From positions 1 through 54,344 of the forward strand of contig JAVEET010000061.1 of the NCBI GenBank assembly GCA_030840295.1: a DNA stretch of 54,344 nucleotides, written 5' to 3'. Shown here piece by piece: positions 1 through 54,344 of this stretch (positions are counted from its first letter, which is position 1; the number at the start of each line of letters is the position of its first letter). The notes below the pieces were generated by a model, which was given only the letters and a program-made list of their open reading frames with translations, did no database searches and was not told where the DNA came from. The position numbers and the translations under genes were made by a program. This DNA is from Pseudonocardiales bacterium. GTDB taxonomy: Bacteria; Actinomycetota; Actinomycetes; Mycobacteriales; Jatrophihabitantaceae.

Positions 1-389
1 CGGTCAAGGCGAAGCCGGTCCAGGCCGAGTTGACGGCGAGTGAACTCGCAGACTTGCGAGGCCAGCTCGAGGTCGAACTCGTCGACCTGCAGTCGGAATA
101 CGAGCGCTCGGTGGCGGAGATGAACGATCTCCAGCAGAACAACACCGACGGCGCAGGCGATGATCAGGCCGATGCCGGCAGCAAGACGTTCGAACGCGAG
201 CAGGAGCAGTCCATCGTTGCCAATCGACATGACCTGATCGCGCAGATCGAGCGTGCTATCAGCCGGATCGACTCGGGCACTTACGGCCTCTGTGAGGACT
301 GCGGCAGGCCCATTCCGAAGGCTCGGTTGCAGGCACTTCCGATGGCAACCCTCGATGCGCAGTGCAAAGCCAGGGCAGAGCGCCGCTGA
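1..389 (+). CDS. TraR/DksA-family C4 zinc-finger protein (5' end outside window)
   Basis: The reading frame is open to the left edge of the window, upstream of the TTG at 30, with Lys/Ala/Pro-rich codons, so the true start probably lies outside. The visible part has an acidic helical coiled-coil-like stretch and then a C-terminal DksA/TraR-type finger: LCEDCG followed by RLQALPMATLDAQCK. The family normally has two CxxC pairs. Here the second pair reads DAQC, so one of the four zinc cysteines is Asp. DksA/TraR proteins bind the RNA polymerase secondary channel; actinobacterial paralogues are mostly uncharacterised, so that role is family inference. lspA follows 34 nt downstream on the same strand. 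Family call is firm; function is not. Confidence 0.85.
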   Translation, partial: VKAKPVQAELTASELADLRGQLEVELVDLQSEYERSVAEMNDLQQNNTDGAGDDQADAGSKTFEREQEQSIVANRHDLIAQIERAISRIDSGTYGLCEDCGRPIPKARLQALPMATLDAQCKARAERR

Positions 390-423
390 GCATGAAGGGC
401 ACCCGGTAGGCGAGAATGGGGAG

Positions 424-1017
424 GTGAGTACCGCAGACACGCCCGGCGAGGGCGATAAGACCCCCGCGCCGTCCCGAACCCGGATGGGCTTCTTCGCCGC
501 GGCGGCGGTACTCGTCGTGGCTGCCGATCTGGCCACCAAGGTGGCGGTGGTCGCCACGATCAAGCCCGACGACCGGCCGATCAAACTGTTCGGCGGCGCG
601 GTCTATCTCGTGCAGGCGCGAAACAGCGGCGCCGCGTTCTCGGTCGGTACCGGTGCCACGGTCATGCTGACGGCGATCTCGTTGGTGGTGGCGTTCGTCA
701 TCCTGCGGGCCGCCCGCCGGCTCACCTCCACTCCGTGGGCGGTGGCGCTCGGGCTCGTCCTGGGCGGGGCGATCGGTAACCTGATCGACCGGTTCTTCCG
801 AGCACCCTCGGTCGGCAAGGGTCACGTCGTGGACTGGATCTCGCTCTTCGCCTCGGACGGGCACGTCTGGCCGATCTTCAATCTCGCCGATTCCTCCATC
901 GTCGTCGGCGGAGCGATTGCGGTGCTGCTGTCGGTGCGGGGCGTCGACTTCAACGGCGGCCGAAACCCGATGGAAGCGGACGACGAAACGCAGGACAGCA
1001 AGATTTCCGATGCCTGA
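424..1017 (+). CDS. lspA: Lipoprotein signal peptidase (signal peptidase II)
   Basis: Membrane aspartyl protease that cleaves the signal peptide of diacylglyceryl-modified prolipoproteins. The 197-residue product has about four membrane segments. Both catalytic aspartates are in conserved contexts: GNLIDRF (D122) and FNLADSS (D156). The hydrophilic tails at both ends are common in actinobacterial LspA. I chose GTG 424 because the frame further upstream overlaps the DksA-like gene; ATG 484 is an alternative that would remove 20 residues. GAGAAT lies 6 nt before the GTG and GGGGAG touches it, so either leaderless or very short-leader initiation is possible. The 3' end overlaps rluD by 8 nt. The substrate-preparing enzyme Lgt is encoded at 28.9 kb. 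Confidence 0.93.
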
Positions 1018-1939
1018 CAGCCGGATGATGCCGGTGCCGGACGGGCTCGAGGGACTTCGGCTGGATGTTGCGATCTCGCGGATGTTCGGGCTGTCCCGTA
1101 CCGCGGCGGCAGACCTGATCGACGAAGGCTCGGTCACGCTCAACGGCGACCTGCCGGCCCGGTCGGAGAAGGTCAAGGGCGGGTCCTGGTTGGAGATCAT
1201 CATCCCCGATCCGGTTGATCTCGCGGCGGCGCCTCCCCGATCGGTGGATGGGCTGTCGATCCTCTTCCAGGACGATGATCTGGTGGTCGTGGACAAGCCG
1301 GTTGGCGTGGCCGCACATCCGAGCATCGGCTGGGAGGGACCTACCGTCTCCCAGGGTCTGGCCGCGATGGGACTCCGTATCTCGACCTCCGGAGCGCCCG
1401 AGCGGCAGGGCATCGTCCATAGGCTCGACGCCGGCACTACCGGGGTCATGGTCGTAGCCAAGAGTGAACTGGCCTATACCGTGCTCAAGCGGGCCTTCAA
1501 GGAGCGCACCGTCGAGAAGCTTTACTCAGCGCTGGTGCAGGGTCACCCGGATCCGAGCAGCGGGACGATCGATGCTCCGATCGGCCGGCATCCCTCGTCG
1601 GAGTGGAAGTTCGCGGTGGTGGCCGGTGGTCGAGACAGCGTGACCCATTACGAGACGGTCGAGGCATATCGCGCGGCCTCGCTGCTGAACATTCATCTCG
1701 AAACCGGGCGCACCCATCAGATCCGGGTTCACCTGGCGGCGTTGAAGCATCCGTGCTGCGGGGACGCCCATTACGGGGCCGACCCGGTGTTGAGCCGCAA
1801 GTTGGGTCTGACCCGCCAGTGGTTGCACGCTCGCTCGCTCGGGTTTCAGCATCCCTCGAGCGGCGAGTGGATCAGCGTCACCTCGCCGTTTCCGGCCGAT
1901 CTCCAGCACGCCCTGGATGTGCTCAACGCCGAGAACTGA
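1010..1939 (+). CDS. rluD: RluA/RluD-family 23S rRNA pseudouridine synthase
   Basis: Converts specific uridines of large-subunit rRNA to pseudouridine. The 309-residue product has an N-terminal S4 RNA-binding domain (about residues 15-75, [15 protein letters not shown]) and a pseudouridine synthase domain with the catalytic motif HRLDAGTTG (D140) and the downstream [11 protein letters not shown] motif. ATG 1010 lies inside the last codons of lspA, an 8-nt overlap that suggests translational coupling; lspA-rluD is a usual actinobacterial pair. RluD is the closest named relative, but exact target uridines cannot be told from sequence. A DUF222 gene converges on it with a 19-nt gap. Confidence 0.92.
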
Positions 1940-1958
1940 GCCAGCCGACCCCGGGGGA

Positions 1959-3611
1959 CTAGAACGGCGGTTCGACCGGGAGATCATCGGGTACCTCGGC
2001 CGAGTGGCACCGGCGCGGTTGTCGGCGTCGGGCGAGTTGGCCGGTGCGTTGCCGCTGGACCTCTGCGAGCGCGGTGCAGGCGGCTTGTTGCCAGTCGGGG
2101 TCTTGCGCGGCAACAGCCAGGTCGAGATCCCGCCTGATCGACGCGACGGTAGCAGCGTAGCTGGCGTCTTCGGCTGCGTCGCGTCTTGCGTTGTGCTGCT
2201 CTTGCGCAGCGGCGACTTTCTGTTCCCAGGGCGTGTAATCGCTGGGGCCAAGGCGTACCGGCGGTCGGCTGGTGTAAGTATGTGCGCTGCCCAGTTGCCA
2301 GCTGTGCGAGCCGTCGCGGTTGAGCCGATAGCGAAACGGCCCGCGGGTCTTGCATCGGTGATGTCGCCTACAGAGCGGCGCAGTGTTCGCCGGGCAGGTT
2401 TCACCCTGCTCGCCGTAGGGCACGATGTGGTCGATGTCGCAGTGGTGCCCGGGTTGGTGGCAGCCGGGAAAGGCGCAGACCTGAGCTCGGGCGATGGTCA
2501 GATCAATCAGGGGTTGCGGTGGCCGGTAGGTCGTGCGCCCGTAGTCGAGAATTTGACCAGACACCGGATCGGTGACCATCCGGCGCCAGGTCGCGTCCGC
2601 AGCAAAGGCAAGGCGACGGAGTTCCTGGGCCGTGATCGGCCCGTAACCGTCCAGGTACCCGGGCTCGTCGTCCAGGCCTGCGACGGTGCTGAGCGAGGCA
2701 TGAAGGTTGATCCCGGGCTTGCGGCCTTGTGCTTGGGGTAACGCGTCCACTGGTAGGCCGGTCAGCACTGCGTCGACGAGAAGATCAGCGCGTTGCTGGT
2801 CCGGGCTGCGTGGGTCTTCGGCCGGGAGCAGCCGCGCTGCCGCGGTCAGGCGACGGTAGATGGCATCGGCGTCGGTCGCCGGAAGGAGCACGGCCAGCGA
2901 CGCCATGCCGTCCGGGAGCGGACAGAAGCCGACGCCCCGATTCCCCCGGGCCTTGTGGTGGCGCTGGTCGGCTGTCGCAGGGTCGGCGGCAATCCGGGCT
3001 TGTTCCACCGTTCGTCTTAGCTCGGGCAGGGTCTGCTCGCCGGCGTGTTCAAGTACCCGCTCCTCGAAGTGGGAGGTGACGTCGGCGGGAAGGGTCCAGG
3101 ACGCGACCGCGATGGTCGAGGCCTGTTCCCGGGTTATGGTCCCCGCGGACAGGGCGGCCATGGTCTGCGGCAGTTCGGTCATCAAGGTGGTGGCCGTGGC
3201 GATCCGTCGTGGCATGGCTCGGGGAGAGACCCGAAGCGCCGCGGCGGCCTGCTCGCGTGACCATTGCAGATCCGAGCTGTCGGCCGCGGAAAACGCTCCG
3301 AGAGCCTGCTGGTGGAGCGCGTCGAGCGAGGCTCGCTGCCGCTCGATCAGCAGTAGCAGGTCCACCTGCTGGTCCAGGTTCAACGACGCGAACTGGGCGA
3401 CACCGGCAATCGCGGCCTCCAACCCCAGCGGGGACGGCCGACGGCTCACATGAGCGGAGACCAGGTCACCGCCGGTCAGGCAGCCGGCGTAGACGCCGTC
3501 CAGGGTCGCCACGGTCCAGTCGGGTTCGGCCGGGGCGTCGAAACCTGCGGCATCCTGTTCGTCGACGGCGAGCATCGCCACCAACTCCGGATCCGACAGG
3601 GCTTCGAACAT
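1959..3611 (-). CDS. DUF222 / HNH endonuclease domain protein (13E12-type)
   Basis: About 550 residues: an N-terminal DUF222 helical domain and a C-terminal HNH nuclease motif with CAFPGCHQPGHHCDIDH, then a later CRRHH, giving the Cys pairs and His of an intact HNH zinc fold. This family is highly expanded in actinobacteria (13E12 repeat proteins of mycobacteria) and its role is not established. I prefer ATG 3611 over the upstream in-frame TTG at 3632, because a near-consensus promoter sits so that transcription would begin at this ATG. The gene converges on rluD and diverges from the MhuD-like gene; its upstream region is clearly more AT-rich than the surroundings, compatible with acquisition as a unit. 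Confidence 0.85.
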   Translation of the reverse strand: MFEALSDPELVAMLAVDEQDAAGFDAPAEPDWTVATLDGVYAGCLTGGDLVSAHVSRRPSPLGLEAAIAGVAQFASLNLDQQVDLLLLIERQRASLDALHQQALGAFSAADSSDLQWSREQAAAALRVSPRAMPRRIATATTLMTELPQTMAALSAGTITREQASTIAVASWTLPADVTSHFEERVLEHAGEQTLPELRRTVEQARIAADPATADQRHHKARGNRGVGFCPLPDGMASLAVLLPATDADAIYRRLTAAARLLPAEDPRSPDQQRADLLVDAVLTGLPVDALPQAQGRKPGINLHASLSTVAGLDDEPGYLDGYGPITAQELRRLAFAADATWRRMVTDPVSGQILDYGRTTYRPPQPLIDLTIARAQVCAFPGCHQPGHHCDIDHIVPYGEQGETCPANTAPLCRRHHRCKTRGPFRYRLNRDGSHSWQLGSAHTYTSRPPVRLGPSDYTPWEQKVAAAQEQHNARRDAAEDASYAATVASIRRDLDLAVAAQDPDWQQAACTALAEVQRQRTGQLARRRQPRRCHSAEVPDDLPVEPPF

Positions 3612-3618
3612 ACTAGCG

Positions 3619-3648
3619 ATTATAGCCAACACCGGTGCAAAGGATCAA
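3619..3648 (-). promoter_or_regulatory. Near-consensus sigma-A promoter for a leaderless DUF222 mRNA
   Basis: On the minus strand TTGATC (3643-3648) and a perfect TATAAT (3619-3624) are separated by 18 bp. The last base of TATAAT is 7 nt from the ATG at 3611, so the expected transcription start is the A of the start codon. It is the best-looking promoter in the window. Confidence 0.7.
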
Positions 3649-3825
3649 GCTATTCCTCTTATTCCATAAGCATTTCTCGCTCAGGGCGTCCAGTTCTGAT
3701 CAACGGCCACGGCGGAGCGATGACCCAACAACGAAACGAATCCAACCCAGCAACTCCCGCATCGCCGCGCCTTTTTCTTTGCCTTGCCTTAGTCCTAGGA
3801 TGAACCAGCCTGGCACGATAGAGGC

Positions 3826-4152
3826 ATGTCCATCATCAAGATCAACGCCATCACAGTCGCCGCGGACAGCGGGGACGAACTCGCGAAGCGCTTCGCCGCT
3901 CGTGCCGGCGCCGTGGACGGAGCCGAGGGCTTCGAGGGCTTCGAGCTGCTGCAGCCCACCGACGAGCGCACGACCTGGCTGGTGATCACCCGTTGGCGGG
4001 ACGAGGGCGCCTTCAACGGCTGGCTCAACTCGAGCGCGTTCGGGCAAGGTCACCGGTCCGAGGCTGAGCGGGCCGGTGGCGAGGCACCCAAACCGGTCGG
4101 CGTGAGCTCCGAACTCTGGTCCTACCGGGTCTCAGGCGGATCTGCCGTCTGA
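3826..4152 (+). CDS. MhuD-like antibiotic-biosynthesis-monooxygenase (ABM) fold protein, possible haem-degrading enzyme
   Basis: A 108-residue single-domain dimeric alpha/beta-barrel protein. It resembles the mycobacterial haem-degrading enzyme MhuD along its length: KINAI at the N terminus, KRFA, GFEGFELLQP, LVITRW, AFNGW and GHR. Asn7 and Trp66, important in MhuD, are at the same positions. The MhuD haem-ligand His75 falls in a two-residue deletion here; the only nearby histidine is H76 (in GQGHR), so ligand identity is uncertain. A TAGGAT -10-like hexamer lies at 3796-3801. The stop overlaps the start of the cupin gene by one base, so the two are probably co-translated. Haem degradation is inference; a general ABM-domain enzyme is the fallback. 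Confidence 0.8.
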   Translation: MSIIKINAITVAADSGDELAKRFAARAGAVDGAEGFEGFELLQPTDERTTWLVITRWRDEGAFNGWLNSSAFGQGHRSEAERAGGEAPKPVGVSSELWSYRVSGGSAV

Positions 4153-4589
4153 TGGGGACCGACGCCGACCGGAGCGGGGACTCGGCGGCCCAGCCCTGCC
4201 GCCGGGTGGGCGCCGACGAGCTGACGCCCGGCGATCCGACTCCCGGTATGACCAGGCGGGTCGGATTGGAGGCCGACGGCATGTGGTCAGGCACCGTCGA
4301 CACCGAGCCCGGTGCGACCTCGGGCTGGCATCACCACGGTGATCACGAGACGACCTTGTACATCCTCAGCGGACGGATGCGGCTGGATTTCGGTCCAGGC
4401 GGAACCCAGGCGGTCGAGGCTGGTCCTGGTGACTTCCTGCACGTCCCAGCCGGTGCCGTGCATCGCGAATCGAACCCGTCGGAGTTGCCGTCCCGCGCCG
4501 TCGTGGTGCGCTGTGGAATGGGTCAGCCGACAGTCAACGTGGCGGGGCCGGCCGCCGACCGGGCCGGTGCCGACCCGGACTATCGATAG
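4152..4589 (+). CDS. Single-domain cupin protein
   Basis: A 145-residue cupin_2 protein. The first cupin motif reads GATSGWHHHGDHE and the second GDFLHVPAGAVHRESN, which keeps the histidines, the Glu and the terminal His that bind a divalent metal, so an active metal site is likely. Substrate cannot be told from sequence; small cupins include dioxygenases, isomerases and metal or ligand sensors. The start codon overlaps the stop of the MhuD-like gene (TGATG), indicating an operon of a possible haem oxygenase-like enzyme and a metal cupin. dnaE follows after 125 nt. Confidence 0.85.
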   Translation: MGTDADRSGDSAAQPCRRVGADELTPGDPTPGMTRRVGLEADGMWSGTVDTEPGATSGWHHHGDHETTLYILSGRMRLDFGPGGTQAVEAGPGDFLHVPAGAVHRESNPSELPSRAVVVRCGMGQPTVNVAGPAADRAGADPDYR

Positions 4590-4598
4590 CAGGTCGAG

Positions 4599-4618
4599 AG
4601 ACACGCCGAGACACGCCG
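4599..4618 (+). repeat. 10-bp perfect tandem duplication
   Basis: AGACACGCCG occurs twice back to back just after the cupin stop codon and upstream of dnaE. No function is evident. Confidence 0.7.
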
Positions 4619-4714
4619 GTGCTGGACGGCGTTGTCGTAACCAAGGTGCAGAATCGACTCCGCTGGCCAGCCCGTACGAGGGGCGCCACCTGATCGAAGG
4701 ACGAGGGCACCGCT

Positions 4715-7700
4715 GTGACCGATGCAGGCGCGAATGGGTCCTCCGACAGCTTCGTGCACCTGCACAATCACACCGAATATTCGATGCTCGACGGCGCCGC
4801 CCGCTTGAAGGACCTGTTCGCGACCACCGCCGAAATGGGCATGCCCGCGCTGGCCATGACCGACCACGGAAACGTCTTCGGGGCCTACGATTTTTACCAG
4901 CAGGCCAAGGCGGCGGGCGTGAATCCGATCATCGGCATGGAGGCGTACCTCACCCCTAATACCCACCGCGCCGACCGCACCAGGGTGAAATGGAATCAGG
5001 GCGGCGGCGACGACGTCTCCGGTGGCGGTGCGTTCACCCACATGACCGTGCTCGCCGAGAACACCGAGGGCATGCACAATCTGTTCCGGCTGTCCTCCCG
5101 CTCCAGTCTCGAAGGTTTCTTCTACAAGCCTCGCGCCGACCGCGAACTCCTCAACGATTACGCCAGCGGTCTGATCGCGACCACAGGGTGCCCGTCGGGC
5201 GAGATCCAGACTTGGCTGCGCATCGGCAACTACGACAGGGCGCTGGCCAGTGCCGCCGAGTTCCGGGACATCTTCGGCCAGGGAAACTTCTTCCTCGAGC
5301 TGATGGATCACGGTCTGGCCATCGAGACCCAGGTCCGCGACGGGCTGCTGAAACTCGGCAAGGATCTCCAGCTGCCACTCGTGGCCACCAACGACCTGCA
5401 TTACACGCGCCCAGGCGACGCCGCGGCCCACGAGGTGCTGCTCTGTGTCCAGTCCGGCAAGACGATGCAGGACGCGAACCGGTTCAAGTTCAACGGCGAT
5501 TCCTACTACCTCAAGTCGCCGGCCGAGATGCGCTCGCTGTGGGCGGACAAGTATGACCTGCGAGAGGCCTGCGACAACACCCTGCTCATCGCCGAACGCT
5601 GTCACGTCGAGTTCAACGAGTCGGCCAACTACATGCCGCGCTTCCCGGTACCCGACGGCGAGGACGAGACCTCATGGTTCGTCAAGGAAGTCGAAAAGGG
5701 CCTGCTGCAACGTTACCCGGACGGCCTCCCTGACGACGTCCGCAAGCAGGCCGACTACGAGGTCGGCGTCATCGTGCAAATGGGCTTTCCCGGCTACTTC
5801 CTGGTCGTCGCAGATTTCATCAACTGGGCCAAGGAGAACGGCATCCGGGTCGGCCCCGGACGAGGTTCTGGCGCCGGCTCGATGGCCGCCTACGCGATGC
5901 GGATCACCGACCTCGATCCACTCAAGCATGGCCTGATCTTCGAGCGGTTTCTCAACCCCGACCGCGTCTCGATGCCCGACTTCGATGTGGACTTCGATGA
6001 ACGTCGTCGTGGCGAGGTGATTCGCTACGTCACCGACAAGTACGGCGACGACCGGGTCGCCCAAATCGTCACCTACGGCACCATCAAGGCCAAGCAGGCG
6101 GTGAAGGACGCCGCCCGGGTACTCGGCTATCCCTTCGCCATGGGCGACCGGATCACCAAGGTGATGCCGCCGCCGGTGATGGGCAAGGACGTGCCGCTGT
6201 CCAAGATCTTCGACACCGGCCACGAGCGGTACGGCGAGGGCGGCGAATTCCGGGCGTTGTACGACGCTGACCCCGAGGTGAAGAAGGTGGTCGATACCGC
6301 GCAGGGTCTGGAAGGCCTCAAGCGTCAGTGGGGTGTGCACGCGGCCGGCGTGATCATGTCCAGCGAGCGGCTGGCCGACGTGATCCCGATCATGCGGCGC
6401 GAGCAGGACGGCGCCATCATCACGCAGTTCGACTACCCGTCGTGCGAGAAGCTCGGCCTGATCAAGATGGACTTCCTGGGGTTGCGAAACCTCACGATCC
6501 TCGACGATGCGGTCGACAACATAAAGGCCAACCGCGACATCGATCTGGTGCTGGAAGACCTGCATCTGGACGATCGACCGACCTATGACCTGCTGTCCCG
6601 GGGCGACACGCTGGGGGTGTTCCAGCTCGACGGCGGCCCGATGCGGGCACTGCTCCGATCGATGCGGCCCGACAACTTCGAGGACATCTCCGCCGTCATC
6701 GCGCTGTACCGGCCGGGCCCCATGGGCGCCAATTCGCACAACGAGTACGCCGACCGCAAGACCGGGCGTAAGGCCGTCACGCCGATCCACCCCGAACTGG
6801 CCGAGGCCCTGCAGGATCTGCTCGGAGACACCTACGGCCTGATCGTCTACCAGGAGCAGGTGATGGCCATCGCCCAGCACCTGGCCGGTTACACCCTGGG
6901 GGCCGCGGACCTGCTCCGCCGGGCCATGGGCAAGAAGAAGAAGTCGGAGCTGGATGCGCAGTACGAGAAGTTCTCCGGCGGCATGGCCGAGAAGGGGTAC
7001 TCGGCGCATGCGGTCAAGACCCTATGGGACATCCTGCTGCCGTTCTCGGACTACGCGTTCAACAAGGCTCATTCGGCGGCCTACGGCGTGCTTTCCTACT
7101 GGACTGGCTACCTCAAGGCGAACTATCCGGGCGAGTACATGGCCGCGCTGCTCACCTCGGTCAAGGACGACAAAGACAAGATGGCCATCTACCTGGCCGA
7201 ATGCCGCCGGATGGGCATCAAGGTACTGCCCCCGTGCGTGAACTCCTCCGATGCCAACTTCACTCCGATCGGCACCGACATCCGATTCGGCCTGTCCGCG
7301 GTCCGCAACGTCGGGGGAAACGTGGTTGCCTCGGTGACTGCATCGCGCAAGTCCAAAGGCGAGTACACCGACTTCGCCGATTACCTGCGCAAGGTCGACG
7401 CGATCGGCTGCAACAAGCGGACGGTGGAAGCCCTGATCAAGTCCGGGGCGTTCGACTCGCTGAACCACACCCGCAAGGGGTTGATCCAGGTATACGAACA
7501 GTCCATCGATGCCGTCGTGGATACCAAAAAGGCCGAAGCCATCGGTCAGTTCGACCTCTTCGGCTTCGGGGGTCCCGACGATGGCGCCGTCGATGCCGAC
7601 CGGCCGGACGTGTTCGCGGTCCGGGTGCCCGACGGCGAGTGGGACAAGACCGTGCTGCTGAACTTCGAACGCGAGATGTTGGGGCTGTATGTCTCGGATC

Positions 7701-8275
7701 ATCCGCTCTTCGGGGTCGAACACATTCTGGCTACCGCAGCCGAGGTGACGGTCGCCGATCTGCAGACGGACGCCGTCAACGACGGCCAGAACGTCACGGT
7801 CGCCGGCATCCTGTCCAGCGTGACTCGCCGGATGACCAAGGACGGCAAGCCGTGGGCGCAGGTCACACTGGAGGATCTCGAGGGCGCGGTCGAGGTGTTG
7901 TTCTTCCCGGCCTCCTATGCCCAGGCGGGCATGCGGATCGCCGAGGACGCGATCGTGGTCATCAAGGGCCGGGTGGATGCGCGTGAGGACAACATTCGCA
8001 TCATCGGCTCCGACCTGAGCTTGCCGGATCTCAACCAGGGTCCGAACGGGCCGGTGCGGCTTCAGATCGCGCCGTCCCGCTGCACGCCGCCGATCGTGGA
8101 GCGGCTCCGAGATGTGTTGCGGGGTCATCCGGGCACCACCGAGGTTCATCTGGAGCTGGTCAACGGTGAACGTCGGCACCCGTTCAAGCTGCCGGACGGC
8201 CTGCGGGTCACGGCATCTCCGGCCCTGATGGGAGATCTCAAGGCCCTGCTCGGCCCGAATTCGGTAGCGGGCTGA
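4715..8275 (+). CDS. dnaE: DNA polymerase III alpha subunit (replicative DnaE1)
   Basis: Catalytic subunit of the replicative polymerase, 1186 residues, normal length. Domain order: PHP domain (residues ~13-280, HLHNHTEYSMLDG with metal-binding H15 and H17 intact), polymerase core with GPGRGSGAGS and the catalytic acidic motif PDFDVDFDERRR (D424, D426) plus D573 in ITQFDY, fingers and tandem HhH region, and a C-terminal OB fold (~1015-1100, VTVAGILSSVTRRM). The intact PHP residues fit actinobacterial DnaE1, whose PHP domain has been shown in Mycobacterium to be a proofreading 3'-5' exonuclease. The preserved clamp-binding-like tail and length separate it from the mutagenic DnaE2. GTG 4715 follows AAGGACGAGG. 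It appears monocistronic. Confidence 0.97.
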   Translation: MTDAGANGSSDSFVHLHNHTEYSMLDGAARLKDLFATTAEMGMPALAMTDHGNVFGAYDFYQQAKAAGVNPIIGMEAYLTPNTHRADRTRVKWNQGGGDDVSGGGAFTHMTVLAENTEGMHNLFRLSSRSSLEGFFYKPRADRELLNDYASGLIATTGCPSGEIQTWLRIGNYDRALASAAEFRDIFGQGNFFLELMDHGLAIETQVRDGLLKLGKDLQLPLVATNDLHYTRPGDAAAHEVLLCVQSGKTMQDANRFKFNGDSYYLKSPAEMRSLWADKYDLREACDNTLLIAERCHVEFNESANYMPRFPVPDGEDETSWFVKEVEKGLLQRYPDGLPDDVRKQADYEVGVIVQMGFPGYFLVVADFINWAKENGIRVGPGRGSGAGSMAAYAMRITDLDPLKHGLIFERFLNPDRVSMPDFDVDFDERRRGEVIRYVTDKYGDDRVAQIVTYGTIKAKQAVKDAARVLGYPFAMGDRITKVMPPPVMGKDVPLSKIFDTGHERYGEGGEFRALYDADPEVKKVVDTAQGLEGLKRQWGVHAAGVIMSSERLADVIPIMRREQDGAIITQFDYPSCEKLGLIKMDFLGLRNLTILDDAVDNIKANRDIDLVLEDLHLDDRPTYDLLSRGDTLGVFQLDGGPMRALLRSMRPDNFEDISAVIALYRPGPMGANSHNEYADRKTGRKAVTPIHPELAEALQDLLGDTYGLIVYQEQVMAIAQHLAGYTLGAADLLRRAMGKKKKSELDAQYEKFSGGMAEKGYSAHAVKTLWDILLPFSDYAFNKAHSAAYGVLSYWTGYLKANYPGEYMAALLTSVKDDKDKMAIYLAECRRMGIKVLPPCVNSSDANFTPIGTDIRFGLSAVRNVGGNVVASVTASRKSKGEYTDFADYLRKVDAIGCNKRTVEALIKSGAFDSLNHTRKGLIQVYEQSIDAVVDTKKAEAIGQFDLFGFGGPDDGAVDADRPDVFAVRVPDGEWDKTVLLNFEREMLGLYVSDHPLFGVEHILATAAEVTVADLQTDAVNDGQNVTVAGILSSVTRRMTKDGKPWAQVTLEDLEGAVEVLFFPASYAQAGMRIAEDAIVVIKGRVDAREDNIRIIGSDLSLPDLNQGPNGPVRLQIAPSRCTPPIVERLRDVLRGHPGTTEVHLELVNGERRHPFKLPDGLRVTASPALMGDLKALLGPNSVAG

Positions 8276-8287
8276 CACCGTGATGTC

Positions 8288-8302
8288 CCGCGCGGTACGC
8301 GG
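8288..8302 (+). terminator. Small GC hairpin after dnaE
   Basis: CCGCG and CGCGG arms around a 5-nt loop, 12 nt after the dnaE stop; no T-run. Weak candidate terminator. Confidence 0.3.
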
Positions 8303-8431
8303 TGCAGCGGGCCCCTTTGCGGAATCCCGGCCGAGTCCAACCGGTGCTGCTGCGTGGCTGCCGTTTGCTGCCCTGAGCGAACACCAGCAGTGACCGGCGA
8401 ACTCTGGGCAGGTCTGGAGCGTTCACACTTC

Positions 8432-9103
8432 ATGAGTTACGAGATTCGCCCGGGTCGGGGAGACGATGAGCCGACCCCGCACGAGCGGCCGATCTACGAC
8501 GAACATGTCGTGATCAGCAATCAGCCCTTCCCTCCGACCCCGTCGTTCCGGCCAGCCGCCTCCAGCCGGTCGACGATGCCCGGCGGGGGACTGGGCCCCG
8601 AGATCGGACCGTTCCATCAGGGCAACGAGCTGTCTCAAGCCGTGTTGCGCCGTTACCTGCTGACCCGCGCCATCGGAGCCTCGATCGTGCGCACCGTGTA
8701 CTGGTTCGGTGTCTGCGTGCTCGTCCTGGCGGTGCTGGTCTGGTTCGCGGGTATCAAGTGGCTCGCCGTCCTCATCGGGATAGCCGCCGTCTTCCTTCTG
8801 CTGTTCCGCGCGATGTTGTCGGCCATCCAGCGACGGATTTCCGGCATCGACGAAATGGGCTCGGTCGCAGGTCGTATGGAGCAACTGGTCGGTCAGACCC
8901 GCAAGGGACTTCGTGCTGAACTGCGGCGGCTCGGGTTGCCGTCTGCCCCGTGGGGACCCGCGCTGATCGGTCTGCGCCTGATCCGGCCGGTCAAGCGCGC
9001 CGACACCGTGCGCAAGCTGGCCGGCTTCGATCTCACTCAGGTGGTGCCCAGCGCCACGTTGGACGAACTGCACCTGTTGTTGCGCAGCGCTCAGCGACCC
9101 TGA
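8432..9103 (+). CDS. Conserved actinobacterial membrane protein with two central helices
   Basis: Unrecognised family. The 223-residue product has a proline-rich hydrophilic N terminus (to ~residue 60), two adjacent membrane helices (about residues 85-128, WFGVCVLVLAVLVWFAG and the following hydrophobic run), and a cationic cytoplasmic C-terminal half. ATG 8432 has a GGAG 12 nt upstream; in-frame upstream starts would add residues that do not look coding. It lies alone between dnaE and the amidohydrolase, on the same strand. It could be a structural or envelope-associated protein, but nothing in the sequence assigns a function. Confidence 0.7.
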   Translation: MSYEIRPGRGDDEPTPHERPIYDEHVVISNQPFPPTPSFRPAASSRSTMPGGGLGPEIGPFHQGNELSQAVLRRYLLTRAIGASIVRTVYWFGVCVLVLAVLVWFAGIKWLAVLIGIAAVFLLLFRAMLSAIQRRISGIDEMGSVAGRMEQLVGQTRKGLRAELRRLGLPSAPWGPALIGLRLIRPVKRADTVRKLAGFDLTQVVPSATLDELHLLLRSAQRP

Positions 9104-9205
9104 GCCAAGCAGGTCCCGAAGCCGGTACCGAGCGGCTGCACAGGGCCGGACCGCACCCGAGCAACAGACCCGGCCGCGGCCTCAGACTGGCGTGTCGCAT
9201 CACCC

Positions 9206-9211
9206 TAGGAT
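9206..9211 (+). promoter_or_regulatory. -10 hexamer TAGGAT for leaderless amidohydrolase mRNA
   Basis: TAGGAT is followed by 7 nt and then GTG 9219. The in-frame ATG at 9210 overlaps the hexamer itself, so transcription would begin after it; this argues for GTG 9219 as start. No good -35 was seen. Confidence 0.5.
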
Positions 9212-9218
9212 GGGCATC

Positions 9219-10514
9219 GTGCCCTCCGGATCGCGTGCCGAACGCCGTGGTCTGCTGGGTCGAGGCGCCCGGTTGACGGCCCAGCTCACCGGTCCGGCGC
9301 AAGCCGGATTGGCCGCCCTGCGTGAGCGTCAACGCGAGTCGGGCTCCGCCCCGACCCGGGGGGTCGCATTCACCGGAACAGTCTGGGTGGGTGGTGAGGC
9401 CGAACCGCGGCCGGGAACCGTGGTCGTGGACGGAGCCGGTCGGATCGCGGCGATCAGCTATGACGATCGCCCGGCGCTGCCGCGGGAATTGCTGGTGCTC
9501 GGCGGGGAACACCACTGGGTGGTGCCGGGAATCGTCGACGCCCACGTGCATCTGGGCTTTGATCCTCGGGTAGCAGACGTGACCGATCCTAGCCGGGTCT
9601 CGGCCAGCGGCAGCGTCAGCGGATTGGACAGCGGACTCGTCGGAGTGCGCGATCTCGGAGCACCACTGCGGTGGGCAGGTCACTGGCAGACCGGTCACCG
9701 ACTGCCGCCGCCGGGGTCTCCTGCCGTCGCCATTTCGGGACCGATTCTGACTGCACCCGGCGGTTACCCGTCTCGGAGCTGGGGCGCCGGCGGCTACGCC
9801 GAATTCGTCTATTCGCCCACTCGGGCTCGATCCGTCGTACAGCACCTCGCGGCCGAAGGTGTCGACTTGATCAAGGTCGCGCTGGAGCGGGGGGACGATG
9901 ACACTCCCACTCTGGGTGCCACCGTGCTGCGAGCGATCGTCGACGCCGCACATGCCGCGGGCCTGGCCGTAGTCGCGCACGCCCTGACCGGGGACCTGGT
10001 CAGCCGTGCATTGGACGCCGGAGTCGATGAACTGGCCCACACCCCGACCGAGCGCTTGGACGAACAGCTGATCGCCAAGATCGCCGCGTCCGGCGTCTCG
10101 GTGACCTCCACCCTTCAGACTTTCTTCTCCTCAGGCTCGGGCCGGGTAGCGGCCGCCAACGCCGCCGATCTGGTCGCGGCCGGCGTGATCTTGCGGTACG
10201 GCACGGATCTCGGCAATGCCGGCACCCGGCCCGGTGTAGATCCGCGTGAGTTGGACCGGCTTGCCGATACCGGACTGGGCCGACTGGGCGCCCTGCGGGC
10301 GGCGACGGAGCGATCTGCCGCAGCGGCGGGCATGCGGTCGCGAACCGGCATGATGCGCCGAGGAGAGCCCGCTGCAATCGTGCTGTTGCCGTTCAGCCCG
10401 CTGGCCGAACCGGGAGTCTGGCGTACACCGGCCGCGGTCTACGCCGACGGGCGGCTTACCGTGGGACAGACCGGATCGAGCCGGCGTAGCCACAGGGAGT
10501 CGACCAACCGATGA
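9219..10514 (+). CDS. Amidohydrolase-family metal-dependent hydrolase (imidazolonepropionase-like)
   Basis: A 431-residue TIM-barrel amidohydrolase. The small N-terminal beta-sandwich (GTVWVGGEAEPRPGTVVV) precedes the HxH metal motif VPGIVDAHVHLGF. Further metal ligands appear in order: the Lys of VDLIKV, the His of VVAHAL and ELAHTP, and the Asp of LRYGTDLG. The composition is that of the prolidase/imidazolonepropionase-like branch that hydrolyses cyclic amides or dipeptides; substrate is unknown. The start is set by the -10 hexamer position. The last codons overlap the next membrane-protein gene by 4 nt (ATGA), so the two are coupled. It is close to but not part of the his operon, which begins at 11940. 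Confidence 0.85.
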   Translation: MPSGSRAERRGLLGRGARLTAQLTGPAQAGLAALRERQRESGSAPTRGVAFTGTVWVGGEAEPRPGTVVVDGAGRIAAISYDDRPALPRELLVLGGEHHWVVPGIVDAHVHLGFDPRVADVTDPSRVSASGSVSGLDSGLVGVRDLGAPLRWAGHWQTGHRLPPPGSPAVAISGPILTAPGGYPSRSWGAGGYAEFVYSPTRARSVVQHLAAEGVDLIKVALERGDDDTPTLGATVLRAIVDAAHAAGLAVVAHALTGDLVSRALDAGVDELAHTPTERLDEQLIAKIAASGVSVTSTLQTFFSSGSGRVAAANAADLVAAGVILRYGTDLGNAGTRPGVDPRELDRLADTGLGRLGALRAATERSAAAAGMRSRTGMMRRGEPAAIVLLPFSPLAEPGVWRTPAAVYADGRLTVGQTGSSRRSHRESTNR

Positions 10515-11170
10515 CATCAGCCGGAACCTGGGAGTACCCGGCTCCGGGGCAGCAGTCTGCGGAGCAGCAGTCAGTTGGCCGTTTCGAGCCCCGGCCGGGT
10601 TCGGTTCGCCCTCTGGCGGTCGTGATCGCGGGTCAGCTACTCCTCGGCGTGGCAGTCGGTCTGATCTGGTTGGCGTGGGCGCCCAGAACGGTGTCCTACC
10701 TGATCCCAGGCAACGGCAACGCGGTCATCGTGATCCCGGACGAGTCGGAGAACCAGATCGCCGGGGACGGCCGCTTCCTGCTTTTATGTGCCGTCGCCGG
10801 GCTGCTGGCCGGGCTGCTGGCCTGGTTCGGCGCCCGTGCCTACCGTGGTCCGCTCATGCTCTCGGCCCTGGGGCTAGGCGCTCTGCTGAGTTCGGCGCTG
10901 GCGAATTTCCTCGGCGAGACCTTCTCGCCGGGAAGCAACACCGGCGCGCTCCGCACCGCCATCCATCCGACGCTGACCCTGCACGCCACGCCACTGTTGT
11001 TGGCCCAATCCTTGGTCGCGGTGCTCGTGTACACGCTGCTGGTGGGGATCTCCTCGGATCCGGAATTCGCGGCGCCGCGCGTCCCGGCTCATCCGGCCGG
11101 CGCAGCTGCGGACGCTGCTCCACCGAGCCTGGGCGATAAGGCGCTCAGGCCGGACGACGCCCGGTCCTGA
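10511..11170 (+). CDS. Four-helix membrane protein, DUF2567-like
   Basis: A 219-residue protein with a hydrophilic N terminus (~35 residues), a first membrane helix, an extracytoplasmic-looking segment with PDESENQIAGDGRF, three more helices, and an Ala/Pro-rich tail. The helix-1 / acidic loop / three-helix pattern recalls actinobacterial DUF2567 proteins, but this is recalled similarity, not a search. It is translationally coupled to the amidohydrolase (ATGA overlap). Its 3' end overlaps the convergent LON-domain gene by 26 nt. No function can be assigned. Confidence 0.75.
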   Translation: MTSAGTWEYPAPGQQSAEQQSVGRFEPRPGSVRPLAVVIAGQLLLGVAVGLIWLAWAPRTVSYLIPGNGNAVIVIPDESENQIAGDGRFLLLCAVAGLLAGLLAWFGARAYRGPLMLSALGLGALLSSALANFLGETFSPGSNTGALRTAIHPTLTLHATPLLLAQSLVAVLVYTLLVGISSDPEFAAPRVPAHPAGAAADAAPPSLGDKALRPDDARS

Positions 11171-11867
11171 AGGCGCTCGCCGGCGCCGGCACCGCTCTGA
11201 GGTGCCGGATCAGGATGGTCTCGCGCCGCAGGATCCGGCGGCCAGCAGTAAGCCGAGCGGCCGTGTCAGCGCAGGACAACAGCAACTGCCGGTCTTCAAG
11301 GGGCAAAGAGGGTAGTTCGGCGAGCGCGTAGGACAGCGACCGGATTGCGATGGGCGGGGTCGATAGCACCGACTCCGCCGTTACCGCGCCGGAGAGCGCT
11401 GCTAGCGCGGCAAGGTGATGGGCCCAGCCCTGGCGCACCGCGGCTGCAGCCCCGGGCTCGACGTCGCCATCGGGCTCGCCGAGGTAGCGAACGGTGGCCA
11501 CCAGGTACGGCTGGGACGTGGTGTCCAGCGACTCGATCACGAATCGGCGTTCGCCGATCGCGGACAGATCGCAACGGCCGTCGGGGTGCGGCACCATGTC
11601 GGTGACCCGAGCCGTGGTGCCCACGTCGAATACATCGGACAGCTCGCCGACCTCCCAGCCCTGCCGCAACGCCACCACCCCGAAGATCGGTGCGCCCGGG
11701 CCGTCCTGATCGAGCAGGTCGGACATCAGCTGCCGGTATCTGGGCTCGAACACGTGAAGCGAGAGCGGCATCTCCGGCACCAGCACCGTGCCGAGCGGGA
11801 AGAGCGGCAACGATTCGGTCTTGTTGCTCTCCCTGGCCGGCGGATCGGTCGACGGTGTGTATTCCAC
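11145..11867 (-). CDS. LON peptidase substrate-binding-domain protein
   Basis: A 240-residue protein containing only the N-terminal LON domain (LPLFPLGTVLVPEMPLSLHVFEPRY at residues ~20-45) with no ATPase or protease domain. Stand-alone LON-domain proteins are common in actinobacteria and of unknown role; they are proposed peptide- or protein-binding modules. GTG 11867 is set by the -10 sequence TACCGT ending 6 nt upstream; an ATG two bases upstream is out of frame. Divergent from hisD with a 72-nt shared promoter region, and convergent with the preceding membrane-protein gene. Confidence 0.85.
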   Translation of the reverse strand: MEYTPSTDPPARESNKTESLPLFPLGTVLVPEMPLSLHVFEPRYRQLMSDLLDQDGPGAPIFGVVALRQGWEVGELSDVFDVGTTARVTDMVPHPDGRCDLSAIGERRFVIESLDTTSQPYLVATVRYLGEPDGDVEPGAAAAVRQGWAHHLAALAALSGAVTAESVLSTPPIAIRSLSYALAELPSLPLEDRQLLLSCADTAARLTAGRRILRRETILIRHLRAVPAPASAFRTGRRPA

Positions 11868-11873
11868 ATTGCT

Positions 11874-11879
11874 ACGGTA
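11874..11879 (-). promoter_or_regulatory. -10 hexamer TACCGT for LON-domain gene (leaderless)
   Basis: On the minus strand TACCGT is followed by 6 nt and GTG 11867, so the start codon would be at or next to the transcription start. Confidence 0.45.
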
Positions 11880-11926
11880 CGGCCATCTGGGCTTGTGGGC
11901 GCGCCAAGTCGTTAGCCCGACGACAC

Positions 11927-11932
11927 TAGACT
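11927..11932 (+). promoter_or_regulatory. -10 hexamer TAGACT for the his operon (leaderless)
   Basis: TAGACT is followed by 7 nt and GTG 11940 of hisD. With a leaderless mRNA there is no room for a leader-peptide attenuator or T-box ahead of hisD. Confidence 0.5.
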
Positions 11933-11939
11933 CAGCCTC

Positions 11940-13310
11940 GTGATGCGTCGCCTCGATCTCCGAATCTCAGGCCCCGTCGACCGGCAGGGGTTCACCCCCG
12001 GTCTCTCGAACAGCAACGAGCGGGCATTCGGCCGAGAGATCCGCCGGGTGCTGCCCCGCGCCGCGGTCGACGTCAGCGCCGCACTCGCTGCGGTCACGCC
12101 ACTCGTCGGGGACGTCCGGGAACGCGGTTATGCGGCCGCCCGCGAGGCGACCGAGCGTTTCGATGGGGTAGCCGTCGACGAACCTCGAGTCCCAACGGAA
12201 GCATTGCGGAGGTCGCTGGAGGATCTCGACCCGGCAGTGCGCGCGGCCCTGGAGGAATCCATCCGCCGGGCGCGGCTGGTACACGCCGAGCAGCGGCGCA
12301 CCACCGTGGAGGTACAGGTGGTGCCCGGGGGCAGCGTCACCGAGAAGTGGATCCCGGTCGACCGGGTCGGCCTGTATGTGCCGGGTGGCCTGGCCGTGTA
12401 CCCATCCTCGGTCGTGATGAACGTCGTCCCGGCTCAGGAAGCCGGGGTGCCGTCGTTGGTGGTGTGCTCGCCGCCGCAGCGGGAGTTCGGCGGATTGCCG
12501 CACCCGGCCATCCTCGCCGCCTGCGCCCTGCTCGGCGTCGACGAGGTGTACGCGGTAGGCGGTGCGCAGGCAATTGCCCTACTGGCTTATGGTGATTCCG
12601 GTTCGGAAAGCAATGCACCGATCGATCCGGTGGACGTCATCACCGGGCCGGGAAACATCTACGTCGCGGCGGCGAAGCGACTGCTGCGCGGCGTCGTCGG
12701 GATCGATGCCGAAGCCGGTCCGACCGAGATCGCGGTCTTGGCCGACGGCACCGCCGACCCGGCGCACGTGGCCGCGGATCTGATCAGCCAGGCCGAGCAC
12801 GATCCGATCGCCGCTTCCGTCCTGGTTACCGACTCGGTCGCACTGGCCGATGCCGTGGACGTCGAGATCGCGCGGCAGGTCAGTCTGACCAAACACGTCG
12901 AACGAGTCACGACCGCATTGTCGGGCCACCAGTCCGCCGTCGTCCTGGTCGAGGACCTCGAACAAGGGCTGGCGGTCGTCAATGCCTATGCCGCCGAGCA
13001 CCTCGAGGTCATCACCGCCGACGCCCGTACGGTGGCCGAACGGGTTCGCAGCGCCGGATGTGTGTTCGTGGGAGCGGACTCCCCGGTCTCGCTGGGCGAT
13101 TACTGTGCCGGTTCCAATCACGTGCTGCCCACCGGTTGCACCGCGCGGCACTCCTCCGGGCTCAGTGTGCAGTCCTTCCTCAAGGGCGTGCATCTGGTGG
13201 AATACAGCCACCAGGCGCTGGCTGACGTCGCCGCCCACGTCATCGCGTTGGCCGACGCCGAGGACCTGCCCGCACACGGAGCCGCGGTGAAGGTGCGGGT
13301 CGGCTCGTGA
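11940..13310 (+). CDS. hisD: Histidinol dehydrogenase
   Basis: Zn-dependent, NAD-dependent enzyme that oxidises L-histidinol to histidine, the last two steps of histidine synthesis. The 456-residue protein shows the family blocks [32 protein letters not shown] and [11 protein letters not shown], including the active-site Glu-His and zinc-ligand His/Asp contexts. The first 20 or so residues extend beyond most HisD proteins. GTG 11940 is the first codon after a TAGACT -10 at 7-nt spacing. hisC starts within its stop codon (GTGA). First gene of the hisDCBH-priA run. Confidence 0.96.
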
Positions 13311-14569
13311 GTCTCGATAGGCGGACCGATCCGCCCAAAGGGCTGACCTCAGCGGAGATCAACCTGGCTGACCTGCCGTTGCGAGACGACCTGAGGGGTG
13401 AGCAGCCCTACGGCGCGCCGCAGCTGGACGTGCCGGTGCTGCTGAACGTCAACGAGAACCCTTACCCGCCGAGCGAGGCCGTGGTGGCCGATATCGCGGT
13501 GGCGGTGGCCCAGGCCGCCCGGCAGGTGAACCGCTATCCGGACCGGGAGTTCCTCGGCCTCCGCGCCGACCTGGCCGACTTCCTCGCCGAGGACACCGGG
13601 GTCAGGGTGAGCCCCGAGCAGGTGTGGGCAGCGAACGGATCGAATGAGGTCATGCAGCAGCTCCTGCAGGCCTTCGGGGGCCCGGGACGGACGGCGCTGT
13701 CGTTCGCGCCGACCTATTCGATGTATCCGGAATACGCCCGCAATACCCATACGACGTGGGTGCTGGGTCATCGCGAGCCGGACTTCACCATCGACCTTGA
13801 CCACGCACTCGCGCTGATCGGTGAGCACCGACCCTCGGTGGTCATCCTGACCTCGCCGAACAACCCCACCGGCACCGCGCTGCCGCTGACGGTGGTCGAA
13901 GAGGTGCTTGCCGTAGCACCTGGAGTGGTCGTCGTCGACGAGGCATATGCCGAGTTCCGACGCGCCGGGGTGTCCAGCGCGCTGAATCTGTTGTCCGGAC
14001 ACGGGAATCTGATCGTCACCCGGACCATGAGCAAGGCATTCGCGTACGCCGGTGGCCGGCTCGGTTATCTCGCCTCGTCGGCAGCCGTGGTGGATGCGGT
14101 CCGGATCGTCCGGTTGCCCTACCATCTGTCGGCGATCCAGCAGGCCGCCGCGAGGGCGGCGTTGGCCCATCGGGCCGAGGCACTGGCCCACATCAGCCAG
14201 CTGCGAGCCGAGCGGGACGCCACAGTGGCCTGGCTGCGCGGGCTCGGGCTGGAGGTGGCCGACTCCGATGCCAACTTCGTCCTCTTCGGGCGGTTCGGAG
14301 ATCGGCACGCCGTCTGGGAGCAACTGCTGGCTCAGGGCGTGTTGATTCGCGAGGTCGGGCCAGCGGGATGGTTGCGGGTGTCCATCGGCAGCAAGTCGGA
14401 GATGGCGGCGTTCCGGACCGCGTTGGCCGGCGTACTCGACGCAGTCGAGTTTGCAGGTTGGCGCGGCCCCGAGCACGGTGGCGATACCGATTCGACTGGC
14501 GGCGGCTCGGTACGCGAAGATGGTCTGGACCCAGTCCAAGCACCGGATACAGAGGGAGCTCGCAGGTGA
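13307..14569 (+). CDS. hisC: Histidinol-phosphate aminotransferase
   Basis: PLP fold-type I aminotransferase making histidinol phosphate from imidazole acetol phosphate and glutamate. The 420-residue protein shows [10 protein letters not shown] near the N terminus, the SPNNPTGT cofactor motif, VVDEAYAEF, and the PLP lysine in [10 protein letters not shown] (K243). About 35 extra residues at the C terminus, Gly/Asp/Ser-rich, are beyond the usual HisC end. GTG 13307 overlaps hisD stop and hisB starts in its stop codon, so hisD-hisC-hisB are translationally coupled. Confidence 0.96.
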
Positions 14570-15168
14570 GCCGCATCGGCCGCATAGAGCGCAGCACCAC
14601 CGAGACGAAGGTCCTGGTCGAGATCGATCTGGACGGCGCCGGGCACACCGACGTGAGTACCGGTGTCGGGTTCTACGATCACATGCTGACCTCATTCGGC
14701 AAGCACGGCATGTTCGACCTGACCGTGCAGGTCGAGGGCGATCTGCACATCGACTCCCACCACACCGTCGAGGACGCGGCGATCGCGCTCGGCCAAGCCT
14801 TCGCGGATGCGGCCGGCGACAAGGCCGGCACCCGCCGGTTCGGCGATGCGGTGATCCCGATGGATGAGGCTCTGGTGTCCGCGGCGGTGGATCTGTCGGG
14901 TCGGCCGTACCTCGTGCACAACGAGCCGGACGGTGCGCCGCCCTACATCATCGGTCAGGACAGCTCGTACGCGACGACACTCACCCGCCATGTCTTCGAA
15001 TCGTTCACCTATCACGCCCGGATCGCGCTGCATGTGAGCGTGCATTCCGGCCGCGACTGGCACCACATCACCGAGGCCCAATACAAGGCGGTGGCGCGCG
15101 CCCTGCGGGCGGCCGTCGAGTTGGACCCCCGCCAGTCCGGCGTGCCGTCGACCAAGGGCGTGCTGTAG
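14566..15168 (+). CDS. hisB: Imidazoleglycerol-phosphate dehydratase
   Basis: Mn-dependent dehydration of imidazole glycerol phosphate. The 200-residue monofunctional form lacks the phosphatase domain of enterobacterial HisB. Family motifs with metal ligands are present: [29 protein letters not shown], and the C-terminal [19 protein letters not shown] 14566 overlaps the hisC stop (GTGA); the frame upstream of this is an hisC shadow. Ends with the usual VPSTKGVL. hisH starts 3 nt after its stop. Confidence 0.96.
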
Positions 15169-15171
15169 CCG

Positions 15172-15885
15172 GTGCGGATCGTTGTGCTCGACTATGGGTC
15201 GGGCAATGTGCGTTCAGCCGTCCGTGCCCTTGAAAAGGTCGGTTCCGAGCTGTCGGGTACTCGGCTCGAGGGCGATCTGCAGGTCGAACTCACCGCCGAT
15301 CGGGACGCGGCGGTGGCCGCTGACGGACTGGTGGTACCCGGCGTCGGTGCGTTCGCGGCCTGTATGGCCGGGCTGAACGCTCTTGACACCCAAGGCATCC
15401 TCGCCGAGCGGTTGGCGGCCGGTCGTCCCGTACTCGGTATCTGTGTCGGCATGCAGGTCCTGTTCGAGGCCGGCATCGAACACGGGGTCGAGACCGCGGG
15501 CCTGGGGCTGCTCCCGGGGCGCGTCGAACTCCTGCACGCCCCGGTGATTCCGCACATTGGATGGAACACCGTGTCGCCGCCGGCCGATTCGGCGTTGTTC
15601 GCAGGTGTCGGGGCCGGGACCCGCTTCTACTTCGTGCATTCCTACGCCGTACACGCCCAAGTTGGAGACCGGCAGAGCACGGCCTATGCCGCAACCCTGG
15701 CCGAACACGGCGAATCCTTCGTGGCCGCGGCGGAATCGCCGCTGCTGTCGGCGACCCAGTTCCACCCGGAGAAGTCCGGCAATGCCGGGCAGTTGTTGCT
15801 GGGCAACTGGCTGCGGTCGTTGGCGCCGACCGAAGGAGTTGCGCCTGCGGCACAGCTTGGCCCTGTAAAACAAGGAGAATCATGA
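15172..15885 (+). CDS. hisH: Imidazole glycerol phosphate synthase, glutaminase subunit
   Basis: Class I glutamine amidotransferase that supplies ammonia to HisF. The 237-residue protein contains DYGSGNVRS, the nucleophile elbow GICVGMQ (C91) and the His-Glu pair TQFHPEKSG (H198, E200). The C terminus is about 20 residues longer than typical, ending just before the next SD. It pairs with HisF, which here is not the next gene but lies 2.4 kb away beyond priA and an inserted minus-strand oxidase. An AAGGAG within its last codons serves the priA start. Confidence 0.96.
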
Positions 15886-16610
15886 GCCTGGTCCTGTTGC
15901 CCGCGGTCGATGTCGCGGACGGCGCCGCAGTGCGACTGGTCCAAGGTGCGGCCGGTACCGAGACCTCGTACGGCAGTCCGCTGGACGCCGCGCTGGCCTG
16001 GCAGAGCGGCGGCGCGGAGTGGATACACCTGGTCGACCTCGATGCGGCGTTCGGCCGGGGAACCAACCGGGAACTGCTCGCCGATGTGGTCGGCCGTTTG
16101 GACGTCGCCGTGGAACTGTCCGGTGGCATCCGCGACGACGCGTCGCTGGAATCGGCGTTGGCCACCGGCTGCGCGCGGGTGAACCTGGGTACCGCGGCGT
16201 TGGAATCGCCGGACTGGGTGCGGTCGGCGATAGCCAGGCACGGCGAGAAGATCGCAGTCGGTCTGGATGTGCGCGGCACGACGCTGGCCGCCCGCGGCTG
16301 GACCTCCGAAGGCGGTGATCTGTACGAGACGCTGGCCCGACTGGACGCCGACGGTTGCGCCCGCTATGTCGTGACCGACGTCCATCGGGACGGCACTCTC
16401 ACCGGACCGAATCTGGAACTGCTGCGCACAGTCTGCGCCGCCACCGACAAGCCGGTCGTCGCCTCCGGCGGGGTGTCCTCGCTCGCTGACCTGCGACAGC
16501 TGGCCGGTCTGACGGGCCTCGGAGTCGAGGGCGCCATCGTCGGGAAGGCTCTTTATGCGGGTGCCTTCACGCTGCCCGAGGCGCTGGAAGCGGTGCGGGT
16601 CACGGCCTGA
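15882..16610 (+). CDS. priA: PriA: bifunctional ProFAR isomerase / phosphoribosylanthranilate isomerase
   Basis: (beta/alpha)8-barrel isomerase acting in histidine synthesis (HisA) and, in actinobacteria, also in tryptophan synthesis (TrpF). The 242-residue sequence follows mycobacterial PriA closely: [18 protein letters not shown] with catalytic Asp10, [42 protein letters not shown] with the second catalytic Asp, and ASGGVSSL. No separate trpF is present among the trp genes here, supporting dual use. ATG 15882 overlaps the hisH stop and has AAGGAG 6 nt upstream. The dual activity is family knowledge, not proven by sequence. Confidence 0.95.
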
Positions 16611-18225
16611 CCGCTTGGGCGAAGGTGAACAGGTTGCCCGGGTCGTACTGCTTCTTGATGCCTTGCAGCCGCGGATAGTTGCCGCCCCAGTAGGCCGAGC
16701 CGTAGTCGGTGATGGCCGCGTCGGCGTAATTCGAATACGCCGAGGTGCCGGTCCATTGCAGGAGGTCGGCGCGTTGCCGGCGCACGAACGTGTCGAAGGG
16801 AGCCGGCGAGGAACCCGTGCGGCCGGTCATCGATGCCCACGTCGCCGTGTATTGGATGAGCGCCAAGGCTTCGCGGTGTACGAACGCGGTGTCCGCCGGA
16901 GCGGCTCGCGCCACCGCACCACCGAGTGCGTCGAACGAGACGCCGCCCTCGACCATCCTGGACACATTCATCCCGGATCGGACCACCGATACTGCGGCCT
17001 TCACCCCGGCGGCGGGCAGCGGGCTATTCAGCACTGCGGAGGTGGCGGCGAAAGGTTGCCTCTTTGCGGGTGTGAGTGCACCGGCCAGACATTGCGCGGT
17101 CGTTTTCCCCGAACACCCGGCTTCCAGCAGCATCGCGCTCGGGTAGTCGAGCGACTCCAGCTGATTCACTGTCGTCGGGGCGCCGATCGAGGCCAGCAAC
17201 GGCGTCAATTGGCCTGTCAGTGCTGACCGAGGCCCGATCCAAGTACCCGAGACGGTGGCTCGCAACCGGCCGTTGGCCGGACCGGCCAGTAGCTTGCAGG
17301 TCGTCCAGAGTTTGGCGTCGATGCGGCTCAGCCAACGCTGCCAGCTGCTCAGCACCTGCTCGGCGTGGCCGAAATCCCATTCGAGGTAGAAAGTGTGCAC
17401 GCGCGGTGCGGGTCGCAGCGCCACCGTGAAAGCGGTCACCGCACCGAAGCTGCCACCGCCACCACCACGCAGGGCCCAGAAGAGATCCGGCTGGGAACTG
17501 CGGTTGACGTCTCGTATTTGCCCGTCGGCCGTCACCAGCTGAACCGATTGCACCGCATCGCAGGTCAGACCGAATGCGCGGGCGAGTACACCGACGCCGC
17601 CCCCCAAGGCCAAGCCGGTGATGCCGACGGTCGGGCAAGATCCGGCAGCCAGGGCAAGGCCTTTCGCGCCCAGTGCGGCGTATAGCGCACCCAGGCGGGC
17701 GCCGGCTCCGATTCTGGCCGTGCCGGCCGGGCGATCGATCTGCACCGTCGACAGTGCAGACACATCGATGACCAGTCCGGAGCCGCTTGACCAACCGCCG
17801 TAGGAGTGACCACCTGAGCGCAGCGCGAGCGGGACGGAGGCGGCCGTGGCGAACCGAACGCATGCAGCCACCTCGGCGGCCGAGCGCACCTGCGCGATTG
17901 CCGCGGGTTTGGCGGTGGCATCGAAGCGGGGGTTGTACAGCGTGGCCGCGGCCGGGTACGCCCGATTTCCCGGCTGAAGCAGCGGTGCTGACAGCTGCCT
18001 GGACAGGCTGCTGAAAGTCGGCGGGCCGGACGGGGAGACTGCGCCGGACGGGGAGACTGCGCCGGACGGGGTGATGCTGCCGGCCGTGGTCGACAAGGTT
18101 GATGGCGACGCGGAGTTCGGTGCTGACCTGGTGGGCGTGCAGGCGGCGAGCAGCCCGGTCAATCCCAACCCACCGGCCGTTGCCAGCAGGGCGCGCCGGC
18201 TGACGTCGGGCTTCGCCTCGTTCAT
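16600..18225 (-). CDS. Tat-exported FAD-linked oxidase lipoprotein (BBE-like)
   Basis: A 541-residue protein. The N terminus has a twin-arginine motif SRRALLA (residues 9-15), a hydrophobic stretch and lipobox LLAAC (C29), so it is predicted to be exported folded and lipid-anchored. A Ser/Pro/Gly linker with SPSGAV repeats follows. The FAD-binding domain has RSGGHSYGG (H140) and [10 protein letters not shown] (C197), the two positions that carry bicovalent FAD in berberine-bridge-type oxidases. The C terminus carries the BBE motif YDPGNLF. Substrate unknown; relatives oxidise alcohols, sugars or secondary metabolites. It lies on the opposite strand between priA and hisF, overlapping the priA end by 11 nt. 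GGTGGAG precedes the ATG by 5 nt; TATCTT lies further upstream. Confidence 0.9.
18025..18071 (-). repeat. 18-bp tandem repeat encoding SPSGAV
   Basis: Two perfect 18-bp units (18025-18042, 18043-18060) and a partial third lie in the linker after the lipobox of the FAD oxidase. The repeat is in frame, so copy-number change would alter only linker length. Confidence 0.8.
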
Positions 18226-18319
18226 CGCGCTCCACCGGCCATCTGGATCAAGATAGACCCGCCACGGCGCCGCGCCGGGTGGCTCGACCGGCGTGGCGAG
18301 ATCCGGTGCCGGCGTACGG

Positions 18320-18325
18320 CAAAAT
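18320..18325 (+). promoter_or_regulatory. Possible -10 (CAAAAT) for hisF
   Basis: CAAAAT ends 7 nt before ATG 18333; it lacks the first T of TANNNT. It fits the same start-codon-proximal layout as other genes here and shows hisF can be transcribed separately from hisDCBH-priA. Confidence 0.35.
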
Positions 18326-18332
18326 GGGGTTC

Positions 18333-19106
18333 ATGCCGGTCGCCGTTCGTGTCATCCCGTGTCTGGACGTCGATGCCGGACGGGTGGTCAAGGGCGTGAA
18401 CTTCACCGGGTTGCGCGATGCCGGCGATCCGGTCGAGCTGGCCCGCCGGTATGACGAGGAGGGCGCCGACGAGCTCACCTTCCTCGACATCACGGCGTCT
18501 TCGTCCGGCCGGGAGACGACGTACGACATCGTGCGCCGGACGGCCGAGCAAGTCTTCATCCCATTGACCGTGGGCGGCGGGGTGCGCTCGGTCGCCGACG
18601 TGGACGCGCTGCTACGTGCGGGCGCGGACAAGGTCGGCGTGAATACCGCCGCGATCGCCCGGCCGGAACTGCTCAGCGATATCGCCGAACGATTCGGCCG
18701 GCAGGTCCTGGTGCTGTCGGTGGACGCCCGGCGGGTGCCCGAAGGGTCGGCGGCGACCGAATCCGGCTTCGAGGTGACCACCCACGGAGGCCGGCGGGGG
18801 ACCGGGATCGACGCAGTCGATTGGGCCCGTCGCGGCGCGGAGCTCGGGGCCGGGGAGATCCTGCTCAACTCCATGGACGCCGATGGGACGCGGGACGGCT
18901 TCGATCTGCCGTTGATCCGGCTGGTCCGGGCCAACGTCGGGGTTCCGGTGATCGCCAGCGGTGGAGCCGGTAAGGCGGCGGACTTCGCCCCAGCCGTCGA
19001 GGCCGGGGCCGACGCGGTGCTGGCCGCCAGCGTGTTTCATTTCCGCACCCTGACCGTGGGTGAGGTCAAGCGTGACCTGGCCGCGCACGGCGTGACGGTT
19101 CGCTGA
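18333..19106 (+). CDS. hisF: Imidazole glycerol phosphate synthase, cyclase subunit
   Basis: Barrel enzyme that uses ammonia from HisH to form imidazole glycerol phosphate and AICAR. The 257-residue product is standard length. It begins [21 protein letters not shown] with the catalytic Asp of CLDVD; the second catalytic Asp is in LSVDARR. Other blocks are GGGVRS and [14 protein letters not shown] 18333 gives the family N terminus exactly; ATG 18324 is a possible three-residue extension. Separated from hisH/priA by the minus-strand FAD oxidase. Confidence 0.96.
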
Positions 19107-19184
19107 GCCGTACCTAGCTGCTCGCCAACGCATCGCCGGCCTCCCGGTAGCGGGGGTGAATGGTATGCGGCACTATCAGTACTC

Positions 19185-19634
19185 ATGGCGGAACTGGACC
19201 CGAACCGGACCCCGGGGACGGTGATTTCCGCTGTTGCTGCCGGCACCGTCGTAGTGCCGTTCCTGATGGTCTACGCGTTCCTCTTCATTGCCCGAGGTGC
19301 CTTCGTCAATGTCGACCAGCCCGACATCACGTCCAGCAGGACGGGGGAGACCATCGCCGGACTGATCGCGCTGGGATTTCTGCTAATCGTGCTCGTCGGG
19401 ATCGGGCGGTTGCTCAACGGCCGGGGGCGCTGGCTATTTCTGCTGGGCCAGTCGATCGCGCTGGGCCTGTCCGTCGACTTCCTGTTCGACTCCTCGACGG
19501 GGGAACCCCAGGTACCGGCCGTCGTCCTGACCGGGAGCCTCGTCGCGATCGTGCTGGCTTGCCTGCCCACGTCCTGGGCCTGGGTCCGCCTCGACGAGGC
19601 CGAGATGGCGCCGGAGCGACAAACCGCGGACTAG
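19185..19634 (+). CDS. Small four-helix membrane protein, unknown
   Basis: A 149-residue protein with four predicted membrane helices (about residues 12-37, 55-75, 82-97 and 108-127) separated by short polar loops, and a charged C terminus. No family recognised. It lies between hisF and the two-component system on the same strand, 78 nt after hisF. No convincing SD precedes ATG 19185. Coding character (GC-rich third positions, conserved-looking helix spacing) supports it being real. Its proximity to a sensor kinase is noted but proves no link. Confidence 0.65.
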   Translation: MAELDPNRTPGTVISAVAAGTVVVPFLMVYAFLFIARGAFVNVDQPDITSSRTGETIAGLIALGFLLIVLVGIGRLLNGRGRWLFLLGQSIALGLSVDFLFDSSTGEPQVPAVVLTGSLVAIVLACLPTSWAWVRLDEAEMAPERQTAD

Positions 19635-19644
19635 AGCGCTGCCG

Positions 19645-19668
19645 TATGCTGTCCACAGAGTATTCACA
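19645..19668 (+). promoter_or_regulatory. -10 TATGCT with two DnaA-box-like nonamers before the response regulator
   Basis: TATGCT (19645-19650) could serve as a -10. Overlapping and following it are CTGTCCACA (19649-19657), one mismatch from the actinobacterial DnaA box TTGTCCACA, and GTATTCACA (19660-19668), two mismatches from TTATCCACA, spaced 11 bp. Confidence 0.35.
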
Positions 19669-20445
19669 GTGAAAGCCCAGGACATGCCTACCACTGCACG
19701 GCAAGCTCACAGTATGAGTTCTTCGCTGATTGCTGCCCAGCCGACCTCCGCCAGTCGTACCAAGCGAAAGGTCCTCGTCGTCGACGACGAGGAGAACGTC
19801 GTGCACCTGGTCGCCTCGGCGCTTCGCTTCGACGGCTTCGAGGCCGTTACCGCCGACAACGGAGCCAGTGCGCTGGCCGCAGTCGCCGAACATGCGCCCG
19901 ACCTGGTCGTACTCGACGTGATGATGCCCGGTTTGGACGGGCATGCGGTGCTGCAGCACCTGCGGTCTGCGGGTTCGGTGGTTCCAGTCATCTTCCTCAC
20001 GGCGCGCGACACCGCGACGGACCGCGTGAACGGCCTCCGCTCGGGCGCCGACGACTACGTCGTGAAGCCGTTCAGCGTGGAGGAGTTGCTCGCTCGGGTG
20101 CATGCCGTGCTGCGCCGGACCGCGGCCGACGCGGACCGTGACGGTGTCCTCAGAGTGGCCGACCTGGAGTTGGACGAGAACAGCCACGAGGTGACCCGGG
20201 CCGGTGAGGAACTGCACCTGACCGCGACCGAGTTCGAACTGTTGCGCTATCTGATGCGCAACGAGCGGGTGGTGCTGTCCAAGGCCCAGATCCTCGATCG
20301 GGTGTGGAAGTACGATTTCCAAGGCCAGTCCAACATCGTGGAGTTGTACATCGGGTACCTCCGAAAGAAGATCGATCACGTCGAGCCGAAGTTGATTCAC
20401 ACGGTTCGCGGTGCCGGCTATGTGGTCAAGGCGCCGCGGGTGTGA
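19669..20445 (+). CDS. OmpR/PhoB-family response regulator
   Basis: Two-domain DNA-binding response regulator, 258 residues from GTG 19669. The receiver has VLVVDDEENV, the phospho-acceptor in VVLDVMMPG (D83), the conserved Thr of FLTARD and Lys of VVKPF. The C-terminal winged helix shows LTATEFELLRYLMRN and the YIGYLRKKID recognition region. The start is uncertain: ATG 19684 or ATG 19714 would shorten a Thr/Ser-rich N-terminal arm. The adjacent kinase begins inside its stop codon. It resembles mycobacterial TrcR-type regulators, but the signal and regulon are unknown. It is lodged between hisF and hisI, though nothing shows it controls them. Confidence 0.9.
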   Translation: MKAQDMPTTARQAHSMSSSLIAAQPTSASRTKRKVLVVDDEENVVHLVASALRFDGFEAVTADNGASALAAVAEHAPDLVVLDVMMPGLDGHAVLQHLRSAGSVVPVIFLTARDTATDRVNGLRSGADDYVVKPFSVEELLARVHAVLRRTAADADRDGVLRVADLELDENSHEVTRAGEELHLTATEFELLRYLMRNERVVLSKAQILDRVWKYDFQGQSNIVELYIGYLRKKIDHVEPKLIHTVRGAGYVVKAPRV

Positions 20446-22064
20446 CCCGACCCCCACCGGCCATTCACGTCACCGAAGTCACGGAGGTCACCGACACCGC
20501 CGAGCCAACCGCGATGTGGACACCACCCGCGCCCACGGACCAGGGGCCGGTTGCCGCCGGTAAGCGGCATTTCCGCTTGCTTCCCAACAGTCTCACTGCG
20601 CGCCTTGTCGTCGGCGTGGTCACCCTGGTCATCGTGCTGGTCGCGATCGTGGGTTCAGCCACCTATGTGGCCCTCAAATCCTTCTTGGTGACACGGCTCG
20701 ATCAACAGCTCAAATCCGTCGCGACGGATCAGACCATCTACCGGTACCTCAATTCCCCTCAATCGAGCAGCACGTCGCCGGTGGTGCGCGGGCCGCAGGA
20801 CATCTGGGTGGCGATCCTGACCACCGACGGCCGAGTTCTGCAGAGCGTGCCGGAGGATGAATCCCTGCATGTGCTGGCCATCCAGAGTTCGGACAAGTCG
20901 AAGCTGATATCGGGGTCGGGCAAGGCCCGCACCATCAGTTCCACGTCAGGCGAGCGGTTGCGGGTGATCCCCGTTCAGATCACCCTCCAGAGCCGCGTCA
21001 CTGGGCTTTCCACGCATGCGGTGGCCATCATCGGGTTGTCCACGAACGACTTGAATGCCACGCTCAGCCATCTGGTGGTCCTGGAGACCGGGATCGGCGC
21101 CGCGGCGGTGGCGCTCGCGGCCGGCCTCACCGCCTGGGGCGTTCGCGTGGGTCTTCGCCCGTTGCATCGGGTGACCCGGACCGCCCAGGAAGTCACGGCC
21201 GAACTAGGGCCCGACGGTGCGGGCCTGGAGCGCCGGGTGCCCGACGCCGATCCCAGCACCGAGGTCGGCCAGGTGGCCTCGTCGGTGAACACCCTGCTGG
21301 GCGCAGTGCAGAACGAATTCGCCGCGCGGGTGCGAAGCGAGGATCGGATGCGTCAGTTCCTCGCCGACGCGTCCCATGAGCTACGCACCCCACTGACTTC
21401 GATTCGGGGCTACGCCGAACTCTCCAGGCTGCAGGGCCAGTCGACGAACTCCGCCGAGGACCCCATGCGACGGATCGAGGTGGAGGGGACGAGGATGTCG
21501 CGCCTGGTCGAGGATCTGCTGGTGTTGGCTCGGGGCGATGACCAGGACAACCCGGCCGTCCGGGAGCCTGTCGATGTCGACAGCCTCCTCACCGACGCCT
21601 TGGTCACGTCGGAATCAGCCCACCCGGAACGGCGATTCGAATTGGTTCGATCCGGTGGCGCGACCGTTCTCGGTGATCGCGATCAGCTGCTGCGGATGGT
21701 GTTGAATCTGCTGAACAACGCCGCGGTGCATACCCGGCCGGATGGGCCGATCCGGCTCGAGGGCGTTGCCGGGCACGTCACGTCCGGACCCGCGGTCGCT
21801 CTGCGGGTGATCGACGCCGGTCCCGGCCTGCCATCGGAGGAGGCAGCGCACGTCTTCGAGCGCTTCTGGCGGGCGGACAAGGCTCGCAGCCGGGCCAAGG
21901 GCGGCAGCGGTCTGGGCATGGCTATCGTGGCCCAGATCGCCAACGGGCACGCCGGCTCGGTCGCCTTCGAGTCCACGGTCGAAGCGGGCACGACCGTCAC
22001 CGTGACCCTGCCCATGGCGCCCCCGGCCCAACCCTTGCGTCCCGGTGGCACTGGCCCCGAATGA
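20442..22064 (+). CDS. Membrane sensor histidine kinase
   Basis: A 540-residue kinase starting at GTG 20442, overlapping the regulator stop (GTGA). Layout: short VTEVTEVTDT-containing N terminus, first helix (~residues 55-80), extracytoplasmic sensor of about 145 residues, second helix (~215-235), HAMP linker, HisKA with DASHELRTPLTSIRGYAEL (phospho-His H312), N box NLLNNAAVHT, G1 DAGPGLP and G2 GGSGLGMAI. All catalytic motifs are intact. It forms a cognate pair with the upstream regulator. The stop lies inside an 11-bp tandem repeat. The sensor domain gave no recognisable ligand-binding family. Confidence 0.93.
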   Translation: MTRPPPAIHVTEVTEVTDTAEPTAMWTPPAPTDQGPVAAGKRHFRLLPNSLTARLVVGVVTLVIVLVAIVGSATYVALKSFLVTRLDQQLKSVATDQTIYRYLNSPQSSSTSPVVRGPQDIWVAILTTDGRVLQSVPEDESLHVLAIQSSDKSKLISGSGKARTISSTSGERLRVIPVQITLQSRVTGLSTHAVAIIGLSTNDLNATLSHLVVLETGIGAAAVALAAGLTAWGVRVGLRPLHRVTRTAQEVTAELGPDGAGLERRVPDADPSTEVGQVASSVNTLLGAVQNEFAARVRSEDRMRQFLADASHELRTPLTSIRGYAELSRLQGQSTNSAEDPMRRIEVEGTRMSRLVEDLLVLARGDDQDNPAVREPVDVDSLLTDALVTSESAHPERRFELVRSGGATVLGDRDQLLRMVLNLLNNAAVHTRPDGPIRLEGVAGHVTSGPAVALRVIDAGPGLPSEEAAHVFERFWRADKARSRAKGGSGLGMAIVAQIANGHAGSVAFESTVEAGTTVTVTLPMAPPAQPLRPGGTGPE

Positions 22065-22110
22065 GTTCCGAATGAGTTCCGATGAGTTCCGAATGAGTTC
22101 CGAATGAGCC
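22059..22110 (+). repeat. 11-bp tandem repeat across the kinase stop codon
   Basis: GAATGAGTTCC is repeated almost five times (22059, 22070, a 10-bp variant at 22081, 22091, and a partial at 22102). The kinase stop TGA is in the first unit. Each unit contains an ATGA, so ATG and TGA overlap repeatedly. Confidence 0.85.
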
Positions 22111-22150
22111 AGGCCGTACCCGGGCGTTAACGCCGTCGCGTGGCACACGG

Positions 22151-22156
22151 CAGAAT
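22151..22156 (+). promoter_or_regulatory. Possible -10 (CAGAAT) for hisI-trp
   Basis: CAGAAT ends 6 nt before ATG 22163 of hisI, matching the leaderless layout seen elsewhere, although the first base is C rather than T. Confidence 0.35.
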
Positions 22157-22162
22157 CGAGGC

Positions 22163-22558
22163 ATGCCCGTGAACCCAGAGCCGCGGCACTCCCAGCTGGA
22201 TGTGCGGATCGCCGACCGACTCAAGCGCGATGCCGCCGGCCTGGTGGCCGCCGTCGTTCAGCAGCACGACACCGGCGAGGTACTGATGGTCGGCTGGATG
22301 GATGACGAGGCTCTGCACCGCACCCTGACGACCGGGCGGGCGACCTACTGGTCCCGGTCACGACAGCGGTACTGGGTCAAGGGGGAGACCTCGGGGCACG
22401 TCCAGCACGTCAAATCGGTGGCGCTGGACTGTGACGCCGATGCGCTGCTGGTCAAGGTGGACCAGGTCGGGCCGGCGTGTCACACCGGTGATCACAGCTG
22501 CTTCGACGCCGACCCGCTGCCGGTCATCGATGCCGATGCCGCTGGAATCCCCTCATGA
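22163..22558 (+). CDS. hisI: Phosphoribosyl-AMP cyclohydrolase
   Basis: Zinc/magnesium hydrolase opening the purine ring of PR-AMP in histidine synthesis; 131 residues, monofunctional without a HisE domain. The family signature is complete: [29 protein letters not shown], and the metal-binding [13 protein letters not shown] with [11 protein letters not shown] 22163 is supported by the -10-like hexamer. The stop overlaps ATG of trpE (ATGA), so the last-but-separate his gene is coupled to the trp operon, as in other actinomycetes. hisE and hisG are not in the window. Confidence 0.95.
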
Positions 22559-24057
22559 CCGTGCCCAGCGTTATCGACCGTGCTCAGTTGACGGATCTGG
22601 CCAAGACCCATCGGATGGTGCCGATCACCCGGACCCTGTTCGCCGACGCCGAAACCGCCGTCGGGGTGTACCGGAAGTTGAGTGGCGGCCGGCCCGGTAC
22701 CTTCCTGCTCGAATCGGCCGAGCCCGGCGCATCGTTCTCCCGGTGGTCCTTCGTCGGAGTGAACGCCATCGCCACCCTGACGGCCGACGGTGCCGAAGGG
22801 ACCTGGACCGGCAGCATCCCTGAGGGTCTCCCCATCCAGGGCGATCCGCTGGAAATGCTCGCGGCGTCCTACCGGGCCGTCCAGGCGCCCCGACTGCCCG
22901 GCCTGCCACCGTTGACCGGTGGGTTCGTGGGCTACCTCAGTTACGACGTCGTGCGGCGCATCGAAAAGCTTCCCGAAATCGCGCCGGATGAATTGCACCT
23001 GCCGGAATTGACGATGCTGCTGGTCACCGACCTCGCCGCGGTGGATCACCACAACTGCACGATTACCTTGATCGCCAACGTGATCCTCAATCCGCTGATG
23101 ACCGAGGCCGACCTCGACGAGGCCTACGCCGACAGTCAACGGCGGTTGGACGCGATGGCCGAGAGCCTGGCCGCGCCGAGTGAATCGACGGTGGTGCCCC
23201 TGGTGTCGGTGCCACCCAAACCCGCCGAATCCCGGACGCCGCCCGGACAGTTCGAGATCGCTGTGGAGAAGTGCCTCGAGGCCATCCGCGCCGGCGAAGT
23301 GTTCCAGATCCTGCCGGGTCAGCGGTTCATCGCCGAAACCTCGGCCAGTGCGTTCGACGTCTACCGTGCCCTGCGCACCTTGAACCCCTCGCCCTACCTG
23401 TACTTTTTGCATTTCGAGGACTTCGACATCGTCGGTTCGAGCCCGGAGGCCCTCGTGACGGTGTCCGAGGGCACCGCGACCATCCACCCACTGGCCGGTA
23501 CCCGCCCCCGCGGCGCCGATGCGGCCGCTGACGCGGAACTGGTCAGTGAGCTGCTCGCCGACCCCAAGGAGCGGGCCGAACACGTCATGCTGGTCGATCT
23601 GGCCCGCAACGACCTGGGGCGGGTGTGTGCCCCGGGATCGGTGAAGGTGATCGAGTTCGGCGTCGTCGAGCGGTACAGCCACGTCTGGCATATCGTCTCC
23701 ACCGTCACCGGCGAGGTCGCGGCCGACAAGGATGCCTTCGACGTGTTCGCGGCCTCGTTTCCGCATGGGACGGTGTCCGGCGCGCCGAAGGTGCGGGCCA
23801 TGGAATTGCTCGAGGAGTTCGAGCCGGTCCGCCGTGGGATCTACGCCGGCGCGGTGGGTTACTTCGACTCAGCCGGCGACATGGACCTGGCCATCGCCAT
23901 CCGAACCGCCGTCATGACCGGGGGCAAGGCCTACGTGCAGGCGTCCGCCGGCGTGGTGGCCGACTCCGTTGCGGCGAATGAGGAGGCCGAGACCCGCAAC
24001 AAGGCCCGGGCGGTGCTCCAGGCCATCGCGACCGCGGAAACGTTGACCGCCCGGTGA
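22555..24057 (+). CDS. trpE: Anthranilate synthase component I
   Basis: Converts chorismate to anthranilate using ammonia from the TrpG amidotransferase, which is not in this window. The 500-residue protein has the N-terminal tryptophan feedback motif in TFLLESAEP and the chorismate-binding C-terminal half with [45 protein letters not shown] and [10 protein letters not shown]. The intact LLES element suggests allosteric tryptophan inhibition. ATGA overlap with hisI and GTGA overlap with the downstream membrane protein indicate tight translational coupling. Confidence 0.96.
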
Positions 24058-24662
24058 CCGGTTCGCCTCTCCGCGACGGGGCCGCGCCGGACCCCCGGCG
24101 AGAAGTGGCTGTCGTCCTGGCCGCCGTCGTGCTCGGCGGCGCCGGGGCGCTCTTCGGCTCCAGCCGGGTCTGGTTGACGTTGTCGGCGGCCCGGCCGGCA
24201 CCGTTCGGTCCGCTTGCCGCGCAGGTCAAGGGCCACACCGAATTCCCGGCGCTCGGCGGGCTCGGTGTCGTCATCCTGCTGGCCGGCGCGCTGGTGCTGG
24301 TGACCGGACGGTGGGCGCGCACGGTCCTTGGAGGGTTGCTGATCGCTTGCGCGATCGGTGTCGGCTGGTACGCGCTACGCGGCTTGGCGGCACCCGGAGC
24401 CGAGAAGATCCAGGAGCTGTTGGGGGGCGCGGCCAAGGTCGGTACGGCGCCGATCACGGTGCACAAACAGCCGGTCTGGCCGGTGGTGACGGCCGTCAGT
24501 GCCGTCCTGACGGTGGCTGCCGGACTGCTCGTGTCGCTGCGCGCCACGCACTGGTCGCCGGGTCTGTCGAGCCGCTACGCCGCGCCAGCCGAAGCCGCCA
24601 TATCGGACGATCCGTGGCGATCATTGGACCGCGGTGACGATCCGACAATCACCGATCGCTAG
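24054..24662 (+). CDS. Trp-biosynthesis-associated membrane protein (TIGR02234-like)
   Basis: A 202-residue protein with about four membrane helices, characteristic of the actinobacterial trp operon protein of unknown function placed between trpE and trpC. Visible features: an N-terminal helix, the conserved-looking GSSRVWLTL extracytoplasmic start, two helices in the middle, the loop [14 protein letters not shown], a final helix and a cytoplasmic tail with SSRYAAP and [16 protein letters not shown] 24054 overlaps the trpE stop. Family is recalled from operon position and helix pattern; role (transport, scaffolding) is unproven. Confidence 0.85.
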
Positions 24663-24726
24663 CATCGGTAAATCGACTGATCTGATCCAGCCCGTGATCG
24701 GTCTGCCGCGCGAGCGAGGGAGCATC

Positions 24727-25539
24727 GTGTCCAACGTCCTCGACGACATAGTTGTCGGTGTACGCGAAGACGTGGCAGCGCGTGAAGCGATTGTCAGCAT
24801 CGACCAGGTAAAGGCGGCCGCCCAGGCGGCGCGACCCGCCCTGAACGCACTCGCAGCCCTGCGGGCACCCGGGGTCGCGGTCATCGCCGAGGTGAAGCGG
24901 CGCAGTCCGTCCAAGGGCGCGCTGGCCGAGATCTCGGATCCGGCCGGCCTTGCCGGCCAGTACGAGATCGGCGGCGCGCGGGTGATCAGCGTGTTGACCG
25001 AGCAACGTCGGTTCGGTGGGTCACTGGCCGACCTGGACTCCGTGCGGGCAGCGGTGGCCATCCCGGTGCTGTGCAAGGACTTCGTCGTCAGCTCTTACCA
25101 GGTGCATGAGGCCAGAGCCCATGGGGCGGATCTGGTCCTGCTCATCGTCGCGGCTCTGGAACAAAATGTGCTGATCGGCCTGCGCGAGCGGATCGAGTCC
25201 CTCGGGATGACCGCGCTGGTGGAGGTGCACGACGAGGAGGAAGCCTCCAGGGCCTTGGACGCCGGCGCCCGGGTGATCGGCGTGAACGCCCGCAGCCTGA
25301 AGACGTTGCAGGTCGACCGCTCCATCTTCGAGCGGATCGCGCCCGGTATGCCGAGCGAGATCGTCAAGATCGCCGAATCCGGCGTGCGTGACGCCCACGA
25401 TCTGATCACCTACGCCGCGGCCGGCGCCGACGCGGTGCTGGTCGGCGAGGGATTGGTGACCTCGGGCAATCCCCGTCAGGCGGTGGCTGATCTCGTCACC
25501 GCCGGCTCTCATCCGGCTACCCCTCGGACTTCACGATGA
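24727..25539 (+). CDS. trpC: Indole-3-glycerol phosphate synthase
   Basis: (beta/alpha)8 enzyme closing the indole ring from CdRP. The 270-residue protein contains [13 protein letters not shown] (catalytic Lys and Glu), [39 protein letters not shown] and IAESGV. GTG 24727 has GAGGGAG 5 nt upstream and gives the standard N terminus; in-frame upstream codons from 24634 overlap the membrane-protein gene. It is monofunctional: no TrpF domain is attached, and the isomerase step is presumably supplied by PriA. A 12-codon ORF starts at its stop codon. Confidence 0.96.
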
Positions 25540-25574
25540 CGGTGTTCCCGACGAGCCGGCGATGGCGTCGCTGA
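25536..25574 (+). CDS. Putative 12-residue ORF overlapping trpC stop
   Basis: ATG 25536 overlaps the trpC TGA (ATGA). The frame encodes [12 protein letters not shown] and stops at 25574, inside the 5' arm of the hairpin at 25569-25587. It has one Trp codon two residues before a double Arg. A short gene (trpX/trpM) occupies this interval in Streptomyces. No good SD is present, so expression would rely on coupling to trpC. It may be chance. Confidence 0.3.
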
Positions 25575-25587
25575 CGTTTCGTCAGCG
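25569..25587 (+). promoter_or_regulatory. Hairpin in the trpC-trpB spacer
   Basis: Perfect 8-bp arms CGCTGACG and CGTCAGCG around a TTT loop, 69 nt before trpB. No T-run follows, so it could be a weak terminator, RNA-processing site or attenuation element. Confidence 0.6.
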
Positions 25588-25655
25588 TTCGTCCGGTTGA
25601 GCATCGGGTTATCCGCTTTCCGCCCAGGCGTCACTCTTTCTGCAGGAGCACTGTC

Positions 25656-26909
25656 ATGACCACTAGCCCCGACTCTTTTTCCTATCCCGATTCCACCGGC
25701 CATTTCGGACCGTACGGAGGGCGTTTCGTCCCCGAGGCGCTGGTCGCCGCCCTGGACGAGATCGAGGCCGAATTCACCAAGGCCCAGTCCGACCCGGCTT
25801 TTGCCGCGGAGCTGAGCCGGTTGCTTCGCGACTACGGTGGCCGGCCGTCACCGCTGTCAGACGCCGAGCGATTCTCCGAACATGCCGGCGGTGCTCGTGT
25901 CCTTCTGAAACGGGAGGACCTCAACCACACCGGCTCGCACAAGATCAACAACGTGCTCGGTCAAGCCTTGTTGACCAAGCGCCTCGGCAAGAGCCGGATC
26001 ATCGCCGAGACCGGCGCTGGGCAGCACGGAGTGGCCACGGCCACGGCGGCGGCCCTGTTCGGACTGTCCTGCACCGTGTACATGGGCGAGGAGGACACTC
26101 GGCGGCAGGCCCTGAACGTGGCCCGCATGAAGCTGCTCGGAGCCGAGGTCGTGCCGGTGACTACGGGCTCGCAAACGCTCAAGGACGCCATCAACGAGGC
26201 GTTCCGGGACTGGGTGGCCAACGTCGAAGACACCCACTACCTCTTCGGCACCGCGGCCGGACCGCATCCGATCCCGTTGATGGTGCGTGAGTTCCACCGC
26301 GTGATCGGGCAGGAGGCCCGAGCGCAAGTGCTGGAGCGGGTCGGCCGGTTGCCCGACGTGGTCGCGGCCTGCGTCGGTGGCGGCTCCAACGCGATCGGGA
26401 TCTTCTACGACTTCATTCCCGACGCCGGAGTGCGATTGGTAGGACTGGAAGCGGCCGGCGACGGCGTGGAGACCGGGCGGCACGCGGCGACGATCACCGG
26501 CGGATCGCCAGGCGTACTGCACGGTGCCCGCTCGTACCTGCTACAGGACGAGAACGGACAGACCATCGAATCCCACTCGATCTCCGCGGGTCTGGACTAT
26601 CCAGGCGTCGGGCCTGAGCATTCGTGGCTACACGACACCGGCCGGGCCGAATACCGCCCGATCACCGATGCCCAAGCCATGGCGGCGTTCGCGCTGCTCT
26701 GCAAGACCGAAGGCATCATCCCGGCCATCGAGAGTTCGCATGCTCTGGCCGGAGCCCTCGATCTGGGCAAGGAACTCGGTCCGGACGCGGTCATCCTGGT
26801 CAACCTGTCCGGCCGTGGCGACAAGGACGTGGAGACGGCGTCTACGTACTTCGGGCTGGCCGCCGGTGACCTGGAATCCGGCGACCCGGCCCTAGGTGAT
26901 CCCGCATGA
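25656..26909 (+). CDS. trpB: Tryptophan synthase beta chain
   Basis: PLP enzyme joining indole and serine to tryptophan. The 417-residue protein contains [13 protein letters not shown], the PLP lysine in [10 protein letters not shown] (K96), [13 protein letters not shown], the phosphate-binding [10 protein letters not shown], and [12 protein letters not shown]. It is the TrpB1 type that pairs with TrpA. AGGAG lies 7 nt before ATG 25656. It is separated from trpC by 116 nt holding a micro-ORF and hairpin, so its expression may be set independently. trpA starts within its stop codon (ATGA). Confidence 0.97.
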
Positions 26910-27703
26910 GCGCGCTGGCTGATGTGCTCGCGCGAGCCCGGGCCGAAGATCGGTCCGCGCTGATCGGCTACCTGCCGGTGGGCTACCCCGACGTGTCCAC
27001 CTCCATCGACGCCATGACCGCCATGGTGGCCGGTGGTGCCGACGTCATCGAGGTCGGCGTGCCGTACTCCGATCCCGGCATGGACGGACCGGACATCCAG
27101 GCGGCCGTCGATCCGGCGGTCAAGGCCGGCATCGGCTTGCGCGACGTCTTCGCCGCGGTGTCTGCGGTCCGCGCCGCCGGTGCGGTTCCGGTCGTCATGT
27201 CGTACTGGAATCCGCTGGAGAAGTACGGGGTCGGGCGGTTCGCCGCCGATCTGGCCGCGGCCGGCGGGGCCGGCGCGATCACACCGGATCTGATCCCCGA
27301 AGAGGCGGCCCAGTGGATCGCGGCCACCGACGTCCACGACCTCGATCGGGTGTTCCTGCTCGCGCCGTCCTCGACCGATGCCCGGATCTTGTCGACCGTG
27401 GCGGCGTCGCGGGGCTTCGTCTACGCCGCCTCCACGATGGGGGTTACCGGCGTCCGGGCCGCGGTGAGTGACGCTGCGACCAACCTGGTCTCCCGGATTC
27501 GCGCGCTCGCTCCGGAGATCGCGGTGTGCGTCGGACTCGGAGTGTCCAATGCCGACCAGGCAGCTGAGGTGGCAGCCTTCTCCGACGGGGTCATCGTGGG
27601 TTCGGCTTTCGTGCGGTGCCTGCTCGATTCCCCCGACGCAGCCGGGGCCAAGGCGGCGGGCACGTTGGCGGCCGAGTTGGCCGAGGGCGTCCGCCGCCGC
27701 TGA
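26906..27703 (+). CDS. trpA: Tryptophan synthase alpha chain
   Basis: Barrel enzyme that cleaves indole-3-glycerol phosphate and channels indole to TrpB. The 265-residue sequence has catalytic Glu in [11 protein letters not shown] and catalytic Asp in the following MDGPDIQ, plus [19 protein letters not shown], and the phosphate loop GVSNADQA with VGSAFV. The ATGA overlap with trpB fits the 1:1 complex. The last gene of the trp operon; a short inverted repeat follows between it and the convergent quinone oxidoreductase. Confidence 0.96.
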
Positions 27704-27746
27704 TCTGCGACGCGGGCCAGGGTAACGGGCCAAGGTAAGGAGAACC

Positions 27747-27761
27747 GGCCTCAGCGAGGCC
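27747..27761. terminator. Inverted repeat between convergent trpA and quinone oxidoreductase genes
   Basis: GGCCTC and GAGGCC arms around AGC, in the 64-bp convergent gap. Symmetric position suits a bidirectional terminator; no T-run. Confidence 0.5.
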
Positions 27762-27767
27762 TCGCCG

Positions 27768-28766
27768 CTACGGGATGAGCAGGAGCTTGCCGGTACTCCG
27801 ACGTCCCTCGAGGTCCTGGTATGCCCGGGCGGCCTCGGCCAGCGGATACCGGCCGCCGATCTCCACCGACAGGGTTCGGCCCGCGATCGCGCCGAGGATC
27901 TCCTCGCTGCGGTGCAGTAATTCCTCCCGGGTGCGGACGAAATGCGCCAGAGTCGGACGGGTTACGTTCAGCGAACCGCCGGAGTTGAGGCGCTGCAGGT
28001 CCACCGGGGGTACCGGCCCGCTCGCGCCGCCGAACAGGACCAGCATGCCTCGAATCCGCAACGAGTCCAGCGACGCGTCGAAGGTGTTCTTACCGACACC
28101 GTCATAGGCGGCGGCCACGCCGACGCCGCCGGTCAGCTCGCGCACCGCGGCTGCGATGTCGGTGACCTTGGAGTAGTTGATGACATGATCCGCACCGGCG
28201 GCTCGAGCTTTAACGGCCTTCGCCTCCGTGGAGACAGTCGCGATGACCGCGCCGCCCTTGGCCTTCACGAGCTGGGTCAGCAACTGGCCCACCCCACCGG
28301 CCGCTGCGTGCACCAGGACGACGTCGCCCGGCTGCACCGGATACGAGGAATTGACCAGGTAGTGGGCGGTCAGGCCCTGAAACATCGCTGCGGCGGCAGT
28401 TTCGGCCGGTACCCCGGCTGGTACGGGGACCGTCTTATCGGCCTCGACGATGACCAGGCCCGCCGCACTGCCCGGGCATCGTGCCCAAGCCACCAGGTCT
28501 CCGACGGCAACCCCACTTACCTGGCTGCCCACTGCCTCGACGCGTCCCGCGCCCTCGTCGCCTGCGACGAAGGGGGTGGGCATCGGGTAGGTGCCCTCAC
28601 GCCGGTACACGTCGATGAAATTGACCCCGGCCGCGGTAACCCGCACCAGGAGCTCGCCGGGGCCGGGTGGACCGACGTCCCGCTGGGTCACCTCGAGAAC
28701 CTCCGGTCCGCCGTTGCGGGTGACGATCAGGGCCTGCGTAGGTTCATCGGTGCGTTGCACGTTCAT
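27768..28766 (-). CDS. Zinc-independent NADPH:quinone oxidoreductase (MDR family)
   Basis: A 332-residue medium-chain dehydrogenase/reductase of the zeta-crystallin / QorA type. It has the N-terminal GroES-like fold (TAAGVNFIDVYRREG), the nucleotide-binding HAAAGGVGQLLTQLVKAKG, and the Ala-rich cofactor domain with YDGVGKNTFDASLDSL. Catalytic zinc cysteines of alcohol dehydrogenases are absent. It reduces quinones or enones with NADPH. ATG 28766 lies 6 nt after TAGGCT on the minus strand, so a leaderless mRNA is expected. It is divergent from lgt, sharing an 84-bp intergenic region, and convergent with trpA. Confidence 0.9.
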   Translation of the reverse strand: MNVQRTDEPTQALIVTRNGGPEVLEVTQRDVGPPGPGELLVRVTAAGVNFIDVYRREGTYPMPTPFVAGDEGAGRVEAVGSQVSGVAVGDLVAWARCPGSAAGLVIVEADKTVPVPAGVPAETAAAAMFQGLTAHYLVNSSYPVQPGDVVLVHAAAGGVGQLLTQLVKAKGGAVIATVSTEAKAVKARAAGADHVINYSKVTDIAAAVRELTGGVGVAAAYDGVGKNTFDASLDSLRIRGMLVLFGGASGPVPPVDLQRLNSGGSLNVTRPTLAHFVRTREELLHRSEEILGAIAGRTLSVEIGGRYPLAEAARAYQDLEGRRSTGKLLLIP

Positions 28767-28772
28767 GGCCCC

Positions 28773-28778
28773 AGCCTA
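28773..28778 (-). promoter_or_regulatory. -10 TAGGCT for quinone oxidoreductase (leaderless)
   Basis: Minus-strand TAGGCT, then 6 nt, then ATG 28766. Confidence 0.5.
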
Positions 28779-28838
28779 GAAATGCGCACGGCCGTTGGCC
28801 GGTGCGGGGTATGGCGCAGTCGGCGTCCGGCCGCCATC

Positions 28839-28844
28839 TACGGT
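28839..28844 (+). promoter_or_regulatory. -10 TACGGT for lgt (leaderless)
   Basis: TACGGT, then 6 nt, then GTG 28851. It is back to back with the divergent quinone oxidoreductase -10, 60 bp apart. Confidence 0.5.
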
Positions 28845-28850
28845 GAGCGG

Positions 28851-29849
28851 GTGCAGAGAATCGAAGCGTCGATCCCCAGCCCGACCATCAGCGTCATCCA
28901 CCTCGGCCCACTGCCTATCCACATCTACGCGCTCGGCATCGTCGCCGGCATCATCGTCGCGTTATGGCTCACCGACCGACGCTGGCAAGCCCGGGGCGGA
29001 GCCAAGCACGAGGTCGGTGACATAGCGGGCTGGGCCATCATCTTCGGAATCCTCGGCGGCCGGCTCTACCACGTCCTCACTGATCCGGAACTTTACTTCC
29101 AGAAGGGACGGCATCCGATCGATGCCGTCAAGATCTGGGACGGCGGACTCGGTATCTGGGGGGCCGTTGCAATCGGCGGTCTGGGAGCCTACATCGGATG
29201 CCGACGGCACAAGCTGAGCTTCGTCGCCTTCGCCGACGCCGCCGTGCCTGGGATCATCATCGCCCAGGCCCTCGGCCGGCTCGGTAACTGGTTCAACAAC
29301 GAGCTTTACGGACGGGCGACCAGCCTGCCCTGGAAGCTGCAGATCCACGACATGGACATCTCGACCGGACGTCCGCAACCGTGTTCCTTCGGCAACCTCG
29401 GTCAGACCGTCTGCGGCTACTACCAGCCGACTTTCCTCTATGAGCTGCTGTGGAATCTCCTCATTGCGGCGCTGCTGCTGTGGGCCGACCGGAGATTCAG
29501 ACTGGCCCGCGGTCAGGTCTTCGCGCTCTACGTCATGGGCTACACCGCCGGCCGCTTCGTGATCGAGTCACTGCGCTCGGACCCTGCCAACCATATCCTG
29601 GGGATGCGGGTCAACAATTGGGTTGCGATCATCGCCTTTCTCGGTGGGCTCGCCCTCTTCCTGCATCAGCGCGGCAAGGAACGCAGTAGCGCCGGCCCGC
29701 CCGACGGCATAGACCACGCCGGTGACGGGACGGAGCCCCCGGATACCGAAAATGCTGAGTTAGGTGGTCCTGAGTACGAGTCGGACCTGGCGGGCGACCT
29801 AGCATCGAAGCATGTCGACGACTCAGGACCTGCACCATCCGATCGGTGA
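28851..29849 (+). CDS. lgt: Prolipoprotein diacylglyceryl transferase
   Basis: Membrane enzyme that transfers diacylglycerol to the lipobox cysteine, the first step of lipoprotein maturation; works ahead of LspA (0.4 kb) on substrates such as LivK. The 332-residue protein has about seven helices. The signature GRLGNWFNNELYG (catalytic Arg and Asn) and the HxxxD-like GGRLYHVLTDPE region are present. The hydrophilic C-terminal tail (~50 residues, Glu/Asp/Pro-rich) is common in actinobacteria. GTG 28851 gives the N terminus that the family requires; the long frame upstream is antisense to the quinone oxidoreductase. The 3' end contains the promoter and start of the VIT gene. Confidence 0.95.
   Translation: MQRIEASIPSPTISVIHLGPLPIHIYALGIVAGIIVALWLTDRRWQARGGAKHEVGDIAGWAIIFGILGGRLYHVLTDPELYFQKGRHPIDAVKIWDGGLGIWGAVAIGGLGAYIGCRRHKLSFVAFADAAVPGIIIAQALGRLGNWFNNELYGRATSLPWKLQIHDMDISTGRPQPCSFGNLGQTVCGYYQPTFLYELLWNLLIAALLLWADRRFRLARGQVFALYVMGYTAGRFVIESLRSDPANHILGMRVNNWVAIIAFLGGLALFLHQRGKERSSAGPPDGIDHAGDGTEPPDTENAELGGPEYESDLAGDLASKHVDDSGPAPSDR
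29800..29805 (+). promoter_or_regulatory. -10 TAGCAT for VIT transporter, inside lgt
   Basis: TAGCAT, then 6 nt, then ATG 29812. The hexamer lies within the last 50 bp of lgt coding sequence. Confidence 0.5.
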
Positions 29850-30549
29850 TCCCGATCATGAGATAGGACATGAACACCGCGATGTGTCCGGAGGGTGGCT
29901 TCGTCCCACCGTCTTCGGCATGGTCGACGGTCTGGTGTCCAACTTCGCGATCGTCGCCCTTGTCGCGGCGGCATCCAACACCGCTCGGCCGGTGGTGCTG
30001 GCTGGGCTGGCCGGCCTGGTCGGCGGCGCGATCTCGATGGGCAGTGGCGAGTACATCTCGGTGCGCAGCCAGAACGAGTCGATGCAGGCCGAGGTCGATG
30101 TCGAGCGGCACGAACTCGAACACAACAGCGAAGCCGAGATCGCCGAACTTGCGCAGATCTATATCGGCCGGGGAGTCGACCCGGAACTGGCCCAGCTGGT
30201 GGCCGAGCAGCTGAGCCAGGATCCTGAACAGGCCCTGGAGATCCACGCGCAGGAAGAACTCGGCGTCGACATCCACGACCTGCCGAACCCGCAGATGGCT
30301 GCCGGTTCGTCGTTCGTGGCATTCTCGATCGGTGCCTTCATCCCGCTGGCGCCGTTCCTCTTCGGCGCGAAAGTGCTGCCGATCGCGGCCGTGCTGGCGC
30401 TGGTCGCTCTGTTCGTAACCGGCGCTATCACCTCGCGCTTCACGACCCGCACCTGGTGGTACGCCGGTAGCCGGCAACTACTGGTCGGCCTGCTCTCGGC
30501 CGCCGTCACGTACGGCATCGGGTATCTGTTCGGCACGACCGCGGGCTGA
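29812..30549 (+). CDS. VIT1/CCC1-family metal transporter
   Basis: A 245-residue membrane protein of the vacuolar iron transporter family, which moves Fe2+ or Mn2+. The first helix begins RPTVFGMVDGLVSNFAIV, followed by GGAISMGSGEYISVRSQ, the family hallmark with an acidic residue in the pore region. A long acidic cytoplasmic insert (~residues 75-155, many Glu/His such as HELEHNSEAEIAEL) corresponds to the metal-binding domain of plant VIT1. Three helices close the protein. It starts within lgt (38-nt overlap) and its 3' end overlaps the convergent ion-channel gene by 72 nt. Metal specificity cannot be read from sequence. Confidence 0.9.
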   Translation: MSTTQDLHHPIGDPDHEIGHEHRDVSGGWLRPTVFGMVDGLVSNFAIVALVAAASNTARPVVLAGLAGLVGGAISMGSGEYISVRSQNESMQAEVDVERHELEHNSEAEIAELAQIYIGRGVDPELAQLVAEQLSQDPEQALEIHAQEELGVDIHDLPNPQMAAGSSFVAFSIGAFIPLAPFLFGAKVLPIAAVLALVALFVTGAITSRFTTRTWWYAGSRQLLVGLLSAAVTYGIGYLFGTTAG

Positions 30550-31239
30550 GCCTGGCGCCGAAGGGTCGCGCGTGTCGCGCCACCTGGCGCGCGCAACCGT
30601 AAGCCCGACCATCCAGGACACGATCATCGCGACGTAAGCCAAACCGGCGACCTGCTCGATCATCACGAAGCTGCGAGCATGCGGTAGCACCGGTACGACA
30701 TCGCTGAGTCCGGTGGACGACAGCGTGGTGAAGCTCAGGAACAGCAGTTCCATCCAGGTCCGGTTTCCTACCGGATCAGCGGCGGTGAACGAAGCCGGCC
30801 AGAGCACCTGGGTCACCGCGTAAAGGTGGGCGAACGCCCAGGCCAGCAGCGTGAAGGTGGCTCCGACGGCGTACAGCTCGTCCCGGGTGATGGTGAAGTC
30901 GGCGAGCATGTAGGAGATCAGGCTGCCGGCGGCGTAGAAGTAGAAGGCCGCCTCGAATCCCGATCCCCAGCCGATCCAGGCGTCGCTGTCGTTGAAGACC
31001 TGCAGCACTGCAAAGGCCGCCGACGGCACGCCGAGCAGGATCGATACCCAGACCGCCCAGGCCGTGGTCTCGACCGACCAGACTGCCAGGGCCAGCACCA
31101 GCAGCCCGAACATCGAGATCGCAGCGGAGCCGGCTCGTGAATCGCCGAAGAACGGATAGATCAGGACGCCGAGCAGTTGCACACCGAGGAGCATGGCCGA
31201 GGGCTGGCGGCGAAGCCGGCCGACCAGCGCAGCGGTCAC
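30478..31239 (-). CDS. Ion-channel-family membrane protein with non-canonical filter
   Basis: A 253-residue protein with about five to six helices preceding a pore-loop and final helix of the two-TM ion channel (Ion_trans_2) type: LFLSFTTLSSTGLSDVVP then the helix EQVAGLAYVAMIVSWMVG. The position of the K+ filter TxGYGD is occupied by T176-G177-L178-S179-D180. K+ selectivity is therefore uncertain. The C-terminal ~40 residues are hydrophilic and cytoplasmic. GTG 31239 overlaps the stop of the ankyrin gene (GTGA), so the two are translationally coupled. The 3' end overlaps the convergent VIT gene by 72 nt, which is unusual but both frames look genuine. Confidence 0.8.
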   Translation of the reverse strand: MTAALVGRLRRQPSAMLLGVQLLGVLIYPFFGDSRAGSAAISMFGLLVLALAVWSVETTAWAVWVSILLGVPSAAFAVLQVFNDSDAWIGWGSGFEAAFYFYAAGSLISYMLADFTITRDELYAVGATFTLLAWAFAHLYAVTQVLWPASFTAADPVGNRTWMELLFLSFTTLSSTGLSDVVPVLPHARSFVMIEQVAGLAYVAMIVSWMVGLTVARARWRDTRDPSAPGSARGRAEQIPDAVRDGGREQADQ

Positions 31240-31958
31240 GGGGTCCGTTCGATCAGGATGCGCACGGCATCGTCCACGGCGCGATCGGCGGCCAGATCCC
31301 GCGCTGTCGCGCCGTCCTCATTCGCCAGCGACGGATCGGCCCCGGCGGCGAGCAACGCCTGCACCGACTCCTCGTCACCGTTCTGGACTGCGGCGTGCAG
31401 TGGGGTCCAACCTCCGCGTTGCCTTGCGTCGATGGGTGCGTCCGAGGCGATCAGCAGCCACACCAGTTCCACATGCCGGCCGGCCGCGGCGGCGTGCAGC
31501 GGTTGCACCCGCATCGGGTTGCGGGACGGTTCATCCACCACGGCGTCTGAGTCGAGCAAGACGCGGGCCGCCTCGGCCCGACCGAAGTAGGCCGCGAGGT
31601 GCAGGGGCTGCCAGCCGTCGGCCGACCAGGCGTCGACCGCAGCAGCATCGGTCCGGATGAGCTCTGCCAAACGGTCGGTGTCATCGAACGCGGCGGCCTC
31701 GAAGACGGTGAGTTCGCCGGTACGTGCGGCCAGCTCGTCGGCCAGTGGGGCGTGGCCGTGGTAAAGGGCAGTGAGGGCCGCTGATGCGCCGTCCGGGCCG
31801 GGTTCGTCGAGCAGATCAGGAATTCGGTCCAGCAGCGCTCGTACCTCGGTCTGGTCGCCGACGCCGATCGCCTCGAAGAAGGCCGCCACAGTGGATTCGG
31901 TGCTACCGGATGCGGTGCTACCGGATGCGGTGCTGTCGGATGCGGTGCTGTCGGACAT
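31236..31958 (-). CDS. Ankyrin-repeat protein coupled to ion channel
   Basis: About 240 residues with four to five ankyrin repeats. The clearest repeats read DGWQPLHLAAYFGRAEAARVLL, then NPMRVQPLHAAAAGRHVELVWLL, and GGWTPLHAAVQNGDEESVQALL, each with the LHxAA helix and G-turn. The N terminus is a Ser/Thr/Asp/Gly-rich stretch from a 15-bp DNA repeat. ATG 31958 is preferred (CAGAGT 7 nt upstream); TTG 31967 is alternative. The coupled downstream gene is a membrane ion channel, suggesting a cytoplasmic partner or regulatory module; this is inference from the GTGA overlap. Confidence 0.85.
   Translation of the reverse strand: MSDSTASDSTASGSTASGSTESTVAAFFEAIGVGDQTEVRALLDRIPDLLDEPGPDGASAALTALYHGHAPLADELAARTGELTVFEAAAFDDTDRLAELIRTDAAAVDAWSADGWQPLHLAAYFGRAEAARVLLDSDAVVDEPSRNPMRVQPLHAAAAGRHVELVWLLIASDAPIDARQRGGWTPLHAAVQNGDEESVQALLAAGADPSLANEDGATARDLAADRAVDDAVRILIERTP
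31899..31958 (-). repeat. 15-bp tandem repeat, four units, at the ankyrin gene start
   Basis: Four units from 31899 (unit GGTGCTACCGGATGC on the plus strand, with ACC or GTC variants) encode the TASGS/TASDS residues just after the start codon. The repeat is in frame, so copy changes would not break the gene. Confidence 0.85.
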
Positions 31959-32134
31959 GCCCAACACTCTGCCATTTTCCGCGGCCCTGCGCGGGCGCGA
32001 GATGGCTCACAGACAACCAGGTGGGCGGGTCCTGACTCATCCGGGTAATCTTGCCGAAGCATTACGTATCGGGCCGACGCTGTCCCACTTGATTTCAGCA
32101 GAGGGCTCGAAGATCCGCGGGATATCGGGCCCTC

Positions 32135-35100
32135 ATGAGCGAGGGAGCGCGCGTGCCGTCCTCCACACTGCCGCCTGCCGGACTGCCGTTCTCCGGCGTA
32201 CCCCGCCCGCAGGGCCTGTACGACCCCCGCAACGAAGCCGATTCCTGCGGCGTGGCATTCCTGGCCGATTTGAACGGACGGCCGCGCCACGCGCTGGTCT
32301 CCGACGCCTTGGTCGCACTGCACAACATGGACCACCGCGGTGCCGCCGGCGCCGAGCCCTCCAGCGGCGACGGAGCGGGCCTCACCGTCGGTATTCCGGA
32401 CGAGTTCCTGCGCGGCGTGCTGGCCGGTACCGAGATCGAGTTGCCCGAGGCGGGTGCCTACGTCACCGGCATCGCGTTCCTGCCGACCAATGCCGACCGG
32501 CGGGCGCGGATCAAGGACCTGATCGCGTCCACGGCCAAGGACGAAGGCCTGGAGCTCCTCGGCTGGCGCAGCGTTCCCACGGTCGCCGATGACCTCGGCC
32601 CGACCGCGCTGGGCGTGATGCCGGCCTTCGAGCAGCCGGTGTTGCGTGCGCCGGACGGTGCCACCGGCCTGCCTCTGGAACGACGTGCCTTCGCGCTCCG
32701 CAAGGTCGCCGAACGGCTGGCTGCTGCGGCCGGCGAGGAGCTGTACTTCCCGTCGCTGTCCTGCCGGACCATGGTCTACAAAGGCATGCTGACGACCGCC
32801 CAACTCGCTTCGTTCTACCCGGACCTCGCTGATGAGCGGTTCACCACAGCGATTGCGCTGGTCCATAGCCGCTTCTCCACCAATACCTTTCCATCCTGGC
32901 CGCTGGCTCAGCCGTTCCGCATGATCGCCCACAACGGCGAGATCAATACCGTCGGGGGCAACCGCAACTGGATGCGCACCCGCCAGGCCATGTTGTCCTC
33001 GGATCTGTTCAGTGGCGCCTCCGGGCCCACCGACGGCTCCTCCGATCTCAGCAGGCTCTTTCCGATCTGCACTCACGGTGCGTCCGATTCGGCCTCCTTC
33101 GACGAGGTACTCGAGTTCCTGCACCTGGGCGGTCGAAGCCTGCCGCATGCGGTGCTGATGATGATTCCGGAGGCCTGGGAGAACGCCGTCGGCATGGATG
33201 AGGCGCGGCGGGATTTCTACGCCTTCCACTCGGCGTTGATGGAGCCCTGGGACGGTCCGGCCTGTGTCACATTCACCGACGGCACCGTGATCGGTGCGGT
33301 TCTCGACCGCAACGGTCTGCGTCCCGGCCGCTGGTGGAAGACCTCGGACGATCTCGTCATCCTGGCCAGCGAGGCCGGGGTCATCGACATCGACCCGGCC
33401 ACGGTCATCGCCAAGGGCCGGTTGCAGCCGGGCCGGATGTTTCTGGTGGACACCGCTGCGGGGCAGATCCGGGACGACGAGGAGATCAAGTCAGGGCTGG
33501 CGGCCGAGCAGCCGTACGGCGAATGGCTGCATTCGGGCCTGCTGCATCTGGACAAGCTGCCCAGTCGCGAGCATGTGGTGCACACCCACGAGTCGGTGCT
33601 GCGGCGTCAGCAGCTGTTCGGTTACACGGAGGAGGAGCTGCGGATCATCCTCAAGCCGATGGCAACCGCAGCCGGCGAACCACTCGGCTCGATGGGCACC
33701 GATACCCCCATGGCGGTGCTGTCCAAGCGTCCCCGGCTGCTCTTCGACTACTTCTCCGAGCTATTTGCGCAGGTCACCAACCCACCCCTGGACGCAATAC
33801 GCGAGGAGCTGGTCACCTCGCTGTCGGGCACGATCGGCCCGGAATACAACCTGCTCGACCCCACACCGGCGTCCTGCCGCCAGATCGTGCTGCCCGCTCC
33901 GGTGCTGGACAACGACGATCTGGCCAAGATCTGGCACGTCAACGCCGACGGTGATCTGCCGGGCTTCCAGTGCGCGCTGATCGACGGCCGATACCGCGTG
34001 CACGGGGGAGGACCGGCCCTGACCGCCGCCCTGCAACGGGTGCGTGAGGAGTGCTCACGGGCCATCGATGCCGGGGCGCGGATCCTGATCCTGTCCGACC
34101 GAGACTGCGACGCCGATCATGCACCGATCCCGTCGCTGTTGCTGACCTCGGCTGTTCACCATCACCTGGTGCGCACCGGTCAGCGCACCAAGGTCGGGCT
34201 CGTCGTCGAGACCGGCGAGGCGCGCGAGGTGCATCACATCGCCCTGCTGATCGGCTACGGCGCCGCGGCAGTCAACCCCTATCTGGCGTTCGAGACCATC
34301 GACGACCTGATCGCCTCCGGGGTCATCTCAGACGTCGAGCCCAAGGCCGCGCTGGCCAAGTACATCAAGGGACTGTCCAAGGGCGTGCTGAAGGTGATGT
34401 CGAAGATGGGCATCTCCACTGTGGCCTCCTACACGGGCGCCCAGGTGTTCCAGTCCTTCGGCCTCTCCGACGAGGTCGTCGACGAATACTTCACTGGCAC
34501 CGTGCACAAGCTCGGCGGCGTTGATCTCGAGGTGATCGCGAGCGAAGTGACCGCTCGGCACACCCGGGCGTTCCCGCTCACGCCGACCGCGCGGGCCCAC
34601 CGCAAGCTCGAGATCGGCGGCGAGTACACCTGGCGCCGCGAGGGCGAGATCCACCTGTTCAACCCGGAAACGGTCTTCAAGTTGCAGCACGCCACCCGGC
34701 AGCGGCGCTATGACACTTTCCGGGAGTACACCGACGAGGTCGACCGGCTGAACAGCGAGGGCGCGACGCTGCGGGGGCTGTTCCAGCTCAGGACCGGCCA
34801 GCGTCCGGCCATCTCGATCGACGAGGTCGAACCGGTTTCGGAGATCGTCAAGCGCTTCGCCACCGGAGCGATGTCCTACGGCTCGATCTCGGCCGAGGCC
34901 CACGAGACCCTGGCCATCGCCATGAACCGGCTCGGCGCCCGGTCGAACTCCGGTGAAGGTGGCGAGGACGCGGTCCGGTTCACCCCGGACGAGAACGGCG
35001 ATCTGCGGCGCTCGGCGGTGAAGCAGGTGGCCTCTGGTCGTTTCGGGGTGACCTCGCACTACCTGGTCAATGCCGATGACTTGCAGATCAAGGTCGCTCA

Positions 35101-36763
35101 AGGCGCCAAGCCGGGTGAGGGCGGCCAGTTGCCGGGGTACAAGGTGTACCCGTGGATCGCCCGTACCAGGCATTCCACCCCGGGCGTAGGCCTGATCTCG
35201 CCACCGCCGCACCACGACATCTACTCCATCGAGGACCTGGCCCAGCTGATCCACGACCTGAAGAACGCGAACTCTGCGGCTCGTATCCACGTCAAGCTGG
35301 TTGCCGAGAACGGCGTCGGGACGGTGGCCGCGGGCGTGTCCAAGGCGCACGCCGACGTGGTGCTCATCTCCGGCCATGACGGCGGAACCGGCGCGGCACC
35401 GCTGACTTCCCTCAAGCACGCGGGCATGCCGTGGGAACTCGGGCTGGCCGAAACCCAGCAGACCCTGATCCTGAACGGCCTGCGGGATCGCATCACGGTT
35501 CAGGTCGACGGGGCCATGAAGACCGGCCGGGACGTGGTCATCGCCGCGCTGCTCGGCGCGGAGGAGTACGGCTTCGCCACCGCTCCGCTGGTCGTCTCGG
35601 GCTGCGTGATGATGCGCGTCTGCCACCTGGACACCTGTCCGGTCGGGGTGGCCACCCAGAACCCGGTGCTGCGGTCCAGGTTCACCGGCAAGCCGGAATT
35701 CGTGGTCACCTTCTTCGAATACATCGCCGAACAGGTCCGCGAGATCCTGGCTTCGCTGGGCTTTCGCACCATGCAGGAGGCGATCGGGCACGCGGAGTTC
35801 CTGGACACCTCGGACGCCATCGATCACTGGAAGGCGGACGGGCTCGATCTGCGGCCGATCCTGACCATGCCCGAACCGCCTCCCGGCACCGCGCTGACCA
35901 AGCGGGTCGAGCAGGACCACGGCCTGGATGCGGCTCTGGACAACACGCTGATCCAGCTGTGTGAGGGCGCGCTGCTGGACGGCACGCCGGTCACCCTCGA
36001 GCTGCCGGTGCGCAACGTCAACCGCACCGTGGGGACGATGCTCGGTTCCCTGGTCACCCGGCGCTACGGGGCGGCCGGCTTGCCATCGGGCACCATCGAC
36101 ATCACGTTGCACGGCTCGGCCGGACAGTCGCTTGGGGCGTTCCTGCCTTCCGGGGTGCAGATCCGGCTGTACGGGGACGCCAACGACTACGTGGGCAAGG
36201 GATTGTCCGGCGGCACCATCTCGGTGCGTCCGCACGAGGACGCCCCGCTGATCGCGGAGAACAACGTGATCGCCGGCAACGTAATCGGCTACGGAGCCAC
36301 GTCCGGTGAGCTGTACCTGCGCGGGATCGTGGGCGAGCGGTTCTGTGTCCGTAACTCCGGGGCCGTCGCGGTCACCGAGGGTGCGGGCGACCACGCGCTC
36401 GAATACATGACCGGCGGAACCGCGGTGATCCTCGGCCGGACCGGCCGAAACCTCGCTGCGGGCATGTCCGGTGGTACCGCCTTCGTCCTGGACCTGGACG
36501 AGGGGCTGGTCAATCGCGAGCTGGTGGAGGTCGAGGAGGTCACGGCCGAGCAGGTCACGACGCTGCGCACCATCCTGGGCCGGCATTACGAACTCACCGG
36601 TTCGACGGTTGCCGAGAAGTTGCTCGGCGACTTCGCAGCGTCCGTCGCGCGGTTCTCGGTGATCATGCCGCGGGACTACAAGCGGGTCATCGAGGCCACC
36701 AGGCAAGCGATGGCCGAGGGCCGTGACGTCGACGAAGCGGTGATGGCAGCCGCCCGGGGTTGA
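32135..36763 (+). CDS. gltB: Glutamate synthase large subunit
   Basis: NADPH- or ferredoxin-linked glutamine:2-oxoglutarate amidotransferase alpha subunit, 1542 residues, normal length. Order: class II glutaminase domain with nucleophile in EADSCGVAF (C38, exposed after propeptide removal), a central domain, FMN-binding synthase barrel (~840-1200) with [18 protein letters not shown] and [11 protein letters not shown], the 3Fe-4S cluster C1157-x5-C1163-x4-C1168, and the C-terminal GXGXG beta-helix with [16 protein letters not shown] 32135 begins a 37-residue propeptide. gltD, the usual next gene, is absent: an antiporter gene follows after 52 nt. The 167-bp upstream gap shows no unambiguous promoter. 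Confidence 0.97.
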
Positions 36764-36815
36764 TCCCGCTCCCGGGCCGATGCAGGTCCGGACGGCGGCC
36801 TGCAAAGATTGAGCG

Positions 36816-38702
36816 ATGCATCTGGCCTCGGGACTTGCGGCACTGGTGGCGGCGGCCGCGGTGGTCGCGATGCTGGCCCGGCGGTTCGGCCTGTCCGAGC
36901 CGCTGGTGCTCACCGCGGCCGGCATCCTCGGCTCGTACCTGCCGGTTGTCCCGGACGCCAAGCTCACCCCGCAACTCGTGCTCGTCGGGTTACTGCCACC
37001 GCTGCTCTACAACACGGCCATCCGGAGCTCGCTGGTCGACTTCAGGGCCAACCGGCGAGCCATCGGCCTGCTGTCGGTCGGCCTGGTCATCTTCACCGCG
37101 TTCGGGGTGGGACTGGTGGCGTGGTGGGTGCTGCCCATCCCGTTCGCCGCCGCGGTCGCGCTCGGAGCCGTGGTGGCTCCGCCGGACGCGGTGGCAGCAT
37201 CGGCCGTCGCCCGGCGGGTCGGAATGCCCCGCCGGATCATCACGATCCTCGAAGGCGAGTCACTGCTGAACGACGCCACCGCCCTGGTGGCATTGCGCAC
37301 GGCCATCGCCGCGACGGCCGGTTCGGTCAGTGTGATGAGCGTGGCCGGCAACTTCCTGTGGGCGGCCGTCGGGGGAGTGCTGACCGGGGTAGCCGTCGCG
37401 CTGCTGCTCGGGGAGATCCGGCGCCGATTCACCGATCCGGTGCTCGACACGACGGTGTCCTTCCTCGCGCCCTTCGCGGCGTACCTGCCCGCTGAGGAAC
37501 TGAACGCCTCCGGCGTCCTGGCTGTGGTCGTGGCGGGACTGATCCTCGGGCACCGGGCTCCGGTCCTGCAGAGCGCCGCGTCCAGGATCGCCGAGCGGAC
37601 CAATTGGCGAACCGTGGACTTCGTGCTGGAGAGTTCGGTCTTTCTGCTCATCGGGTTGCAGGTCCGCACCATCGTCGATGACGCCTGGAACGCCGGCCTG
37701 ACGCACAGCCACGTCATCTGGGCATGCGCGGCGATCCTGGTTACCGTCGTGGTCCTCAGGCTGATCTGGGTCTTCCCGGCGACTTACCTGCCGCAGCTGA
37801 TACCGGCGGTCCGGCGCAAGGAGACACCCCCTAGCCCGCGCGAGGTCCTGGTCGTCGGCTGGGCGGGCATGCGCGGGGTGGTCACCCTGGCCGCCGCCTT
37901 CGTGCTGCCGTCCAACGCCAACACGCCATATCGGCCGGTGTTGATTCTCGCTGCGTTCGTGGTCACGGCCGGCACGCTGCTGGTCCAAGGCACCTCGCTG
38001 CCGATGCTGGTGCGCTGGCTGCACCTGCGCGGCCCCAGCCGCGCCGAGGACGCGCTTCAGATGGCGGGACTGCTGCAACAGTCGGCCGACGCCGGCTTGC
38101 GCCGGCTGGACGAGATCGCCGAGAAGGCCGATCCGCCGATCAACCCCGATCTGATCGAGCAGGTTCGCAATCGTTTGCTGCAGCGGACGAATGCGGCCTG
38201 GGAGCGGCTCGGACCGACGGCCGGCGACCACGTGACACCCAGCGAGAAGTACCGCAAGCTCCGTTTGAAGGTGTTGAACGCCGAGCGCGCCGAGCTGTTG
38301 CAGGTCCGCGACACCGGCCGGCTGGATCACGAGGTGCTGCAGGCCGTGATGAGCATGCTGGATCTAGAAGAATCCACCATCGATCGGTTGAGCGAGGCCG
38401 AGGACGAGGTCCGCGAGGACCAACTGATCCCCACCCATGCCGCCGAGGCCTGCGCCCACCTGCAGGACGCTCCGATCACCCAGCGCCCGGATCACCCTGG
38501 CGAGTGCCGGGAATGCGTCGAGGCCGGCCTGATATGGGTGCACCTGCGCATGTGCCTGACCTGTGGGCATGTGGCTTGCTGCGACTCCTCGCCGGGCCTG
38601 CATGCCGACAAGCACTTCGGTTCCACCCGGCATCCGGTGATGCGCAGCGTCGAGCCTGGTGAGGCCTGGCGCTGGTGCTACGTGGATTCATTGCTCGGCT
38701 GA
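36816..38702 (+). CDS. CPA1-type Na+/H+ antiporter fused to a C-terminal UBP zinc finger
   Basis: A 628-residue protein. Residues ~1-400 form a 12-helix cation/proton antiporter with the paired-acid region APPDAVAASAVARRV and ILEGESLLNDATALV. Residues ~400-555 are a cytoplasmic helical segment (IDRLSEAEDEVREDQ). Residues ~560-628 are a UBP-type zinc finger: C564-x2-C567, then C580-x2-C583, H585, C588 and three later histidines (GLHADKHFGSTRHP), ending RWCYVD. Zf-UBP domains bind the free C terminus of ubiquitin in eukaryotes; the bacterial ligand is unknown. ATG 36816 follows AAAGAT at 6 nt. It follows gltB closely on the same strand. Confidence 0.9.
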   Translation: MHLASGLAALVAAAAVVAMLARRFGLSEPLVLTAAGILGSYLPVVPDAKLTPQLVLVGLLPPLLYNTAIRSSLVDFRANRRAIGLLSVGLVIFTAFGVGLVAWWVLPIPFAAAVALGAVVAPPDAVAASAVARRVGMPRRIITILEGESLLNDATALVALRTAIAATAGSVSVMSVAGNFLWAAVGGVLTGVAVALLLGEIRRRFTDPVLDTTVSFLAPFAAYLPAEELNASGVLAVVVAGLILGHRAPVLQSAASRIAERTNWRTVDFVLESSVFLLIGLQVRTIVDDAWNAGLTHSHVIWACAAILVTVVVLRLIWVFPATYLPQLIPAVRRKETPPSPREVLVVGWAGMRGVVTLAAAFVLPSNANTPYRPVLILAAFVVTAGTLLVQGTSLPMLVRWLHLRGPSRAEDALQMAGLLQQSADAGLRRLDEIAEKADPPINPDLIEQVRNRLLQRTNAAWERLGPTAGDHVTPSEKYRKLRLKVLNAERAELLQVRDTGRLDHEVLQAVMSMLDLEESTIDRLSEAEDEVREDQLIPTHAAEACAHLQDAPITQRPDHPGECRECVEAGLIWVHLRMCLTCGHVACCDSSPGLHADKHFGSTRHPVMRSVEPGEAWRWCYVDSLLG

Positions 38703-38759
38703 GGGGAGGTGCCGGTACGAAAAACGTGACGCGGCTGACAAGGACTTGCCGGTAGCGTT

Positions 38760-38765
38760 TAGGGT
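38760..38765 (+). promoter_or_regulatory. -10 TAGGGT for pyk (leaderless)
   Basis: TAGGGT, then 6 nt, then GTG 38772. CTGACA (38735-38740), 19 bp upstream, could be a -35. Confidence 0.5.
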
Positions 38766-38771
38766 TGCCTC

Positions 38772-40202
38772 GTGAGTCGCCGAGCAAAGATCGTCTGCAC
38801 GTTGGGTCCCGCCACCGATGCCCCGGAGCGCACCCGCGCCCTGGTGGAAGCGGGGATGGACGTAGCCCGCCTCAACTTCAGCCACGGGGAGCACGCCGAT
38901 CACGCCGTGCGGTTCCACGCCGTACGCGCCGCCGCCGACGCCGCCGGCCGCAATGTGGCCACGCTCGCAGACCTGCAGGGACCGAAGATCAGGCTCGGAC
39001 GCTTTGCCGAGGGCCCCGTCGTGTGGGCGACCGGTGACCGGGTGCGGATCACCGTCGAGGACATCGATGGCGATCACGATCGGGTGTCCACCACCTACAA
39101 GCAACTCGCGGCCGATGTGAAGCCCGGCGACAAACTGCTCGTCGACGACGGCAACGTCGCCCTGGTGGCAGTGGCCGTGGAGGACGGCACCGATGTGGTG
39201 TGCGACGTCGCCGAGGGCGGCACGGTCAGCAACAACAAGGGCCTGTCGCTGCCCGGTGTCGCGGTGAGCGTGCCGGCCCTGAGCGAGAAGGATATCGACG
39301 ACCTCGAGTTCGCTCTGCGGCTCGGGGTCGACTGGATTGCGCTGTCGTTCGTCCGGTCGCCTGATGACATCAAGCTGGTTCACCAGGTGATGGATCGGGT
39401 CGGCATCCGCCGTCCGGTCATCGCGAAGATCGAGAAGCCGGAGGCGGTCGACCGGTTGGTCGATATCGTGCTGGCCTTCGATGGTGTGATGGTCGCCCGC
39501 GGTGACCTCGGGGTGGAGATGCCTCTGGAACAGGTGCCGATCATCCAGAAGCGCGCCGTGGCGATCTGTCGCGACAACGCCAAACCGGTCATCGTGGCCA
39601 CCCAGATGCTCGAGTCGATGATCACCCACTCCCGTCCGACCCGGGCTGAGGCATCGGACGTCGCCAACGCGGTGCTCGACGGTGCCGATGCGGTGATGTT
39701 GTCCGGTGAGACCAGCGTCGGCACCTACCCTATCCAGAGCGTGGCCACGATGGCCCGCATCATCCGCTCGGTCGAGGAGAACAGCGTGGACGTCGCAGCG
39801 CTGCTGCACGAACCGCGCACCCCCGGTGGCGTGATCGCCAAGGCGGCCAAGGAGATCGGCGACTCCCTCGGTGCCACCGCTCTGGTCGCATTCACCCAGA
39901 GCGGGGACACCGCACGCCGGTTGGCCAGGTTGCACGCGCATCAGATCGTGCTGGCCTTCACCCCGGAGGAGAACGTGCAGCGTCAACTGGCCTTGTCCTG
40001 GGGTGTGGAGGCCCATAAGGTGTGGACGGTTCAGACGACCGACGAGATGGTCCGCCAGGTCGATTCGGCGCTGCTGGCTCAGCGGGTATGTCGTCCCGAC
40101 GATCTGGTAGTCATCGTCGCGGGGACACCTCCTGCGACACCTGGCACAACCAACACGATCCGGGTGCACCACATCGGAGGCGTCTTGCAACGTGACCGCT
40201 GA
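38772..40202 (+). CDS. pyk: Pyruvate kinase
   Basis: Last step of glycolysis, PEP + ADP to pyruvate + ATP. The 476-residue enzyme has RRAKIVCTLGPA at the N terminus, DLQGPKIRLG, the catalytic signature IAKIEKPEAVDRL, VMVARGDLGVEMPLEQVP with Mg2+ ligands, and VIVATQMLESM. The C-terminal allosteric domain is complete. GTG 38772 is fixed by the -10 hexamer. The end overlaps tesB by 11 nt. Confidence 0.97.
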   Translation: MSRRAKIVCTLGPATDAPERTRALVEAGMDVARLNFSHGEHADHAVRFHAVRAAADAAGRNVATLADLQGPKIRLGRFAEGPVVWATGDRVRITVEDIDGDHDRVSTTYKQLAADVKPGDKLLVDDGNVALVAVAVEDGTDVVCDVAEGGTVSNNKGLSLPGVAVSVPALSEKDIDDLEFALRLGVDWIALSFVRSPDDIKLVHQVMDRVGIRRPVIAKIEKPEAVDRLVDIVLAFDGVMVARGDLGVEMPLEQVPIIQKRAVAICRDNAKPVIVATQMLESMITHSRPTRAEASDVANAVLDGADAVMLSGETSVGTYPIQSVATMARIIRSVEENSVDVAALLHEPRTPGGVIAKAAKEIGDSLGATALVAFTQSGDTARRLARLHAHQIVLAFTPEENVQRQLALSWGVEAHKVWTVQTTDEMVRQVDSALLAQRVCRPDDLVVIVAGTPPATPGTTNTIRVHHIGGVLQRDR

Positions 40203-41103
40203 GGCCGAGCTCAACCTTCCTCTCACTGGCCAGGCCGTTGTCGACGGGCTGGTGCAGCTGCTCGATCTTGAAGCGATCGAGGTGAACATCTTCCGGGGCA
40301 TCAGCCCGAAGGTGTCACTGCAGCGGGTGTTCGGTGGTCAGGTCGCCGGACAGGCGTTGGTGGCCGCCGGCCGCACGGTCGATTCCGATCGTCAGGTGCA
40401 CTCATTGCATTCGTACTTCATCCGGCCCGGCGATCCGGCGACCCCGATCGTCTACACCGTGGAGCGCGTGCGGGACGGCCAGTCCTTCTCGGTGCGTCGG
40501 GTGATCGCGATCCAACACGGTCAGCCGATCTTCACCCTCTCGGCGTCTTTCCAGCTGCCTCAGGACGGTATCGATCATCAAGTGCCGATGCCCTCGGTGC
40601 CGTCACCGGAATCTCTGCCGACGCTGGCCGAGCGCTATCAGGGCTTTGCCGAACTGGAGGGGATCGCGCGGCTGATCCCGCAGGCGTTCGACGTCCGTTA
40701 CGTCGATGACCCACCGTGGGTGCAGCGGGGCCTGGGTCCGCGGGAGAACCAGCCGCACCGGATTTGGTTGCGCACCGGCGGAAGCCTGCCGGATGATCCG
40801 TTGCTGCACGTGTGTGCGGTTACCTTCGCCTCGGACCTCAATCTGCTCGATTCGGTATTGATCCACCACGGACTCGCCGCTCGGCTGGATCCGATCTCGA
40901 TGGCCTCGCTGGATCATGCCATGTGGTTTCATCGCCAGTTCCGGGCAGACGAGTGGCTCCTGTACACCTCGGAATCCCCGTCCGCGACCGGTGGCCGGGG
41001 CTTGGCCACCGGCCGGTTCTTCAGCCAGGACGGCCGGCATGTAGCCAGCGTCGCCCAGGAGGGCATGATCCGGCTGCCCAACGTGACCGGACAGTTCGGC
41101 TGA
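40192..41103 (+). CDS. tesB: Acyl-CoA thioesterase II
   Basis: Double-hotdog thioesterase that hydrolyses medium/long-chain acyl-CoA. The 303-residue protein has FGGQVAGQALVAAGRTV, HSLHSYFIRPGDP, SFSVRRVIAIQHGQPIF, ASLDHAMWFHR (catalytic Asp), LLYTSESPSATGGRGLATG (Thr) and VASVAQEGMIR (Gln), all the TesB active-site blocks. GTG 40192 lies inside the last four codons of pyk, an 11-nt overlap, so the two are coupled. Convergent with the decarboxylase gene. Confidence 0.95.
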   Translation: MTAEAELNLPLTGQAVVDGLVQLLDLEAIEVNIFRGISPKVSLQRVFGGQVAGQALVAAGRTVDSDRQVHSLHSYFIRPGDPATPIVYTVERVRDGQSFSVRRVIAIQHGQPIFTLSASFQLPQDGIDHQVPMPSVPSPESLPTLAERYQGFAELEGIARLIPQAFDVRYVDDPPWVQRGLGPRENQPHRIWLRTGGSLPDDPLLHVCAVTFASDLNLLDSVLIHHGLAARLDPISMASLDHAMWFHRQFRADEWLLYTSESPSATGGRGLATGRFFSQDGRHVASVAQEGMIRLPNVTGQFG

Positions 41104-41119
41104 GCGACCCGGCAACGCG

Positions 41120-41136
41120 GCCCGGCCCGGCCGGGC
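41120..41136. terminator. All-GC hairpin between convergent tesB and decarboxylase genes
   Basis: GCCCGG (41120-41125) and CCGGGC (41131-41136) around a 5-nt loop, in the 33-bp convergent gap. Position fits a shared terminator. Confidence 0.45.
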
Positions 41137-42558
41137 TCAGCCGCCGAGCGAACTGATCAGCGTCCAGGTCGCCTCGACGTGCCGACGCTCGGTCAGCACC
41201 GAACCGATGGCCATTCTGATTGCCAGCTGACCGTTCACCAGCGTGTGCGTGAGGTAGGCCTGACCGGTGTCGTTCACCGCGTCGAGCAGCGCCCTGGTGG
41301 CCTGGTCACCGGCCCGCAGCCGGAAGGTCACGAGCGCCAACGGGTAGGGGGCCAGAATCTCGAATCGAGGGTCGGCTTGGACCCAGCCACCGAACTCGGA
41401 CGCGAGGCCGACGTGCTGCCGGATGTGGGCGGCCAGCCCGACGGCGCCATACCAGCGAAGCACCGCCCAGAGCTTCAACGCACGGAACCGGCGGCCCAGG
41501 GGTACCTGCCAGTCCCGGTAGTCGATCACCGAGCCCGACTCGGTGGCCGTGTTTCGGAGGTACTCGGGCAGGATCGACAAGGCGCCGATGAGGGCCGTGC
41601 GATCAGCCACCCAGAATGCGTTGCAGTCGAAGTTGGTCAGCAACCACTTGTGCGGATTGGTCGCGTAGGAATCCACTTTCTCCAGCCCGTCGTTGACGAA
41701 TCTCAACTCGTCGCAGACTGCCGCCACGCCGGCCCAAGCGGCGTCGACGTGCAACCACGCGTTGTGCCGGTGCGCCAGGTCAGCCAGCTCGGCGACCGGG
41801 TCGAGGGCGCCGGTTCCGGTCGCGCCGACCGAGGCGACGACGAGGACGGGCGTATATCCGGCATCGACGTCGGCCGCCAGCAACTCGGCCAGGTGCTGGG
41901 GATCGGCCGACTGCGTCCAGGGGTCGGTCGAGATCTTGCGAAGCGCGCCGGAGCCCAGGCCGGCGATCCGGCAGGCCTTCTCGACGGACGAGTGCGTCTG
42001 CGAGGAGGTGTAGACCGTGTAGCGGCCGGTCGAGACGCCGGCGGTCTCCGTGGCGGCACCGCTGACCCGGTGCAACGCCGCAAGCAGCGCAACCAGAGCG
42101 GCATCCGAGGCGGTGCTCTGGATGACCCCGCCGCCCGGGCCTTCCGAGCGGAACCTGGTGGGCAGATCCAGGAGTTGGGCCAGCCAATCCAGGACCAGTG
42201 TCTCCAGTTCGGTGGCTGCCGGCGAGGTCGCCCACAACATGCCTTGCACCCCGAGGCCGGACGCGAGGAGGTCCCCGAGGATGGCAGGCCCGGATGCATT
42301 CGCCGGGAAGAAGGCGAAGAAGGACGGGTGCTGCCAATGGGTGATGCCGGGCAGGATCACCCGCTCGAGGTCGGCCATCACCCCTTCGAAACCCTCACCG
42401 AGCTGGGGAGCTTCGGCCGGCAGCTGTGCCCGGACCTCGCCGGGGGAGACCTTGGACAGCACCGGGAAAGATTCGACGCGGGCTTGATAGTCGGCGATCC
42501 AGTCGATGGCCTGATGCCCGTACCGACGGAACTCCTCCGGCGTCATGTGCGTGTTCAT
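41137..42558 (-). CDS. PLP-dependent aromatic-L-amino-acid-type decarboxylase
   Basis: Group II decarboxylase, 473 residues from ATG 42558. Shows EFRRYGHQAIDWIADY, LPGITHWQHPSFFAFFPAN, TSPAATELETLVLDWLA, SSQTHSSVEKACRIAG, VGATGTGALDP, the HVDAAWAG cofactor Asp and the PLP lysine in NPHKWLLTNFDCNAFWV. These blocks fit tryptophan/tyrosine/DOPA decarboxylases more than glutamate decarboxylase; the actual substrate is open. The longer frame to 42648 would run into the tRNA gene, so it is rejected. TAGGTT lies 8 nt before the ATG. It is the only amine-forming gene in the window and lies apart from the trp operon. Confidence 0.9.
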   Translation of the reverse strand: MNTHMTPEEFRRYGHQAIDWIADYQARVESFPVLSKVSPGEVRAQLPAEAPQLGEGFEGVMADLERVILPGITHWQHPSFFAFFPANASGPAILGDLLASGLGVQGMLWATSPAATELETLVLDWLAQLLDLPTRFRSEGPGGGVIQSTASDAALVALLAALHRVSGAATETAGVSTGRYTVYTSSQTHSSVEKACRIAGLGSGALRKISTDPWTQSADPQHLAELLAADVDAGYTPVLVVASVGATGTGALDPVAELADLAHRHNAWLHVDAAWAGVAAVCDELRFVNDGLEKVDSYATNPHKWLLTNFDCNAFWVADRTALIGALSILPEYLRNTATESGSVIDYRDWQVPLGRRFRALKLWAVLRWYGAVGLAAHIRQHVGLASEFGGWVQADPRFEILAPYPLALVTFRLRAGDQATRALLDAVNDTGQAYLTHTLVNGQLAIRMAIGSVLTERRHVEATWTLISSLGG

Positions 42559-42566
42559 GACTGTTG

Positions 42567-42572
42567 AACCTA
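42567..42572 (-). promoter_or_regulatory. -10 TAGGTT for the decarboxylase
   Basis: Minus-strand TAGGTT, then 8 nt, then ATG 42558; at most a one- or two-base leader. Confidence 0.4.
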
Positions 42573-42623
42573 CTGAATCGCCGAAGTCGGCTCTGCGCGA
42601 TGCGGCGCCCGGACGGCCGTTTG

Positions 42624-42696
42624 TGCCCCCGGTGGGATTCGAACCCACACTGGACGGATTTTGAATCCGCTTCCTCTGCCGTTGGGATACAGGGGC
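42624..42696 (-). tRNA. tRNA with CAA anticodon (nominally Leu), short variable loop
   Basis: 73 nt on the minus strand fold as a class I cloverleaf: acceptor GCCCCTG/CGGGGGC, TA, a D arm with a three-pair stem and the AACGGCAG loop, anticodon stem GCGGA/TCCGT (one G-U) with loop TTCAAAA, variable loop CCAGT (5 nt), T arm GTGGG TTCGAAT CCCAC, discriminator A. CCA is not encoded. The anticodon CAA (plus-strand TTG, 42661-42663) reads Leu UUG codons. Canonical bacterial tRNA-Leu has a long variable arm, which is lacking here. Located between the decarboxylase and ANTAR regulator. Confidence 0.9.
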
Positions 42697-42784
42697 TTCA
42701 AGCCGTCGGAGAGTCTAGCCCGATAGGCTCTGGGCTCGCGCACCGGTCCAGCGGAGTACCGGATCGCCGCGACGACTGAAGGTA

Positions 42785-43585
42785 GTGAGTCACGTGATCG
42801 AGCAGGCAGTGTTTGCCGGCGACGCAGTACCCGGCGACGGGGTGCCCGGCGAGGGGGTGCCCGGCGACGGGGTAGCCAGCCGAGCTGTACCCGGTGACCA
42901 GGTAACCACTGACAAGGTGGCCAGCCATGCGCCGGCCGAGGTCGTGGCCTCCCCCCAGCAAGCAAAGCCGGTGAAGGGAGCACCGAGCCAGGCAGTCGCG
43001 CCGCAGGCCGTGACCCGGCGCGTTCTCATCGCCGAGGACGAGGCGATCATCAGGCTCGACCTGCGCGAGATGCTGATCGAAGAGGGCTTCGAGGTCATCG
43101 GCGAGGCCGCCGATGGCGAGAAGGCTGTCGAACTGGCCAAGGATCTGCGACCGGACGTGGTGATCTGTGACGTGAAGATGCCCAAGATGGACGGCATCAC
43201 CGCGGCCGGTCACATCGCCGGTGCCCGAATCGCCCCAGTCGTCATCCTCACCGCGTTCAGCCAGCGCGATCTCATCGAGCGCGCCCGAGATGCCGGGGCG
43301 ATGGCGTACCTGATCAAGCCGTTCCACAAACGCGACCTGTTGCCCGCGATCGAGATGGCTACGAGTCGTTTCGCCGAAATCCGCGCCCTGGAAGCCGAGG
43401 TCGAGGGCCTGCAGGACCGGCTCGAGGCCCGCAAGCTCATCGAGCGCGCCAAGGGCGTGCTGATGGCAGAACACCGGTTGTCCGAGCCCGAGGCCTTCCG
43501 TTGGATCCAGCGGGCGGCGATGGACAAACGGACCACCATGCGGGCCGTCGCCGAGCTCGTGTTGACCGAAACCGGCCACCGTTGA
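42785..43585 (+). CDS. pdtaR: ANTAR-domain response regulator (PdtaR-like)
   Basis: 266 residues from GTG 42785. A ~75-residue N-terminal extension rich in Val/Pro/Gly/Asp (three VPGxG units) precedes a receiver domain (RRVLIAEDEAIIRLDLREML, phospho-acceptor in VVICDVKMPKMDG, D129, LTAF and YLIKPF) and a C-terminal ANTAR RNA-binding domain (RKLIERAKGVLMAEHRLSEPEAFRWIQRAAMDKRTTM). Known homologue: mycobacterial PdtaR, an antiterminator activated by the PdtaS kinase, which is not in this window. GTG 43010 could be an internal start that omits the repeat arm. It precedes the liv operon by 303 bp; regulation of it is only a possibility. Confidence 0.9.
   Translation: MSHVIEQAVFAGDAVPGDGVPGEGVPGDGVASRAVPGDQVTTDKVASHAPAEVVASPQQAKPVKGAPSQAVAPQAVTRRVLIAEDEAIIRLDLREMLIEEGFEVIGEAADGEKAVELAKDLRPDVVICDVKMPKMDGITAAGHIAGARIAPVVILTAFSQRDLIERARDAGAMAYLIKPFHKRDLLPAIEMATSRFAEIRALEAEVEGLQDRLEARKLIERAKGVLMAEHRLSEPEAFRWIQRAAMDKRTTMRAVAELVLTETGHR
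42827..42871 (+). repeat. 15-bp tandem repeat encoding VPGDG/VPGEG/VPGDG
   Basis: Three 15-bp units (42827, 42842, 42857; GTGCCCGGCGACGGG) encode elastin-like pentapeptides at residues 15-29 of the ANTAR regulator. Confidence 0.85.
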
Positions 43586-43888
43586 CGTTTCGCCGGTTTC
43601 CGCCGCCCTAGCATTTGAGGCCGATTTGAGCTACCCCATATGCGCACCGCCCGGGATCTTGTGAAGAAATCGGGCGTGGGTGTTACGAGTGGGTGCACTA
43701 CGGACGCGATTTGGTTACGACCGGCGAGTAGGACCGGTTTTGTGACCCGCAAGCCTTGTCGGCGCGCTAGCGTGCCTCCCACGGCCGCCCGACATCTGTC
43801 CCCACGGATGGATGACCCAGGTCATCGGTTGGTCGAGTTGCAAACCCGGCGCTCAGGTCGAGCGTCGAGAACAAGGGAGGACACGTCA
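43586..43888 (+). promoter_or_regulatory. Intergenic region before livK with a 16-bp inverted repeat
   Basis: No gene is seen in these 303 bp. GATGACC (43811-43817) and GGTCATC (43820-43826) form an inverted repeat with a 2-nt centre, 63 bp before the livK start, a plausible operator. TAGCAT (just after the ANTAR stop) and TAGCGT further down are possible -10 elements; no -35 is convincing. I saw no paired hexaloop ANTAR target motif. Confidence 0.4.
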
Positions 43889-45088
43889 GTGCGGACTCAG
43901 TCCCTGGCGAAGATCGCCGTAGTAGGCATGGTTGGTGTGCTCGCGCTCACCGCCTGCTCCAACAGCAAGAAGAGTGGCAGCGGCCTCGGCGGTGGTGCTA
44001 GCTCCAGTGGCGCCACGAGTGGCGGCACCTACACCATCGCGTTCGAAGGTCCGCTGTCCGGTGACAACCAACAGCTTGGCATCAACGAGGTCAACGCCGC
44101 TGAACTGGCCGTCAAACAGGCCAATGCCAAGGGCGATCTCGGATTCACCCTGAAGCTACTGAAGGCCGACGATGTCGGCGACCCGTCCAAGGCTCCGGCC
44201 GCGGCGGCTCAGGTGCTGCAGGACAACACCGTGATGGGTGTTATCGGCCCAAGCTTCTCCGGTGCCACGAAAGCCGTCGGTAACACCTATGGAGACGCCG
44301 GCCTGGCCGTGATCACGCCGTCCGCTTCCAACGGAACTCTCCAGACACTGGGCTTCAAGACGTTCCACCGGATTATTCCGAACGACAACGTCGAGGGCAC
44401 CCAGGGTGCTGACTGGCTTGCCCGCAAGGGCCTCAAGAAGGTCTTCGTCGTCGACGATCAGAGCGACTACGGCAAGGGTGTCGCCGACGCCGTGCAGAAC
44501 GAGCTCAAGGCCAAGGGCGTCACCGTGACGCGCTCCAGTGTGGACGCCAAGACCACCGACTACGGCGCAGCGGCCCAGTCGGTGAAGTCCTCGGGCGCCG
44601 GCGCGCTGTTCTACGGCGGATACGATGCCCAGGCCGCGCTCTTCGCCAAGGCGCTCAAGGCAGTCAACTACGCCGGCATCACCGCGGGCGGTAACGGCGT
44701 GAAGTCCTCGGTCTTCACCAAGGGCGCGGGCGACGCCGGCAACGGCTGGTACTTCACCTGCGGCTGCCTGGACGCCACCATCGCGGCGAACGCCAAGCAG
44801 TTCACCGCGGATTACACCAAGGCGTACAACACCCCGCCGTCGACGTACTCGCCGGAAGCCTTCGATGCGACCAACGCGCTGATCCAGGCGATCAAGGATG
44901 CCAAGGCCAAGGGGCCGGTGACCAAGGCAAGCGTCCTCGCGGCGGTCAACGCGGTTGATTATCAGGGGATCACGACCGAGGTCAAGTTCGGCGCGGACGG
45001 CGAGCCGGCCGGTGCCACGACGGTTAGCCTTTACACCCAGAAGGCCGGGCAAATCGTCTCGGTCGGTCTGCTGAAGGACCAGAGCTAA
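43889..45088 (+). CDS. livK: Branched-chain amino-acid ABC transporter substrate-binding lipoprotein
   Basis: Type I periplasmic-binding-fold receptor of the liv transporter. The 399-residue preprotein has a signal peptide with lipobox LALTAC (C23), processed by Lgt and LspA, then a Gly/Ser linker and mature LivK/LivJ-like domain: FEGPLSGDNQQLGINEVNAA, VMGVIGPSFSGATKA, VITPSASN, FHRIIPND, VFVVDDQSDYGKG, FYGGYDAQAALF and PSTYSPEAFDATN. GTG 43889 has GGGAGG 8 nt upstream, rejecting the longer frame. A strong hairpin follows before livH. Substrate is branched-chain or related amino acids by family. Confidence 0.95.
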   Translation: MRTQSLAKIAVVGMVGVLALTACSNSKKSGSGLGGGASSSGATSGGTYTIAFEGPLSGDNQQLGINEVNAAELAVKQANAKGDLGFTLKLLKADDVGDPSKAPAAAAQVLQDNTVMGVIGPSFSGATKAVGNTYGDAGLAVITPSASNGTLQTLGFKTFHRIIPNDNVEGTQGADWLARKGLKKVFVVDDQSDYGKGVADAVQNELKAKGVTVTRSSVDAKTTDYGAAAQSVKSSGAGALFYGGYDAQAALFAKALKAVNYAGITAGGNGVKSSVFTKGAGDAGNGWYFTCGCLDATIAANAKQFTADYTKAYNTPPSTYSPEAFDATNALIQAIKDAKAKGPVTKASVLAAVNAVDYQGITTEVKFGADGEPAGATTVSLYTQKAGQIVSVGLLKDQS

Positions 45089-45131
45089 ACCACCACCTGG
45101 TGGAGGAGCTCGAGTGAGCGCTAGCGACGTG

Positions 45132-45164
45132 GGCTCCGTCGGTCAAAACATGACCGACGGAGCC
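45132..45164 (+). terminator. 14-bp stem hairpin between livK and livH
   Basis: Perfect 14-bp arms (45132-45145 and 45151-45164) around loop AAACA, 44 nt after the livK stop and 87 nt before livH; TTCGT follows. Probably a partial terminator or 3' stabiliser giving excess binding protein. Confidence 0.75.
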
Positions 45165-45250
45165 TTCGTACGCCTACCGCGCGCCTGCACCGCCCAGCCA
45201 CCGACCTGAGCCTGTACGCCTGTTTTCCTCAAGCCTGGAAGGCATCATGG

Positions 45251-46198
45251 ATGACCGACTTTCTGAATTATCTGATTCTTGGGCTGACCCGGGGATCGAT
45301 GTACGCGCTGATCGCGCTCGGCTACACCCTCGTCTACGGTGTGTTGCAACTGATCAACTTCGCACACAGCGAGGTGTTCATGTCGGGTGCCTTCGGCAGC
45401 TACATCATCATCCACGCGGTGGTAGGTGACGGGAAGTCGCTGCCCTGGTTCGGGGTTCCGCTGGTGTTCATCCTGGGACTCGGGTCGGGCGCACTCACCG
45501 GTGCGGTCATCGCCTGGAGTCTGGAGCGGGTGGCTTATCGGCCGCTCAGACGAAGGGGCGCACCCAAACTTGCCTTCCTGATCAGCGCGATCGGAATGTC
45601 GTTCTTCCTGTCCCAGCTTGCCGGCAAACTGTTCAACCGCTTCACGAACAATCAGTTTCCGACGTATTTTCAACAGAATCGCCGCGTCCTGTCCATTGCC
45701 GGAGCCGACGTCAGCGTCATCCAGCTCACCTTGATCGTCACCGCCGTCCTGATGATGCTCTTCCTGGACCGGTTGGTCTCGGGCACCAAACTGGGTCGCA
45801 GCATTCGTGGTGTGGCCGAGGATGCGCCCACCGCTGCTCTCATGGGAATCAACATCGACAAGACCATTTCGCGTACCTTCATCATCGGCGGCGCGCTGGG
45901 TGGTGCGGCCGGATTCCTGTTCGGTACCGCGTTCACCTTCTCCAACATCATGGGATTCCTTCCAGGCGTCAAGGCTTTCGCGGCCGCGGTGCTCGGAGGC
46001 ATCGGCAACATCCGCGGCGCCATGATCGGTGGCTTGCTGCTGGGCGTGGTCGAGAACCTCGTCCCGACGGCCCCGTGGAACGGGCATGCCTGGATCGGCA
46101 TCGGCTGGACCGACGTCGTCGCGTTCGTGGTACTCGTACTGGTGTTAGTGGTCCGACCCAGCGGCATCCTGGGCGAGCGTCTGGGGCGGGCAGCATGA
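45251..46198 (+). CDS. livH: Branched-chain amino-acid ABC transporter permease
   Basis: 315-residue inner-membrane permease with about eight helices. The N terminus NYLILGLTRGSMYALIALGY and LVYGVLQLINFAHSEVFM are typical of LivH, as is RGVAEDAPTAALMGINID (the coupling-loop that docks the ATPase) and GIGNIRGAMIGGLLLG. ATG 45251 is preceded by GGAAGG at about 8 nt; the nearby ATG 45247 is out of frame. It heterodimerises with LivM. The last codon overlaps livM start (ATGA). Confidence 0.95.
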   Translation: MTDFLNYLILGLTRGSMYALIALGYTLVYGVLQLINFAHSEVFMSGAFGSYIIIHAVVGDGKSLPWFGVPLVFILGLGSGALTGAVIAWSLERVAYRPLRRRGAPKLAFLISAIGMSFFLSQLAGKLFNRFTNNQFPTYFQQNRRVLSIAGADVSVIQLTLIVTAVLMMLFLDRLVSGTKLGRSIRGVAEDAPTAALMGINIDKTISRTFIIGGALGGAAGFLFGTAFTFSNIMGFLPGVKAFAAAVLGGIGNIRGAMIGGLLLGVVENLVPTAPWNGHAWIGIGWTDVVAFVVLVLVLVVRPSGILGERLGRAA

Positions 46199-48450
46199 AA
46201 ACCGGATTCTTCTCCTCACCACACGTCAAGCGGCTTGCGGGTTGTATGGCTCTGGCCTTCGTTCTCGCCCTCATGATCGGTAATCAGGAAGGCTCACAGG
46301 ACGACTACGGCCTGGCCTTCCGGCAGGCGATCTTCTCGCCACGGATCATCCTGTTCATAGTCATCGGCCTCCTGGTGTTCGCCGCCATGACGTTCTGGCC
46401 GTACATCACGCCTTACCTGCTGCGCCCCGGTGTGCGTCCGCTGGCCGTCGGTGGTATCACCGTCCTGGTCTCCCAGACTCTGCTCAAATGGTCCGACGAC
46501 GGCCGTACCGGCAACGGCAAGTTCAACTCGGTAGCCAGCAAGGCCGCGAACACCGACGGACTCGCTCCGATGGCCAAGCTGTTCTTCTCCAACTATCTCG
46601 GCTGGATTCTGCTGCTGGTCACTTTCGGCCTTGGCGCGGCAGCGATCCTGATCTCACTACGTGCATTGGCCTGGGTCGCGGCAGTGCTAGGCGTAGTCGG
46701 TGGCATCTGGGCCTACACATCCCAGGCGGCGGTCCGCGACTTCCTGGGCACCCCTGATCACTCGACGGGTGGCGGGGTGGCGCTGATCGGTTATCTGACT
46801 CTCGCCGCGGCCGCCCTCGCGACCGCGCTGGCCACCGGCGACATCGCTGACACCAGGGCCTTCGTTAACCGGTTGCTGGCTTGGCGACCGGGGATGCCGT
46901 TGGTAGTGCTCGGGTTGATCGTCGGAGTGATCGCCTTCGTTCAGGCGACCTGGTTCTCACCCCAGGGCTCCAACCAGACCCTGACCGACACCAAGACCTT
47001 CTTCCAGGGCAACGGCTTGGCCAATCTGGCGTATCAGTACCTGGCCTGGCTGGGCTACGTCCTGTTCATAGCTACCCTGCTTACCGCGGCGGCAGCCAGC
47101 TACCTGCGTCACAGGATCCTGGGCTGGGTGGCGGCCGGTCTCGGGGCGGTAGCCCTGTTGCTGAGCCTGATCACCATGTACGACATGACCGATCTGGCTG
47201 CGGCCGCCGGAGTCGACGGGGCGACCGGGCCGTGGCAGAACCTGGGTTCCGGGGCCTGGATGGCATGCGCCGCGTTCTTCGTACTGGCCGGCGCCGGCCT
47301 GGTTGTAGCCACGTTGGGCGCGCGCGATGAGCAGGGCGAATTGGCGCCCGCTGAGGCTCCGGCGGCCAGATCGTCGGACACCCTGAGCCGCGGATTCAGC
47401 GCGCCTGGCAGCTCAAAGGTGTTCCTGTTCGTGATCCTGGCGACGGCCCTGTTCTACCCGCCGACCGCGACCGGGTTCTGGCAGAAGGTGCTGGTCTCCG
47501 AGATCGGCATCTACGTATTGCTCGCGATCGGGCTGAACGTGGTGGTCGGCTGGGCCGGACTGCTCGACCTCGGTTTCATCGCGTTCTACGCGATCGGCTC
47601 GTACACCACGGCGTATCTAACCGGAGCATTGCCTTTCAAGCCGCCGTCGTTCCTGCATCTCAGCCCGCTGCTGGCCATCCCGTTCGCGATTGCCATCTGT
47701 CTTCTCGCAGGGGTCGCTCTCGGGGCACCTACGCTGCGATTACGGGGTGACTACCTGGCGATCGTGACGCTGGGTTTCGGTGAGATCATCCGCATCACCG
47801 CGAACAACAACCCGGGCAACATCACCAACGGGCCCAAGGGTGCCTTCGGTATTCCGCATCCCAGGATCGAGCTCGGACCCATCAAGTTCGTCTGGGGTCA
47901 GAACAATCTGCAGTACTGGTACCTCCTGCTCGTCCTCATCGTCATTGTCGTGCTGTTGTTCCGGCGGCTGGAGGCATCGCGGCTGGGTCGGGCCTGGGCC
48001 GCCATCCGCGAGGACGAGGTCGCTGCCCAGGCGACCGGCATCAACACCACCCGGGTCAAGCTGCTCGCCTTCGCGATCGGTGCCTCGACCTCGGGTGTGG
48101 CGGGGGTGTTCTTCGCCTCACAGATCGGCTACATCAACCCGGAGAACTTCGTGTTGAACAACTCGATCCTCGTCGTGGCGTATGTCGTCTTCGGTGGCAT
48201 GGGATCGCTGCCCGGGGCCATGGCCGGTGCTGCGGTGCTGACCTGGTTGCCGGAGTTCCTCAAGGACCAGGTGCCGGCTGAGGACCGGCAGATGTGGATC
48301 GGTGCGGTCGTGTTGCTGATGATGATCTTCCGGCCCGCGGGCTTGATTCCGGCGAAGCGGCGAGCAGCGGAGCTAAGGGGTCTCAACAGGAGCTCCTCGG
48401 CGGAAGTCGGTGCGGTTCCGGAGGGCGAAGGCATGGGGGTACGAGCATGA
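46195..48450 (+). CDS. livM: Branched-chain amino-acid ABC transporter permease with large N-terminal membrane extension
   Basis: 751 residues from ATG 46195. Only residues ~405-735 are the LivM core: EIGIYVLLAIGLNVVVGWAG, LDLGFIAFYAIGSYT, GAPTLRLRGDYLAIVTLGFGEIIR, AWAAIREDEVAAQATGIN (coupling loop) and VVFGGMGSLPGAM. Residues 1-~405 form about nine further hydrophobic helices with no recognised domain, rich in Ala/Leu/Gly and bearing polar loops such as KWSDDGRTGNGKFNS. LivM is typically 300-430 residues. No stop or frameshift separates the parts. The start overlaps livH and the end overlaps livG (ATGA). Confidence 0.92.
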   Translation: MKTGFFSSPHVKRLAGCMALAFVLALMIGNQEGSQDDYGLAFRQAIFSPRIILFIVIGLLVFAAMTFWPYITPYLLRPGVRPLAVGGITVLVSQTLLKWSDDGRTGNGKFNSVASKAANTDGLAPMAKLFFSNYLGWILLLVTFGLGAAAILISLRALAWVAAVLGVVGGIWAYTSQAAVRDFLGTPDHSTGGGVALIGYLTLAAAALATALATGDIADTRAFVNRLLAWRPGMPLVVLGLIVGVIAFVQATWFSPQGSNQTLTDTKTFFQGNGLANLAYQYLAWLGYVLFIATLLTAAAASYLRHRILGWVAAGLGAVALLLSLITMYDMTDLAAAAGVDGATGPWQNLGSGAWMACAAFFVLAGAGLVVATLGARDEQGELAPAEAPAARSSDTLSRGFSAPGSSKVFLFVILATALFYPPTATGFWQKVLVSEIGIYVLLAIGLNVVVGWAGLLDLGFIAFYAIGSYTTAYLTGALPFKPPSFLHLSPLLAIPFAIAICLLAGVALGAPTLRLRGDYLAIVTLGFGEIIRITANNNPGNITNGPKGAFGIPHPRIELGPIKFVWGQNNLQYWYLLLVLIVIVVLLFRRLEASRLGRAWAAIREDEVAAQATGINTTRVKLLAFAIGASTSGVAGVFFASQIGYINPENFVLNNSILVVAYVVFGGMGSLPGAMAGAAVLTWLPEFLKDQVPAEDRQMWIGAVVLLMMIFRPAGLIPAKRRAAELRGLNRSSSAEVGAVPEGEGMGVRA

Positions 48451-49397
48451 CCGCGGTGCATGACGTTGCGAACCCTGGAGCCGCTCCACAGACCCGCGAC
48501 GTGGTGTACGACATCGACCACGTGACGCTCCGCTTCGGCGGCGTGACCAGTCTGAACGACGTCTCGCTGAAGATGTACCGGGGCGAGATCCTGGCGGTCA
48601 TTGGGCCGAACGGAGCCGGTAAGACCTCCCTGTTCAACTCCCTGACTGGGGTCTACCACCCTCAGGAAGGCAACATCAATCTGGCGGCCCGCGTCGGGGA
48701 TTCTCCGGTGAGCGTCCTGGGCCAGAAGACTCACGTCATCAACCACCTGGGTGTCGCCCGGACATTTCAGAATATCCGGCTGTTTCCCGCGCTGACCGCT
48801 CTGGAGAACGTCAAGGTCGGGGTGGAGACCAGACAGAAGGCCGGACCGATCGCCGCCATGCTCGGAATGCCGTGGCAGCGTCGGGAGGAACGTGAAAGCA
48901 CGGCCCGGGCTTACGAACTGCTGTCCTTCGTGGGGCTCACCGAGCGCGCCAACGAGTTGGCCGGGTCGCTGGCCTACGGCGAACAGCGGCGGTTGGAGAT
49001 CGCTCGGGCGCTGGGGACCGATCCGGGGGTGATCCTGCTCGACGAGCCCGCGGCCGGGACGAACCCCGCGGAAAAGCGGGACCTCGCCGATCTGATCACC
49101 CGGATCAACTCCGAGGATGGGATATCGGTGCTGCTGATCGAGCACGACATGAAACTCGTCATGTCCATCGCTCACCGGCTCGTCGTGCTCAACTTCGGTG
49201 AGAAGATCGCCGAGGGCACCCCGGAGGAGATCCAGAAGGACCCGGTCGTCATCGCCGCCTACCTCGGCACGACCGATGAGGACGACGCAGCGCCCGTTCA
49301 AGCGGACGGGACGGCAACGGCGGACGGGATCCCGCCCGCTCGCGGTGCGCACCGTTCCGCGAACGAAGGAGACGCGAACGAAGGAGAGCAGTCATGA
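48447..49397 (+). CDS. livG: Branched-chain amino-acid ABC transporter ATPase
   Basis: 316-residue ABC ATPase. Walker A GPNGAGKTS, Q-loop in ARTFQNIRLF, signature LAYGEQRRLEIARAL, Walker B VILLDEPAAG with the NPAEK D-loop, and His-switch IEHDMKLV identify LivG rather than LivF. The signature begins LAYGEQ instead of LSGGQ, as is common in LivG. A hydrophilic, Asp/Glu/Ala-rich 45-residue C-terminal tail is partly made by a duplicated 15-bp sequence that also carries the livF ribosome-binding site. ATGA overlaps with both livM and livF. Confidence 0.95.
   Translation: MTAVHDVANPGAAPQTRDVVYDIDHVTLRFGGVTSLNDVSLKMYRGEILAVIGPNGAGKTSLFNSLTGVYHPQEGNINLAARVGDSPVSVLGQKTHVINHLGVARTFQNIRLFPALTALENVKVGVETRQKAGPIAAMLGMPWQRREERESTARAYELLSFVGLTERANELAGSLAYGEQRRLEIARALGTDPGVILLDEPAAGTNPAEKRDLADLITRINSEDGISVLLIEHDMKLVMSIAHRLVVLNFGEKIAEGTPEEIQKDPVVIAAYLGTTDEDDAAPVQADGTATADGIPPARGAHRSANEGDANEGEQS
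49358..49387 (+). repeat. Perfect 15-bp duplication containing the livF Shine-Dalgarno
   Basis: CGCGAACGAAGGAGA occurs at 49358-49372 and 49373-49387. The second copy's AAGGAG is 7 nt before ATG 49394 of livF; the first supplies a second SD-like sequence 15 nt further upstream. In livG it encodes ANEGD/ANEGE. Confidence 0.85.
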
Positions 49398-50110
49398 GCT
49401 TGCTCGAAGTCGATGGCATCGAAGTCAGGTATGGCGCGATCAAGGCCCTCAAGGGCGTGTCCTTCGAGGTGAACGAGGGCGAGATCGTGGCGCTCCTCGG
49501 CGCAAACGGCGCCGGCAAGACCACCACCCAGAAGACCGTGTCGGGCATGCTGCGGCCCTCTTTGGGCGAGATCCGTTACGACGGCAAGCGCATCGACGGG
49601 ACCCCGGCACACGAGTTGATCAGTCTCGGCATCTGCCACGTCCCTGAGGGGCGCCATGTGTTCCCCCGGATGACCGTCAACGAGAACCTCGAGATGGGTG
49701 CGTTCCGGTTCAAGCGGCCAGACGACAAGCTTCAGGCCCACGTGCTGGACCTGTTCCCGCGGCTGCGGGAGCGGATAAAGCAACAGGCGGGCACCCTGTC
49801 CGGTGGCGAGCAGCAGATGCTGGCCATCGGCCGTGCGCTGATGGGTAAGCCGCGGCTGCTGTTACTCGACGAACCGTCGATGGGCCTGGCACCGCTCATC
49901 GTCAAGCAGATCTTCGACATCGTCCGGGAGATCAACAACGACGGGGTCACCGTCCTGTTGGTCGAGCAGAACGCCTCTCAGGCGCTGGCGTTGGCCAACC
50001 GAGGGTATGTGCTGGAAACCGGTGAGATCGTTCTTACGGGTACTGGGCGGGAACTGCTCGCCGACGATCGGGTGCGGGCCGCGTATCTGGGCGAGGAGAT
50101 CGCGTCGTAG
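49394..50110 (+). CDS. livF: Branched-chain amino-acid ABC transporter ATPase
   Basis: 238-residue ABC ATPase. Walker A GANGAGKTTT, Q-loop region CHVPEGRHVFP, signature TLSGGEQQMLAIGRAL, Walker B LLLLDEPSMGLAP and H-loop-region VEQNASQAL are LivF-like; the H-switch position reads Gln-Asn (VEQN), usual for LivF. ATG 49394 has AAGGAG at 7 nt and overlaps the livG stop. Last gene of the livKHMGF operon; a 23-bp inverted repeat follows 30 nt after the stop. Confidence 0.96.
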   Translation: MSLLEVDGIEVRYGAIKALKGVSFEVNEGEIVALLGANGAGKTTTQKTVSGMLRPSLGEIRYDGKRIDGTPAHELISLGICHVPEGRHVFPRMTVNENLEMGAFRFKRPDDKLQAHVLDLFPRLRERIKQQAGTLSGGEQQMLAIGRALMGKPRLLLLDEPSMGLAPLIVKQIFDIVREINNDGVTVLLVEQNASQALALANRGYVLETGEIVLTGTGRELLADDRVRAAYLGEEIAS

Positions 50111-50140
50111 AGTCAGGCGCGCTGGCCGACGCGAGATCGC

Positions 50141-50163
50141 AGTCACGGTGACTCACCGTGACT
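50141..50163. terminator. 23-bp inverted repeat after livF
   Basis: Perfect 11-bp arms AGTCACGGTGA and TCACCGTGACT with one central C. As RNA it forms an 8- to 9-bp stem and would end the liv operon; as DNA its symmetry also fits a regulator site for the downstream acetyltransferase. No T-run follows. Confidence 0.55.
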
Positions 50164-50325
50164 GGACTTGTGTCCGGCAGGTGACGGACGGTTTCCGCTT
50201 CGTGATCAGTTCCCATACCCCCTTTTGGGCGAGCGGTTCGCACGCTAGGGTGCGTTCTGAGATTTGGTTGCATAGCCAACAATCGTTCGTGCCAGCTCTA
50301 GCTCATGTACGCCCTGGAGGGAATC

Positions 50326-50919
50326 GTGTCGCGTGGCAACGTGCGGGTACGCCCGGCAGCGCCGTCCGATATTTCAGAGCTGATCGTCCTCTCCGAGGCC
50401 AACGGGGTCCCCGAGCACATGTCGGGCCGTGGCCGGCGAGCCCGCAAGACAGACACGGCGACCATCGCGAACCGGTTCTCCCAGCTCCTGACCGACCCTG
50501 ACCGGCTCGTGCTGGTGGCAGTCGAGGAGGAGCACGGCGCAGTGGTGGGCTTCGCCGTGCTGCTGGAGGAACAGGTCGGGGTGCTCGCACCCACGCCGAC
50601 GATGTATATCTCGCATCTGCTGGTCGCCCCGTCCTATCGCCGCAGAGGGACGGGGCGAGCTTTGCTCACCGGCGCCGTCCGGCATGCCGAGGATCGGGAG
50701 ATCGACCACGTCGTGGTGGGCGTGCAGGCCGCGGCCCGTGATGCCAACCGCTACCTCGCCCGGCTGGGTTTTGCGCCGCTGGTGGTCCGGCGGATCGCGT
50801 CCGTGCAGGCTTTAAGGCGCAGTCTGGGCATCGTGGATTCGGTGGACCGGGCGGCCCTGCGCAGGCGACGAAGTGTTCGTGGCGTGCTTCCCAGCCGGGT
50901 GGTCGGCCGCGGGGCGTGA
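50326..50919 (+). CDS. GNAT-family N-acetyltransferase
   Basis: A 197-residue GNAT protein. Acetyl-CoA motif A is clear: ISHLLVAPSYRRRGTGRALL (R-x2-G-x-G). Motif B is NRYLARLGFAPLVV. The N-terminal ~60 residues form the usual substrate-side helices. A basic tail (RRRRSVRGVLPSRVVGRG) follows. GTG 50326 has GGAGG 5 nt upstream; ATG 50305 is a 7-residue longer alternative. Stands alone between liv and the thioesterase gene. Substrate unknown. Confidence 0.85.
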   Translation: MSRGNVRVRPAAPSDISELIVLSEANGVPEHMSGRGRRARKTDTATIANRFSQLLTDPDRLVLVAVEEEHGAVVGFAVLLEEQVGVLAPTPTMYISHLLVAPSYRRRGTGRALLTGAVRHAEDREIDHVVVGVQAAARDANRYLARLGFAPLVVRRIASVQALRRSLGIVDSVDRAALRRRRSVRGVLPSRVVGRGA

Positions 50920-50999
50920 TGTGTCGGGGCGCATGATCTGCGCCTCACCGCGACCGCGTAGTGGCCGGCGTCGGCTGAGGTATGTGGTAGGTAAGAGGG

Positions 51000-51452
51000 A
51001 TGATCACTCCCACTCAGCAGGCCATTCTCGACGACGTCCGCAAGCGGTGGGACGGCACTGACGAGTTGCTGGTGGACCGGATGGGCATCGAGATCACCGA
51101 CGTCGATCCCAATCATTTCGCAGCGAGCATGCCGGTCGCCGGTAACCGCCAGCCCTACGGGTTGCTGCATGGCGGCGCGTCCGCGGTGCTCGCCGAGACC
51201 GTCGGGTCCTTCGCCGCCGCCCTGCATGCTGGTCCCGACAACATCGCCGTCGGCATCGAGCTGAACTGCACTCATCACCGGTCGGCGACCCAGGGCCGGG
51301 TCACGGCGGTATGCACGCCCCTGCACGTGGGCCGGACCATCTCCAGCTTCGAGATCGTCATCTCGGACGAGACCGGCCGGCGGACCTGTACGTCCCGGCT
51401 GACCTGCGCGGTTCGCCCTGCCCACCAGGCAGGTCTGGCCTCACCCGCTTAG
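51000..51452 (+). CDS. PaaI-type hotdog thioesterase
   Basis: A 150-residue single-hotdog thioesterase. Catalytic block YGLLHGGASAVLAETVGSFAA carries the HGG motif and the acidic residue on the central helix. GIELNCTHHRSAT and GRTISSFEIVISDETGR are the strands that follow. Closest to the PaaI/YbgC-like or 4-hydroxybenzoyl-CoA class, acting on aryl- or small acyl-CoA; menaquinone-pathway DHNA-CoA thioesterases belong to the same family. ATG 51000 has no spaced SD; TAGGTA lies 6 nt upstream. Confidence 0.88.
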   Translation: MITPTQQAILDDVRKRWDGTDELLVDRMGIEITDVDPNHFAASMPVAGNRQPYGLLHGGASAVLAETVGSFAAALHAGPDNIAVGIELNCTHHRSATQGRVTAVCTPLHVGRTISSFEIVISDETGRRTCTSRLTCAVRPAHQAGLASPA

Positions 51453-51461
51453 TTCAGCCGG

Positions 51462-51478
51462 CGCCGTCCGCTCCGGCG
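51462..51478 (+). terminator. Short hairpin with TTT after thioesterase gene
   Basis: CGCCG and CGGCG arms around 7 nt, followed by TTT, 10 nt after the stop. Weak terminator candidate. Confidence 0.35.
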
Positions 51479-51569
51479 TTTGGCGACCTTCTCGTCTTGG
51501 CCGTCTCTCCAGGGGCGGCCCGCCTAACCCGGGTCCCTCACAGGCCTCAACGCCGTCAGAGGGTCCGCC

Positions 51570-51575
51570 TAGACT
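51570..51575 (+). promoter_or_regulatory. -10 TAGACT for polA
   Basis: TAGACT, then 8 nt, then GTG 51584. Identical hexamer to that before hisD. Confidence 0.45.
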
Positions 51576-51583
51576 CGGTCACC

Positions 51584-54340
51584 GTGACCAGCGCTACTGA
51601 CTCGATCGAGACCGAAAGCTCCGAGCCTGCATCCGAGGCCGCGGGTGCGCGGCCACGGTTGTTGCTGCTGGACGGGCACTCGCTGGCGTATCGGGCGTTT
51701 TTCGCTCTTCCCGTCGAGAATTTCTCCACCAGCACCGGCCAGCCGACCAACGCCGTCTTCGGCTTCACGTCGATGCTCATCAACCTCCTTCGCGACGAGG
51801 ACCCGGGCTACCTCGCCGTTGCCTTCGACGTGAGTCGCAAGACGTTTCGCAGTGAGCAGTACGTCGAGTACAAGGCGAACCGCTCATCCACGCCGGAGCC
51901 GTTCAAGGGCCAGGTCTCGCTCATCCAGGAGGTGCTGACCGCTCTGCGGATCCCGATGTTGTCCGTCGACGGCTACGAGGCCGACGATGTCATCGCCACC
52001 CTGACCACCGAGGCCTGTGGAGCCGGTTTCGACGTGCTCATCTGTACCGGTGACCGAGACGCGCTGCAGCTGGTGAACAACCAGGTAACCGTGCTCTACC
52101 CCAGGAAGGGTGTATCCGAGCTCACTCGGTTCACGCCGGAGGAGGTGCAGTCAAAGTATGACCTCAGTCCTGCCCAGTATCCGGATTTTGCCGCGCTGCG
52201 AGGTGACCCGAGCGACAACCTTCCGGGCATTCCTGGAGTCGGGGAGAAGACCGCGGCCAAATGGATCCGGGAGTACGGCAGCTTGGCAGGTCTGGTCGAG
52301 CACGTCGATCAGGTCAAGGGCAAGGTCGGCGAGGCCTTGCGGGAGAACCTCGCATCCGTACTTCGCAATGCCAGCCTGACCAAACTCGTCAGGGACGTAC
52401 CTCTGGATCTCGGTGTGAGCGAACTGGGGCGGCTGCAATGGGACCGCGACGAGGTCCACCAGCTGTTCGACAACCTCCAGTTCCGCGTGCTGCGCGAACG
52501 GCTCTTCGCCACCCTGAGCACCGCTGAACCCGAGGCGTCCGAGGGTTTCCAGGTCGACGTGACCCGCGTCGCACCGGATCAGCTCGCGGCCTGGTTGGCC
52601 ACTCACGGCCGTGATGGTCGTCGGGTCGGGCTGTCCTTCGGCGGTACCTGGGGCCGAGGCGACGGCACGTTGAACTCCGTCACGCTGGCGGCCGCCGATG
52701 GCTCGGCGGCCTGGCTGGAACCAGACCAGTTGACCGAGGCCGACGACCGGGCCCTGCGGGACTGGCTGAGCGACGAGTCAGTACCCAAGGCGGCGCATGA
52801 CATCAAGGGACCGTTACTGGCCACCAACCAGCTGGGTTGGACGGTGAACGGGGTCACCTCGGACACTCAGCTCGCCGCCTACCTGGTGCAGCCGGGACAG
52901 CGCGCCTTCGATTTGGCCGACCTCGCGCTGCGCTACCTCAAGCGAGAGCTTCGTGAGGAGAGCAACGCACCATCTGGCCAGCTCACATTGGACGGAGGGT
53001 TGGAGGAGGCCGATGAGGCCAGAGCCGAGGTGGAGGCGGTGCGCGCCTCTGCGATCCGGGATCTCGCCGACGCCCTGGACGTGGAGCTGTCCGGCCGCGG
53101 CGGTACCAAGCTGCTCACCGAACTCGAACTGCCACTGACGTTCGTCCTGGCTGAGATCGAGGGCACCGGGATTGCGGCCGACTCAGAACATCTTGGTGAG
53201 CTGCAGTCCGAGCTGGCCGCGGCGGTGAAGGACGCCGAGTCCGATGCGCATGCGGTGGTCGGGCGCTCGTTCAATCTCGGTTCGCCCAAGCAACTTCAGC
53301 AGATCCTGTTCGACGAGATGGGACTGCCGAAGACCAAGCGGACCAAGACCGGTTACACCACCGATGCCGACGCGTTGGCCTGGCTCGCGGAGGCGAGCGA
53401 GAGCCCGTTGATCGGTCATCTGCTGCGGCACCGCGAGGTCTCCAGGTTGAAGTCGGTGGTGGATTCGCTGCTGCCGATGATCGACGACGCCGGACGGGTG
53501 CACACCACGTTCAACCAGACCATCGCCGCCACCGGCCGGTTGTCCAGCGTTGACCCGAACCTGCAGAACATCCCGGTGCGTACCGCCGAAGGCCGCCGGA
53601 TCCGCGAGGCGTTCGTGGTGGGCCGCCACGACGGTAAGCCGTACGAGACCCTTATGACCGCCGATTACAGCCAGATCGAGATGCGGATCATGGCGCATCT
53701 ATCCGAGGACGCCGGCCTGATCGAGGCATTCACCTCGGGGGAGGACCTGCACACGTTTGTGGCCGCGCGCGCGTTCGACATCGCCCCTGCCGACGTCGAC
53801 GTGAACCTGCGCCGCCGGGTCAAGGCAATGAGCTATGGCCTGGCATATGGCCTTTCCGCATATGGACTTTCGCAACAGCTCAAGATCACCCCGGACGAGG
53901 CCAAGGGCCAGATGGAAGCCTATTTCGCCCGGTTCGGCGGGGTCCGCGATTATCTCTACTCGGTCGTCGACGACGCCCGCCAGACCGGTTACACCGAAAC
54001 GATCATGGGCCGGCGGCGCTACCTGCCGGATTTGAACTCGGACAACCGGCAGCGCCGTGAGATGGCCGAGCGGATGGCCCTCAACGCGCCGATCCAGGGC
54101 AGCGCAGCGGACATCATCAAGGTGGCCATGTTGTACGTGCAGAGATCCTTGCGCGACGCTGGTCTGACATCGAGGCTGCTGCTCCAAGTGCACGACGAGC
54201 TCGTGCTCGAAATTGCCCCGGGGGAGCGGGAGCACGTCACCGAGCTGGTCCGCCGCGACATGGCTGCGGCCATCGATCTGACGGTGCCGATGGAGGTCAG
54301 CGTCGGGTTCGGTCCCAACTGGGACGCCGCCGCGCACTGA
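51584..54340 (+). CDS. polA: DNA polymerase I
   Basis: Repair and Okazaki-fragment polymerase, 918 residues. The 5'-nuclease domain (~residues 20-320) has LLLLDGHSLAYRAFFALP, KTFRSEQYVEYKANR, YEADDVIATL, ICTGDRDALQLV and GDPSDNLPGIPGVG. The middle 3'-5' exonuclease-like domain is degenerate: the exo II aspartate context is replaced by AHDIKGPLL and exo I lacks its DxE pair, so no proofreading is expected, as in other actinobacterial Pol I. The polymerase domain has DYSQIEMRIMAHLS, the O-helix RRVKAMSYGLAYG, and VHDELVLE. GTG 51584 fits the -10; the long upstream frame overlaps the thioesterase and is rejected. Confidence 0.97.
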   Translation: MTSATDSIETESSEPASEAAGARPRLLLLDGHSLAYRAFFALPVENFSTSTGQPTNAVFGFTSMLINLLRDEDPGYLAVAFDVSRKTFRSEQYVEYKANRSSTPEPFKGQVSLIQEVLTALRIPMLSVDGYEADDVIATLTTEACGAGFDVLICTGDRDALQLVNNQVTVLYPRKGVSELTRFTPEEVQSKYDLSPAQYPDFAALRGDPSDNLPGIPGVGEKTAAKWIREYGSLAGLVEHVDQVKGKVGEALRENLASVLRNASLTKLVRDVPLDLGVSELGRLQWDRDEVHQLFDNLQFRVLRERLFATLSTAEPEASEGFQVDVTRVAPDQLAAWLATHGRDGRRVGLSFGGTWGRGDGTLNSVTLAAADGSAAWLEPDQLTEADDRALRDWLSDESVPKAAHDIKGPLLATNQLGWTVNGVTSDTQLAAYLVQPGQRAFDLADLALRYLKRELREESNAPSGQLTLDGGLEEADEARAEVEAVRASAIRDLADALDVELSGRGGTKLLTELELPLTFVLAEIEGTGIAADSEHLGELQSELAAAVKDAESDAHAVVGRSFNLGSPKQLQQILFDEMGLPKTKRTKTGYTTDADALAWLAEASESPLIGHLLRHREVSRLKSVVDSLLPMIDDAGRVHTTFNQTIAATGRLSSVDPNLQNIPVRTAEGRRIREAFVVGRHDGKPYETLMTADYSQIEMRIMAHLSEDAGLIEAFTSGEDLHTFVAARAFDIAPADVDVNLRRRVKAMSYGLAYGLSAYGLSQQLKITPDEAKGQMEAYFARFGGVRDYLYSVVDDARQTGYTETIMGRRRYLPDLNSDNRQRREMAERMALNAPIQGSAADIIKVAMLYVQRSLRDAGLTSRLLLQVHDELVLEIAPGEREHVTELVRRDMAAAIDLTVPMEVSVGFGPNWDAAAH

Positions 54341-54344
54341 ATCG

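Follow-up and report, generated by a model that had tools for sequence, protein, structure and literature searches.

KcsA and KirBac3.1 combine a pore helix, a filter loop with GYGD or GFGD, and an inner helix. Among the filter residues of K+ channels, the outermost glycine is usually regarded as essential, and in hERG the G628S change alone is a loss-of-function change that causes disease. hERG has a six-helix layout with a charged fourth helix and a cyclic-nucleotide-binding domain, and TRP-type channels unite ankyrin domains with a channel. According to PMC11380439, the hERG double mutant K525N&G628S, with the filter GFS, remained K+ selective; a hERG G628S variant also appears in a table of PMC7212895. 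PMC3369850 names GLG as a K+-channel motif and describes a bacterial pore protein without the K+ signature that did not rescue a K+-uptake-deficient yeast. Here we analyze a locus from a Pseudonocardiales bacterium, in which an ankyrin-repeat gene and a channel gene with a GLSD filter lie together in a 54,344-nucleotide stretch (contig JAVEET010000061.1; hereafter the window). Our preferred reading, to which we give roughly two chances in three, is that the channel is a stand-alone, K+-channel-like cation channel from a serine-filter subfamily and that the ankyrin protein, probably co-translated with it in one genus, works independently. The features on which the argument turns are these:

31236..31958, minus strand: ankyrin-repeat gene, 240 amino acids, ATG start (Ank_2, PF12796, E 1e-23)
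30478..31239, minus strand: six-helix Ion_trans_2 channel gene, 253 amino acids, GTG start (PF07885, E 4.3e-07)
31236..31239, minus strand: GTGA overlap of four bases, the ankyrin stop TGA plus the channel start GTG (read from the sequence)
30700..30720, minus strand: SSTGLSD codons, residues 174-180, the selectivity-filter segment (translation and alignment with K+ channel filters)
31893..31949, minus strand: 15-base tandem repeat, 3.8 copies, coding for the N-terminal, STAS-rich part of the ankyrin protein (TRF)
29812..30549, plus strand: VIT1 family transporter gene, convergent with the channel gene (PF01988, E 1.7e-67)
32135..36763, plus strand: large open reading frame divergent from the ankyrin gene (open reading frame call)

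An earlier note on this DNA had claimed an ankyrin gene translationally coupled through GTGA to a membrane channel gene, and all three elements stand: both genes are established, with Pfam scores above their cut-offs (84.1 bits versus 27.3 for PF12796; 30.2 bits versus 22.5 for PF07885), a solenoid is predicted for the ankyrin protein, and the four-base overlap at 31236-31239 is present. The ankyrin open reading frame has an alternative in-frame GTG nine bases upstream of its ATG. The divergent frame at 32135..36763 on the plus strand is presumably a gltB-like gene for the glutamate synthase large subunit (gltB and lgt are putative names at this locus), and a gltB-like gene adjoins the ankyrin gene in G017, G006 and others too. 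At its other end the channel gene is overlapped over its last 72 bases (30478-30549) by VIT1; the corresponding matches overlap in the relative G100 as well. A promoter scan found none, and a terminator scan gave one match, near the shuffled mean of 0.6. Elsewhere in the window, a tRNA gene (42624-42696, minus strand) is the sole Rfam match at the gathering threshold. The assembly as a whole holds one channel match (E <= 0.001).

The tight packing of the two genes recurs in all seven channel-bearing genomes of the genus. Four of these loci have a clear four-base overlap (two GTGA, two ATGA), and the other three show gaps of 4 and 10 and an overlap of 8 bases, values that depend on chosen starts of which we are unsure; in G153 a contig end truncates the ankyrin gene. 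Pairwise dN/dS among relatives lies between 0.09 and 0.43 in the ankyrin gene and between 0.22 and 0.48 in the channel gene, and since both open reading frames are conserved in relatives, they represent more than chance. The ankyrin and the channel are probably co-translated in this one uncultured genus, in which the channel gene stands directly behind the ankyrin gene.

Judged from its sequence and a predicted fold, the channel is a member of the K+-channel-like pore superfamily. Ion_trans_2 is matched in 66 of the 66 members of the channel alignment (E <= 0.01), and the pore reads TTLSSTGLSDVVP. A single-chain AF2 model built from the same 66 sequences (mean pLDDT 88.6, pTM 0.84) predicts helices at 13-30, 35-56, 60-82, 86-113, 119-146 and 186-224 and a pore helix at 162-173, so that two helices flank a pore helix and a filter loop; across residues 131-210 the ten-residue confidence means are 95-98, with one block at 90. 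Whether the pore segment forms a filter in structure prediction had been set beforehand as a test of the earlier claim, and in this model it does. Residues 106..218 superpose on a KirBac3.1-type channel with Z 8.7 and an rmsd of 2.1 Å over 102 residues, and the whole model superposes on hERG more loosely (Z 9.0, rmsd 5.0 over 150). Such Z values can reflect the common arrangement of helical bundles, so the sequence match also carries weight in the pore assignment; Foldseek with the channel model returned no PDB match at E <= 0.001. A profile search with the channel reached entries for Lmo2059, K2P, KirBac3.1 and KcsA over the same region, and the printed alignments with solved K+ channels show no gap in the filter stretch. 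The KcsA match is given as ranges only, profile 159-219 on chain 60-120, and because these are of equal length, channel residue n would correspond to KcsA n-100. In this register G177, D180 and G199 are equivalent to KcsA G77, D80 and G99, all three retained, and S179 takes the place of G79; G177, D180, P183, R189 and G199 are invariant in the channel alignment.

The channel also departs from each of its models. It has four extra N-terminal helices relative to KcsA and KirBac3.1, and GLSD where these have GYGD/GFGD. Only 29 residues follow the last helix, which ends at 224, leaving no Kir/KirBac C-terminal cytoplasmic domain, and from residue 231 the predicted confidence falls to 56-60. One Ion_trans_2 stretch and one pore helix per subunit do not make a K2P arrangement. 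The six-helix layout is like that of hERG, but the cyclic-nucleotide-binding domain is absent, and the fourth helix (residues 86-113) contains no Arg or Lys and hence no regularly spaced arginines, which makes the usual voltage gating unlikely. We posit that the protein would form a cation channel with six helices that belongs to the K+-channel superfamily, presumably as a tetramer, whose pore helix, filter loop and inner helix are predicted to follow KcsA and KirBac.

The filter itself, S174-S-T-G-L-S-D180, does not match the signature TxG[YF]GD; translation and pore-loop alignment bear out the earlier report of TGLSD in place of TxGYGD. Genome contigs were scanned for channel relatives; of the 473 found, the best 80 were examined, and these together with ten loci and three plasmid loci (from three of six plasmid records) gave 93 channels whose filters were read: SSTGLSD in 54, SSTGIGD in 10, SGTGLSD and SGVGLSD in 5 each, TSTGLSD and SAVGLGD in 4 each, SSTGLGD and SSVGLSD in 3 each, SATGLGD in 2, and SATGLSD, SGVGLND and SAVGLSD once each. 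These counts identify GLSD as a family trait. Four rows (L034-L037) that, judged by length, come from the same contigs as G100, G079, G165 and G153 were dropped before the residue counts, leaving 89; L008 and L040 are apparently one contig of 3628 bases and both are counted, so that the 89 rows are 88 distinct ones, and the 82 from outside the genus are 81. Among the 89 rows position 179 is Ser in 69, Gly in 19 and Asn in 1, with five changes by parsimony on a tree that includes the trait column and carries long branches. A repeat tree, with column 179 masked and the duplicate and longest-branch rows L040 and L033 removed (leaving 87 rows, with Ser in 67, Gly in 19 and Asn in 1), again requires five changes; starred branches impose four of these. 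The sister rows L050 and L058 differ at this position, Gly versus Ser. Five further channel loci from a phylum sample have TGLSD (three), VGLSD (one) and TGLGD (one), and weaker Ion_trans_2-like matches in the same order have GYGD, GFGD or GYGN (9 of 20 loci, those where the pattern caught the filter). As judged from these sequences, serine at 179 is what is usually found across a broad, uncharacterized bacterial subfamily that also includes GLGD, GIGD and GLND filters.

Three database relatives, WP_067283581.1, WP_319361463.1 and QCP18560.1, which align with 83-87% of the query at 51, 47 and 34% identity, are annotated as "ion channel" or "two pore domain potassium channel family protein" and have no ankyrin neighbor in the stretches fetched; Mitsuaria and Variovorax relatives have the filter TGIGD. 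On an Acinetobacter baumannii plasmid (CP040042.1, row L033) a 34% identical relative with TGLSD is flanked by a cation acetate symporter and a BCCT transporter. Our search of one open library found no paper on a potassium channel with a GLSD filter and nothing on an ankyrin/channel gene pair; as far as these few literature searches show, the serine-filter subfamily is unstudied.

What passes through such a filter is a matter of graded likelihood, and the earlier caution that the filter change leaves the ion unproven is upheld. An altered filter could select another ion, such as Na+ or NH4+, or be unselective: four residues of the KcsA filter, Thr75, Val76, Tyr78 and Gly79, are Ser, Thr, Leu and Ser in the channel, and Gly at position 179 is not retained in 70 of the 89 rows. 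Gly177, Asp180 and the register are nevertheless preserved, and the GLGD and GIGD relatives lie near accepted K+ filters (GLG being a K+-channel motif in PMC3369850). We consider such a non-K+ channel unlikely. A pore that does not conduct, serving as a silent subunit or a sensor by virtue of Ser at the outer filter position, would agree with the loss of function that G628S alone causes in hERG. The bacterial pore protein that lacks the K+ signature and failed in yeast (PMC3369850) also fits a silent pore, whereas within the genus no part of the channel is more conserved than the nearly fixed pore helix (1.0) and filter region (0.98), Gly and Ser alternate between sisters at 179, and the GFS double mutant of hERG (PMC11380439) conducts and is K+ selective. 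We regard a silent pore as improbable. The GFS filter corresponds to GLS of the channel described here, and in view of that double mutant (PMC11380439) we do not assume a loss of K+ selectivity; the serine that was introduced into hERG is natural and common in this family. The K+-channel-like cation channel that we favor would most likely conduct K+, alone or together with other monovalent cations, its outer filter site being slightly changed by Ser in place of the outermost Gly.

For the protein encoded by the partner gene, an AF2 model computed from a four-row alignment (mean pLDDT 89.6) shows a disordered N-terminus and, between about residue 16 and residue 238, a helical solenoid. The N-terminus of the G100 ankyrin protein is shorter than the STAS-rich one in the window. 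An NCBIfam trp match to the protein has E 0.16. TRP-type channels likewise bring ankyrin and channel together; here the ankyrin has a gene of its own, which does not accompany the channel across the channel family. The earlier note had proposed a two-part channel with a separate cytosolic gate. In such an arrangement the ankyrin protein would dock on the cytoplasmic side of the tetramer and gate it in this genus. The overlapping or tightly packed genes in seven of the seven channel-bearing genomes fit a functional link in this genus, and an ankyrin solenoid, as modeled, is suited to binding. At twelve positions the genus channels share a residue that is seldom seen at the 82 other loci; among these positions are R8 and Q12 in the N-terminal cytoplasmic stretch and residue 209 of the inner helix, which is Trp in all seven genus channels and Arg (80) or Tyr (2) in the 82 others; these genus-only changes could accompany a new partner. 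Against this, the cytoplasmic tails (0.51 and 0.48) are, with a three-residue outer loop (0.48), the most variable parts of the channel within the genus.

The distribution of the two genes, established by direct searches, weighs further against a two-part channel. The ankyrin lies beside the channel in every channel-bearing genome of the genus, and in 82 of the 89 loci the channel has no detectable ankyrin neighbor, which is not the co-occurrence of an obligate complex. No ankyrin neighbor was found at any of the 82 non-genus loci examined by tblastn with the window ankyrin and by an ankyrin-repeat HMM; 76 of these loci extend at least 800 bases on both sides and six are shorter on one side. 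The HMM, built from the genus repeats, found eight of eight ankyrin loci outside its training set (weakest E 5.8e-05); very divergent ankyrins could escape these searches. The five phylum-sample loci, which may repeat earlier records, also have no ankyrin beside the channel; in that sample the channel occurs in 6 of 396 genomes, the window's own included. Single-linkage clustering of neighboring open reading frames at 76 loci gave clusters that track taxonomy at the level of genus or family (Kribbella, Lysobacteraceae). Two further clusters, of 75-76 loci, we interpret as the channel itself and its shadow frames, and one of 29 loci has its example on the opposite strand across the channel region.

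The converse is also seen: the ankyrin occurs without the channel in G017, G006, G020, G054, G208, G231, G248 and G300. Within the genus the channel is present in seven of nine genomes and absent from G017 and the 63%-complete G171, and the ankyrin is present in eight of nine, G017 among them. A channel search (E <= 0.001) matched none of nine genomes, namely G017, G171 and the seven ankyrin-bearing genomes of other genera, and the same query matched other genomes. In G017 the ankyrin gene (71% identity) sits between gltB and VIT1. Its dN/dS is 0.157 against G000, 0.195 against G153 and 0.342 against G079, with dS high in the wider pairs (1.32 for G000-G017; 1.60 over 122 codons for G000-G153); these values fall in the range of pairs in which both genomes carry the channel (0.094-0.431), and so the G017 ankyrin is not decaying but is under purifying selection. 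With the pair, whose conservation the earlier note had set as a test, limited to one genus among the loci examined and the ankyrin persisting without the channel in G017 and in other families, a two-part channel is possible but disfavored, and we hold it to be decidedly unlikely.

The history of the locus is in keeping with two separable genes. G017 is a single-contig genome of 99% completeness, and it falls inside the genus both on a gltB tree (with G153, G000 and G100, at 99/99) and on a VIT1+lgt tree computed without G079 (with G058, G065 and G165, at 90/85); given this nesting, loss of the channel is the simplest explanation of its absence. In a sample of the order, 11 of 200 genomes have the ankyrin (E <= 1e-15), eight of the genus plus G006, G020 and G054, and in a sample of the class, 5 of 394 (E <= 1e-20), the window's own plus G208, G231, G248 and G300; none of the ankyrin loci fetched from these last four contains a channel. 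G006, from another family, has the order lgt-ankyrin-gltB and no channel. Because the ankyrin occupies the locus elsewhere without the channel, it seems, from this comparison of gene orders, to be the older resident, with the channel a later arrival in the genus. In other genera of the window's own family, lgt and VIT1 lie together at 12 loci, where the fetched sequence, reaching some 1 to 1.5 kb past VIT1, holds neither ankyrin nor channel, and the ankyrin is absent from all 15 listed genomes of those genera; alternatively, the ankyrin at the G006 locus could be an independent second insertion. Under the preferred reading of a stand-alone channel, the ankyrin protein would be a distinct cytosolic product of the gltB-lgt locus whose function does not depend on the channel.

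A more speculative combination of these elements, which we put forward as a long shot, is that channels of the serine-filter family are K+-conducting but differ in the occupancy of the outer site or in inactivation, and that one genus has recruited the older ankyrin of the locus as a detachable cytoplasmic regulator, an event marked by changes such as Arg209 to Trp. The ankyrin pairing offers an example in which tight gene overlap need not mean an obligate complex, and a natural family that mostly has Ser, alternating with Gly on the tree, at a position usually regarded as requiring glycine is ready-made test material for that position.
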